Below the pieces are notes generated by a model. That model was not told the origin of the DNA and searched no databases. It was given only the letters and a program-made list of their open reading frames with translations. This document shows, one piece after another, positions 1 to 33,774 of a DNA stretch of 33,774 bases. A program made the position numbers and the translations under genes. Source of the DNA: a virus; IMG/VR virus record IMGVR_UViG_3300022686_000021, positions 1-33,774 of that record; one strand, written 5' to 3'. The first letter of the stretch is position 1. Each line of letters starts with the position of its first letter.

Positions 1-798
1 GTCAACGCGGCGGTATCCGATGCCGCCGGGGTGGCCCGCAGTGGCGGCGCGAGCATCGGCTCCGCCATGATGACGGGCGGCGCTGAGGGTGTGGCGTCGA
101 GTGCTCCGTCTCTCGCAAACTCGGTGAGCAGCGCAGTCAATAGCGCCATCGACGCAGGCAAGCGAGCGGCGGAGGTGGCTAGCCCATCCAAGCGCGCTGA
201 GCGCGAAATCGGCGGGCCGATTATGGCCGGTGTTGCAATGGGGATGATTGCCGGGACACCGGGCGTTGTCAGTGCGATGCGCGACTCAATCGGGTTTGCC
301 TTCCGCGGCTGGACTACTGGACTGGCCGGGGGTACGTTCGTGGGGCCGGGCCTCAACGTGGTAGCGAATCCCGGCGGCGTGTTTGGGGGCGGGGGTTGGA
401 CGCTAGCCATGGCAAATTCATTGCTGGGCGGCATCGCGCAAGCCAACCCGACCGGGCCGGGCGAAATGAGCCGGTCGATTCTCGGTCAGTTTCCGCAAGC
501 GCAACAGATGGGAGACAAGCTTGTTGAGGGGCTAGTTGGTGCGATTCTGCCAGGCTGGGCAGCTGGCCCTATCAGTGATTTGGTAGGTACGTTTTTCGGG
601 ACACAGCCCATACTGAGCCGGGAGGCGGCGATGGCCGGGCCGGTGTACGCCGATGATGGCGGATTCTCTGACTACCCCTATGCAGGCGGTCAGTACATTT
701 TTAATAATCAGTTCAACATGCCGGGCAACTTTACCGACGTGGAACGTGAGGTGCAGATGGGCATTTTACAGGCACAGCGCCGATTGGGGATTTACTAA
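1..798 (+). CDS. Phage tape measure protein, C-terminal part (5' end outside window)
   Basis: The reading frame is open from base 1, so only the last 265 codons are present. The fragment is rich in Ala, Gly and Ser. It holds a motif around SPSKRAEREIGGPIMAG followed by a Gly/Ala-rich helix, which is typical of the C-terminal part of siphovirus tape measure proteins, where a membrane-active segment often lies. The tape measure sets tail length and is ejected during infection. It is followed by a distal-tail-like gene with a 1-base overlap (TAATG), the usual order of tail modules. The assignment rests on this motif, the composition and the position, because the long helical part is missing. It could also be another large minor tail protein. 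Confidence 0.72.
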   Translation, partial: VNAAVSDAAGVARSGGASIGSAMMTGGAEGVASSAPSLANSVSSAVNSAIDAGKRAAEVASPSKRAEREIGGPIMAGVAMGMIAGTPGVVSAMRDSIGFAFRGWTTGLAGGTFVGPGLNVVANPGGVFGGGGWTLAMANSLLGGIAQANPTGPGEMSRSILGQFPQAQQMGDKLVEGLVGAILPGWAAGPISDLVGTFFGTQPILSREAAMAGPVYADDGGFSDYPYAGGQYIFNNQFNMPGNFTDVEREVQMGILQAQRRLGIY

Positions 799-1589
799 TG
801 GCGTTTCGTCTCACCGAATTTGCAGGCGTCACCCTGCCACAACTCAACTGGACCGCCGACCTGGGCACGCCGCGCACGCGTAATCCCATCATCGAAACGC
901 TGGGCGGCTATATCGACTATTTCGGCGTGCGGCGGTGCATCGAACATACACAGACATTTGACGTCGATGCAACCGTATCGCCGGACAGCGCCGCTGCCAC
1001 CATTCGCAGCTTGAAGGAACTAGTAGGCCGGGCCGGGTATTTGGTGCGCACGGACACGGACGGGAGCAACACGCGGCAGCGGTTTTGTCGATGCCTGAAC
1101 GTTGGATTTATGCCGAAAGCGACCGAGCGCGGCATCGTCAACAAAATCAATATGACGTTCTGGACAAACGAGCCATTTTGGAGAGCGACGGGCAACACGA
1201 CCCACGGCCCGACCGCCATCAGCAGCGGCGCTAACATCAACCTCACCATTGCAGGCGAGGAGGACGTATTAGACGCCGTGTTGACCGTGGCGGCCTCGTC
1301 GTCTATGTCGAGCATTACCGTCAGCCACACGAAAACCGAAAACAGCGAGACGATTACGAGCAAGTTTCAGAAATCGAATACGCTGAGTAGTAGCACCTCG
1401 TGGATAGTGGACACCGGCGCGTACACGGCCAAAGTAGGCAGCAGCGACGATTACGACAATTTCGCACTGGACAGTACCCATGACGAGGTGTATTGGTTGC
1501 GCCTGCCCGCCGGGTCGCAGACGCTCGTCATCACCCTGGGCAGCGGGGCCGGAACGTACACCCTACAATATGCGGCGCAATACCAATGA
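798..1589 (+). CDS. Distal tail (Dit)-like tail protein
   Basis: This 263-residue protein lies directly downstream of the tape measure, where the distal tail protein normally sits. The N-terminal half holds a phage-tail-like pattern (an RRCIEHTQTFDVDA segment, a stretch reading tape-like LKELVGRAGYL, and an FWTNEPFW motif near residues 124-131). The C-terminal half is a Ser/Thr-rich, beta-strand-like domain that could be a carbohydrate-binding or Ig-like insertion. The N-terminal hub plus C-terminal beta domain matches evolved Dit proteins that connect the tail tube to the baseplate. The start ATG overlaps the tape measure stop and the stop overlaps the next start (ATGA), so translation is probably coupled. 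The family call is by pattern and context only. Confidence 0.6.
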   Translation: MAFRLTEFAGVTLPQLNWTADLGTPRTRNPIIETLGGYIDYFGVRRCIEHTQTFDVDATVSPDSAAATIRSLKELVGRAGYLVRTDTDGSNTRQRFCRCLNVGFMPKATERGIVNKINMTFWTNEPFWRATGNTTHGPTAISSGANINLTIAGEEDVLDAVLTVAASSSMSSITVSHTKTENSETITSKFQKSNTLSSSTSWIVDTGAYTAKVGSSDDYDNFALDSTHDEVYWLRLPAGSQTLVITLGSGAGTYTLQYAAQYQ

Positions 1590-2872
1590 GACGCCTACAG
1601 TATTTCATCGACGTGGAAGACGAATCCGGGAACAAGCTCGGCAATGGTCCAATCACCAGCGCTATCTACTGGCGACAGGAATACGCGATGGACCAAGCGG
1701 GCGAGTTTGAGACGCGCATACCCCTGGCCGACCCCGTCGCGCAGTACATCGACAGCGAGAACCTGCTGCGCTGTTACGTCATCATCCCCGGTACTGGCCG
1801 CGTCGAAGTCGGGTCCGGCGTGTGTGACAATATCGCGTATGAGCCAACGCGCGACGGCATGACGATACGGGTCAAGGGTCTTGATGAATTGCGCTATCTG
1901 CGCGACCGTTCCGTGTTGTTCCTGGCGCTCGGTGGTTCCGGCTCTCCGCCAACCGTCTCGCACGCCACGGCTATTTCATCCATTGCCAGCTACGCGCCCG
2001 CCGGTTGGACCATCACCGCCGACCCATCGCCGCCATTCGACAATTTGATTTTCCGTTTTCGCGGGCAATCGGTCTTGCAGGCGTTGGTGGAAATGGCGGT
2101 CTGGTCAAAAACCCATTTCTATCTCAGCGGTTCCAAGACTATCACATTTTCATCAAATTTCAGCGCCAGCGGTGTGACCTGTATCGACCATCCGCCACAG
2201 GGGCACGCACAGAATGATGATATAGCGTTCATCTCGAAATACTCATACATCAAAGAGACGAAGGATTTATTCACCCGCGGCTATCCCTACGGCGGTTGGT
2301 ACAATGGCATTTTCCAGGATTACTTCATCCCGGCGGTCAACGAAGTAAATATGGGTCTGAGTAGCGGCGACCCCGACTATTGGCCCAGCCCGCGCTATTC
2401 GGGCTACACCGACAACCGCACGGACAATTGGCTAGAGAAGGATTCGGCAAAAGCCATTTGGGGATTGCGCGAACGTCAGTTCCAGTACCAGGAAATCAAG
2501 ATCACGTTTTTCACCGGCGGCTATTCCAACGCGATTTGGCGGTCGCTGTGTCGCATGATGTACGGGCGGGCTATTGCGGAGCTAGACTGGTACGGCGTGG
2601 AGTCCGAGTATTATCAGTTGCAATTGCAAAACTGCAACCAGATATTGCGCCCATTGCAGACCGTGCGCACCATGATTAATGTGATAGAGGATGGCCGCTC
2701 CGTGTTTCGCGTGGATGACAACCTGCTGATTATCAAGAGCCAGATAGAGGTCAGCGGAGCCGGGATTCGCACCACGAATCTGGAAGTCACCAACGCCGAA
2801 CGCTACCGCAAGACCGACCCGTACACCACGGTTGATTTCGCAAATTTGAAATTTAATGACCAGTATACATGA
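1586..2872 (+). CDS. Tail/baseplate protein, ReqiPepy6 Gp37-like
   Basis: This 428-residue protein starts at the ATG inside the ATGA overlap with the upstream gene; the longer open frame from 1493 would run inside that gene and is not needed. It has the pattern of the siphovirus Gp37-like family: an N-terminal beta domain (FETRIPLADP), a segment reading IRVKGLDELRYLRDR near residues 93-107, and a C-terminal strand-rich part. Such proteins form the tail tip or hub below the distal tail protein. An interior stretch (about residues 220-310) is rich in Tyr, Trp and Gly and may contact a receptor or glycan. Family membership is recognised by pattern, not by a search. Confidence 0.6.
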   Translation: MRRLQYFIDVEDESGNKLGNGPITSAIYWRQEYAMDQAGEFETRIPLADPVAQYIDSENLLRCYVIIPGTGRVEVGSGVCDNIAYEPTRDGMTIRVKGLDELRYLRDRSVLFLALGGSGSPPTVSHATAISSIASYAPAGWTITADPSPPFDNLIFRFRGQSVLQALVEMAVWSKTHFYLSGSKTITFSSNFSASGVTCIDHPPQGHAQNDDIAFISKYSYIKETKDLFTRGYPYGGWYNGIFQDYFIPAVNEVNMGLSSGDPDYWPSPRYSGYTDNRTDNWLEKDSAKAIWGLRERQFQYQEIKITFFTGGYSNAIWRSLCRMMYGRAIAELDWYGVESEYYQLQLQNCNQILRPLQTVRTMINVIEDGRSVFRVDDNLLIIKSQIEVSGAGIRTTNLEVTNAERYRKTDPYTTVDFANLKFNDQYT

Positions 2873-2881
2873 GGCCATGCC

Positions 2882-3232
2882 ATGCTAACGACCTACGCCA
2901 TAGTGCCCAACGTACGCCCCGACCTCGCCAGGGACGCGCTTGCCGAGTTCCTGGGCGACGAGGGCGTAACCGATGCCGAGGTCACGCTGTTTGCTGCGGT
3001 ATCCGGTGGCAACTGCTACGCCATCACCGCGCCAGACACGACAGACAACCGGGCCACACTGACGCGGCTATTCGGGGAATTCAATCTGCAAGCGCCGCAG
3101 GATACCGCCGGGGTGCGTTCGGTCGGTGTTGCATCGGCGCGCCAGCGGTTCGCAGACCTGCCGCATTTTGATGCGCGCGGCAGTGAGGGCCGATTCGCAA
3201 AAGAAAACCCGCCACCGGACTGGGCGCGGTGA
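2882..3232 (+). CDS. Small conserved-looking protein of unknown function
   Basis: The product is 116 residues long. I do not recognise the family. The sequence starts with a beta-alpha-like segment (TYAIVPNVRPDLARDALAEF) and ends in an acidic/polar tail with FDARGSEGRFAKENPPP, so it looks like a compact alpha/beta domain plus a flexible tail. It sits 9 bases after the tail-tip gene, and its TGA overlaps the GTG of the CAP gene (GTGA), so it is translated with the tail genes. It may be a virion accessory or tail assembly protein. No signal peptide or membrane segment is visible. Confidence 0.55.
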   Translation: MLTTYAIVPNVRPDLARDALAEFLGDEGVTDAEVTLFAAVSGGNCYAITAPDTTDNRATLTRLFGEFNLQAPQDTAGVRSVGVASARQRFADLPHFDARGSEGRFAKENPPPDWAR

Positions 3233-3774
3233 GAACGAAGGCTCTGCTATTCTGTGGCGTGCTGGCACTATTTATTATTCGCGTTTATTTCCCCTGGCTG
3301 CCGGTAGACGGTGGCCGCCCCAATGCCGGACGCGGCACCCTGCCGCCGATAGTCCGCCCCGCGCCCGCAGAGGCAGAGATAATCCGCCACATGCAAGACC
3401 ACCCGGACCAGGGCAGACCGACGCTCATTGTCCACGGGACATTGATGCAGGTAGCGGAGGCCCACGCCGCGGACATGGCGGAACGCGGCTATTTCGACCA
3501 CATCAACCCGGATGGGGTCAACGCCAACGGGCGGGTGATAGACGCGGGATATGCGCTGCCCTACCCGCGCGATGCCAACAACATAGAGAGCATCGCCGGG
3601 GGATATGCCACCGCGCAGGCGGCATGGGATGCGTGGATGGACTCAGACGCGCACCGGGCGCATTTGCTCGCGGAGGATGATTTTTTCGCGGCTCAGATAT
3701 ACGTGGGTGTGGGGTATGTGTACGTGGAGGGCAGCGAGTACGGGCATTATTGGGTGGTCGTGACCGCGCCATAA
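3229..3774 (+). CDS. Membrane-anchored CAP (SCP-like) domain protein
   Basis: The 181-residue product begins with a hydrophobic signal-anchor (residues about 5-20). It is followed by a CAP/SCP1-type domain from about residue 48, with the family signature around HAADMAERGYFDHINPDG (residues about 83-100), a middle NNIESIAGGYATAQAAWDAWMDS block and a C-terminal YGHYWVVV strand. CAP proteins are secreted, cysteine-rich-secretory-like proteins. In bacteria they often occur next to cell-wall genes, and their biochemical activity is mostly unknown. The start is the GTG in a GTGA overlap. Its place at the end of the tail genes suggests a virion or cell-envelope role, for example at entry or lysis. 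No lysozyme or amidase is seen in the window, so it could belong to the lysis set, but that is inference. Confidence 0.78.
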   Translation: MRTKALLFCGVLALFIIRVYFPWLPVDGGRPNAGRGTLPPIVRPAPAEAEIIRHMQDHPDQGRPTLIVHGTLMQVAEAHAADMAERGYFDHINPDGVNANGRVIDAGYALPYPRDANNIESIAGGYATAQAAWDAWMDSDAHRAHLLAEDDFFAAQIYVGVGYVYVEGSEYGHYWVVVTAP

Positions 3775-3778
3775 GCAA

Positions 3779-3804
3779 CAAAAAACCCGCCACGATGGAC
3801 GGGT
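3779..3804 (-). terminator. Intrinsic terminator of the minus-strand FtsK-HNH operon
   Basis: Read on the minus strand, a stem of ACCCG(t)CC with GGCGGGT (one bulged base, 5-nt loop) is followed by six T. It sits 23 bases after the stop of the last gene of the minus operon, between convergent gene sets. It has no T-run on the plus strand. Confidence 0.75.
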
Positions 3805-3826
3805 GTATTGGTGGAACGCCGGTGCA

Positions 3827-4687
3827 TTAGCCTAGCACCTCCACGCCGTTCCCGTTGCGGTGGATGGTGCCTTCCGATTCGAGCGCCGTCAGGTCGTTGT
3901 ACACCGTTCCGCGACTGACACCCAACTCGGTCGCCAACTGTGTAACGCCGGGGTCGCCTCTGTTCAATACGATTTGTACAATGCGCTGACGGCGCTGTTC
4001 AACGTCGGTCTGACGCTGGGCGTTTATTTCGTCCAGTTTATTACTGTCAGAACGTGTTTTGACGCTCAGTTCAGCGTCAGCCTGTACAGGTTTCGTCTGT
4101 TCAGTGTTCACCCGGCTTTGTTCATCGTTGGACAGCGTGCTGTGCATCTCCGCCATAACATGACGCACTTGCAAGCTGACAATTTCCTTGACGCGCCGCT
4201 CCACGTATTCCCGCGCTTCGCTCACGTCAATGTCATCCAGTGCATCCGCCATCGCTTCGCCGATGCGGTCCCGCGTGCGGTCGGTCGCCTCAATGATTTT
4301 CGTCCGCCGCATGGCCGCGCTGTAGTAGCTGACCGATACCGCAAGTAGCGCCTCGCAGAATATCGGAAACCCATAGCCCATGATGATAGCCACCGCGCGC
4401 GGCATGTGCCGATTGTAGTTGAGGAACTGCACCGTACCCGATAGCAGTGCTGCGCCGATGGAACTCCACAGCAACAGCCAGAACACGAAACCGTGTCGCT
4501 GTATGTCCGTCTTTGACAACGCAATCGAAACCACAATCACCACGCCCCCCACGGCGAAACCGAGCGCGTAGGCCACGCCGGGATTGTGGTCTGCGTGGAC
4601 CAGGAAATCGCCAACATTTATCATGCTGGCAATGGCGAACACGGCCATGATGATATGTGCGGACAGTTCGAGTGTAAGTCGTTTCAT
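3827..4687 (-). CDS. Four-helix membrane protein with C-terminal HTH domain
   Basis: The start at 4687 is chosen because the ATG overlaps the upstream stop (ATGA) and has an AGGAAAG ribosome site. The 286-residue product has about four membrane helices in the first 130 residues (for example ALGFAVGGVVIVVSIAL and AIIMGYGFPIFCEALLAVSV). A charged linker with coiled-coil character follows (about 140-225). The C-terminus is a winged-helix/HTH of the type QLATELGVSRGTVYNDLTAL (about 256-275). A membrane sensor or anchor with a DNA-binding head is the simplest reading. The neighbouring FtsK-like ATPase recalls the Tra/Spd pairs of actinobacterial plasmids, where small membrane proteins accompany an FtsK-type translocase. 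That parallel is inference. It is the last gene of the operon. Confidence 0.75.
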   Translation of the reverse strand: MKRLTLELSAHIIMAVFAIASMINVGDFLVHADHNPGVAYALGFAVGGVVIVVSIALSKTDIQRHGFVFWLLLWSSIGAALLSGTVQFLNYNRHMPRAVAIIMGYGFPIFCEALLAVSVSYYSAAMRRTKIIEATDRTRDRIGEAMADALDDIDVSEAREYVERRVKEIVSLQVRHVMAEMHSTLSNDEQSRVNTEQTKPVQADAELSVKTRSDSNKLDEINAQRQTDVEQRRQRIVQIVLNRGDPGVTQLATELGVSRGTVYNDLTALESEGTIHRNGNGVEVLG

Positions 4688-5094
4688 AGTGCTTTCCTCA
4701 GTTCTCTCCACATCCACCGCCCGATGATGCGCAGCGCCGTCATCGTCCATTCGCCCCACGGCCACGGCTGCCGTCTCTGCGGTCCCACGTCGTAGGGATA
4801 GGGGTTGTGTACCGTGTTCGTCAGCCGGTAGCCCACGCTGGCGTAATGCTGTATGCGCCACCGCTCCGCCGTATCTGCCAGAATGTCGGGCACTTCATCA
4901 ATGACGCGCACAGCGGGCGGATGACGCAGGGATTGCAGCCAGTTTTGTTTAGGCGTGTGCCCGTTCCAGCGGCGCAACCAATGTTGCTGCAATCGGCGCT
5001 GCACTACGTAATCGACCGGCTCGCCGGGCTTGCGGTCGGTCTTGCCGACGTAATAAACGCCGTCCGCATGTAGCTCATAGATTATCGTGGTCAT
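4684..5094 (-). CDS. GIY-YIG-like endonuclease domain protein
   Basis: The product is 136 residues. The N-terminus reads IIYELHADGVYYVGKT, a GIY-YIG core pattern (residues about 4-19), followed by an Arg-rich helix (VQRRLQQHWLRRW) and ERWRIQHYASVGYRLTN, which resembles the conserved E-x-x-W-I block of the family with its catalytic Glu. GIY-YIG nucleases make single-strand or double-strand cuts and occur in phages as homing or repair enzymes. The start ATG overlaps the upstream stop and the stop overlaps the next start, so the gene is tightly embedded in the operon. That argues for a conserved functional link with the FtsK-HNH gene rather than free-standing homing. The second Y of the motif is present as YYVG. 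Confidence 0.68.
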   Translation of the reverse strand: MTTIIYELHADGVYYVGKTDRKPGEPVDYVVQRRLQQHWLRRWNGHTPKQNWLQSLRHPPAVRVIDEVPDILADTAERWRIQHYASVGYRLTNTVHNPYPYDVGPQRRQPWPWGEWTMTALRIIGRWMWRELRKAL

Positions 5095-5606
5095 TCTTCC
5101 GGCTCCCATCCGTTATTGTGGCCGTTGAGCGGAATGTCGTAGATTGACCGCGCTCCGTTGCGCCCGTGTACCGAGTCCATGCTGACTGTGGGCGGGCGTT
5201 CCTGGTCGGTTGTCTCGCCCACCTGCCACGCGCGATTCGGTACGTCGTGTATGCTCGTGTCGCCTAGCTTCCGAGCGCCCGCCTCGGCTAGTATACGGGT
5301 TTCGCTCAGGCGGGTGGCGGCAAGTTCTAGGTCTACCTTGCCGCGCGTGTAAATCTTCTCCAGGTTCGTGCGCTCAATCATGGCTGTTTTTTCCAGGTCT
5401 TTTTCAATTGCAAACCGATTGAAAAATAACAGCCCGATACCCAGTAGAAAATCCCAGAATGACGCGCCGGTGTGGGATGCCATTGTGGCCGGTCGGTTGT
5501 CCGGATACGATTCCCGGCTGATACCGACCGGCACGTCGCCATAGCCCATGATATTCTCTACGCCGTCGTTGTCTCGGCTTGGTCCTGTCAGTATTCCACC
5601 TGCCAT
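5091..5606 (-). CDS. Membrane/coiled-coil protein of unknown function
   Basis: The product is 171 residues and I do not recognise a family. Residues 1-45 are polar and Gly/Asn-rich. One membrane helix follows (ASFWDFLLGIGLLFFNRF, about 48-65), then a charged helical segment (about 66-110) that looks like a coiled coil, then a polar tail that includes SIHDVPNR and SIYDIPLN, two similar short motifs. A single-pass protein with a cytoplasmic helical arm is likely. It lies between the FtsK-HNH gene (1-base overlap) and the GIY-YIG gene (ATGA overlap). Its co-translation and membrane anchor suggest that it works with the FtsK-like protein, which is also membrane-anchored. Confidence 0.6.
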   Translation of the reverse strand: MAGGILTGPSRDNDGVENIMGYGDVPVGISRESYPDNRPATMASHTGASFWDFLLGIGLLFFNRFAIEKDLEKTAMIERTNLEKIYTRGKVDLELAATRLSETRILAEAGARKLGDTSIHDVPNRAWQVGETTDQERPPTVSMDSVHGRNGARSIYDIPLNGHNNGWEPEE

Positions 5607-7657
5607 CAGTCACCGCCTTCCGTTTGGTTTATTTTGCCTAATACGTGGTTATAGAGGGCGCCCCCCTCGTCAATGTACCGCTCAATCGTCTTTTTCTGGT
5701 GGCTGCCCTTGTTGCCGAGTGCGATTTCCGCAATGGTGGTTGGAGCCATTCGGAAAAATCGATGCGCTGCATAGATGCGCATTTTGGCCCAGGCATCCGG
5801 CGCATACTGGCCGCCAACTTTCGGGATGATAGGCACCCGCCCATCTAGCTCCATTAGCTGCGACACCAGGAACGCCACATCCCCCATTGCACCTTTGCGT
5901 TGGTTGCAGCGGGCGCACGCCTGCACCAGATTGTCAAGCGCGGTGGCTCCACCCTTTGACCACGGCTGCACGTGGTCGATATGCCACGCTTGCCCGGTGG
6001 GGTCTGTGCCGTTTCCTTCCCCGTTGCAGTAGGCGCAAATATTTTTGTCGCGTGCTATCACCTGCCGCCGCAAATCGTCTGGTATGTGGCGTGTAGAGGC
6101 GTCTACACTTTCGGTGTACCCGTTGCCGTTGGTGTAGGCGGCGGTGTAGTCGTTTCTCTCCTGTGGTGTAGTCTGCGCCGCTGGTGTAGGTCCGCCCCTA
6201 CTATTGTGTTCGTGTCTGTTTACACCTGTCGGTTGATTCGTGGTTTTTGTTCCTGCAATTTCTGTTACATGTTCGGGCTTTGCCCATACGTTAGTGAGTA
6301 GTTTTGGGTTCGTTCCGAACGTGGTGATAATGGATTCTTTGCGCTCGCGCGGGATGGCTAGTGCTTTCGCCTCGTGCGTGTCGAGTCCGAGGGAGCGGGC
6401 GTATTCTCCGAGTCCGCCGCCTGTGTTGGTGACAATGCGACAGTTGGCGCTTGCCATGATGGTTGTACCCAATGGCCCCATGCCGCCATCCATGGTGGGT
6501 CGGTGCGTGATGATTATGAGATAGGTTTGGCCGCCTGCACCGGCCACGGCTAGGTCAGCCACGAGCTTAGCCGCTCGCTTCCATCCGTCTTGGTTGGTGA
6601 GTCGTGACAGATCGTCAACGTATACAATTCGGCTTGCGTGCGTGCCAGGTGCATCTTCGGCTGTACCGTCTACCGTATCAGCCCATACGCGTTCGAGCAT
6701 GTCGGCAATGCCATTGGCGTCGTTGAATACATGTTCTCGGCATTGCGGCGCCCGAACGAATGCCCCCCAGTGCTTCGGGCGTGCCGCTGCCACGTAGAAC
6801 TCCACACGGTCGGGCGGATTCGCGCCCATGATGCTGGCCCCGACACCTAAGCCTAGCCCGGTTTTTCCACTGCGTTGGCCACCAATGATGGTCACAACGC
6901 CCGTGTGTGCAAAATCAATGTAAATAGGATTATCCTCGATATCTATACCCGCGAGCGCGTAGATGTCGGCATCCTCCCGGTCGTGGTGCGTCAATGGTAC
7001 ACCCGGCTTAAATAGACGCTGTACATGTGGGCGTAGAATGTTGGTACTCGGCGGCTCAACCGGCAATCGTACACGCACGTTGATGATACCGTCATCCACT
7101 GTGACCGCGGTCTGTCTTGCCTTGGCTTTCATCGCTTCATTAGGTGCCATGCCCACCAGATGGTCGGAGAGCGCCGGTTTGAATAGCTCGGCTGCTATTT
7201 TCTCATGCACCGGAAGGCACAGACCGCCAGTCAGGTACAATGGAATTTTGAGCGTTGACGAGTACCACACCGGCTTGCCCGGCTTTAGGTCGAAGCGCCC
7301 GTCCGTGATGCGATAGGCTTTCGACACGACTTCCCGCCATGTCTCCGCAATGATGCGCATGGCCTCCGCCTCAAATTGTTGGCGAGGCGATAGCTGGCGC
7401 GACTGTGCCACTGGCAATGGATCGGGCGCGGGTGGCTGCGCTTCGATGCGACGAACTGGCACGTTGGCAGACGAGCGCACAACCGGAGTCGGGGCCGGGG
7501 GCCGGTGGCGTAGGAATACCACCCACGCCAGCCCCCAGGCCACCATAACCAGACCAGACAGCCAGGGCAGCTTGTTATAGTGGTACGTCTCTACCTCTAG
7601 TAGAGTCATACCCAGGATGGCGAATACGCCGCAGGTGAAAATGATTTTTTCTGCCAT
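5606..7657 (-). CDS. FtsK/HerA-like membrane ATPase fused to HNH endonuclease
   Basis: The product is 683 residues. Two membrane helices lie at about 3-20 and 32-49, followed by a Pro-rich linker. A P-loop ATPase domain (about 215-465) has Walker A GGQRSGKT at 259-266 and Walker B RIVYVDDL at 343-350, with a THRP segment after it, as in FtsK/SpoIIIE/TraB-type DNA translocases. After a polar linker (470-525) comes an HNH domain: CAYC at 541-544, HIDH at 559-562, N576 and CARC at 581-584 (two Zn-binding pairs plus the catalytic His). The last 90 residues are helical. FtsK-family motors pump duplex DNA. A fused nuclease would couple translocation to cutting. The phage already has a terminase, so this is an extra DNA motor. 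SD GGGAG is 10 bases before the ATG. Confidence 0.85.
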   Translation of the reverse strand: MAEKIIFTCGVFAILGMTLLEVETYHYNKLPWLSGLVMVAWGLAWVVFLRHRPPAPTPVVRSSANVPVRRIEAQPPAPDPLPVAQSRQLSPRQQFEAEAMRIIAETWREVVSKAYRITDGRFDLKPGKPVWYSSTLKIPLYLTGGLCLPVHEKIAAELFKPALSDHLVGMAPNEAMKAKARQTAVTVDDGIINVRVRLPVEPPSTNILRPHVQRLFKPGVPLTHHDREDADIYALAGIDIEDNPIYIDFAHTGVVTIIGGQRSGKTGLGLGVGASIMGANPPDRVEFYVAAARPKHWGAFVRAPQCREHVFNDANGIADMLERVWADTVDGTAEDAPGTHASRIVYVDDLSRLTNQDGWKRAAKLVADLAVAGAGGQTYLIIITHRPTMDGGMGPLGTTIMASANCRIVTNTGGGLGEYARSLGLDTHEAKALAIPRERKESIITTFGTNPKLLTNVWAKPEHVTEIAGTKTTNQPTGVNRHEHNSRGGPTPAAQTTPQERNDYTAAYTNGNGYTESVDASTRHIPDDLRRQVIARDKNICAYCNGEGNGTDPTGQAWHIDHVQPWSKGGATALDNLVQACARCNQRKGAMGDVAFLVSQLMELDGRVPIIPKVGGQYAPDAWAKMRIYAAHRFFRMAPTTIAEIALGNKGSHQKKTIERYIDEGGALYNHVLGKINQTEGGD

Positions 7658-7671
7658 GACTGTCTGTCTCC

Positions 7672-7884
7672 CTATCCGAATACTCCGTCAATTTCACCGT
7701 TGGCGAGTAGCGTATCGAAATGCGTTTCCGCCATCAGCCGCTTTTCGTCGTCAGTCATTAACTGCTGTTCATCGCCGCCTAGGATTTTCTCGGTCAGTTG
7801 GTCCGCCCGCGCGTCTTTCTGCTGCGGCGAGCGGGTTGGCTCGGTCAATCGTGCTGCTTTGTGTAGTCTGTCTCGTCTGCTCAT
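7672..7884 (-). CDS. Small acidic protein heading the FtsK-HNH operon
   Basis: The start at 7884 (ATG with GGAG nearby) is preferred over a GTG at 7911, which lies inside a terminator stem. The 70-residue product (MSRRDRLHKAARL at the start, EKILGGDEQQLMTDDEKR in the middle) is helical and charged, with no recognised domain. It lies 14 bases before the FtsK-like gene. Its ribosome site lies directly after the U-run of the terminator hairpin at 7901-7930, so its expression probably depends on read-through or on a promoter not recognised here. Confidence 0.55.
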   Translation of the reverse strand: MSRRDRLHKAARLTEPTRSPQQKDARADQLTEKILGGDEQQLMTDDEKRLMAETHFDTLLANGEIDGVFG

Positions 7885-7900
7885 CGTAGAGTCTCCAATC

Positions 7901-7930
7901 AAAAAAGCCACGTCAATGGTGACGTGGCTT
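7901..7930 (-). terminator. Intrinsic terminator just upstream of the FtsK-HNH operon
   Basis: A perfect 11-bp stem (7905-7915 with 7920-7930, 4-base loop) is followed on the minus strand by a run of T. It would end the transcript of the RHH gene at 8050-8361. The next start codon, at 7884, is only 17 bases beyond, so it may act as an attenuator for the following operon. Confidence 0.8.
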
Positions 7931-7944
7931 GCGTGATGCTCAGA

Positions 7945-8033
7945 CTGTCCGCTATGATGGCGGATAGCCGGGCATCGGTGGTACAGTCACCGATGTTTGG
8001 TTAGGGTCGGGGATGTGTTCGTAGCACGTCCCC
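7945..8033. other. Three consecutive stem-loops with 7-nt loops in a noncoding gap
   Basis: Three hairpins follow one another: 7945-7952 with 7960-7967 (8 bp including one G-T), 7973-7980 with 7988-7995 (8 bp perfect) and 8009-8017 with 8025-8033 (9 bp including one G-T). Each has a 7-base loop. In the first and third, the G-T wobble pairs on the plus strand become A-C mismatches on the minus strand, so the fold is better for a plus-strand RNA, although both flanking genes are on the minus strand. No promoter was recognised. Confidence 0.5.
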
Positions 8034-8049
8034 GGCTCGCCTACTCTGG

Positions 8050-8361
8050 TTATCCGTTTGTGGTCGTCATCGTCGTTCTCAGTGCGTCGGTCAAGTTTGC
8101 TTCGATAGCTGCAAGGCGGGCGGCCATTTGCTCGACAGTAACCCGCGTTGCAAGTATATCCTGGTGTACTGCATCTAGATGGCGGCGTGCTTTCGCAGAC
8201 TTGCCGCCTTCCTCGTCTCGCTGCCGCCGCCAGTCTGTCCAGATGCGCCGGGCAATCTCCGAGCGGTTGCCCGCGGCCTCGGTGAAGACGCTGGCTCCTA
8301 CATCGTCCAGCGTCTCCAGGTCAAAATCGTTTACTCGCACGTTCACGCGGGTTTCGCTCAT
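8050..8361 (-). CDS. Ribbon-helix-helix (Arc-like) DNA-binding protein
   Basis: The start at 8361 has a GAGGG ribosome site and lies about 40 bases after a strong promoter; longer starts would cross the -10 box. The 103-residue product begins with ETRVNVRVNDFDLETLDDVG, a beta-strand plus helix A pattern, and continues with NRSEIARRIWTDW, a helix B pattern of RHH proteins. A helical C-terminal part follows (VEQMAARLAAIEANL). RHH dimers bind operator DNA and commonly autorepress. The gene has its own promoter and terminator. It lies upstream of the FtsK-HNH operon, so it may regulate that operon. That is inference. Confidence 0.68.
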   Translation of the reverse strand: MSETRVNVRVNDFDLETLDDVGASVFTEAAGNRSEIARRIWTDWRRQRDEEGGKSAKARRHLDAVHQDILATRVTVEQMAARLAAIEANLTDALRTTMTTTNG

Positions 8362-8404
8362 TATTCCCTCGCTGCTCGGTTCCCGTTTGGTACCCATTTC
8401 GTAC

Positions 8405-8433
8405 ACTATACACCCGTTGCGGAGCGCTGTCAA
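8405..8433 (-). promoter_or_regulatory. Sigma70-type promoter for the RHH gene at 8361
   Basis: On the minus strand the -35 box TTGACA (8428-8433) and the -10 box TATAGT (8405-8410) are 17 bases apart. Predicted transcription start is about 8398, leaving a leader of about 37 bases before the ATG at 8361. Confidence 0.85.
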
Positions 8434-8456
8434 CTTGCAGCGCGATATTTTAAGGC

Positions 8457-8485
8457 AACAAAAAGCCCGGCGCAATGGCCGGGCT
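8457..8485 (-). terminator. Intrinsic terminator of the 9850-8502 operon
   Basis: On the minus strand AGCCCGGC (8485-8478) pairs with GCCGGGCT (8471-8464) around a 6-base loop and is followed by TTTTTG. It lies 17 bases after the stop of the gene at 8502-9431. Confidence 0.88.
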
Positions 8486-8493
8486 GGTGGATG

Positions 8494-8537
8494 GTCACGG
8501 ACTACAATCCGATGCGAGACCGGATGTAGTCCGTGAC
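8494..8537. repeat. 12-bp perfect inverted repeat spanning a stop codon
   Basis: 8494-8505 and 8526-8537 are exact inverted copies, with a further 5-bp inner stem (8507-8511 with 8521-8525). The repeat covers the TAG at 8502-8504 of the minus-strand gene and stands just before its terminator. It could protect the 3' end of the mRNA or act as a protein site. Confidence 0.6.
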
Positions 8538-9431
8538 TGTTTTATTCTCCATTTTCGCCATGCTCTCAATATGGCTTTTTTCGTCTTCCGTAACACGGAT
8601 GCGGAGCGAGCGTTCTCTCGTGTCGGTGTCCTCACCGACCTCACCGATGTAGGAGCTAATCAGTGCTCTCTCATCGTCGGTGAAATCGGCGCTGGGGTCG
8701 TACAGCGCTATCTCGGCAGTGCGCAGGTAGCGTTGCTGCGCGATGGGCGACTTGGCCTGCATCGCCCGGATGGTCTGTGCCGCATCGCCCGCGGCGGTGC
8801 GGCTACGGGCGATAATGAGTTTCAGTGCGTCAAGTATGCCAACGGCTTCCTCGATTCGCAGTCTATCCCGGTACTCGGTCAGGTACTCGATAGCATCAGC
8901 GTGCAGAACAACGTGCTCATATTTCGCCAGATTCTCATACACTTGAGCTAACGTCTGTAGCTGCTCGTCGGTCGTGGTGGAGGTGATTTCCTGCTCGGCC
9001 CCGACATATAGCCACTCGTCCGCCGCCCAGAATTCCCATTCGCTTTCGGGGAGGTCGGCGATTCTATTCATCAAATCGCGCATGGCTACATTGGAATCAA
9101 CGTTCTGCTTGCCCACGTTGTTGCTGCCGTCCCACTCGATTTCGTGTCCGTCGCAGATGCGGGCCAGATATTCCTGCCCATCTGCGGATGATAGGAATTC
9201 GCGCAGGGCGTCGCCATCGGGTACAGGCTCCAGTTGCGCCGTGAGTATCCGGTTATGCCATTCGGCTTCAGGCGTGGAACCCGAGCGGTATTCCTGAGTG
9301 ACCCACACTTTGCGGTAGGCCGGGTCAATAGCTAACTCAGTGTAGCTACATCCTTGTGTATCACGGTGATACGGGTCCAGTTCGGGAATTACGTTAACGG
9401 TTTCGATCTTTACTTGTGTTGTGGTGGTCAT
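8502..9431 (-). CDS. Large protein with C-terminal ribbon-helix-helix domain
   Basis: The product is 309 residues. The first 260 residues are not recognised: a beta-rich N-terminus (VKIETVNVIPELDPY) and then long acidic helices. Residues about 269-309 read ERSLRIRVTEDEKSHIESM followed by TVTDYIRSRIGL, a clear RHH fold pattern, so the protein probably binds DNA as a dimer and carries an extra N-terminal effector domain. The ATG at 9431 has an AGGAG site. It is the second gene after the HNH gene at 9452-9850, from the promoter at 9892-9920. A regulator with a ligand- or partner-binding head is one reading; the antitoxin of a toxin pair is another. Confidence 0.6.
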   Translation of the reverse strand: MTTTTQVKIETVNVIPELDPYHRDTQGCSYTELAIDPAYRKVWVTQEYRSGSTPEAEWHNRILTAQLEPVPDGDALREFLSSADGQEYLARICDGHEIEWDGSNNVGKQNVDSNVAMRDLMNRIADLPESEWEFWAADEWLYVGAEQEITSTTTDEQLQTLAQVYENLAKYEHVVLHADAIEYLTEYRDRLRIEEAVGILDALKLIIARSRTAAGDAAQTIRAMQAKSPIAQQRYLRTAEIALYDPSADFTDDERALISSYIGEVGEDTDTRERSLRIRVTEDEKSHIESMAKMENKTVTDYIRSRIGL

Positions 9432-9451
9432 GTGGTGGCTCCTGTGTGAAA

Positions 9452-9850
9452 TTAACGATATAACGCCTGTGTAAATCCACCGCGGCGGGCGATGATTTCT
9501 TTTGCGCCCGCCACGTCCAACTGGCGCTGGCTGGTCTCTTCGATGTGGCTGATGATGTCCTCGGCTTTGACGCCATGATTGAGATACGCTGCGACGGCAT
9601 CGGCAAACTCTCGGTAGTCACGATTGCCGCGGCTGCTGTTGCAGCGATGGCAGCATGTAACCAAGTTCGTCTGCCTGTTGCTTCCGCCGTGGCTGTGTGG
9701 CGTGAGGTGGTCGAGCGTGAGCTTAGCTCCGTCTTCGACGCCCTCGCCGCAATAGCAGCAGGCGAGTCCGTCACGTATGTAAATGGCGAGTCGCTTTTCG
9801 CGTCGTATCCAGTTCATCCCCTGGTTTCTCTTTTTTCTATCGACTGCCAT
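9452..9850 (-). CDS. HNH endonuclease
   Basis: The start at 9850 is favoured by an AGGAG site 7 bases upstream. The 132-residue product has CCYC and CGEG-type Zn ligands near residues 31-36, LTLDHLTPHSHGG with the catalytic D-H pair (about 43-55), NLVTCCHRCNSSRG with N and the second Cys pair (about 60-73), and a helical tail. This is the stand-alone HNH type with two CxxC knuckles seen in phages. It may be a homing enzyme, a packaging-associated nicking enzyme or a recombination nuclease. It is first in a two-gene operon with the RHH protein at 8502-9431. The packaging-linked HNH genes of siphoviruses usually lie near terminase, which is not the case here. Confidence 0.85.
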   Translation of the reverse strand: MAVDRKKRNQGMNWIRREKRLAIYIRDGLACCYCGEGVEDGAKLTLDHLTPHSHGGSNRQTNLVTCCHRCNSSRGNRDYREFADAVAAYLNHGVKAEDIISHIEETSQRQLDVAGAKEIIARRGGFTQALYR

Positions 9851-9891
9851 TTTGTATCTCCTGCCTACTAGTGTATCTCTGCTATATGCAC

Positions 9892-9920
9892 ATTGTATCA
9901 TTATTTAGGATACATGTCAA
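9892..9920 (-). promoter_or_regulatory. Sigma70-type promoter of the HNH/RHH operon, with internal operator-like repeat
   Basis: On the minus strand TTGACA (9915-9920) and TACAAT (9892-9897) are 17 bases apart. The inverted repeat GTATC-9-GATAC (about 9895-9913) covers the spacer and -10, a likely repressor site. Upstream, ATCGTATGG occurs twice (9934-9942 and 9945-9953). Confidence 0.85.
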
Positions 9921-9956
9921 TAGGTAAAATGGCATCGTATGGGAATCGTATGGAAA

Positions 9957-9982
9957 CAAAAAGCGGCGCTCTGCACGCCGCT
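9957..9982 (-). terminator. Intrinsic terminator of the early replication operon
   Basis: On the minus strand AGCGGCG pairs with CGCCGCT (7-base loop) and is followed by TTTTTGTTT. It lies 22 bases after the stop of the MazG gene at 10005 and ends the long minus operon that starts near 17.5 kb. Confidence 0.88.
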
Positions 9983-10004
9983 CTCTGCGTTTTATGGTAT
10001 CTGG

Positions 10005-10370
10005 CTACCCGTCGCCCGGTTGCGCCCCGTCCACCCCCTGTTTTTCGGTCTGGGCAGCATTGTGGTAGGACGGGCTGAATCCGTTTGGGTGGCGTTGCCG
10101 CAGCTTCTCGACGTTGGCGGCCTCTATCTCATCCATAGTCAGGCCGCACAGGTGTGCCACGATTTCGAGGTAATAGCGCACGTCGCCAAGTTCTTTGAGC
10201 ATCTGGTCTTCGTCTAGTGGCTGGCCGTGAAATTGGCATTTTTTGATTAGGTCCGCCACCTCGCCGCTTTCGCCAGACAACCCGAGGCCACCATTGACCA
10301 GTTGATGCCCCCACAGTAGTTCGTTGCGCCACGTGCGCAATACATGGCCTCGATACTCTGCGCTATCCAT
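10005..10370 (-). CDS. MazG-like nucleotide pyrophosphohydrolase
   Basis: The product is 121 residues. The core reads GLSGESGEVADLIKK (about 30-44) and ELGDVRYYLEIVA (about 60-72), the ExxE and ExxD metal-binding pattern of the all-alpha NTP pyrophosphohydrolases (MazG/dUTPase-2 superfamily). These enzymes hydrolyse (d)NTPs to monophosphates. In phages they clean up nucleotide pools or lower host (p)ppGpp. It is the last gene of the early operon, directly after the ribonucleotide reductase gene, which fits nucleotide metabolism. The C-terminal 20 residues are polar and probably disordered. Confidence 0.88.
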   Translation of the reverse strand: MDSAEYRGHVLRTWRNELLWGHQLVNGGLGLSGESGEVADLIKKCQFHGQPLDEDQMLKELGDVRYYLEIVAHLCGLTMDEIEAANVEKLRQRHPNGFSPSYHNAAQTEKQGVDGAQPGDG

Positions 10371-10381
10371 TCGTCACCTCC

Positions 10382-12766
10382 CTAGCATTCGCTATACCCG
10401 CATAGGTGGCACTTGCGGCAGCCTTCGGTATTCAGGACGCTGGCTTCGCCACAGTCGGGGCAGATGTCGCCCGCCGGGCCGGACAGAGCAGCCGGTTCGT
10501 CTGTGGCCACCGTGACCATTTTGCCCAGATGTTCTGCGAGCACCTGCGCGATGCCGTCGGGCAGGCTGCGCACACGATTGGGGCCGAATCCCAGAGGCCG
10601 CCCGCCGCCGATGCCGGTCAGCTCGTCCACAATCCAGCGCGCCCGCTCGTTGGCTGACACGGTGGAGGGTAGTCGCAGAATCAGACTAATCAGGCGGCCC
10701 AGTGCTTCGCTCACGGCGGCCACCTCGCTACCCGCCTTCCCCACGTTGAGGAATACTTCAAACGGATTCTGCGGACCGTCGCCGTTGCTGTTTACGGTGA
10801 CGTAGGCCTTGCCCAGCGGTGTATCTTTGCGATAGGTGGCCCCATGGACCCGGTCGGGACGTTGCCTTTTCTGTGGCGTCTGCGGCGCTTCGGACTTCGC
10901 CTCTTTAGTCGCCCTGGTTTCCAGCACAACTTTCTCCCGGCTGCCCGCGACGTACACGGTCAGGCCCTTGCAGCCAAGCTCCCACGCCAACATGTAGGCG
11001 TCTGCCACATCTTGCTCCGTGGCCCCTTCGGGCAGGTTGCACGTCTTGCTCAAACTGTTATCAACAAACGCCTGAATAGACGCCTGCATTCGGATGTGCT
11101 CTTCCGGCGTAATGTCAGACGATACAACGAAATGATTCAGGTACGGTCGGTCCAGGTATGGCCCTAAATTGCCATGCTGCTCTACCTGTTTGATAATGTG
11201 CCACCTTTCGCTACCGTTGATTACGCCATCCTCGCATAAGTCTGCGAGATGCTGCACCAGAATCGGACTCGTGTAATGCAGCTCGGCATCCTTGCCGTCA
11301 TCGTCGAAGTGTCGCACGTAGCCCAGAGCAAAGACCGGTTCGCAGCCATAACCCTCACATCCGCAAACCGCGGCGATGGTGCCGGTGGGCGCTACGGTAG
11401 TTTGCGCTGCGTTGCGGATGCCGTCCTGCTCAATCCCACCTACAACGAGGTTCCAGTCAACTTCTGGCCGCCCCCAATCTCGCGCGTATGGCTGCAATGG
11501 CTTCGGTGGTTGCCATGACTGTGCAGCAAGGTTGAACATACTGCTATCGTAAATACTGCCCTCGATGGCCGGGAATGGTCCGCGTTTGTATGCAAGCTCA
11601 ATGCTAGTCATCATGCAGTGGAAGCGCACAAACTCCACAATCTGCGCTGCGAATTCCTGCCCCTCTTCGCTGCCGTAGCGAATGCCCAACTGATACATCA
11701 TATCGCCCAGTCCCATGATGCCCAAGCCGATGCGCCGCGCCCGATAGGCCGCCTCTTTGAGTTGAGGCACAGCGGGCACATAGGCGTTGGCATCCACTAC
11801 ATTATCAAGAAAGTGCGTTGCTTCTCGCACCGTGAGGCGTAATAGCTCCCAATCCACGTGGCCTTTGTTGGTCACGTGTTGCGCTAAGTTGATAGAGCCA
11901 AGACAGCAATTTTCATACGGACCAAGCCACTGTTCACCACATGGATTGGTTGCCTCTAGTTCGTACAAATGTGGTACCGGGTTGCTGCGATTCGCGGCGT
12001 CAATGAAGAGCGCGCCCGGCTCACCGTTGTGGTGCGCATACTTGATGATTTTATCGAATAGCTCGCGGGCGCGCACAGTCTTCCACACCGAATTGTCGCG
12101 CGGATTGCGCAACTCGAAATCGTCGTCGTTCTGCACCGCGTGCATAAACTCGTCGGTTAGCGCCACCGAGATGTTGAAGTTAGAGATGGCGCCTTCCTGC
12201 GCCTTGCACTCAATGAATTCCTCGATGTCGGGATGGTCCACACGGAGCACGGCCATGTTGGCCCCACGCCGGACGCCGCCCTGCAATACCTCCCCGAAAA
12301 TTCCATCAAAGCCGCGCAGGAATGAGACCGGCCCGCTGGCCTTACCGTTGGATGCCTTCACAATGTCGCCCCGTGGCCGAAGGCGGCTAAAGCTGAAACC
12401 GTTGCCGCCGCCTGTCTGCTGAATGAGTCCAGCATTGCGCAGCGTGCTCAATAGCCCGTCATCTTCTTTGCCCAGGTCATCGGCAAGCGGCAAGACGAAA
12501 CAGGCCGCCAACTGGCCCAGCGGCGTACCGGCCCCGGTGAAGGTGGGGCTGTTGGGAAAGAACCGGCGTTCCGCCATGAGCGAATAGAATGTATCTGCTG
12601 CTTTCGTTACGTCTTCGTCATATTCCGCCTCCACCTGTGCGACATGTTCGGCCACCCGCTGGAACAATTCGGCGGGCGTTTCAATCGCCGCGCCCTGCTC
12701 ATCCTTGCGCAGGTAGCGCCGTGCCATGACCTTCAAACTGTTCTCGCTAAATCCACTAGACATCAT
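10382..12766 (-). CDS. nrdJ: Class II (adenosylcobalamin-dependent) ribonucleotide reductase
   Basis: The product is 794 residues and makes deoxyribonucleotides from ribonucleotides. Visible marks are [10 protein letters not shown] (71-80), the redox Cys89 in AACF, NPCGEQ (274-279, radical Cys276 and Glu278), the second redox Cys pair in [10 protein letters not shown] (about 285-294), [11 protein letters not shown], and a C-terminal Cys-rich tail (CPDCG ... [12 protein letters not shown]) that would shuttle electrons or bind zinc. No small (NrdB) subunit gene is present, which fits class II. Inserted between the catalytic barrel and the tail is a domain with [11 protein letters not shown], usual in the long NrdJ form. 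ATG 12766 (followed by a second ATG) has AGGAG 7 bases upstream. Phages use it to raise dNTP supply during replication. Confidence 0.95.
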
Positions 12767-13034
12767 GTATAATCTCCTCTATCCCGGTGCTGCACTTTTC
12801 GACCACAATCTGCGTCCGGCCACCAATTTGCCGGTACACGTCGCTCCAAAAGGCGGAGTATTCGTCTCGCGTCATGAGCTGCTCCAATGCGGCATCCATG
12901 CGTATCATGACCATCTCTGTACGCCGGGCTCGGTCGCGTTCGTCCGCCTCTCGTTGGCGGGCTGCGTCCCGCTGGCAGAGAGCGGCGCGCACGACGTGAC
13001 ACAGGTCGAAGCCGATTGCTCGATAGTCAGTCAT
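12756..13034 (-). CDS. Small helical protein of unknown function
   Basis: The product is 92 residues, with an Arg/Glu-rich helical middle ([16 protein letters not shown]) and the segment [21 protein letters not shown]. No family is recognised. It overlaps the DUF4326 gene by 8 bases upstream and the nrdJ start by 11 bases downstream, so it is part of the same translational unit. The nrdJ ribosome site lies inside its last codons. Confidence 0.55.
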
Positions 13035-13350
13035 TTTGCACCATCCATTCTATGGCCGACTTCACCACGTCGCCGTGGCACGATTGCGGCGCGCACCAGC
13101 AGGCGAGGTTGACCGTCTCGCCTGCCCGATGCATTTCGACCAGTCGCATTAGTTCGTCGTAGGTTGCGCCGCGGTCTTGTATCTCTATCCACAGCCATTG
13201 CCGGTATTTCTCCAGGCAATGCGTTCGGTCGCTGTTGACGATTCGGTACGGGTTGGCGAGCGGGCTGCGCTGCTGGCCGTAGCACTGCCGCCCGATATAC
13301 TCAGCCGGTCCGCTGTGCGTGCGGACGTTGACCACATTGATAGCCATCAT
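13027..13350 (-). CDS. DUF4326-family protein
   Basis: The start at 13350 (ATGATG, preceded by GAGAGG) is chosen over 13377. The product is 107 residues and has the DUF4326 pattern: NVRTHSGPAEYIGR near the N-terminus, SPLANPYRI, LEKYRQWLW, and a C-terminal NLACWCAPQSCHGDV with three Cys and a His. The family is common in phages and its chemistry is not established. The conserved Cys/His block may bind metal or nucleotide. It stands upstream of nrdJ and downstream of SSB. Its translation start region is almost the same as that of nrdJ. Confidence 0.8.
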   Translation of the reverse strand: MMAINVVNVRTHSGPAEYIGRQCYGQQRSPLANPYRIVNSDRTHCLEKYRQWLWIEIQDRGATYDELMRLVEMHRAGETVNLACWCAPQSCHGDVVKSAIEWMVQND

Positions 13351-13395
13351 GTATAATCCTCTCTGTGTTCCAAGCACATCTCAACATCCACCCTC

Positions 13396-13428
13396 CCGCC
13401 CGCCGATGTCCATTGCACCGGCGGGCGG
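13396..13428. repeat. 10-bp GC-rich inverted repeat in the SSB-DUF4326 gap
   Basis: 13396-13405 and 13419-13428 are exact inverted copies around a 13-base spacer. The plus strand continues with TTT and the minus strand shows no T-run, so it is not a terminator for the operon. It could be a processing site or operator. Confidence 0.5.
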
Positions 13429-13445
13429 TTTGCGTTGGGGCCTAG

Positions 13446-13525
13446 AATCAACACTCTTCAAGTTGGCCCATTTTCGCCCATTTTCGGGGCGTCTACTCGA
13501 CTGAAATCGATACTCTTCAAGGTTG
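13446..13525. repeat. Direct repeats in the SSB-DUF4326 gap
   Basis: Two similar 20-21-base copies (13446-13465 and 13505-13525, sharing ACTCTTCAAG) flank two exact tandem copies of GCCCATTTTC (13466-13475 and 13476-13485). The gap of 178 bases between the SSB stop and the DUF4326 start holds no reading frame of interest. The repeats look like binding sites. No good promoter was found between them. Confidence 0.55.
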
Positions 13526-13528
13526 CCT

Positions 13529-13933
13529 CTAGAACGGAATTTCTGCCGTGTCATCCGTCGTCTCGCCCTCCGTCGGGTCGGCGTTGTAGCCGTTGCCGGT
13601 GTCATTGCGCCCGCCCAGGAACTTCACCTCGCGCGCCGTCACTTCGAGACTGGCGCGATTCTCTCCGCTACGGTCGGTGTAGGCGCGGGCCTCCACGTCG
13701 TCACCGACCACCATCACCTGCCGACCTTTTGCGAGATACTGTGTGCAGACTTCCGCTAGCTTGCGCCAGCACGTGACACGATACCACGTCGTTTTGTCTT
13801 GCTTCTGTCCGTCGCTGTTGGTCCAACTGCGATTGATTGCGAGACTGAAACTGCACACCGGCGTACCGTTCGGTAGGTACCGCATTTCCGGGTCGTTGCC
13901 CAGGTTGCCAATCAGTGTAATTTGCTGGTACAT
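13529..13933 (-). CDS. ssb: Single-stranded DNA-binding protein
   Basis: The product is 134 residues with the OB-fold pattern of bacterial SSB: YQQITLIGNLGNDPEMRY at the start, PVCSFSLAINRSW, TTWYRVTCWRKLAEV, and KGRQVMVVGDDVEARAY. The C-terminus is acidic and ends in AEIPF, the usual tip that binds partner proteins (DIPF type). It protects single strands at the phage fork and recruits helicase, primase and nucleases. It lies next to the helicase, primase and initiator genes in the early operon. It is shorter than typical host SSB because the linker is reduced. Confidence 0.96.
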   Translation of the reverse strand: MYQQITLIGNLGNDPEMRYLPNGTPVCSFSLAINRSWTNSDGQKQDKTTWYRVTCWRKLAEVCTQYLAKGRQVMVVGDDVEARAYTDRSGENRASLEVTAREVKFLGGRNDTGNGYNADPTEGETTDDTAEIPF

Positions 13934-13935
13934 GG

Positions 13936-14148
13936 TTACTGTCCTTTCATCGCTAATAAAATTCTGCTCATCGTTTCGTTATCCTGCCCTATCCACACGT
14001 CCCACTCATGGCGCTGTTGCAATCGCAGCGGGTTGCAACGCCGTGCGTGCAGTGGCATCACCGAGGCTGCAAACTGGTGGCCGCACCATTTGCACGTAGC
14101 CGTGTCCGGGGCCCGCTTCGACATAAGCTTCCGGCTGTCGCTGTCCAT
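13936..14148 (-). CDS. Small zinc-finger-like protein
   Basis: The start at 14148 lies 6 bases after GGAGG (a GTG one codon upstream is possible). The 70-residue product has CKWCGHQF and MPLHARRC, that is C-x2-C ... H-x4-C, a pattern of small zinc knuckles. The rest is helical (QRHEWDVWIGQDNETMSRILLAM). It may bind DNA or a replication partner. Only 2 bases separate it from the SSB start. Confidence 0.65.
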   Translation of the reverse strand: MDSDSRKLMSKRAPDTATCKWCGHQFAASVMPLHARRCNPLRLQQRHEWDVWIGQDNETMSRILLAMKGQ

Positions 14149-14187
14149 CACTCACCTCCCCGCGACGCGGTTAATTTCTATGCGAAG

Positions 14188-15108
14188 TTATTCCACTGCT
14201 AACTCAAATCGTTCTAGGTCTGCGAACTTCGCCCGTTCCTCGATGAATGCCATGCGCACACCGCCCACCGGCCCATTGCGGTTTTTGGCTACCTGCACGT
14301 AGGCGATGCCGTCTAAGTCTTCATCCGGCACAGCAATCGACATCTGCCGCTTGACGTAGTATTCCGGTCGCATGAGGAACATCACCACATCGGAGATTTG
14401 CTCCAACATGCCGCTGTACCGTAAGTCTGCAAGGCCAGGCATTTTGTTGGCTCGGTCCTCTACCTTGCGGCTCAACTGAGACAATGCAAGAACCGGAATA
14501 TCTAGTGTCTTAGCAATCGCCTTCAGGTTTTGCGCAATGGCTGATATACGTTGCTCCTCATGCGGATTCTTGTCGCCGCCCAACTCTACAAAGTCAAACA
14601 TCATCGCCCGCACTGGCATGGTTTCGTTCAGTCGTGATAGCTGCTCCAACATCTGCGCCGTAGTGGGTCCGCTGTTGTCATCTATCCAAATAGGCAATGT
14701 CTTCAACCGTGCTAGCGCATCGCGCATGGCGTGAATCTCCGCGTTTGTACCCTTACCCATGCGCAATTTGTGAACGTTTACGCCGCACATTGCCGAGGCC
14801 ATGCGGTGCTGTAGCGACCACCCCGACATTTCGGCAGAGAACACAGCTACACATCCCGGCTCCTGCTCTTTCTCCAACTGCCGCGCCATGTCTTCGACAA
14901 TCTGCATTGCCAGGGCCGTTTTCCCCTGTGATGGTCGAGCGGCAATTAGTGTCAATTCCCCATCAACCAGACGCAGATACCAATCCAGGGCTTTAAATCC
15001 GGTGCTGAATCCCTCGACCACACCATTAGCCCACTGGTCGAGTTTATCCATCGCCTTGATGTACCACACATCCATTGGGCGTAAATCGCTCTCAAAAATA
15101 TCAATCAT
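14188..15108 (-). CDS. DnaB-type replicative helicase (RecA-fold domain only)
   Basis: The start at 15108 is inside the end of the initiator gene (8-base overlap) and follows AGAGG. The 306-residue product has a short N-terminal extension, Walker A ARPSQGKT (57-64), an FSAEMS block, a Walker B-like MMFDFVEL and a VLALSQLSRKVE segment (H3/arginine-finger region of DnaB). It lacks the N-terminal domain of full-length DnaB (about 450 residues), as many phage helicases do. It would form a ring and unwind the fork. The adjacent initiator and primase genes complete the initiation set. Confidence 0.9.
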   Translation of the reverse strand: MIDIFESDLRPMDVWYIKAMDKLDQWANGVVEGFSTGFKALDWYLRLVDGELTLIAARPSQGKTALAMQIVEDMARQLEKEQEPGCVAVFSAEMSGWSLQHRMASAMCGVNVHKLRMGKGTNAEIHAMRDALARLKTLPIWIDDNSGPTTAQMLEQLSRLNETMPVRAMMFDFVELGGDKNPHEEQRISAIAQNLKAIAKTLDIPVLALSQLSRKVEDRANKMPGLADLRYSGMLEQISDVVMFLMRPEYYVKRQMSIAVPDEDLDGIAYVQVAKNRNGPVGGVRMAFIEERAKFADLERFELAVE

Positions 15109-15919
15109 GTTCTTGTTCCTCTCGCATATATTCGGGAATATCCGAATCAACAATTGCACTCCACTGAATTTCTGACGTCGCCCCGTTGCGGCTGGCATTG
15201 TAATTCTGGCGCTGCTTTTTCCCCTTGTGTTCAGCCAGGATATACGCCAGGATGTCGCCGGTCGGGGGCCGTGCTGTTAGCTCGAAAATACGTTGCGCCA
15301 AATATCCGGCACCGCCCACCTGTCGCGCCACCTTGCCAAGGTATCCATAATCAGGCGCGGCCTCCTCTCCGTGGCACATGATGTATATCTCTCGCAGTAT
15401 CGCCGGTTTGTTTTTTGACGCCTTTAACTCCTGCACCATGTTGTGGAATCTATCCGATAACGAACCTTCCGACGCGCTAGCGTCCTGTATAGTTTCTTTC
15501 CCTTTCTTTTGTGTGTCCGATTTTTGTACTACCTGCGGTACATTTTTTGTACTACCTATTTCGTCATCATCGCTAGGTGGTACGATTTTTGTACTACCCT
15601 CTATCTCTACCTCATAGTCTGTATTGATACGGTATCGATTGGGACTGTTCTGCTCCTCAGTGCGGATACATTCAATGTAGCCCGCTTTGGTCAGTGCTTT
15701 GATGGCACCGCTTACGGTCGTTCGGTTCCCAATGCCGGTGCCTTCCATTATCTGAGAATACGACAAGCCGTCCTCGACTTTCTGCCAGCCCACAGTCTTT
15801 CGCAGGATGAAACACAGCACTTTCCAGTGTGTTGGTTTTAGCTCTGGCATGATCACGTCCAGTATGTAGTTGTCAAACATGGTATAACCGGACTGAGAGT
15901 CGAACGGCTTGTGTTTCAT
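15101..15919 (-). CDS. Winged-helix replication initiator (phage O/DnaD-like)
   Basis: The product is 272 residues. Residues about 10-95 form a winged helix like the N-domain of lambda O-type initiators: LDVIMPELKPTHWKVLCFIL, GWQKVEDGLSYSQIMEGTG and SGAIKALTKAGYI. A polar, low-complexity middle (about 105-155) carries short peptide echoes (GSTKIVPP, GSTKNVPQ). A helical C-terminal domain (about 160-255) would bind the helicase. The low-complexity part is where three copies of a 13-base DNA repeat lie, as iterons do inside lambda O. It is followed by the helicase gene, the same order as O then P/helicase. Confidence 0.82.
   Translation of the reverse strand: MKHKPFDSQSGYTMFDNYILDVIMPELKPTHWKVLCFILRKTVGWQKVEDGLSYSQIMEGTGIGNRTTVSGAIKALTKAGYIECIRTEEQNSPNRYRINTDYEVEIEGSTKIVPPSDDDEIGSTKNVPQVVQKSDTQKKGKETIQDASASEGSLSDRFHNMVQELKASKNKPAILREIYIMCHGEEAAPDYGYLGKVARQVGGAGYLAQRIFELTARPPTGDILAYILAEHKGKKQRQNYNASRNGATSEIQWSAIVDSDIPEYMREEQEHD
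15491..15598. other. Candidate replication origin: three iterons beside a pyrimidine tract, inside the initiator gene
   Basis: TTTTTGTACTACC occurs three times on the plus strand, at 15521-15533, 15544-15556 and 15586-15598 (start-to-start distances 23 and 42 bases). Copies two and three are extended by GGTAC seven bases before GTAC, giving an imperfect dyad. A run of T/C (about 15491-15510) stands next to them and could melt. The first copy is in another reading frame from the other two, so the DNA rather than the peptide is conserved. Confidence 0.62.
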
Positions 15920-15926
15920 GGTGATG

Positions 15927-16784
15927 TTACTCTTTTCCGGCCAAATGGTAGATTTTGCCTAGCCCTGCTTTGTTCCCGGTATAGCTTCCGAACGACTTCC
16001 ATTTGCGCTGTATCTCGCCCGGCTTGCCGCTGGCCCATCGTTCCGCCAGCGGCAGCGCGGCGTCGCCTAGTTCGTCATGTAGCGCAGCCAGCACGGCCAC
16101 CCACTGGTCGTAGTCAATGGCCCAGGGGTCGATACGCTCCAAGGCCCGCTGCACCTTTGCCAGTTCGTCTTTCGGGGCGGCATCCCGTGGCGCTCGGTAC
16201 GGCGTCTCGTTTCGTGTAGGAATTGACCGCGGCGTGGGCTGCGTCTTTCGCCATCGCTGATAGTAGGTACGCAGGTGCGACACTGGTAATTCGTTCATCA
16301 GCAGTGCGATGGCGCAATCCCGCGAGCCGTAGAAAAACCGGCTGGCATCCTTGCAGCTCTGGTCGCTGCCGAAATGGTCGATTAGAAATGTGGTGGCCGC
16401 GCCCATCGCGGTGGCGGTCGTGATGGGCCGGTCGAGGAAAAAGATAATGCGGCACCGTGGCGCGGTGGCGGTGTGCGAGGGGGTGGTGTGAATGAGGCCG
16501 CCATAGGCCCGCACGAATTCGTTCTCACGCAATGCCTCGATATCGCTGCGTTCGTCGCCGCTGTCGAGGTCCACGGCGATGTGTTGCGCCAGTATGAAAT
16601 TGTCGAGGTTGCGCCGTCCGTCGCACCAACCGGCGTATGCGTGGCCCAGGTAGATGTAATTGGCGATTTCCGTTATGTCGAGTTCCATGTTCTCGAATAG
16701 ATCGTTGAACGTTCCCCAACGCGGGTCGCCCTGCGGCAGCTTGCCGGTGCTCATGGTGTTGATTGCTATTTTATACGTGCTCAT
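15927..16784 (-). CDS. AEP-type primase (prim-pol) with PriCT-2 domain
   Basis: The product is 285 residues. The N-terminal two thirds show the archaeo-eukaryotic primase pattern: a metal-binding VDLD (71-74), a GGLIHTTPSHT block with the motif II His (about 95-105), RCRIIFFLDRPI, and CKDASRFFYGSRD. The C-terminal 75 residues (LERIDPWAIDYDQWVAVLAAL ... IQRKWKSFG) match the PriCT-2 domain that follows many phage and plasmid primases. It would make primers at the phage origin. It lies 7 bases before the initiator gene. The ribosome site is weak (AGGA 11 bases upstream); a start at Met11 is possible. Confidence 0.85.
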   Translation of the reverse strand: MSTYKIAINTMSTGKLPQGDPRWGTFNDLFENMELDITEIANYIYLGHAYAGWCDGRRNLDNFILAQHIAVDLDSGDERSDIEALRENEFVRAYGGLIHTTPSHTATAPRCRIIFFLDRPITTATAMGAATTFLIDHFGSDQSCKDASRFFYGSRDCAIALLMNELPVSHLRTYYQRWRKTQPTPRSIPTRNETPYRAPRDAAPKDELAKVQRALERIDPWAIDYDQWVAVLAALHDELGDAALPLAERWASGKPGEIQRKWKSFGSYTGNKAGLGKIYHLAGKE

Positions 16785-16879
16785 TTGCTGCTAGTCCTGT
16801 CGTTCATACCCTCAGCGCCCACCAGTGTGGACGCCCACGCAGGGGCACCGTCGCCGATGCGCCCGCGTGGTGTGTGGGT

Positions 16880-17122
16880 CTACTCGTCGCGCAGGTTAGC
16901 GCGTGCAATTGCGCTGAGTATGCCGGGTGCATCGTGCAGTTCGTTCATTTTTTCGATGACGGCGTTCAGCTCCTCAATCGTGCGTGCCTTCGCTTCGAGG
17001 TCGGCCTCCAATTTCGCGATGTGCTGCTCGTAGTGGTCGCGCATGTACTCGGCTTTCGTGACGGCGTGACGTGCGCAGTAATCGTCACGTATTCCGTCTT
17101 CATACTGCGCTAGGGTTAGCAC
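16880..17122 (-). CDS. Small coiled-coil protein
   Basis: The GTG at 17122 is chosen because AGGAGG lies 6-7 bases upstream. The longer frame to 17158 has no such site. The 80-residue product has a helix of LEADLEAKARTIEELNAVIE type (about 40-65) that is a probable coiled coil. No function is recognised. It overlaps the preceding gene by 23 bases. Confidence 0.6.
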   Translation of the reverse strand: MLTLAQYEDGIRDDYCARHAVTKAEYMRDHYEQHIAKLEADLEAKARTIEELNAVIEKMNELHDAPGILSAIARANLRDE

Positions 17123-17312
17123 GGTGCACCTCCTGTTGTGCCTCCTGTTGTGCGTCAATTTCTGCTATGCGCTCACTGCCTGCGTAGTACACCGTTCCGA
17201 CTTCGCGGTCATGCACGTAGTGGCATGGTCCCGAATGTCGCCAGCGCAGAATGCAGGTTTGCTTCGGGTCGTCGGGATGTTCAGCGAAGCAGCGGAAATC
17301 GTTGGTCAGCAT
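17100..17312 (-). CDS. Small Cys/His protein, first gene of the early operon
   Basis: The product is 70 residues. CF near residue 8, and TCILRWRHSGPCHYVH (about 19-34) with Cys, His, Cys and His, match a short zinc-binding pattern often seen in phage small proteins. The tail carries AQQEAQQE, coded by a 12-base tandem repeat that also duplicates AGGAGG, the ribosome site of the next gene. ATG 17312 has AGGAG 7 bases upstream. It is the first gene after the 200-base leader described at 17332-17514. Confidence 0.6.
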   Translation of the reverse strand: MLTNDFRCFAEHPDDPKQTCILRWRHSGPCHYVHDREVGTVYYAGSERIAEIDAQQEAQQEVHRANPSAV

Positions 17313-17331
17313 GGTTCATCTCCTGTTGAAT

Positions 17332-17416
17332 AAAAAAACTCTGCCGCTCAGGTAAACGGCTGACTGGACGGACCGACTGGCTAGGTCGGGGTCAGCCGCT
17401 CACCTGAATTGCAGAG
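17332..17416 (-). terminator. Leader terminator/attenuator immediately before the early operon
   Basis: On the minus strand a long hairpin is built from paired blocks 17411-17416 with 17339-17344, 17402-17407 with 17348-17353, 17391-17398 with 17357-17364 and an inner 17385-17389 with 17373-17377. Seven T follow (17338-17332), then the ribosome site. It lies between the promoter at 17521-17549 and the first start codon at 17312, so it should stop transcription unless overridden. Confidence 0.75.
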
Positions 17417-17458
17417 CGTTTGACGTGCGGTATATCCGTCCGGTGCTGTGAATGTTCT

Positions 17459-17483
17459 GCCACCGGGTAGCCATCCCGGTGGC
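17459..17483. other. 9-bp perfect stem-loop in the early leader
   Basis: 17459-17467 pairs with 17475-17483 around a 7-base loop. It lies in the first part of the leader RNA transcribed from the minus promoter. No T-run follows on the minus strand. It could be a recognition element for an antitermination factor, like a boxB hairpin, though it is longer. Confidence 0.55.
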
Positions 17484-17520
17484 CTTCTGCGTTCTACATC
17501 GTTAACACTGTGTACAGACA

Positions 17521-17549
17521 AGTATACACCATGTTCGGCGTCATGTCAA
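17521..17549 (-). promoter_or_regulatory. Strong sigma70-type promoter of the early replication operon
   Basis: On the minus strand the -35 TTGACA (17544-17549) and the -10 TATACT (17521-17526) are exactly 17 bases apart. Predicted start is about 17514. The sequence TGGTGTATA around the -10 also occurs in the facing promoter, so one regulator may bind both. The 322-base gap 17313-17634 holds this promoter, its leader and the opposing promoter, and no gene. Confidence 0.9.
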
Positions 17550-17567
17550 GCATTTTGAACATGAGTA

Positions 17568-17596
17568 TTGATTTTTGCTGCATTGTGGTGTATATT
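17568..17596 (+). promoter_or_regulatory. Promoter of the HTH regulator gene at 17635
   Basis: TTGATT (17568-17573) and TATATT (17591-17596) are 17 bases apart. The -10 region TGGTGTATA ... TGTACA (17587-17604) mirrors the block TGGTGTATAC ... TGTACA of the minus promoter, and GTTAAC occurs on both outer sides (17501-17506 and 17619-17624). This is a symmetrical divergent control region. Confidence 0.85.
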
Positions 17597-17634
17597 GTGT
17601 ACATCTGATCGTATGTCGTTAACAGGAGATTACC

Positions 17635-17895
17635 ATGCCAAAAACATTTGAGTTTAACGTTGACCAACTAATTCGAGAGCTAGAGGCCACGACGCAGCGC
17701 GACTATGAAAAGCAGGATATCGCGGCGGCAGCTGGCATTAGCAGGACCACGCTATTCAATATCACTGAGAACCGGACGCGGCGCGTTGACCTGGATACGC
17801 TGTTTCGTATTTATGACTACCTGCGCGCCGAAGGGCTAGACGAACGTCAATTGTCGCTGTTCCGCGAGCGCCAACCGGCCACGAACGGGCGGTGA
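17635..17895 (+). CDS. Small XRE/Cro-type HTH transcription regulator
   Basis: The product is 86 residues with a helix-turn-helix of the Cro/C1 type: DIAAAAGISRTTLFNITENR (about 28-47), followed by a stabilising helix LDTLFRIYDYLRAEG. ATG 17635 has AGGAG 6 bases upstream. It is divergent from the early operon, separated by two matching promoters with shared operator-like sequence, so it probably represses the early promoter and its own. Its last 134 bases are antisense to the gene at 17762-18097. Confidence 0.85.
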   Translation: MPKTFEFNVDQLIRELEATTQRDYEKQDIAAAAGISRTTLFNITENRTRRVDLDTLFRIYDYLRAEGLDERQLSLFRERQPATNGR

Positions 17896-18097
17896 CGGCG
17901 TTATCAACCCGCGACGTATGGCCGTAGATGTTTTTGGCTAAACTCACCTGGGACTCTACGTCGTATCCGTACGGGTCTAGCATTTGTCGGATAGCTCTTT
18001 CCGCGGCCTTGCCCGATTTTACCGCCTGCGCACCGCCCTTGATTTTTGCGCGGGGATTTATGCCCTGAATTGCACTAAAGATATTTGATTGACTCAT
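17762..18097 (-). CDS. Probably truncated PD-(D/E)XK-like nuclease
   Basis: The product is 111 residues, with its start in an ATGA overlap. The first 70 residues (GKAAERAIRQMLDPYGYDVESQ then NIYGHTSRVDN) resemble the N-terminal half of Holliday-junction-resolvase-like PD-(D/E)XK nucleases: a Glu in the first helix, then R-V-D where the catalytic Asp would be. The expected E-x-K strand and the last helices are missing. The frame after residue 70 runs antisense through the HTH gene and looks non-native (Arg/Ala-rich). It may be a nuclease gene cut short by acquisition of the regulator, or a small protein with only a superficial match. Confidence 0.5.
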   Translation of the reverse strand: MSQSNIFSAIQGINPRAKIKGGAQAVKSGKAAERAIRQMLDPYGYDVESQVSLAKNIYGHTSRVDNAVTARSWPVGARGTATIDVRLALRRAGSHKYETAYPGQRAASGSQ

Positions 18098-18465
18098 TCC
18101 TCTTTCGGCTCCTTAAACGTCATGCCCCGAATCGTCAACGTCCCCGCTCGCTCCGATTCCCGGCGATAGGGCGTAATCAATCGGTCAATGTGGCTATCCA
18201 CTGCCTTTAGTGCATCCAACATTTTGGCATCGTAGCGAACGGATGTGCCAGACTTCGTGACATACGCCTGCCCTATCTGCGTGCGGATTTTCGTCTTGCC
18301 CGTCTCTACCATGATTTCGCCTATCAGGTCGCGGGCCTTCTGCTGTATCGCCTTGTAGCGGTCGATTTCGGCGGCGGCGGCGAGGTATACCGCAATGGCG
18401 GTTTCGGTCGCCGCTTCGGGCGTTCGCCCTGGGTCGTCTAGTTGCTGCTGTAGTTCGTCCTGCAT
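18094..18465 (-). CDS. Gp157-like phage protein
   Basis: The start at 18465 follows GGAAG. An in-frame ATG at 18540 overlaps the upstream stop (ATGA) but its extra 25 residues look out of frame. The 123-residue product has a helical first half (LAAAAEIDRYKAIQQKARDL) and then TGKTKIRTQIGQAYVTKSGTS, a beta-hairpin pattern like siphovirus Gp157 proteins, ending in a Lys/Glu tail. The function of Gp157 is not established; host-nuclease interaction has been suggested for similar proteins. It lies among recombination and nuclease genes. Confidence 0.6.
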   Translation of the reverse strand: MQDELQQQLDDPGRTPEAATETAIAVYLAAAAEIDRYKAIQQKARDLIGEIMVETGKTKIRTQIGQAYVTKSGTSVRYDAKMLDALKAVDSHIDRLITPYRRESERAGTLTIRGMTFKEPKEE

Positions 18466-18536
18466 GTGTCTTCCTTTCGCTGCGGATTGTGCAGTATCCG
18501 GTACTCGCGCAGTTCCTCGACTGTGCGCGCGGTCGG

Positions 18537-18683
18537 TCATGGTTTCACCCGGAACGGCACGCCGCGACTCGTGCCGGTGTTCTCTCGCTGACGTTCCTCG
18601 AGCTTGGCGCGGTCGTAGTTGCGCCAAGCTGCGTAATAGTCATCTGCCAGTGCGCAGCGGCGTGGCGGTATTAGTTGCGTCAC
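18537..18683 (-). CDS. Short protein, probably shortened by an in-frame TGA
   Basis: The GTG at 18683 overlaps the upstream TGA (GTGA) and has GAGGA nearby. It gives 48 residues (a DDYYAAWRNYDRAKLEERQR helix). After the TGA at 18539-18537 the same frame stays open for 32 codons to a TAG at 18440-18438. Those codons read like protein (TVEELREYRILHNPQRKE) and would end just past the start of the next gene, the normal spacing here. The gene may therefore be a recently truncated form. No function is recognised. Confidence 0.5.
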   Translation of the reverse strand: MTQLIPPRRCALADDYYAAWRNYDRAKLEERQRENTGTSRGVPFRVKP

Positions 18684-18865
18684 GATTCCTCTTCGCTTGT
18701 CGGCGGCGCTAATTGCTCCGCGTCCCGGTCGGCCATGGAACAAGCGCAGGCCGACCGCACATCCGCCACCAACGCGCGCAGAGACGCATCCGGTATCGTG
18801 AATGGATGCGTCTCATTGTCTCTATTTTCTTTGTACCACTGGCGCACGACCTGGGCGGCTGTCAT
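18680..18865 (-). CDS. Small protein of unknown function
   Basis: The product is 61 residues: MTAAQVVRQWYKENRDNE, then a helix with two Cys (SACACSM) and an acidic tail. It overlaps the VRR-NUC stop (ATGA) and the next start (GTGA), so it is translated as part of this minus-strand set. No known domain is seen. Confidence 0.55.
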   Translation of the reverse strand: MTAAQVVRQWYKENRDNETHPFTIPDASLRALVADVRSACACSMADRDAEQLAPPTSEEES

Positions 18866-19320
18866 AGGTGCAGATACCTCTCTATCGTCTCGCTGGCCTC
18901 TACGTGGCTATAGCAGACCGCGGTCATGTGCCCGGCATCCGCTAGGCGCTCCAACCATTTCGCCTGTTTGTCGGTGGTCGTGTTGCGGCCTACTTTCATC
19001 TCGATGTAGAGGCCGCAGTACCGGCCACGCGGTACAGGCAAACACACGTCGGGCACACCCGCCCGCACGCCCTCGGCTTTCAGTTTGGCGGCCACGCCCT
19101 TGTGGCGATGGCCGCCATTGGGGATGGCGTGTAGCAGTCGCAGAGCGGGGTAGCGGTGCATGTTGCGCTTTGCCCACGCGAACAGCTCGACTTGTTCGTC
19201 ATGTTCGCTGCGTTGCGCTGGCGTTGCAGCGGTGTTGCAGCGGCGCGGGGATGCTTTAATTTTGTGCTTGTTGAGCTGATACACGTGATCACTGACTGGT
19301 AGTCCGTACAGTTTCGGCAT
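18862..19320 (-). CDS. VRR-NUC domain nuclease
   Basis: The product is 152 residues. The VRR-NUC core is clear: LLHAIPNGG (about 62-70), AKLKAEGVRAGVPDVCLPVP (the Asp of the PD motif), GLYIEMKVGR with the E-x-K motif (about 103-112), then TDKQAKWLERLADAGH. These are PD-(D/E)XK-superfamily nucleases. Stand-alone phage forms act on branched or flapped DNA and may replace a RuvC-type resolvase. The N-terminal 40 residues are basic. ATG 19320 has GAGGTGA upstream. It is followed by three tightly overlapping small genes. Confidence 0.92.
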   Translation of the reverse strand: MPKLYGLPVSDHVYQLNKHKIKASPRRCNTAATPAQRSEHDEQVELFAWAKRNMHRYPALRLLHAIPNGGHRHKGVAAKLKAEGVRAGVPDVCLPVPRGRYCGLYIEMKVGRNTTTDKQAKWLERLADAGHMTAVCYSHVEASETIERYLHL

Positions 19321-19761
19321 GATTCACCTCGTGAAAATCCGGGGCGATGTCTCCACCGCCCCGATTCTTCAACCTGTCCTACCCCAGGCGGCCATACTCT
19401 CACGCATGACCGCCCACACAAGCGCACCGTACGCGGTCGTGTGGAGTGGGGTGCTGCCTATGAAAACAGCACCCCGTCACAAAGAAGGAGAAACCAGAGG
19501 GGACAGTCAGTTATGCGGCGCTCCCCTGAACCGCCTGACTGTCCGCCCAGCGCCACCAACAGGCTAGTGCCGATGACGCCGGGCGGAGTGCGCCACAGGA
19601 GCGGACGCACCCCACTACCCCAAATCAAAAGGAGGTCACAACACGACGCCTCAGTACCGCAGCGTCGGTGCTACCGGCCTGTAAGGGTTGCCCAACCAGG
19701 TCAGCGGGGATGTTCGGGAGGAAACTTGCAAAAACCCGGCAACCTCTCCCCATGCTCCTAA
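19321..19761. other. Noncoding region of about 440 bp packed with stem-loops
   Basis: No convincing protein is seen on either strand. Perfect or near-perfect stems follow one another: 19340-19346/19357-19363, 19387-19391/19410-19414, 19448-19456/19467-19475 (9 bp), 19501-19510/19535-19544 (10 bp, with inner GCGG/CCGC), 19545-19552/19577-19584 (one mismatch), 19588-19592/19606-19610, 19644-19649/19662-19667 and 19706-19710/19747-19751. Three Shine-Dalgarno-like stretches on the plus strand (for example AAAGGAGGTCA at 19628-19638) have no start codon after them. The strand of any RNA is not clear. Confidence 0.5.
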
Positions 19762-19929
19762 TCAATCATCGTGTTGTTGGCTCATTTGACTCGACAACAT
19801 GACCGCAGACAGGACAATCGTCATCACCAGTCCGCCCAGCACGAAACCCATCACAAACGCTATCACAAACCCCATTAGCGCCTCCGCTATAAACGGTCGG
19901 GTCATAGACTGTGTGTTCGATTGTGCCAT
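19762..19929 (-). CDS. Small single-pass membrane protein
   Basis: The product is 55 residues with one strongly hydrophobic helix (MGFVIAFVMGFVLGGLVMTI, about 19-38) and a polar C-terminus (SSQMSQQHDD). GGAGG lies 14 bases before the ATG, rather far; an ATG in another frame is closer. It could be a holin- or antiholin-size protein or a superinfection-exclusion peptide. Another open frame covers the same DNA, so the call is moderate. Confidence 0.5.
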   Translation of the reverse strand: MAQSNTQSMTRPFIAEALMGFVIAFVMGFVLGGLVMTIVLSAVMLSSQMSQQHDD

Positions 19930-20041
19930 CCATTGACACAATTCCTCCGTGGTCGCGCTGGTGGCGACGCACGGAGCCGGGCGAATAGTGACGCAGGAAC
20001 ACGACCGCGTCACCTGCCTTGTGTATTGTAATAATAGGCAT
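19766..20041 (-). CDS. Possible small protein overlapping the membrane protein gene
   Basis: This frame codes for 91 residues. The first 45 (PIITIHKAGDAVVFLRHY, then DHGGIVSMDGTIEHTVY) look like a small beta-barrel. The last 40 (GVCDSVCDGF, CPVCGH) run in a different frame over the membrane protein gene and may be chance. No ribosome site is visible before 20041. The two frames could be separate overlapping genes, or one gene changed by a frameshift. Codon use cannot settle it by eye. Confidence 0.3.
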   Translation of the reverse strand: MPIITIHKAGDAVVFLRHYSPGSVRRHQRDHGGIVSMDGTIEHTVYDPTVYSGGANGVCDSVCDGFRAGRTGDDDCPVCGHVVESNEPTTR

Positions 20042-20086
20042 GATAGCTGGTGGCCGCACATGCAATGACCGCGGCTGCGATGGGTA

Positions 20087-20302
20087 CTACTCGCTCGTGT
20101 CATCAGGGGATTGCGCCGCGAGCGCCAGCATGACAACTGGCGCATTGACGTACACGTCAGCCGGTATGCGCATCCCGGCACGCTCCCACCGGCTGATAGT
20201 GGTGGTGTCTACGCCGAATGCCTCGGCTACGTCTTGTTGAGTCAATGCCAGACCCACGCGCATGGCTCTGAAAATGCGGGCTATTTGTCCATTCGTGAGC
20301 AT
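20087..20302 (-). CDS. XRE-family HTH regulator
   Basis: The second ATG (20302) is chosen because AGGA stands 8 bases before it. The 71-residue product is a single HTH domain: ARIFRAMRVGLALTQQDVAE, then FGVDTTTISRWERAG (recognition helix), then a hydrophobic C-terminal helix. It resembles small antitoxin-like or Cro-like regulators. It stands at the head of a minus-strand set and faces the plus-strand noncoding RNA promoter at 20330-20357, which it may control. Confidence 0.8.
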   Translation of the reverse strand: MLTNGQIARIFRAMRVGLALTQQDVAEAFGVDTTTISRWERAGMRIPADVYVNAPVVMLALAAQSPDDTSE

Positions 20303-20329
20303 TGTCAGCATCCTGTAATATTAAGCACT

Positions 20330-20357
20330 TTGCCGGAATAGGCGGATATGCTATCAT
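20330..20357 (+). promoter_or_regulatory. Promoter of the 20.36 kb noncoding RNA
   Basis: TTGCCG (20330-20335) and TATCAT (20352-20357) are 16 bases apart on the plus strand, with predicted start near 20364. The match to consensus is fair rather than strong. The position is right for the structured RNA that begins about 5 bases later. Confidence 0.55.
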
Positions 20358-20363
20358 CTACTC

Positions 20364-20647
20364 TGAAATACGTGCACGGGCCTAGATCCAACGAACCGGG
20401 CGAAGGATTCCCCGGTGCTCGTTGGCTCCGGTCTATTTGCGATACATTCGCACGTAGGCCGGACTGTGCTACAATGAAGCGAATACCACAGGACGCGAAA
20501 ACGCGCCTGCGGCCATTCGACGTATTGGCTGCGCGGTCTCTAGCCATGCAAACAGTCAATACGTGACAATCGTCTCGGTATTCAGTTGCGAAATTGAGTT
20601 GCCGAGCGGAGAGGCGTCTACCCTACGGGGTGGGCGCTTTTTCTTTT
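20364..20647 (+). ncRNA. Structured noncoding RNA of about 285 nt, family not recognised
   Basis: Bounded by a promoter and an intrinsic terminator on the plus strand, with no gene inside. Visible helices: 20369-20375/20450-20456 (7 bp) enclosing 20383-20386/20432-20435, 20388-20394/20419-20425 and 20395-20400/20411-20416; 20457-20461/20510-20514 followed by 20489-20492/20506-20509 and CGCG-AAAA-CGCG (20494-20505); 20520-20527/20557-20564 (8 bp); 20574-20580/20600-20606 plus 20581-20587/20592-20598 capped by a GCGA (GNRA) loop; and the terminator. Wobble pairs in the last two helices hold only for plus-strand RNA. It does not look like tRNA, tmRNA, RNase P RNA or 6S RNA. Confidence 0.75.
20612..20647 (+). 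terminator. Intrinsic terminator with UACG tetraloop ending the noncoding RNA
   Basis: A continuous 12-bp stem (20612-20623 with 20628-20639, three G-U pairs valid only on the plus strand) is closed by C-TACG-G, a UNCG-type stable loop, and followed by TTTTTCTTTT. No protein gene lies upstream on this strand. Confidence 0.9.
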
Positions 20648-20728
20648 GGGACGCCGCCCCGCTCGCGGTGCTGAGTGGTAAAGCAATTGCAATTGCCCCA
20701 TTCTAGCACACATTTTTCTTCATTCTTA

Positions 20729-20779
20729 CTGACTAAACAGGTTTAGTTGTGACAGATTCCTTACATTCTGTTTAGTCAG
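20729..20779. repeat. Operator-like repeats after the ncRNA
   Basis: CTGACTAAACAG (20729-20740) and its exact inverse (20768-20779) enclose 27 bases. The left arm also forms the palindrome ACTAAAC-AG-GTTTAGT (20732-20747). The segment 20648-20813 holds no gene. These look like binding sites for a dimeric repressor, or the 3' hairpin of the minus-strand RHH transcript. Confidence 0.6.
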
Positions 20780-20813
20780 GATGACTTACGAATTATTGTC
20801 GTTGTTGGGTTCG

Positions 20814-21008
20814 CTAGAGCAAGGCGGCGACAGGCTGTGTGTCGGGTTCGATGACCCGCGTAAACGATGGTTTTTGGTCTAACATTCTGCGCAATGCCTC
20901 GCGCACGATATCGGAGCGGTTCATGTTCGCCCCGTACATTCGTTCTAGTCTCTTAATTACTTCCCTGTCCTCGTCAGTGAGTTTTACGTACAAATTCCAT
21001 TCTGGCAT
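20814..21008 (-). CDS. Ribbon-helix-helix repressor-like protein
   Basis: The start at 21008 has GAGGG 6 bases upstream; an ATG two codons earlier has no room for the site. The 64-residue product reads WNLYVKLTDEDREVIKRLER then NRSDIVREALRRMLDQ, the strand-helix-helix layout of CopG/Arc-type RHH proteins. It is divergent from the Sak4-like operon. Both promoters carry GTATATAC between -35 and -10, so it probably represses both. Confidence 0.75.
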   Translation of the reverse strand: MPEWNLYVKLTDEDREVIKRLERMYGANMNRSDIVREALRRMLDQKPSFTRVIEPDTQPVAALL

Positions 21009-21052
21009 TTTCATCCCTCGTTTCTTGCTCGTGTTTTCGTAAGTCAATAAAG

Positions 21053-21082
21053 AGTATATCATAGGTATATACTGTATGTCAA
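21053..21082 (-). promoter_or_regulatory. Promoter of the RHH gene at 21008 with operator-like site
   Basis: On the minus strand TTGACA (21077-21082) and TATACT (21053-21058) are 18 bases apart. The spacer holds GTATATAC (21065-21072), also found in the facing promoter. Confidence 0.8.
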
Positions 21083-21123
21083 TGGTCAATACTGCGAGTT
21101 TTCATTTTGGTATATTTTGGGTA

Positions 21124-21152
21124 TTGACAAGGTATATACTTTGTGGTATACT
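21124..21152 (+). promoter_or_regulatory. Promoter of the Sak4-like recombination operon with operator-like site
   Basis: TTGACA (21124-21129) and TATACT (21147-21152) are exactly 17 bases apart. The palindrome GTATATAC (21132-21139) lies between them. Predicted start is about 21159, giving a 110-base leader. Confidence 0.9.
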
Positions 21153-21192
21153 GGAGTACATAGGGCAGGACCGAGACGAACAACAAACAAAA

Positions 21193-21223
21193 GCCCGCCC
21201 GGTGAGTCACCACCGAGGCGGGC
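21193..21223. other. 12-bp hairpin in the leader of the recombination operon
   Basis: GCCCGCC-CGGTG (21193-21204) pairs with CACCG-a-GGCGGGC (21211-21223). On the minus strand it is followed by TTTTGTTTGTT, so it would stop antisense transcription coming from the right. On the plus strand it is only a stable leader hairpin. Confidence 0.65.
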
Positions 21224-21267
21224 CGTGTCTAAAAGCACAGAACACATTAGACGAAAGGCATTATACC

Positions 21268-21570
21268 ATGTACGACATTTACGAGCGAGATATAGACATT
21301 GACTTGGTAGAGGTGGCGCTGATGCGAGAGCGCCGACAGCAGGCAGAGCAGGCGATGGGCTGGCAGCTACCACGACCGGACGAGGCGACGGTGGCCGGAT
21401 GGTTCGCACACCTGCCACAGAACGAGTGTCCAGTGCAGACGGCAGACGACATCGCCGCAGGGCTGGCCGACATCCTAGCCGACCTGAGAGCAGGAACGAT
21501 TCTGCCTCTAGTCGAGGGCACGGAAGACGACGAACTAGAGCCGGTGGGATACGCCGAGCGGTACGGGTAG
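21268..21570 (+). CDS. Small acidic protein of unknown function
   Basis: The start at 21268 (MYDIYERDIDIDLVE) follows AAAGG by 9 bases and lies after the promoter and hairpin; the longer frame would begin upstream of the promoter. The 100-residue product is acidic and mostly helical (ALMRERRQQAEQAMG, DDIAAGLADILADLR). No domain is recognised. As first gene of the operon with the Sak4-like ATPase it could be an accessory recombination factor, but nothing in the sequence proves it. Confidence 0.65.
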   Translation: MYDIYERDIDIDLVEVALMRERRQQAEQAMGWQLPRPDEATVAGWFAHLPQNECPVQTADDIAAGLADILADLRAGTILPLVEGTEDDELEPVGYAERYG

Positions 21571-21617
21571 GGCACACGATACGGGGCGGTGAGGAGCCGC
21601 CCCACAAAGGACGGTGA

Positions 21618-22583
21618 ATGATGTTTCAAAAGGCAATCAAGCACGAATCAAAACTACGCATGAGTATCGCCGGGCCTTCCGGCAGCGGCAAGACCTACAC
21701 GGCGCTGACCTTCGCCTCTGTGCTCAACCGTGGTGGCGGTGTGGCCGTGGTGGATACCGAGCACGGCAGCGCCAGCAAATACGCCGACCTATTCGACTTC
21801 GATGTGGCAGAGATGAGCAATTTTCACCCATCGAACTATGTCAAGGCGATTAAGGCCGCTGCCGCTGCTGGATATGACGTGGTAATACTCGATAGTATCA
21901 CGCACGCCTGGAATGGCCGGGGGGGCATCCTCGACATTGTGGGTGGTAACTTCAGTAAATGGAAAGAGGCCAACGCCGTGGAGCGTGATTTCATCGAAGC
22001 TATCATCGCCAACCCCATCCACATCATTGCGACCATGCGCGCTAAGACGCAGTACGAGGTCGAGCAGAATGAGCGCGGCAAGGCGCAACCCAAGAAAGTA
22101 GGAATGGGTGCTATTCAGCGGGAGGGTATAGAGTACGAATTCGACATCGCCTGTATGATGGACGTGCAGAACACAATCACCGTTGAGAAAACGCGCTGCT
22201 CGGCGCTGACGGGTGTGGTGGTCAATCGCCCCGATGCAGAGTTTATGCATCCGGTGATTGCATGGCTATCTGGCGGCACACCCCCGCAACGCCAGCCCGC
22301 CGACATCACCACGACCACCCAGGCCGCGGACCTGCACCCGCAGGATACCGGCACCGCGCCGGAGACTGACGGGAAATTCAACAAGCTGCGCAAGCGCTTT
22401 CACGCGCTTGGTACCGAATTGTACGGCGATGGGTGGGACGAAAAGCGGTCTGGTCTGGTCGATTTCGTGACGAAGGGCGAGAAGACCAGCAGCAAGGAAC
22501 TCACGCCCGCCCAAATGCAGATATTGGTAGAGGGCATGGAGAAGCGACGCAATGCCGCCGAAACGCAAGCCGTCGCAGCCTGA
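21618..22583 (+). CDS. RecA-fold ATPase, Sak4-like recombination protein
   Basis: The product is 321 residues. A P-loop domain fills residues 1-210: Walker A AGPSGSGKT (about 18-26), VAVVDTEHGSASKY, Walker B DVVILDSITHAW (about 86-97), IIATMRAKTQYE and a short arginine-rich segment. This matches the small RecA-like proteins of phages (Sak4/AAA_24 type) that assist single-strand annealing together with SSB. A Thr/Pro-rich linker (about 222-250) leads to a helical C-terminal domain (KFNKLRKRFHALGTELYG) similar to domains in recombination proteins of the Erf/RecT neighbourhood. ATG 21618 follows AAGGA; a second ATG is adjacent. Confidence 0.85.
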   Translation: MMFQKAIKHESKLRMSIAGPSGSGKTYTALTFASVLNRGGGVAVVDTEHGSASKYADLFDFDVAEMSNFHPSNYVKAIKAAAAAGYDVVILDSITHAWNGRGGILDIVGGNFSKWKEANAVERDFIEAIIANPIHIIATMRAKTQYEVEQNERGKAQPKKVGMGAIQREGIEYEFDIACMMDVQNTITVEKTRCSALTGVVVNRPDAEFMHPVIAWLSGGTPPQRQPADITTTTQAADLHPQDTGTAPETDGKFNKLRKRFHALGTELYGDGWDEKRSGLVDFVTKGEKTSSKELTPAQMQILVEGMEKRRNAAETQAVAA

Positions 22584-22749
22584 CGCCGCACGATTGACCG
22601 AGCTACTGAGCCGCCCGCTGCTGCGCGACGAAGCCGACGAACTGGTCAAACTCGCGCGGCGGCTGGGCGTGACGCTCGAATGGAGTCATTGCGACATGTT
22701 CGGGCGGTGGCAGGATGGGCGGAAACCGAGAAACGGAGATGAACCATGA
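22552..22749 (+). CDS. Small basic protein of unknown function
   Basis: The product is 65 residues: a basic N-terminus (PPKRKPSQPDAARL), a helix (LRDEADELVKLARRLGV) and WSHCDMFGRWQDGRK. It overlaps the Sak4-like gene by 32 bases and the next gene by 4 bases (ATGA). A weak GGAG lies 10 bases upstream. It could bind DNA; no family is recognised. Confidence 0.6.
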   Translation: MPPKRKPSQPDAARLTELLSRPLLRDEADELVKLARRLGVTLEWSHCDMFGRWQDGRKPRNGDEP

Positions 22750-22997
22750 ACCGATGGAATAGCAAAATCAAAATCAAGCACCTGTTCACCGAGGACGAGG
22801 ACCATGAAAGCGTGCAGGAGAGCATGAATGCGATTGCTGATGTGGTGCGAAATCACTCTGCATTCGTGCTGTTTGACACGAAAAATTTCCGCAATATTCC
22901 GCGCGGCGACGACGTACTTGGTCCGACAGACTACGCCAATCGCCTGCTGGATAGACTGTACGACTTTGCGGACGAACACCGGATTTGGGTTAAGTAA
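22746..22997 (+). CDS. Small alpha/beta protein of unknown function
   Basis: The product is 83 residues: KIKIKHLFTEDEDHES at the N-terminus, a helix with MNAIADVVRNHSAFVLF, and a C-terminal helix NRLLDRLYDFADEHRIWV. The regular hydrophobic pattern says it is a real folded protein. No family is recognised. It starts in an ATGA overlap with the preceding gene and has GGAGATGA upstream. Confidence 0.65.
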   Translation: MNRWNSKIKIKHLFTEDEDHESVQESMNAIADVVRNHSAFVLFDTKNFRNIPRGDDVLGPTDYANRLLDRLYDFADEHRIWVK

Positions 22998-23029
22998 ACG
23001 CCGCTTTATTTACTGAGGACGTACCAATT

Positions 23030-23494
23030 ATGAACTGGCTTGATTGTCATTGGCTACCGATAAAGGATGGAGATCCGCGAGCTGCGGCATTGTACCGCCG
23101 ACACTACAGCTGCTACCAGTACGCGGACGGTCGGCGCTCGCAGCACGGATACCGCAACCGATTTTTGATTTGTGGACCTGGCGAAAAAATGTTGCTGATG
23201 ACAATCAAATGCGATGCGCTCTTTGTGTGGCGCAAATTCATTGACAAAAGCGGCCAGCGGGGAGTCAATTGTGCAGTATTTCGCAACGAATCCGATGCGT
23301 TAAGTAGTGAGTTGATTTTGGAGGCTGAGCAGCTGGCTTGGAGACGTTGGCCGGGAGAACGATTGTACACCTATGTAGATGCGTTTGCCATAAAATCAGA
23401 TAATCCAGGGTACTGTTATAAGTGCGCTGGTTGGCGCGAGTGTGGCCGCACGCAGGCTCGCGGTCTGATTATTCTGGAGAAGTATCCAGAATAG
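23030..23494 (+). CDS. GNAT-fold-like protein, resembling Mom-type DNA modification proteins
   Basis: The product is 154 residues. The pattern AAALYRRHYSCYQYADGRR, FLICGPGEKMLLMTI, ALFVWRKF and the C-terminal LYTYVDAFAIKSDNPGYCYK then AGWRECGRTQARGLIILE follows a phage/bacterial family with an acetyltransferase-like (GNAT) layout. The last part looks like the end of phage Mu Mom, a GNAT-fold protein that modifies adenines against restriction. That resemblance is my reading, not a search result. Four Cys are clustered in the last 35 residues. The base composition is slightly richer in A+T than the neighbours. If Mom-like, it adds to the ParB/methyltransferase pair as host-defence evasion. Confidence 0.55.
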   Translation: MNWLDCHWLPIKDGDPRAAALYRRHYSCYQYADGRRSQHGYRNRFLICGPGEKMLLMTIKCDALFVWRKFIDKSGQRGVNCAVFRNESDALSSELILEAEQLAWRRWPGERLYTYVDAFAIKSDNPGYCYKCAGWRECGRTQARGLIILEKYPE

Positions 23495-23557
23495 GTTGAT
23501 TAAATAGATAATATATAAATCACTTATGAGAATGGCGATTCTCGGAAGGAGTGACCG

Positions 23558-23776
23558 ATGGATGTGAGCAATGAAACTCTTTGCGCACGGCTGGACGAAC
23601 TTGCGACCGCAGTTTCCAAAGGCCGGGATGCAATTCTGCGGGAGTTTTACATGAGCATTCCGGCGCGTCCTGACCGCGATGCAGATTTGGTTTTAGCGTT
23701 AGCCGCCAAGCGCATCAAAGAGATGGAGCGCACCATTGCACTCATGGAATCCGAGTCGATGGACGGCCGGAGATGA
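23558..23776 (+). CDS. Small helical protein of unknown function
   Basis: The product is 72 residues, fully helical by pattern (LCARLDELATAVSKGRDAIL, VLALAAKRIKEMERTIALME). A strong AAGGAG site stands 8 bases before ATG 23558. It may be a coiled-coil accessory protein. No family is recognised. Confidence 0.65.
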   Translation: MDVSNETLCARLDELATAVSKGRDAILREFYMSIPARPDRDADLVLALAAKRIKEMERTIALMESESMDGRR

Positions 23777-23779
23777 ATT

Positions 23780-23971
23780 ATGAGAACAATTACGGCGAAC
23801 GACGATCTTGATGAGATGCCGGACGGTTGGTACATCGCAGGTGAGCGTTTGACAACCGAGCCGCGCGGATTGATGGTAGACGCTGGGGAACGCGTCTACG
23901 TGTGGAGCGGGTGGATCTGCGAGGACGAACAAGGTGCGGAGCGTCTTAGTCATAGCCTGGCGCTTGACTGA
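23780..23971 (+). CDS. Small protein of unknown function
   Basis: The product is 63 residues, rich in strands and aromatics (DGWYIAGERLTTEPRG, VYVWSGWICEDEQ). It starts 3 bases after the previous stop. It is the last gene of this operon. No intrinsic terminator was recognised between it and the late promoter; only a 6-bp inverted repeat without T-run (CCTAAC/GTTAGG, about 23980-24005). Confidence 0.6.
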   Translation: MRTITANDDLDEMPDGWYIAGERLTTEPRGLMVDAGERVYVWSGWICEDEQGAERLSHSLALD

Positions 23972-24021
23972 GAGAATGACCTAACAAAAGCACCATTTAG
24001 TTAGGCTAACGCACCAACTGC

Positions 24022-24078
24022 GTACACGTGTGCGCTTCGAGAGCGTAGGTTGACGCCCCGCGCGCACTCGTGTACAAT
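24022..24078 (+). promoter_or_regulatory. Late promoter with flanking inverted repeat
   Basis: TTGACG (24050-24055) and TACAAT (24073-24078) are 17 bases apart. A 14-base inverted repeat (24022-24035 against 24062-24075, one mismatch) places one arm upstream of -35 and the other across the spacer and -10, as expected for a repressor that loops or clamps the promoter. Start is predicted near 24085. Confidence 0.82.
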
Positions 24079-24090
24079 AAAACCCAATAT

Positions 24091-24218
24091 ACCCATGCCG
24101 AGGTCAGTTGCCACGAATAAAAGGTGACCGACCTTTGCATGGGTTTTTTATTTGTGGCAACTGACCTCGACACCCACTAAGGGGACCACCCACCCCCCTG
24201 GGAGAGTCGAGGTTTTTT
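24091..24218 (+). promoter_or_regulatory. Leader switch: two terminators and an overlapping 24-bp antiterminator hairpin
   Basis: Terminator 1: 24091-24098 pairs with 24137-24144 around an inner hairpin (24120-24125/24131-24136) and is followed by TTTTTATTT. Competing hairpin: 24099-24122 pairs with 24146-24169, 24 bp with a single G-U. It buries the T-run of terminator 1 and the 5' arm of terminator 2. Terminator 2: CCTCGAC (24165-24171) pairs with GTCGAGG (24206-24212), followed by six T. The elements lie between the late promoter and the CHAT-like gene at 24231, so they can decide whether the late operon is read. Confidence 0.8.
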
Positions 24219-24230
24219 GATTGGTAGCGG

Positions 24231-24992
24231 ATGAATATTTTGATTGTCGCGCCATTCCATGAGGATTTGCCGAATATTCCCGACGAAGCGGCCTCGCTTC
24301 GCAACGCTATTGATGGACGCTTGGTGCAAGGGGATGTGCGAGAGCGAGACATCATCGACGCCATCGACGATGGGCCATTTGACGGCATTTGGTTTGCGAC
24401 ACATGGCGACACGACCGGCGTGTGGCTGAGTGGCGGGGAACGCCTAGACGCGCACGCATTGTCGCAGTATATTTCGTCCTCTGGTGCGCGCTGGATATTC
24501 CTCAACTCGTGCGAGTCTGCATCTCTGGTGGATACAATTCGCGCCACGACCATCGCTGACGTCATTGCCACTAGTTCGCGGATACTGGATGCGACCGCAT
24601 GGCGCACGGCGCGACTGTTCGCGCAGGCGCTAGCAACGACGGGGAATGTGCGTCAGGCATTGGCGAAGGCTGCCCCGGATGGGGCCAACGCATATAGATT
24701 CTGGGCAAATCGGTCTGGGATGGGTGGGACTGGCGTGAGCGATTCACAATTAGATGCACGACTGGCTCGGCTAGAGGCACAAATGGACCGCATGGAGCAG
24801 ACCAGCCAGGTAAGGCAAGAGATGCTCTCGCGGCTGGAGCGCGTTGTAGAGCGGTTGAGCTACGCCATTTATGGCGATGCCGCATCGCAGCAAATCGGGC
24901 TGCTTCGCTGGTTTCGGTGGGGAAGCCTGGGCACCGCATTCAATACGATACTGTTGGCAGTTATCGCGTACCGTATTTTTTTTGGAGGATAA
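24231..24992 (+). CDS. CHAT/caspase-like protease with coiled coil and C-terminal membrane anchor
   Basis: The product is 253 residues. Residues 1-160 follow the CHAT (caspase HetF-associated) fold: a NILIVAP first strand, FDGIWFATHGD with the catalytic His58, a GVWLSGGERLDAHALSQYI hairpin/helix, WIFLNSCES with the catalytic Cys94, and DVIATSSRILDATAWR. A helical segment (about 172-213) with heptad-like Leu/Met spacing is a likely coiled coil. One membrane helix ends the protein (about 233-250). CHAT proteases cleave proteins; bacterial ones serve as death or defence effectors. Here the gene is first in the phage late operon, behind a terminator leader, and followed by a holin-size membrane protein, so a role in host takeover, lysis timing or exclusion of other phages is possible. 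Ribosome site is weak. Confidence 0.82.
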   Translation: MNILIVAPFHEDLPNIPDEAASLRNAIDGRLVQGDVRERDIIDAIDDGPFDGIWFATHGDTTGVWLSGGERLDAHALSQYISSSGARWIFLNSCESASLVDTIRATTIADVIATSSRILDATAWRTARLFAQALATTGNVRQALAKAAPDGANAYRFWANRSGMGGTGVSDSQLDARLARLEAQMDRMEQTSQVRQEMLSRLERVVERLSYAIYGDAASQQIGLLRWFRWGSLGTAFNTILLAVIAYRIFFGG

Positions 24993-24997
24993 CCACC

Positions 24998-25153
24998 ATG
25001 CCCGACTGGTTGAAGAGCATGTCAAAGCAGCCCGGTTTTTGGACCGTGGTTGGACTCTTGCTCGTGGCGATTGCCGCCGCGCTGGGCGTTGCGTGGTCGG
25101 CCGAGTGGGTGGCATTTTGGAACGCGCTGGTTGAGTTCGTGACGGGGATGTAG
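24998..25153 (+). CDS. Small single-pass membrane protein, holin-like in size
   Basis: The product is 51 residues: a short amphipathic start (DWLKSMSKQPGFW), a membrane helix (TVVGLLLVAIAAALGVAW, about 16-33) and a second hydrophobic, aromatic part (FWNALVEFV). ATG 24998 follows GGAGG by 9 bases. It lies 5 bases after the CHAT-like gene, so the two are expressed together and may meet in the membrane. Holin, pore subunit or protease partner are all possible. No endolysin gene is next to it. Confidence 0.65.
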   Translation: MPDWLKSMSKQPGFWTVVGLLLVAIAAALGVAWSAEWVAFWNALVEFVTGM

Positions 25154-25155
25154 TC

Positions 25156-25638
25156 ATGGCATCACGATTTGTATTCACGCCATTCTCGGCGGAATTTCCG
25201 TCTACCAACTTCCCTGAATTGCGCATGAGCAATGGCCGCCCGGTGCTGGCGTTCGACGCGACCACCGACGAGACGTGCTATTGGACCACGATTGCGCCGC
25301 AGGGCATTTCGGGCACGATGTATTTGATTATCTATTACGCGATGGCAAGCGCCACCAGCAACGCGGTCGTATTCCAGGGGGCAGTCGAGGCCATTACGCC
25401 CGGCGACACCACCGACACCGACGCCACCACGTCATTTGACACCGCCAACAGCAACAGCGGCAGTGTTCCGGCCACCGCGGGCTATCTGGAGGCTATCACG
25501 GTCACACTGACCAATGCAGACAGCATGGCCGCGGGCGACTATGTGCGGTTCCGGCTGAATCGCGACGCCGACAGCGGCTCAGACACGGCCACCGGCGACT
25601 GCTACGTATTCGCCGTTGAATTCCGGGATAGTGCGTAA
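25156..25638 (+). CDS. Virion appendage-like beta-sandwich protein
   Basis: The product is 160 residues, rich in Thr, Ala, Asp and strands (GTMYLIIYYAMASATSNAVVF, GDYVRFRLNRDADSGSD). The pattern is that of small jelly-roll proteins found beside fibre genes in environmental siphoviruses. No signal peptide is present. Its stop overlaps the start of the fibre gene by one base. A head or tail decoration role is likely; function is by analogy only. Confidence 0.55.
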   Translation: MASRFVFTPFSAEFPSTNFPELRMSNGRPVLAFDATTDETCYWTTIAPQGISGTMYLIIYYAMASATSNAVVFQGAVEAITPGDTTDTDATTSFDTANSNSGSVPATAGYLEAITVTLTNADSMAAGDYVRFRLNRDADSGSDTATGDCYVFAVEFRDSA

Positions 25639-26984
25639 TGGCGATACGGTTTGACGCCAGCACAGACGGGCTTGTTCGCACGTCCAACGTCATCAACATG
25701 AACAGCGCCTATACCGTAATGGTGTTGATGCGCTTTGCGTCAAATCCGGGGTCATTCGTATTTGCTACATTTTTCTCGATAAATCGCGACTCTGGCACCG
25801 CCAATTTTGAGTACCTCAGTGTGCTCGACAGTTCCGGCCTCAGGATTGCGATGTCCATCAACAATGGCGGGGGCGCTACATCGCACGCCACATCGGGCAT
25901 TGTGTCGGTCAACACGTGGTACTGGGTCGCGATGGTGCGCAACTCAGTCACCAATTTGTCGCTACACCTCGCACAGCCCGGCAGCCCGATGGCCGGTGCG
26001 ACGGGAACGCACACCACAGACGTAACCAGTCGCCTCGCCAGCACCCGCCACGAGGTCGGCGCACATCTCAGCGGCAACGCCCAGCCATTTAGCACCTCTG
26101 CCGGTCGTATCGGCGCAATCAAATTGTGGCAGGGTGCATTGTCCGTGGCCGAAATGACGAGCGAAATGGGCACCATTCGCCCGCAGCGCTACACCAATCT
26201 GCACTCGTGGTATAGCTGTTGGCCTGATTACCATGCCGTGGATTTTGGGCCGAATGGCTACAACTGGACCGTTGACGGCACGCTGACCGACGAAGCCGGG
26301 CCGCCTGTTACCTGGGGCGCACGCCCTATCTTTGTGTTGCAGCCTGCATCGGGCGACGCGCTGGAAGCCGACGGCATCACCACCGGGACGCCAACGTTGG
26401 GCACGCCGAGCATTGCGCAGACGCACGCAATTACGGCGGGCGCCATCACGACCGGCGCACCGACGGTGGACAGTCCCACGCTTGGACAGGCGCACGCGCT
26501 CACGGTGGCGGATGTTGCGACCGGCGTGCCCACGGTAGACAGCCCGACGATAGGGCAGGCGCACGTATTGACCGCCGACGCCATCACGACCGGCGCGCCG
26601 GTACTGGATACGCCGAGCCTGGCCGATGCGTTGACGGTGGATAGCATTGTCACCGGCGCGCCGACGTTGGGCACGCCGACCATTGCACAAACGCATGGCC
26701 TTACCGCTGCGGACATCACGGCGGGTGCGCCGGTACTGGATACGCCGACCATCGGACAGACGCACGTCCTGACCGCAACGGGTATCACGACCGGCGCACC
26801 AACGATGGCGGCTTCTGCGATAGGGCAGATACACGCCTTGATTACTGCGGACATCACGACCGGTGCGCCGACTCTGGGTAGCCCGGTCTTCGGAATCGTG
26901 TCGTTTTTACGCACTTTCATTGTTGCAGGCGAAAATCGCACCTATCCCGTGCGCGGTGAAAACCGCACTTTTTTTGTGGAGTAA
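25638..26984 (+). CDS. Fibre-like protein: LamG/ConA lectin domain plus 23-residue repeats
   Basis: The product is 448 residues. The first 230 residues form a concanavalin-like (LamG) jelly roll: SAYTVMVLMRFASNPGSFVF, WYWVAMVRNSVTNLSLHL, and GRIGAIKLWQGALSVAEMTSE near residues 155-175. Then come seven to eight copies of a 23-residue repeat of the type ITTGAPTLGTPTIAQTHGLT (about 243-418). The protein ends in FLRTFIVAGENRTYPVRGEN, a short strand pair that often closes fibre stalks. The lectin head probably binds host glycans and the repeats form a stalk. One repeat is 21 residues, so the array is not perfectly regular. Confidence 0.72.
   Translation: MAIRFDASTDGLVRTSNVINMNSAYTVMVLMRFASNPGSFVFATFFSINRDSGTANFEYLSVLDSSGLRIAMSINNGGGATSHATSGIVSVNTWYWVAMVRNSVTNLSLHLAQPGSPMAGATGTHTTDVTSRLASTRHEVGAHLSGNAQPFSTSAGRIGAIKLWQGALSVAEMTSEMGTIRPQRYTNLHSWYSCWPDYHAVDFGPNGYNWTVDGTLTDEAGPPVTWGARPIFVLQPASGDALEADGITTGTPTLGTPSIAQTHAITAGAITTGAPTVDSPTLGQAHALTVADVATGVPTVDSPTIGQAHVLTADAITTGAPVLDTPSLADALTVDSIVTGAPTLGTPTIAQTHGLTAADITAGAPVLDTPTIGQTHVLTATGITTGAPTMAASAIGQIHALITADITTGAPTLGSPVFGIVSFLRTFIVAGENRTYPVRGENRTFFVE
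26367..26892 (+). repeat. 69-bp tandem repeat array within the fibre gene
   Basis: About 7.6 in-frame copies of a 69-base unit; the fourth copy lacks 6 bases. Copies differ at many third positions, and blocks such as GTACTGGATACGCCGA recur unevenly, which suggests past recombination between copies. Repeat number could vary between related phages. Confidence 0.85.
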
Positions 26985-26990
26985 TGAGAA

Positions 26991-27362
26991 ATGGCAACAC
27001 TCGCAGACCGAGTATATGACAATGGCCTGACCGTGCTCGACACGGAGGCCGACCGTTTGGATATTTGCAGCCAGGAGCCGACCACGTACACCGAGGCCAC
27101 CAGCACCTACACGCTCGGTAATAAAACGTCACCAACCATCGGCGCACCTGGCGACCGCGGGGCGGGTGGGCGTGAGGTCACGGTGTCCGCCATTAGCGAT
27201 GGCAGCGTGACGGGTACCGATACGGCCACGCATTACGCCATCACGGACACCGGCAACAGTCGGCTACTGGCGACCGGCGCGCTGTCCAGTCCGCAGGCTG
27301 TGACCAGCGGGAACACGTTTACGTTGACCGAATTCGACATTGGCATCCCTGACCCGGCCTAA
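26991..27362 (+). CDS. Small virion-associated protein
   Basis: The product is 123 residues. It begins ATLADRVYDNGLTVLDTEAD and continues with ICSQEPTTYTEATSTYTLG, a pattern often met in small structural proteins near fibre genes of environmental phages. The C-terminal half is strand-rich (THYAITDTGNSRLLATGALS). GGAG lies before the ATG. Tail-tip or decoration protein is the best guess. Confidence 0.6.
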   Translation: MATLADRVYDNGLTVLDTEADRLDICSQEPTTYTEATSTYTLGNKTSPTIGAPGDRGAGGREVTVSAISDGSVTGTDTATHYAITDTGNSRLLATGALSSPQAVTSGNTFTLTEFDIGIPDPA

Positions 27363-27370
27363 GGTGACGC

Positions 27371-27721
27371 ATGACCACCACCGCACATCCGGTCCAAAAG
27401 GGCACGCAAGACAAACCCTTTTTGATTGACCCAGACGAATATCTCGACTACACAGCCGATTTCCGCGCCACGACCAACGGCAGCGATACGGACGTAGCCG
27501 ACGCGCTGCAAAGCGGCGAGACAATCGACACCTACAGCCTCACCGCGCAATCGGGGCTGACCGTCAACAATGCCAGCAAGACGGACAGCAACACGAGCAT
27601 TACATTTTGGGTCAATCCCGATGCAACGACCAGCGGCAAAAAGTACGTCGAGGTCAACGTCACGACCAGCGCCGGGCGCATATTTGACCGTAAAGTGTGG
27701 TTCGAGGTGGCGGACAGATGA
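27371..27721 (+). CDS. Phage fibre-tail adaptor-like, Ig-type domain protein
   Basis: The product is 116 residues: a beta-rich domain with TADFRATTNG, SGLTVNNASKTDSNTSITFW, GKKYVEVNVTTSAGRIFDRK. This pattern is usual for a small adaptor protein that follows the previous gene in many siphovirus appendage loci. AAGGTGACGC stands before the ATG, and the stop overlaps the next start (ATGA). Confidence 0.6.
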   Translation: MTTTAHPVQKGTQDKPFLIDPDEYLDYTADFRATTNGSDTDVADALQSGETIDTYSLTAQSGLTVNNASKTDSNTSITFWVNPDATTSGKKYVEVNVTTSAGRIFDRKVWFEVADR

Positions 27722-27918
27722 GCGACGAGCTGACCACCATCCGCCAACAGTTGACATACCTGTCCGTGCTGTTTGATGGACTGCGTTTAATCAAACTGTT
27801 ACTGATACTGTTTCTCATTTGCGCTGTGTGGGCCGCGCTCGCTATTGCCGTGTATTACACGTTGGGCGATGTGGCAATGGTGGTGCGCGTGCATGACTAT
27901 CTGGCGAGTAGACCATGA
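27718..27918 (+). CDS. Small membrane protein, possible holin
   Basis: The start at 27718 is in an ATGA overlap. The 66-residue product has a helical N-terminus (LTTIRQQLTYLSVLFDGL) and one long membrane helix (LLLILFLICAVWAALAIAVY, about 28-47), then a short tail. Holin or a tail-linked membrane protein are both possible. It overlaps the ParB-like gene by 4 bases. Confidence 0.65.
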   Translation: MSDELTTIRQQLTYLSVLFDGLRLIKLLLILFLICAVWAALAIAVYYTLGDVAMVVRVHDYLASRP

Positions 27919-28448
27919 GCGACAGTTACAAGCTTGGGAACGGCACATATCGCAACCGTATCACCGGCTACGACAGCGTAGACCCGGAGCAGTTGCTCGC
28001 CAATCCGCACAACTATCGGATGCACCCGAAACACCAGCAAGACGCGTTGGCCGGTGCGCTGGATGAAATCGGGTGGCTGGATGACGTGATTGTCAACACG
28101 ACCACTGGCAATATCATCGACGGTCATTTGCGCGTGACCCTGGCGCTGCGCAATGGAGAACAAACCGTACCCGTCAAGTACGTAGAGCTGACCGAAGATG
28201 AGGAGCGGCTGGCGCTGGCTACGTTCGATCCGATTACGGCTATGGCGACGCACGACGCCGACCTACTGGACGCGCTACTGCGTGACGTGAACACCGGCGA
28301 CGAACATTTGCAGCAGATGCTCGCAGACATGGCGGGAGATGCCGGGATTGTACCGCCGAATGTGGAGTTCCCAGAGTATGACGAGTCAATAGCTGACGGA
28401 GTGGAAATGTGCACATGTCCCAATTGCGGCCACGAATTTCCAAAATAG
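27915..28448 (+). CDS. ParB/Srx-fold protein, partner of the methyltransferase
   Basis: The product is 177 residues. Residues about 18-100 follow the ParB N-terminal nuclease-like domain: VDPEQLLANPHNYRMHPKHQ, ALDEIGWLDDVIVNTTTG, IIDGHLRVTLALRNG (with the GxxR-like Asp-Gly-His), VPVKYVELTEDEERLALATF. The C-terminus carries a zinc ribbon half (MCTCPNCGHEF). Such phage proteins usually stand beside DNA methyltransferases and act in DNA modification or nicking rather than partition. Here it overlaps the methyltransferase gene by 40 bases. Confidence 0.88.
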   Translation: MSDSYKLGNGTYRNRITGYDSVDPEQLLANPHNYRMHPKHQQDALAGALDEIGWLDDVIVNTTTGNIIDGHLRVTLALRNGEQTVPVKYVELTEDEERLALATFDPITAMATHDADLLDALLRDVNTGDEHLQQMLADMAGDAGIVPPNVEFPEYDESIADGVEMCTCPNCGHEFPK

Positions 28449-29494
28449 ATTACCCGGCGATTCTGGCGCAAGCATGGCAGCAAGCCATCGCACCACGTGA
28501 GCCCGATGCGCCGTCCGTCATTAGCACGTTTGCGGGCGGCGGTGGTTCGTCACTTGGTTACCACATGGCCGGATACCGGGAGCTACTGGCGGTCGAATGG
28601 GACGATAACGCCGTGCAGACACTACGGCTCAATTTCCCGGGCCTCGATATCTATCACGGTGACATTGCTGAACTATCGGTAGATGAGGTACTGCAGCGTA
28701 CAGGGTTGCAGCCGGGCGAGCTTGATGTATTTGATGGTTCGCCACCGTGCCAAGGATTCAGCACCGCAGGCAAGCGGCAGATGGATGACGACCGTAACCA
28801 GCTATTCCGGGAGTACGTGCGGCTGCTGCAAGGGCTACAGCCGAAAGTGTTCGTGATGGAGAATGTTTCCGGCATGGTCAAAGGTAAGATGAAGCTCATA
28901 TTTGCCGAGATACTGCGAGAGCTAAAGGCGAGTGGATACCGAGTATCGGCTCGACTCTTGAATGCCATGTACTTTCATGTACCGCAGTCACGCCAGCGCT
29001 TGATATTTATCGGCGTGCGTGATGATTTAGGGATTGAGCCGAGCCACCCGCAGGCGAAGAGTGGGCCGATAACAGCAATGCAGGCGATAAGTGGTGTAAA
29101 TAATAAAACTTTTGGGCGCTCTCTTGCAAACACGGCCACGTCGATATGGAATCATATAAACCCGGGGCAGAATGGGCAGTGCTATCGGGCGAATTATTAT
29201 TTCAATGCAGTAAAGTTGCACCCCGGCAAACCGTCTCCAACAATTCCAAAGACAGTTAGTGGTACCGGCGCACATATGCACTGGAGTGAGCCTAGAAATA
29301 TGACCATCGAAGAAATAAAACGACTGTCCTCATTCCCAGACGAATATCAACTTGTGGGCAATTTCGAGCGACAATACGAACGAATCGGCAACAGCGTGCC
29401 GCCGCTTATGATGCGGGCGATTGCGCGGCACATACGTGATAGAATCCTCCAACGCGCCGACGCGACCGGCGACACGCCGGAACGGATAGATTGA
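28409..29494 (+). CDS. DNA (cytosine-5) methyltransferase
   Basis: The product is 361 residues with C5-methyltransferase motifs in order: motif I VISTFAGGGGSSLG (about 37-50), motif IV GSPPCQGFS with the catalytic Cys114, motif VI VMENVSG (149-155), motif VIII-like QSRQRLIFIG, and motif X GNSVPP near the C-terminus. The target-recognition domain lies between about 230 and 300. It methylates one cytosine type in a recognition site, presumably to protect phage DNA from restriction. GTG at 28409 lies 7 bases after GGAG; an ATG two codons later is possible. The part coding residues 225-300 is richer in A+T than its surroundings, which may indicate exchange of the recognition domain. Confidence 0.93.
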   Translation: MHMSQLRPRISKIDYPAILAQAWQQAIAPREPDAPSVISTFAGGGGSSLGYHMAGYRELLAVEWDDNAVQTLRLNFPGLDIYHGDIAELSVDEVLQRTGLQPGELDVFDGSPPCQGFSTAGKRQMDDDRNQLFREYVRLLQGLQPKVFVMENVSGMVKGKMKLIFAEILRELKASGYRVSARLLNAMYFHVPQSRQRLIFIGVRDDLGIEPSHPQAKSGPITAMQAISGVNNKTFGRSLANTATSIWNHINPGQNGQCYRANYYFNAVKLHPGKPSPTIPKTVSGTGAHMHWSEPRNMTIEEIKRLSSFPDEYQLVGNFERQYERIGNSVPPLMMRAIARHIRDRILQRADATGDTPERID

Positions 29495-29495
29495 C

Positions 29496-29936
29496 ATGCC
29501 AGCCGGAAGACCGAGCAAACTCACACCCGAATTGACTGAGAATCTGTGTCGTTGGTTGCGCGCCGGTAATTTCGTGCAGACAGCCTGCGACATGGAAGGT
29601 ATCAGTCAGTCCATATTCTATGAATGGATGCGGCGGGGAGAGCGCGGTTGGCAGGTGGACCGCGAGCCGGTCGATTACGTAGAATTTTTGGACACGATAA
29701 AAAAAGCCATCGCTCAAGTCGAAACCGTCACCCTGCACGAACTACGCCAGGGGCCGCAGAACTGGCAGGCGAAGGCGTGGTGGTTGGAGCGTCGGCATCC
29801 TGACAAATGGGGCAACCGGGGCAAGAGCACCACGGTCAACTACAACGTGGATGTGTCGAATCTGTCAGATGAAATGCTGGAACGCATAGCGCGAGGCGAG
29901 GATATTGATACCTCTGAAATTGCGGGCGCAGGCTGA
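29496..29936 (+). CDS. terS: Terminase small subunit-like protein
   Basis: The product is 146 residues, starting with GRPSKLTPELTENLCRWLRA and followed by an HTH (QTACDMEGISQSIFYEWMRR), the DNA-recognising domain of small terminases. The C-terminus has helical WWLERRHPDKWGNRGK and an acidic end (ERIARGEDIDTSEI) that could contact the large subunit. It directly precedes and overlaps the large terminase gene by 32 bases. It would bind the packaging site and regulate the motor. Confidence 0.88.
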   Translation: MPAGRPSKLTPELTENLCRWLRAGNFVQTACDMEGISQSIFYEWMRRGERGWQVDREPVDYVEFLDTIKKAIAQVETVTLHELRQGPQNWQAKAWWLERRHPDKWGNRGKSTTVNYNVDVSNLSDEMLERIARGEDIDTSEIAGAG

Positions 29937-31197
29937 ATTAGAACTACGCCGCCGCCGTATCACTACCGAGCCGGAAACGTGGGCCGACCTGCACGACGGC
30001 CAACGGCAGGTAGTCGCTGAGGCGAAGCGCTACAACGTCGTAGACTGTGGGCGCCGGTGGGGGAAAACGCTCATGGGTGTCAAGCTATGCCGCCCCACAT
30101 TCCGCCAGGGCGAGCCGGTGGGATGGTTTGCACCAACGTACAAAATGATGCTCGAGGTATGGAACGAAATCCGGTGGTTGCTGCCTGACCAACTGGAGCG
30201 CAGCAATAAAAGCGAGATGCGCATGGACTTTGTGGGTGGTGGCTCGATTGACCTGTGGAGCCTGGACAATGTGGACGCCGGGCGTGGTCGTAAATACAAG
30301 AGAGTCATCATCGACGAGGCGGCAATGGTCAAAGACCTAATGGACGCCTGGACCGCTTCAATCCGGCCCACCCTGACCGACCTGCGCGGGGATGCGTGGT
30401 TTCTCTCCACACCCAAGGGCCGCAATGGATTCTGGCAACTGTACCAGCTGGGCGTTGACCCGGAAATGCCGGATTGGGCGTGCTGGACAATGCCGACCGT
30501 CAGTAACCCATACATTGACCCGGACGAAATCGAAGCGGCCCGGCTCATGTTGCCGGAACGAATATTTCAGCAAGAGTACCTTGCAGAGTTCCTCGAGGAT
30601 GGTGGCGGCGTCTTCAGGCGAGTGACGGAAGCGACCACGGCGGAAGAGCAGTATGCGGCGGTTGGTGGGCATCAATACGTGATAGGCGTGGATTGGGGCA
30701 AGCTGAACGATTTCACCGTCATCACCGTGATTGATACGACGACGCGCAGCGTGGTGCAACTGGACCGATTCAACCAGATTGATTATCAGGTGCAACTCGG
30801 TCGCCTACACGCCATGTACAAACGCTTCTCGCCGGTGGGCGTGATCGTGGAATATAACAGCATGGGCGTGCCACTGGTCGAGCAGCTAGTTCGCATGGGT
30901 CTGCCGGTGATAGCGTTCACCACCACCAACGCAAGCAAGGCCGCCATCATTGACGCTTTGTCTCTGGCCTTTGAACGGGGCGAGATACAGATACCCAACG
31001 ACCCGGTGCTCGTTGGCGAGCTGCTGGCCTACGACATGGAACGACTGCCGTCCGGCCTACTGCGATACGGTGCGCCGGAAGGGTTCCACGACGATTGTGT
31101 GATGAGCCTGGCGTTTGCATGGTCTGAGATTTACGACCCGGCGATTGAGGCCGGTGTGATCGTACACGAGGAGCCGGTGACAATTTCACCATACTGA
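29905..31197 (+). CDS. terL: Terminase large subunit
   Basis: The product is 430 residues. ATPase half: Walker A CGRRWGKT (48-55), Walker B KRVIIDEAAM (132-141), coupling motif STPKG (168-172). Nuclease half: GVDWGKLNDF (261-270) with the first acidic residue, EYNSMG, and HDDCVMSLAF near the C-terminus. It packages DNA into the prohead through the portal and cuts it to length. The start is taken as the TTG at 29905, preceded by GCGAGG; it lies within the end of terS, as is common. The protein lacks any long N-terminal extension. It is followed by a 58-residue gene and the portal. Confidence 0.95.
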   Translation: MIPLKLRAQAELELRRRRITTEPETWADLHDGQRQVVAEAKRYNVVDCGRRWGKTLMGVKLCRPTFRQGEPVGWFAPTYKMMLEVWNEIRWLLPDQLERSNKSEMRMDFVGGGSIDLWSLDNVDAGRGRKYKRVIIDEAAMVKDLMDAWTASIRPTLTDLRGDAWFLSTPKGRNGFWQLYQLGVDPEMPDWACWTMPTVSNPYIDPDEIEAARLMLPERIFQQEYLAEFLEDGGGVFRRVTEATTAEEQYAAVGGHQYVIGVDWGKLNDFTVITVIDTTTRSVVQLDRFNQIDYQVQLGRLHAMYKRFSPVGVIVEYNSMGVPLVEQLVRMGLPVIAFTTTNASKAAIIDALSLAFERGEIQIPNDPVLVGELLAYDMERLPSGLLRYGAPEGFHDDCVMSLAFAWSEIYDPAIEAGVIVHEEPVTISPY

Positions 31198-31198
31198 T

Positions 31199-31375
31199 AT
31201 GGCATACCGAGACGTGCGCAGCCCGAAAAACAAGCTGGTTTTCAAATTCGACCCGGACGCCGACCGCATCAAAATTATGTTCCGCGGCGAAATCCTGACC
31301 ATTGAATTGTCAGACTACCGGCCTCTGCACCAGCGTACAGACAAGCCGGAACGCATGTGCTATACTAGAGCGTAG
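31199..31375 (+). CDS. Short conserved-looking protein between terminase and portal
   Basis: The product is 58 residues, starting 1 base after the terL stop: AYRDVRSPKNKLVFKFDPDA, then IKIMFRGEILTIELSDYR, a strand-rich basic protein. Small proteins of this type often stand in this place in siphoviruses. The next promoter (31338-31366) lies inside its last codons. GAGGAGCC occurs near the end of terL, about 30 bases upstream, but no closer ribosome site is visible, so coupling to terL is likely. Confidence 0.65.
   Translation: MAYRDVRSPKNKLVFKFDPDADRIKIMFRGEILTIELSDYRPLHQRTDKPERMCYTRA
31338..31366 (+). promoter_or_regulatory. Internal promoter ahead of the portal gene
   Basis: CAGACA (31338-31343) and TATACT (31361-31366) are 17 bases apart, and TGC precedes the -10, giving an extended -10 promoter. 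Predicted start is about 31373. It lies at the end of the small gene before the portal. Confidence 0.65.
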
Positions 31376-31430
31376 AACGACCCACAACCAAAGAGAGCGA
31401 CCGGCACGCGGCCAGTCGCACGAGCGCCAC

Positions 31431-31473
31431 GAGCGCCATAGTCCCTTCGGGGATTGTGGCGCTCTTTTTGTTT
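31431..31473 (+). terminator. Intrinsic terminator with UUCG tetraloop just before the portal start
   Basis: A continuous 15-bp stem (31431-31445 with 31450-31464, two G-U pairs valid on the plus strand) closes on TTCG and is followed by TTTTTGTTT. The portal start codon lies 13 bases beyond the T-run. A second copy of the first stem bases (GAGCGCCA, 31422-31429) precedes it and could pair instead. Confidence 0.9.
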
Positions 31474-31485
31474 ACCGGGATTACC

Positions 31486-33180
31486 ATGCCAGCCATTTAC
31501 GACAATGAACTCAACCGATACCGAGACGCTGACACGAAACGGTTTGTCAGCGCGGAGCAGGCTGTGAACGAATCGCTCGATGTGAACGCCATTCTGCAAG
31601 AGAATGTCGAAGTCAAAGAGCGGCTGGCCGCGCTAGAGCTGGCAATGGAGAACGCGGATTGGCGACTGCTCACGTGGCAGGCACGGCAGGAGTTCACGCG
31701 CGCCGGCCTACGCGTCATGACCGAACTCGCGCGGGTGATTGCACTCAAGAATCCGCTGGTCAAGCGCGCCATTGCCGTGCAGCAGCTCTACGTCTGGGGG
31801 CAGAACTGGAGCGTCCAGGCGAATGATGACACCGTGCAGGAGGTCGTCACCAACTTTCTAGACGACCCGAAGAACGCGGTCGAGCTAACGTCTCACACGG
31901 CGCGCATGGAAAAGGAAAAGGAGCAGCAGACCGATGGCAATACGTTTCTCGTCTTCTTCGTCAATCGGTCCACCGGGCGCGTGCGCATTCGCTCTATCCA
32001 GTTTGAAGAAATCGCCAGGGTCATTTGTTCGCCGGACGATGCTAAGGAGCCATGGTTCTATGAGCGCACGTGGAGCGTGCAACGCCTGACCGATAGCGGC
32101 GGCATCGAAACAGAACAGATGCACGCCTACTATCCGGATTGGCGCTACAAGCCGACGACCAAGCGGCCCGACATTGCGGGCGTGCCGGTCATGTGGGATA
32201 CGCCGGTCATGCACATCAAGACCGGTGGTTATAGCAACTGGTCATTCGGTGTATCCGAGATTTACGCCGCCATTGACTGGTCGCAGGCGTACAAAGACTT
32301 CCTCGAAGACTGGGCCTCCATTGTGCGGGCATACCGGCGCTTTGCGTTCCAGTTGACCACGCCGGGCGGAAGCAAGTCCATCGCTGCGGCCAAAAGCAAA
32401 CTGGGCACGACCGTGGGCAGTGGCACCGGCGTGGGCACGGCCTACGACAGCAACCCGCCACCGGTGGCCGGTGGGCTGTTCATTAGCGACCCCAACACGC
32501 AGCTCAACCCGGTTCGCACGCAAGGTGCGACGGTCTCCGCAGAGGATGGTCGCCGCATCCTGCTTATGGTGGCCGCGGCCACGGGCTTGCCGGAAACGTT
32601 TTTCGGGGATGTGAGTGTGGGCACGCTCGCCACGGCCAACAGCCTGGACCGCCCAACCGAACTAATGATGAGCAATCGTCAAATGTTCTGGCAGTCTATC
32701 TTTGAGCAGATATTTGAGTTTGTGCTGGAATGGGCGGTCAAAGCGCCGCAAGGTCCGCTGCGCGGGATGGGCACGCTACAGCGCACGGTTGAGGATGGGC
32801 AGGTTGAGGAGAGCGTGGATTGGGGCGGAACCGATGCACACATTGACATAGATTTTCCGCCGATTCTCAACGAGCCGGTGATTGAGCAGGTCAACGCCAT
32901 CATATCTGCCGCCACGCTCAACGGGGGGCAGCTATCCGGTACGCTCGATATCGTGAATCTGTCCCGCATGTTGCTGGCCGCACTTGGTGAGGATGACATC
33001 GACGAAATCATCGAGGAATTGTTCCCCGGCGGCGAAGTGCCGGAATGGGCAGACCCGGAAGTGCGGGACCAGCGCCAACAGGACATGATGCAGCAACGGG
33101 CAGACGACGCACGAAACGACGTGCGCGAGGCCATGCAGGAAATGAAAGCAAAGCTAATGCGACTGTGGGAGGCTCAATAG
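31486..33180 (+). CDS. Portal protein
   Basis: The product is 564 residues and has the layout of siphovirus portals: an N-terminal helical region (ENADWRLLTWQARQEFTRAG), LVKRAIAVQQLYVWGQNWSV, a middle clip/wing part with MHIKTGGYSNWSFGVSEIY and YKDFLEDWASIVRAYRRFAF, the crown-side DGRRILLMVAAATGLPETFF block followed by ANSLDRPTELMM, and an acidic/Gln-rich C-terminal helix. Twelve copies form the DNA entry ring with which terminase docks. ATG 31486 is chosen over the frame at 31456, which lies in the terminator. The ribosome site is weak (GGGA). Confidence 0.9.
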   Translation: MPAIYDNELNRYRDADTKRFVSAEQAVNESLDVNAILQENVEVKERLAALELAMENADWRLLTWQARQEFTRAGLRVMTELARVIALKNPLVKRAIAVQQLYVWGQNWSVQANDDTVQEVVTNFLDDPKNAVELTSHTARMEKEKEQQTDGNTFLVFFVNRSTGRVRIRSIQFEEIARVICSPDDAKEPWFYERTWSVQRLTDSGGIETEQMHAYYPDWRYKPTTKRPDIAGVPVMWDTPVMHIKTGGYSNWSFGVSEIYAAIDWSQAYKDFLEDWASIVRAYRRFAFQLTTPGGSKSIAAAKSKLGTTVGSGTGVGTAYDSNPPPVAGGLFISDPNTQLNPVRTQGATVSAEDGRRILLMVAAATGLPETFFGDVSVGTLATANSLDRPTELMMSNRQMFWQSIFEQIFEFVLEWAVKAPQGPLRGMGTLQRTVEDGQVEESVDWGGTDAHIDIDFPPILNEPVIEQVNAIISAATLNGGQLSGTLDIVNLSRMLLAALGEDDIDEIIEELFPGGEVPEWADPEVRDQRQQDMMQQRADDARNDVREAMQEMKAKLMRLWEAQ

Positions 33181-33774
33181 ATGGCTTCGTTTGTGATGCC
33201 GCTTGAGCAAATACAGGAGTTACTCGACGGACCGGGTCCGCTCGGCGATTCCGATGATGGCAAAATCCTGAAATGGGATGCCAGCGCCGGACGCTTCGTC
33301 ATGGCGACATTGCCGGACCTGCCACAGATGCGCGGCGGCGTCATCTACGCGGACAATGACAGCGTGGGTGGTAGCTCCACGATTCAGGGTGCAACCGATG
33401 GGCCTGGCACGCTGGACGGTGACGATGACGGGCTGTTCCTCGTGTGGGACAACGACGCGGGGCAGTTCGTCATGGCTGCCGGTGGTGCGGATACCGCCGC
33501 GCAGATACTCACCAAACTGTTGACGGTGGACGGGTCCGGCAGTGGCCTTGACGCGGACACGGTAGACGGTGAGCACGCATCGGCATTTGAGGACGCCGGG
33601 ACCGCGGCGACGGCGATAGTTGACCACGTGGCGGAAGCAGACCCACACGCGCAGTATCTTTTGGAGTCCGGCTATACCGCGGCGGACATCCTGTCGAAGC
33701 TGCTCACAGTAGACGGAGACGGCACTGGCTTGGATGCCGACCTGTTGGACGGCAACGAAGCAACCGCATTTGCC
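33181..33774 (+). CDS. Repeat-containing structural protein, 3' end outside window
   Basis: The open frame from ATG 33181, one base after the portal stop, runs to the window end (198 codons seen). It contains LLTVDGSGSGLDADTVDGEH near residue 115 and LLTVDGDGTGLDADLLDGNE near 178, the tandem motif of phage tail-fibre and collar-like proteins, preceded by DSDDGKILKWDASAGRFVMA and DDDGLFLVWDNDAGQFVMA, another internal repeat. It looks like a fibre or decoration protein placed between portal and head genes. Confidence 0.7.
   Translation, partial: MASFVMPLEQIQELLDGPGPLGDSDDGKILKWDASAGRFVMATLPDLPQMRGGVIYADNDSVGGSSTIQGATDGPGTLDGDDDGLFLVWDNDAGQFVMAAGGADTAAQILTKLLTVDGSGSGLDADTVDGEHASAFEDAGTAATAIVDHVAEADPHAQYLLESGYTAADILSKLLTVDGDGTGLDADLLDGNEATAFA

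Follow-up and report, generated by a model that had tools for sequence, protein, structure and literature searches.

An FtsK-like DNA motor and an HNH nuclease are joined in one polypeptide, with a predicted membrane anchor, in an uncultured tailed phage, where they form the second gene of a compact five-gene operon (table 1). Motor and HNH are also found as adjacent genes in a related phage (G002), and the link between them is thus present in two phages and in two forms. Parts that are fused in one genome and neighbors in another suggest, as far as the sequences go, that the motor and the nuclease are functionally linked. The core of the motor and its membrane partner recurs in further relatives.

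Genome Record and Operon Layout

The window is the whole virus record IMGVR_UViG_3300022686_000021, with a length of 33,774 bases. The genes of the small terminase, the large terminase (29905-31197) and the portal are located at its right end; its left end codes for a tail-type protein and for one with a CAP domain. A replication block on the minus strand contains primase, DnaB, SSB, class II RNR and MazG. The major capsid gene was not identified among the window proteins scanned and, therefore, the genome is probably incomplete.

The motor operon comes after the MazG and class II RNR genes and is the last minus-strand operon ahead of the tail genes. An earlier sequence-only reading had placed it at 3827-7884, with starts and stops overlapping or nearly so, in a phage that possesses its own terminase in addition to this second motor. 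All of this was confirmed: 7884 is the first base of the ATG of the first gene and 3827 the final base of the stop codon of the last, genes 1 and 2 are separated by a 14-nt gap, genes 2 and 3 share a TGATG overlap, and an ATGA overlap is found at each of the gene 3/gene 4 and gene 4/gene 5 junctions. The first gene (70 aa) had been left unnamed in that reading. The codon-position GC periodicity of all five ORFs is that of RNR and DnaB. Terminator-like hairpins are located on both sides of the operon; their number in the sequence exceeds that in shuffled versions only moderately (12 found vs 7.7 expected).

Directly upstream of the operon, the noncoding stretch 7895-8060 (minus strand) forms four successive hairpins, the last of which is the terminator. 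Its fold (-63 kcal/mol, z -5.0) was equaled in stability by none of 200 shuffles. No match was found in Rfam, and the stretch may be a structured leader, an attenuator or a small RNA. No obvious short-repeat array, such as the clt repeats bound in TraB/Spd transfer of dsDNA, exists near the operon.

Elsewhere in the window, a 309-aa protein (8502-9431) has a NikA-like ribbon-helix-helix (RHH) at its C-terminus, and the gene of a ParB-like protein overlaps a C5-cytosine methylase gene (27915-29494). A protein with a CHAT (caspase-like) protease domain (24231-24992) is 78% identical in the related record G014 and has a counterpart in G004 (38% over part of its length). It is a possible effector or host-takeover protease.

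Table 1. Features of the Motor Operon and of the Corresponding G002 Locus
Feature	Coordinates	Strand	Remarks
Upstream gene, RHH-like homologue in G002	8050..8475	-	ORF limits; true start probably within
Terminator-like hairpin directly upstream of operon	7905..7930	-	11-pair stem, T run
Gene 1, 70-aa soluble protein	7672..7884	-	No relatives found
Gene 2, 683 aa	5606..7657	-	Membrane hairpin, FtsK/TraB-type motor, HNH nuclease and C-terminal helical region
Gene 2, two N-terminal TM helices	7511..7648	-	About residues 4-24 and 30-49, hydrophobic
Gene 2, FtsK-type motor core	6368..6979	-	Residues 227-430
Gene 2, HNH nuclease domain	5867..6079	-	Residues 527-597, catalytic and zinc residues intact
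Gene 2, C-terminal region	5609..5866	-	Residues 598-683, possibly HTH-like
Gene 3, 171 aa	5091..5606	-	Weak TM stretch (47-66), then likely coiled coil
Gene 4, 136 aa, GIY-YIG-like nuclease	4684..5094	-	Motif evidence only
Gene 5, 286 aa	3827..4687	-	Four TM helices (about residues 8-120) and C-terminal HTH (230-284)
Terminator-like hairpin downstream of operon	3785..3804	-	
G002 4TM-HTH	5448-6200 (L119 coordinates)		
G002 free HNH	5191 to about 5451 (L119 coordinates)		Pfam 21.2 bits vs cut-off 21.4, E 3.3e-4
G002 FtsK motor	3657-5153 (L119 coordinates)		
G002 two-TM coiled coil	3085-3645 (L119 coordinates)		

The Motor-HNH Protein

In gene 2, Walker A (GGQRSGKT, residues 259-266), Walker B (IVYVDD, residues 344-349) and a TQRP-type FtsK motif (ITHRPTMDGG, residues 383-392) occur in this order. 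Walker B carries an Asp (VDD) where the catalytic Glu is usual, and THRPTMDGG is closer to the TQKPTMD..GG of TraB than to the ATQRPSVD of FtsK. The motor remains sub-threshold in Pfam (0.029) and matches PHROG at 1.7e-5. Its hhalign comparison with an alignment of 13 sequences (six FtsK and seven TraB-type or plasmid FtsK proteins) resulted in a probability of 97.3% (E 2.6e-11; reversed control 0.1%) which, together with the ordered motifs, assigns gene 2 to the FtsK/SpoIIIE/TraB translocase superfamily. The HNH domain matches Pfam PF01844 (8.9e-14, residues 541-590) and its motifs are complete (CxxC...HIDH...NL...CxxCN). The sequence-only reading of an FtsK-like motor fused to an HNH nuclease is thus borne out, as is its membrane anchor, by the two predicted N-terminal helices.

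The C-terminal region includes an HTH-like stretch at residues 640-666, judged by eye. A comparison of this region with the C-terminal HTH of the relatives detected no similarity. AlphaFold without an alignment gave a pLDDT of 37 and, because fold prediction without relatives failed, the domains of gene 2 were assigned from its sequence alone. The fused domain may derive from a free HNH gene at 9452-9901, 1.8 kb upstream, with which it shares 37-40% identity.

Genes 3, 4 and 5

The hydrophobic stretch of gene 3 peaks at only 1.37 in a 19-residue Kyte-Doolittle window and its coiled coil was judged by eye; the single-pass helical protein proposed earlier is therefore retained as a weak TM candidate. 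The gene occupies the slot of the two-TM coiled-coil gene of the relatives according to position and topology. A comparison with the coiled-coil proteins of the relatives gave no sequence similarity.

Gene 4 contains the motif string Y..L..YVGKT, R..H, E..W..I..Y..L.N of GIY-YIG nucleases. A generalized GIY-YIG pattern, composed after the protein had been seen, matched once in 1.1 million residues and in none of 200,000 shuffles. No match was found in Pfam (including the GIY-YIG profile PF01541), PHROG, NCBIfam or PADLOC, and hhalign against SegA, SegF and UvrC did not rise above the reversed control. An AlphaFold model without an alignment shows an order of strands and helices compatible with GIY-YIG at low confidence (pLDDT 43), and a fold search with this model gave no meaningful match. 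The protein is termed GIY-YIG-like because the motif string is present but no profile matched, and the earlier identification of such a nuclease stands to this extent.

Gene 5 was correctly recognized in the sequence-only reading as a four-helix membrane protein with an HTH, which is of the DeoR/HTH_11 type (1.5e-8). Its classification as a DUF2637 protein, and with it a TraB/Spd membership through SpdB/DUF2637-type partners, was tried and rejected: PF10935 was not matched and hhalign to three SpdB-like proteins gave 0.3%.

Motors and Membrane Partners in Related Phages

Related phages were gathered with the terminase as bait (80 viral loci) and with RNR (five), and eight related records were examined at whole or near-whole sequence. 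The window motor as a query missed the motors of the relatives; only a protein profile of FtsK/TraB found them, in the three records G002, G004 and G013 (E 8e-26 to 1e-30). A profile of the phage motors gave no further motor among 50 terminase- or RNR-related records, many of which are fragments. The motors of G004 and G013 are 52% identical, and that of G002 is 27-30% identical to both. Respective matches to the G013 motor are found in 51 GenBank phage records.

In all three relatives, the product of the gene next downstream of the motor has two TM helices at the N-terminus as well as a likely coiled coil; with the weak TM of the window included, a TM/coiled-coil-type gene follows the motor in four out of four phages. 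Between G004 and G013, these proteins share 39.5% identity (E 1.6e-25). Among the ORFs of these genomes with 100 aa or more, about 13% have two N-terminal TM helices; on the assumption of independence, which does not hold for G004 and G013, three out of three would occur by chance with a probability of ~0.002.

In G002, the cassette lies between the tail genes and RNR, that is, at the position matching the window operon. The gene order is RHH-like gene, small genes, 4TM-HTH, HNH, motor and two-TM coiled coil. The shared position is marked by the RHH-like gene, whose counterpart upstream of the window operon is 35% identical over about 60 residues. The membrane partners of the two phages match by position and topology, not by sequence, and the G002 HNH is quite different in sequence from the fused one. 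The "4TM" protein of G002 has only three clear TM segments at the hydropathy cut-off, with an uncertain fourth near the N-terminus. Since the fused parts are separate neighboring genes in G002, the window operon looks like a fused version of them to which a GIY-YIG-like gene has been added. No HNH gene was detected near the motor in G004 and G013. The G004 motor has genes for ParA, a DUF3102 protein and a tyrosine recombinase in its vicinity.

The sequence-only reading proposed a single membrane-linked motor-nuclease unit, to be considered accidental if homologues of the ATPase were commonly without HNH and without these neighbors. On these two points the relatives are divided. A fused HNH is absent from all three motors, but a TM/coiled-coil neighbor is kept in all three, and in one of them (G002) HNH and 4TM-HTH genes adjoin the motor. 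As three related phages possess the motor with membrane partners, one of them with a neighboring HNH gene, the unit looks real rather than accidental. Plasmid-type transfer, exclusion and host-DNA degradation, the three functions suggested in the sequence-only reading, are all candidates on these data.

The fused architecture itself, for which the same reading had suggested a search, has no relative so far: when GenBank phages, plasmids and IMG/VR were searched for near-identity and at the protein level, no homologue of the whole motor-HNH protein was obtained. Single-protein pattern scans of IMG/VR and GTDB genomes also found none; these scans demand exact peptide matches, which makes the negative result weak evidence. 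Two patterns at the DNA level, written for Walker A and THRPTMD, returned unrelated contigs only, or nothing. G048 is a Lentisphaerae genome that was reached via a terminase match; it is not a known host. In 387 genomes of its phylum, a scan gave weak partial matches only, some of them to FtsK-like proteins.

G014 (IMGVR_UViG_3300023214_000125) is a close relative of the window phage (DnaB 80%, primase 81%). No motor-HNH operon was seen in its record, which may also be incomplete, and thus the operon seems, from this comparison, to be an accessory region.

Further observations concern the genomes of the relatives in their own right. Between SSB and RNR, G014 carries a type IV CRISPR-like set (L115:7456-11510) that is not in the window and consists of Csf1-like, Csf2, Cas6, CysH-like PAPS reductase and Csf3 genes; the combination of Cas6 and CysH looks unusual. 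The RNR gene of G014 (L115:11701-14802) has an apparent in-frame intein-like insert (1033 aa vs 794 aa in the window). In G008, a four-TM protein (L109:653-1330) adjoins MazG, and no FtsK motor was detected in the record.

A Proposed Membrane-Tethered Pump and Its Alternatives

Domain content, operon structure, membrane helices and the recurrence of the motor with a membrane partner (in G002 also with HNH) are observed. A working model built on them, which is favored tentatively, is that the operon encodes a membrane-tethered pump by which double-stranded DNA of non-self origin is both pulled and cut. Gene 2 would form a hexamer of the FtsK type, anchored at the inner membrane through the N-terminal hairpin, where the 4TM-HTH protein, as a membrane DNA-binder, and the coiled-coil protein may act as docking partners. 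The GIY-YIG-like protein would make the first breaks, the motor would draw duplex DNA along the membrane and the C-terminal HNH domain would cut it during passage. The likeliest substrate would be DNA other than that of the phage, either superinfecting or otherwise competing. Such an action would resemble the "capture and cut" HerA/FtsK-nuclease systems, but in a phage-borne and membrane-bound form.

This model draws on the presence of a membrane anchor and of intact HNH and FtsK motifs within the same polypeptide, on the translational coupling of a second probable nuclease and the 4TM-HTH protein to gene 2, on the adjacency of HNH, motor, two-TM coiled coil and 4TM-HTH at the matching position of G002, and on the TM/coiled-coil-type gene directly after the motor in all four phages. 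The published theme of FtsK/HerA pumps, which PMC10853773 and PMC12839542 propose to intercept invader DNA and feed nucleases, was also counted in its favor. On the contrary, HNH genes are common in phages and the single co-occurrence in G002 could be chance, Walker B has the unusual Asp, and no PADLOC system matches the gene set as a whole. The model does not account for the discrimination of self from non-self, and the C5-methylase of the phage is also present in relatives without the motor. Furthermore, the ancestral job of the motor was probably not cutting, because G004 and G013 have a motor and a membrane partner with no HNH gene detected.

It is this last pattern, along with the ParA and tyrosine recombinase genes of G004, that makes the handling of the phage's own genome the strongest rival, a possible though doubtful one: the motor would serve partition, dimer resolution or cell-to-cell spread, and the HNH would nick or resolve the moved DNA. 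In DNA handling, FtsK serves chromosomes and TraB/Spd serve Streptomyces plasmids. The case is strengthened by the resemblance of the layout to TraB-SpdA-SpdB of pIJ101 (FtsK motor, small TM protein and 4TM protein from near-overlapping genes, the third being annotated DUF2637 in a plasmid related to pIJ101), by SpdB2 of pSVH1, a membrane protein that oligomerizes, binds DNA and interacts with TraB (PMC4170104), and by the TraB-like motif of the motor. However, neither an integrase nor a ParA gene was found in the probably incomplete genome of the window, no homology to SpdB/DUF2637 could be detected for the 4TM proteins, and both the fused HNH and the GIY-YIG-like nuclease are absent from TraB/Spd modules.

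Two further readings, degradation of the host chromosome and a fortuitous fusion, have a lower probability than either the pump that cuts or own-DNA handling. Degradation of the host chromosome at the membrane, halting the host and feeding the nucleotide pools, with nicking by the GIY-YIG-like protein and shredding by the motor-HNH protein, is considered unlikely. The position after MazG and RNR agrees with it, and so does the nicking by which endonuclease II (DenA) of T4 starts the degradation of host DNA (PMC6071114). MazG and RNR, however, are also present in relatives without the motor. DenA is a GIY-YIG enzyme, but T4 spares its own DNA via hydroxymethylcytosine, while here only the C5-methylase is known and gene 4 is identified from motifs only. 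HNH and GIY-YIG are common homing families in phages, and the HNH domain could be a homing-type cassette fused by chance to an ordinary phage FtsK gene, with no joint function and the GIY-YIG-like gene as another selfish insert. The free HNH gene upstream of the operon and the motors of G004 and G013 with no HNH nearby fit such an origin. It is nevertheless quite improbable, given that an HNH of different sequence also adjoins the motor in G002 and that both active sites and the 86-residue C-terminal extension have been kept in frame.

Significance

In many phages, genes carry an FtsK-like annotation but no assigned role. Because tailed phages package their DNA with the terminase, a second motor recurring with membrane partners represents an unexplained function. 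The split form of G002 and the fused form of the window tie the motor to a nuclease and offer testable pairs. If the pump that cuts acts on foreign DNA, the pump-and-cut defenses of hosts would have a phage-borne counterpart in it; if the motor works on the DNA of the phage itself, tailed phages would possess a device for partition or transfer. It seems rather unlikely, at present, that a group of membrane-docked FtsK pumps exists in uncultured tailed phages and that in some of them an FtsK-HNH protein cutting competing DNA during entry provides an undescribed form of superinfection exclusion.

Comparison with Known Systems

FtsK-like translocases of phages are already known by annotation; in a limited literature search, neither an FtsK-HNH fusion nor the membrane set seen here was found described. 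Mycobacterium phage Thibault gp178, Bacillus phage 268TH007 gp32 and Bacillus phage BM15 gp199 are, like gene 2, phage-borne motors apart from the packaging machinery, and in 268TH007 the FtsK gene is located in a 2.5-kb cassette absent from a near-identical sister phage (PMC9476937). Unlike the window, these examples have no fused HNH, no annotated adjoining nuclease and a different neighborhood.

The pIJ101 module shares the tight operon of FtsK motor, small TM and 4TM proteins, but it includes no nuclease, its partner proteins are not detectably homologous, and the C-terminus of TraB is a winged helix where gene 2 has an HNH. In the HerA/FtsK capture systems (DndH and others), pump, nuclease and HTH proteins are combined as in the window, where pump and nuclease are likewise linked. 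These systems are host defenses with Orc/CDC6-type ATPases, DndF/G and BREX components; their partners are REase-type or exonuclease, and the excerpts of PMC10853773 and PMC12839542 mention no membrane anchor.

In type VII secretion, EccC has two N-terminal TM helices ahead of its FtsK-like ATPase. Gene 2 shares this arrangement and has a sub-threshold match to TIGR03925 (EccC; 5.2e-5), but it differs in its single motor domain, its C-terminal HNH and the lack of ESX genes nearby. The large terminase, finally, is similar to gene 2 in joining a translocating ATPase to a nuclease in one chain, although the ATPase and the nuclease belong to other families.

Follow-up and report, generated by a model that had tools for sequence, protein, structure and literature searches.

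The lambda OOP RNA is ca. 77 nt long and has little structure beyond its terminator, and sar of phage P22 is likewise a phage antisense RNA that is compared with OOP. The c4 antisense RNA has a role in immunity, and, of the large structured RNAs, GOLLD and ROOL are often carried by phages. OOP is described as an antisense RNA that controls cII mRNA in an RNase III-dependent manner (PMC5869508), c4 (RF01695) is listed for Proteobacteria and phages (PMC2864571), and GOLLD, ROOL, and OLE are presented as large, ornate structured RNAs of bacteria (PMC12286853). Here, we analyzed an interval of a phage genome in which a preliminary description had placed a noncoding RNA of about 285 nt. The analysis supports the prediction of a strongly structured plus-strand RNA that is bounded by promoter and terminator motifs and belongs to no Rfam family, and we conclude that the interval is probably an RNA gene.

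The DNA analyzed (hereafter the window) comprises an IMG/VR virus record of 33.8 kb (33,774 nucleotides, 57% GC). Based on protein matches to terminase, portal, DnaB, a Rep-O-like protein, ribonucleotide reductase, and tape-measure protein, the virus is a tailed phage; the single-stranded-DNA-binding protein at 13529-13933 was named from its sequence only. The portal protein is at most ca. 41% identical to those of known phages. In cellular genomes, the top match of the terminase was in a Chloroflexota MAG (58% identity), a Chloroflexaceae MAG also matched at 58%, two contigs of one Chloroflexi MAG matched at 49-50%, and the second-best E-value belonged to an FCB-group MAG. Since the best cellular matches include Chloroflexota MAGs, the host is likely, but not proven, to be a Chloroflexota bacterium. 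To our knowledge, no lysogeny switch has been studied in a phage of Chloroflexota; a literature search found none either, which is not proof of absence. The genes are mostly directed leftward to the left of ca. 20.3 kb, and rightward to the right of 21.1 kb, and the predicted RNA lies in the gap flanked by two leftward genes, coding for a helix-turn-helix (HTH) and a ribbon-helix-helix (RHH) protein (Table 1). The HTH protein is 37% identical to annotated CI-like repressors of Lactobacillus phages.

Table 1. Features of the predicted RNA, its surroundings, and the leader of the CHAT-domain gene (window coordinates)
Feature	Position	Strand	Remarks
HTH (Cro/CI-like) regulator gene	20087-20302	−	start re-set to ATG 20302 from a Shine-Dalgarno-like CAGGAT (putative)
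Outer promoter candidate	20330-20357	+	TTGCCG-16-TATCAT, TATGC extended -10; predicted start ~20364
Predicted structured RNA	20364-20645	+	~282 nt, predicted ends; fold z −8.1, first of 476 tiles
Hairpin P1	20388-20425	+	pairing probability 0.99; entirely Watson-Crick
Hairpin P2	20427-20463	+	ensemble pairing; 2 G-U
Inner promoter candidate	20447-20475	+	TTCGCA-17-TACAAT, TGTGC extended -10; inside the RNA
Hairpin P3	20480-20519	+	CGCG-AAAA-CGCG tip; 2 A.C mismatches
Hairpin P4	20520-20564	+	12-bp stem; ensemble probability 0.71
Hairpin P5	20574-20606	+	GCGA (GNRA) loop; 3 G-U
Intrinsic terminator	20608-20643	+	16 bp, UACG loop; 10-bp GC-rich core 20614-20637, then tail UUUUUCUUUU
Minus-strand extended -10 candidate	20700-20710	−	TGTGCTAGAAT; weak -35, 3/6 at 20729; start ~20693
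RHH protein gene	20814-21011	−	PF01402, E 0.006, below Pfam's cut-off
Leftward-operon promoter	21053-21082	−	TTGACA-18-TATACT
Rightward-operon promoter	21124-21152	+	TTGACA-17-TATACT; also in the syntenic relative
First CHAT-leader terminator	24092-24105 with 24130-24143		T run after
Antiterminator-like long hairpin	24099-24122 with 24146-24169		23/24 complementary; excludes both terminators
Second CHAT-leader terminator	ACCTCGAC/GTCGAGGT, latter at 24206		T run after

The plus strand of 20363-20645 was predicted to fold with −137.2 kcal/mol, compared with −95.5 (sd 5.2) in 200 dinucleotide shuffles, none of which reached this stability, while the minus strand gave a z-score of −3.2. With the terminator removed, the values were −6.1 and −3.3 for the plus and minus strands, respectively. 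The whole window was then scanned with 283-nt tiles (238 positions on both strands, 12 shuffles each, pooled sd), and the RNA tile ranked first, followed by 7814+ (−7.6; several hairpins at 7814-8100 among leftward genes), 23888+ (−6.8), and 19376- (−6.6). The fold is thus more stable than expected by chance. In an earlier scan with 150-nt tiles, 24001 and 8401 ranked higher and 20401+ was no better than eleventh among the plus-strand tiles, probably since tiles this short favor single long hairpins. The region thus stands out in the window, but several other intergenic regions of the phage are also hairpin-rich, so that strong folding by itself does not set it apart.

The preliminary description had listed at least five helices, a GNRA loop, and an AAAA loop between CGCG arms; all were present, the helices as five stable hairpins. 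Ensemble pairing probabilities ranged from 0.71 (P4) to 1.0, those of P1, P2, P3, P5, and the terminator being at least 0.8, and an alternative long-range fold took part of the remaining ensemble. The terminator that, together with a promoter-like sequence, had been said to bound the interval was likewise recovered at the motif level; a simple terminator scanner reported only a 5-pair version of it. The G-U pairs had also been taken as an argument for plus-strand RNA. When stems were scored symmetrically, 81 Watson-Crick, 11 G.T, 2 A.C, and 1 other pair were counted; outside the terminator, six G.T against two A.C near-pairs agree with that direction but are too few to decide the strand alone, and P3 points the opposite way.

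The interval is gene-poor, but its coding capacity was considered as well. An open frame spans part of the region, and a short gene could be read either as a 72-aa ORF (20348-20566) or as a 30-aa tail from ATG 20474. We consider this very improbable: the first ATG sits in the outer extended -10 element, the inner -10 element extends at its end into the second ATG, and chance ORFs are common, with 213 ORFs of at least 60 aa in the window. Neither the 72-aa nor an 84-aa ORF overlapping the RNA matched Pfam or PHROGs, and they were not classed as protein-coding genes.

Both strands were scanned for a strict extended -10 element (T[A/G]TGN, then TANNNT with at least 5/6 matches to TATAAT). Six sites were found in the window, compared with 0.75 (sd 0.77) expected from first-order Markov sequences, an enrichment that is partly post hoc, as the motif was chosen after examples had been noticed. 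Five of the six lie inside 800 bp (20347-21142), at +20347, +20465, -20710, -21063, and +21142. The close relative described below (G051) also contains six such sites: four are preceded by a perfect TTGACA, one corresponds to the syntenic rightward promoter, and one stands before its CHAT gene. The motif thus seems to be a hallmark of promoters in phages of this group. The -35 boxes of both plus-strand candidates match the consensus at only four of six positions. From the inner candidate, a shorter RNA (ca. 20482-20645, 164 nt, fold z −6.7) ending at the same terminator would be made. On the minus strand, a transcript from ca. 20693 would run antisense to the RNA over its full length and enter the HTH gene; a consensus scan revealed no minus-strand terminator between 20693 and that gene, and the leader of this transcript is more weakly folded for its length (z −4.1) than the plus RNA. 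Neither the inner plus-strand candidate nor this minus-strand site is mentioned in the preliminary description, nor are the other hairpin-rich regions of the phage. The stretch from the RNA terminator to the RHH gene contains, close to the minus-strand site, an inverted repeat (20716-20792; 25-nt arms, 80%, with CTGACTAAACAG/CTGTTTAGTCAG), which may be an operator.

Because a unit of promoter, folded body, and terminator sits in the HTH/RHH gap facing a convergent promoter, we favor, with a probability of roughly 0.38, a reading in which the RNA is a terminated cis antisense or interference RNA of a lysis-lysogeny switch. Rightward transcription of the plus RNA would start at either or both of the extended -10 promoters. 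In the opposite direction, an RNA made from the promoter at 20710 or 21082 would enter the Cro/CI-like HTH gene with a long leader. The plus RNA would be fully complementary to ca. 280 nt of that leader, and convergent transcription and duplex formation would lead to polymerase collision or to cleavage, presumably by RNase III. HTH expression would be lowered when the plus RNA is made, with this direction of control and the role in lysogeny being putative. The fold, the discrete terminator, the motif enrichment, the lack of a minus-strand terminator, and the likeness of the HTH protein to CI-like repressors support the antisense reading. Several observations argue against it. The -35 boxes are poor (4/6 on the plus strand and 3/6 for minus 20710), the ribosome-binding site of the HTH gene lies outside the predicted RNA, and the RNA is far larger than known phage antisense RNAs. 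The complementarity arises only if minus promoter 20710 or 21082 is used, and a weaker candidate closer to the HTH gene, at 20376-20348, could give HTH mRNA with no overlap. The closest relative has no similar RNA, and no homologue was found in the searches described below, hence no covariation.

The main rival of the antisense mechanism, which we regard as rather unlikely, is a trans-acting structured RNA whose hairpins and loops would bind a protein (a regulator, a host RNase, or RNA polymerase) or other RNAs of the phage or its host, serving as a sponge or scaffold independently of the HTH leader. A plus strand folded far better than its complement, GNRA- and UACG-type loops, and own promoter motifs with a terminator are consistent with it. 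However, no significant duplex with 41 phage start regions was found: the best energy was −114.1 kcal/mol, compared with −99.6 to −110.7 for 10 shuffled RNAs, in a measure dominated by length. Antisense action on other phage genes was therefore rejected, the signal not being convincingly above that of shuffled RNAs. A 16-mer shared with the terminase gene is ordinary, as 8% of tiles have one, and no conserved homologue was found.

A covariance-model search of the whole window with 4227 Rfam models, including c4 and ctRNA, revealed no RNA match at gathering score, in agreement with the initial failure to place the RNA in any of the usual families; no tRNA or tmRNA was found in the window. A relaxed search (E up to 5, 651 nt) gave a single weak match, ctRNA_p42d (RF00489), which was rejected since only the terminator stem and UUUUUCUUUUG tail matched (18.5 bits, with the gathering score at 50; E 0.35). 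Similar DNA in phages and plasmids yielded nothing meaningful; one 28-base phage match covered the terminator (E 0.1), and 11 Staphylococcus matches covered the 21124 promoter stretch only. The neighboring RHH protein, used as bait, retrieved no relative. Relatives were collected by portal (80 loci) and by terminase (80 loci plus 21 genome loci). Structural genes are common to them and the window, but, single distant proteins aside, none was seen to share the early region near the RNA. Homologues of the RNA were sought with nhmmer and a one-sequence covariance model, whose sensitivity is limited by the single sequence and whose positive control was the RNA itself only (358.6 bits). No convincing match was obtained: the lowest E-values were 0.39-0.68 in 22 pattern-fetched loci, 1.5 in 14 records, and 7.2 in 88 loci, and there were no matches in 50 records (L002 plus 49 from the portal set), 231 loci, or 100 loci. 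Scanning for the 16-base pattern of the P3 tip returned 20 stretches, taken as chance, and a conserved upstream 16-base word returned eight, with the relative already known as the sole real match. Against the DNA of 400 Chloroflexota-phylum genomes, the RNA gave six matches of 22-39 bases (E 0.0002-0.009), also taken as chance; with the primase-like protein as query, an equal number of genomes yielded weak matches in three. Three further identities were rejected: a CRISPR-repeat mimic (no repeated matches among the 400 genomes), a retron (the families matched by the part of the ORFs covered include no reverse transcriptase), and a TnpB guide RNA (the TnpB of the relative lies elsewhere, and none was seen adjoining the window RNA).

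One close relative was found, the 56-kb contig IMGVR_UViG_3300023214_000125 (L111/G051), with the same order of genes for DnaB (78% identity), primase-like protein (81%), SSB (76%), VRR-nuclease (79%), and CHAT protein (78%). The matching flanks (window 19711 = L111 4616; window 21124 = L111 3957) enclose 1.4 kb in the window and 0.66 kb in L111, with no DNA similarity by blastn. The L111 interval contains a different CI-type HTH gene at 4056-4292 (Pfam HTH_3, 2e-10) and a hairpin-rich, gene-poor stretch of ca. 270 nt (z-scores of −4.0 and −5.3 in the window sense and the opposite sense, respectively), which contains no strict extended -10 element. The window-RNA covariance model found nothing convincing on L111 (best 5.6 bits, E 6). 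By this sequence comparison, the two phages do not have the RNA in common. This speaks against an essential core RNA and is consistent with the mosaic nature of immunity regions. Outside the interval, noncoding window positions 19535-19711 are 75% identical to L111 4790-4616 and hairpin-rich on the minus strand, as seen in tile 19376- above; they may be a conserved cis-element of the leftward early operon. The same contig codes for a type IV Cas7 (Csf2)-like protein beside its replication genes (L136 8513-9490; PADLOC E 2e-80); in the window, no counterpart was noticed.

Alternatively, the hairpins could be incidental to a rapidly evolving regulatory segment (operators, an origin region, or a barrier to transcription that separates divergent operons) with no RNA product that matters. 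The syntenic segment of L111, hairpin-rich yet unrelated in sequence, the cumulative GC-skew minimum at 19948, as near an origin or divergence point, and the other hairpin-rich intergenic regions of the phage agree with this explanation, while the strand asymmetry of the fold, the terminator with its U tail, and the promoter motifs argue against it, and we consider it unlikely. More speculative still, and in our view improbable, is a new class of multi-hairpin regulatory phage RNA with six stem-loops and two start sites. It would take part in the lysogeny switch of Chloroflexota phages by acting in trans as a scaffold or decoy, and every phage would have at this site a structured RNA of its own, evolved independently of the others.

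Compensatory change, which the 20364-20645 RNA lacks, was found elsewhere. The leader of the CHAT-domain gene (24231), at ca. 24069-24225, contains three overlapping, mutually exclusive arms within 24092-24218, and the same three-way arrangement precedes the CHAT homologue of G051 (complement of 34798-34960), where the long-hairpin arm differs at 6 of 18 ungapped positions and pairs at 18 of 18. Judged from these two sequences only, this is a two-state terminator/antiterminator-like leader with compensatory change, and it is the stronger RNA lead of the two. No Rfam family fits it; one miRNA model matched with 20.8 bits against a cut-off of 140. In the relative, an IS605-type TnpB gene (L135 14988-16172) lies immediately upstream of the CHAT leader. 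CHAT genes of more distant phages (L011 5383, L012 5488) are likewise preceded by promoter-like sites whose extended -10 element is covered by a GCACNNNTGTGC-like palindrome, and the palindrome occurs in the window with one mismatch, at which the word is not rare. It is possibly a shared operator.

Compared with known systems, the window RNA would resemble c4 as a structured phage antisense RNA, and the c4 model RF01695 matched it neither at gathering score nor at E up to 5. With ctRNA_p42d it has in common the terminator only, with non-standard pairs, and no plasmid-replication context was seen. GOLLD, ROOL, and OLE are several times longer, and the window RNA has no Rfam match to them. In layout it resembles OOP, as a short terminated RNA in an immunity/replication control region, opposite a predicted transcript of a regulator gene; an own promoter and an intrinsic terminator, as in OOP/sar-type RNAs, were found at the level of sequence motifs. 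Known phage antisense RNAs are much smaller, and the window RNA, with ~282 nt and five extra hairpins, comes from an unrelated host, is unrelated in sequence, and would overlap only the HTH leader, whereas OOP overlaps the cII coding sequence. The comparison is thus one of working like OOP at a much larger size, with no homology claimed. If the antisense reading is real, antisense RNA control of the repressor region would extend to Chloroflexota phages, with an unusually large folded RNA.
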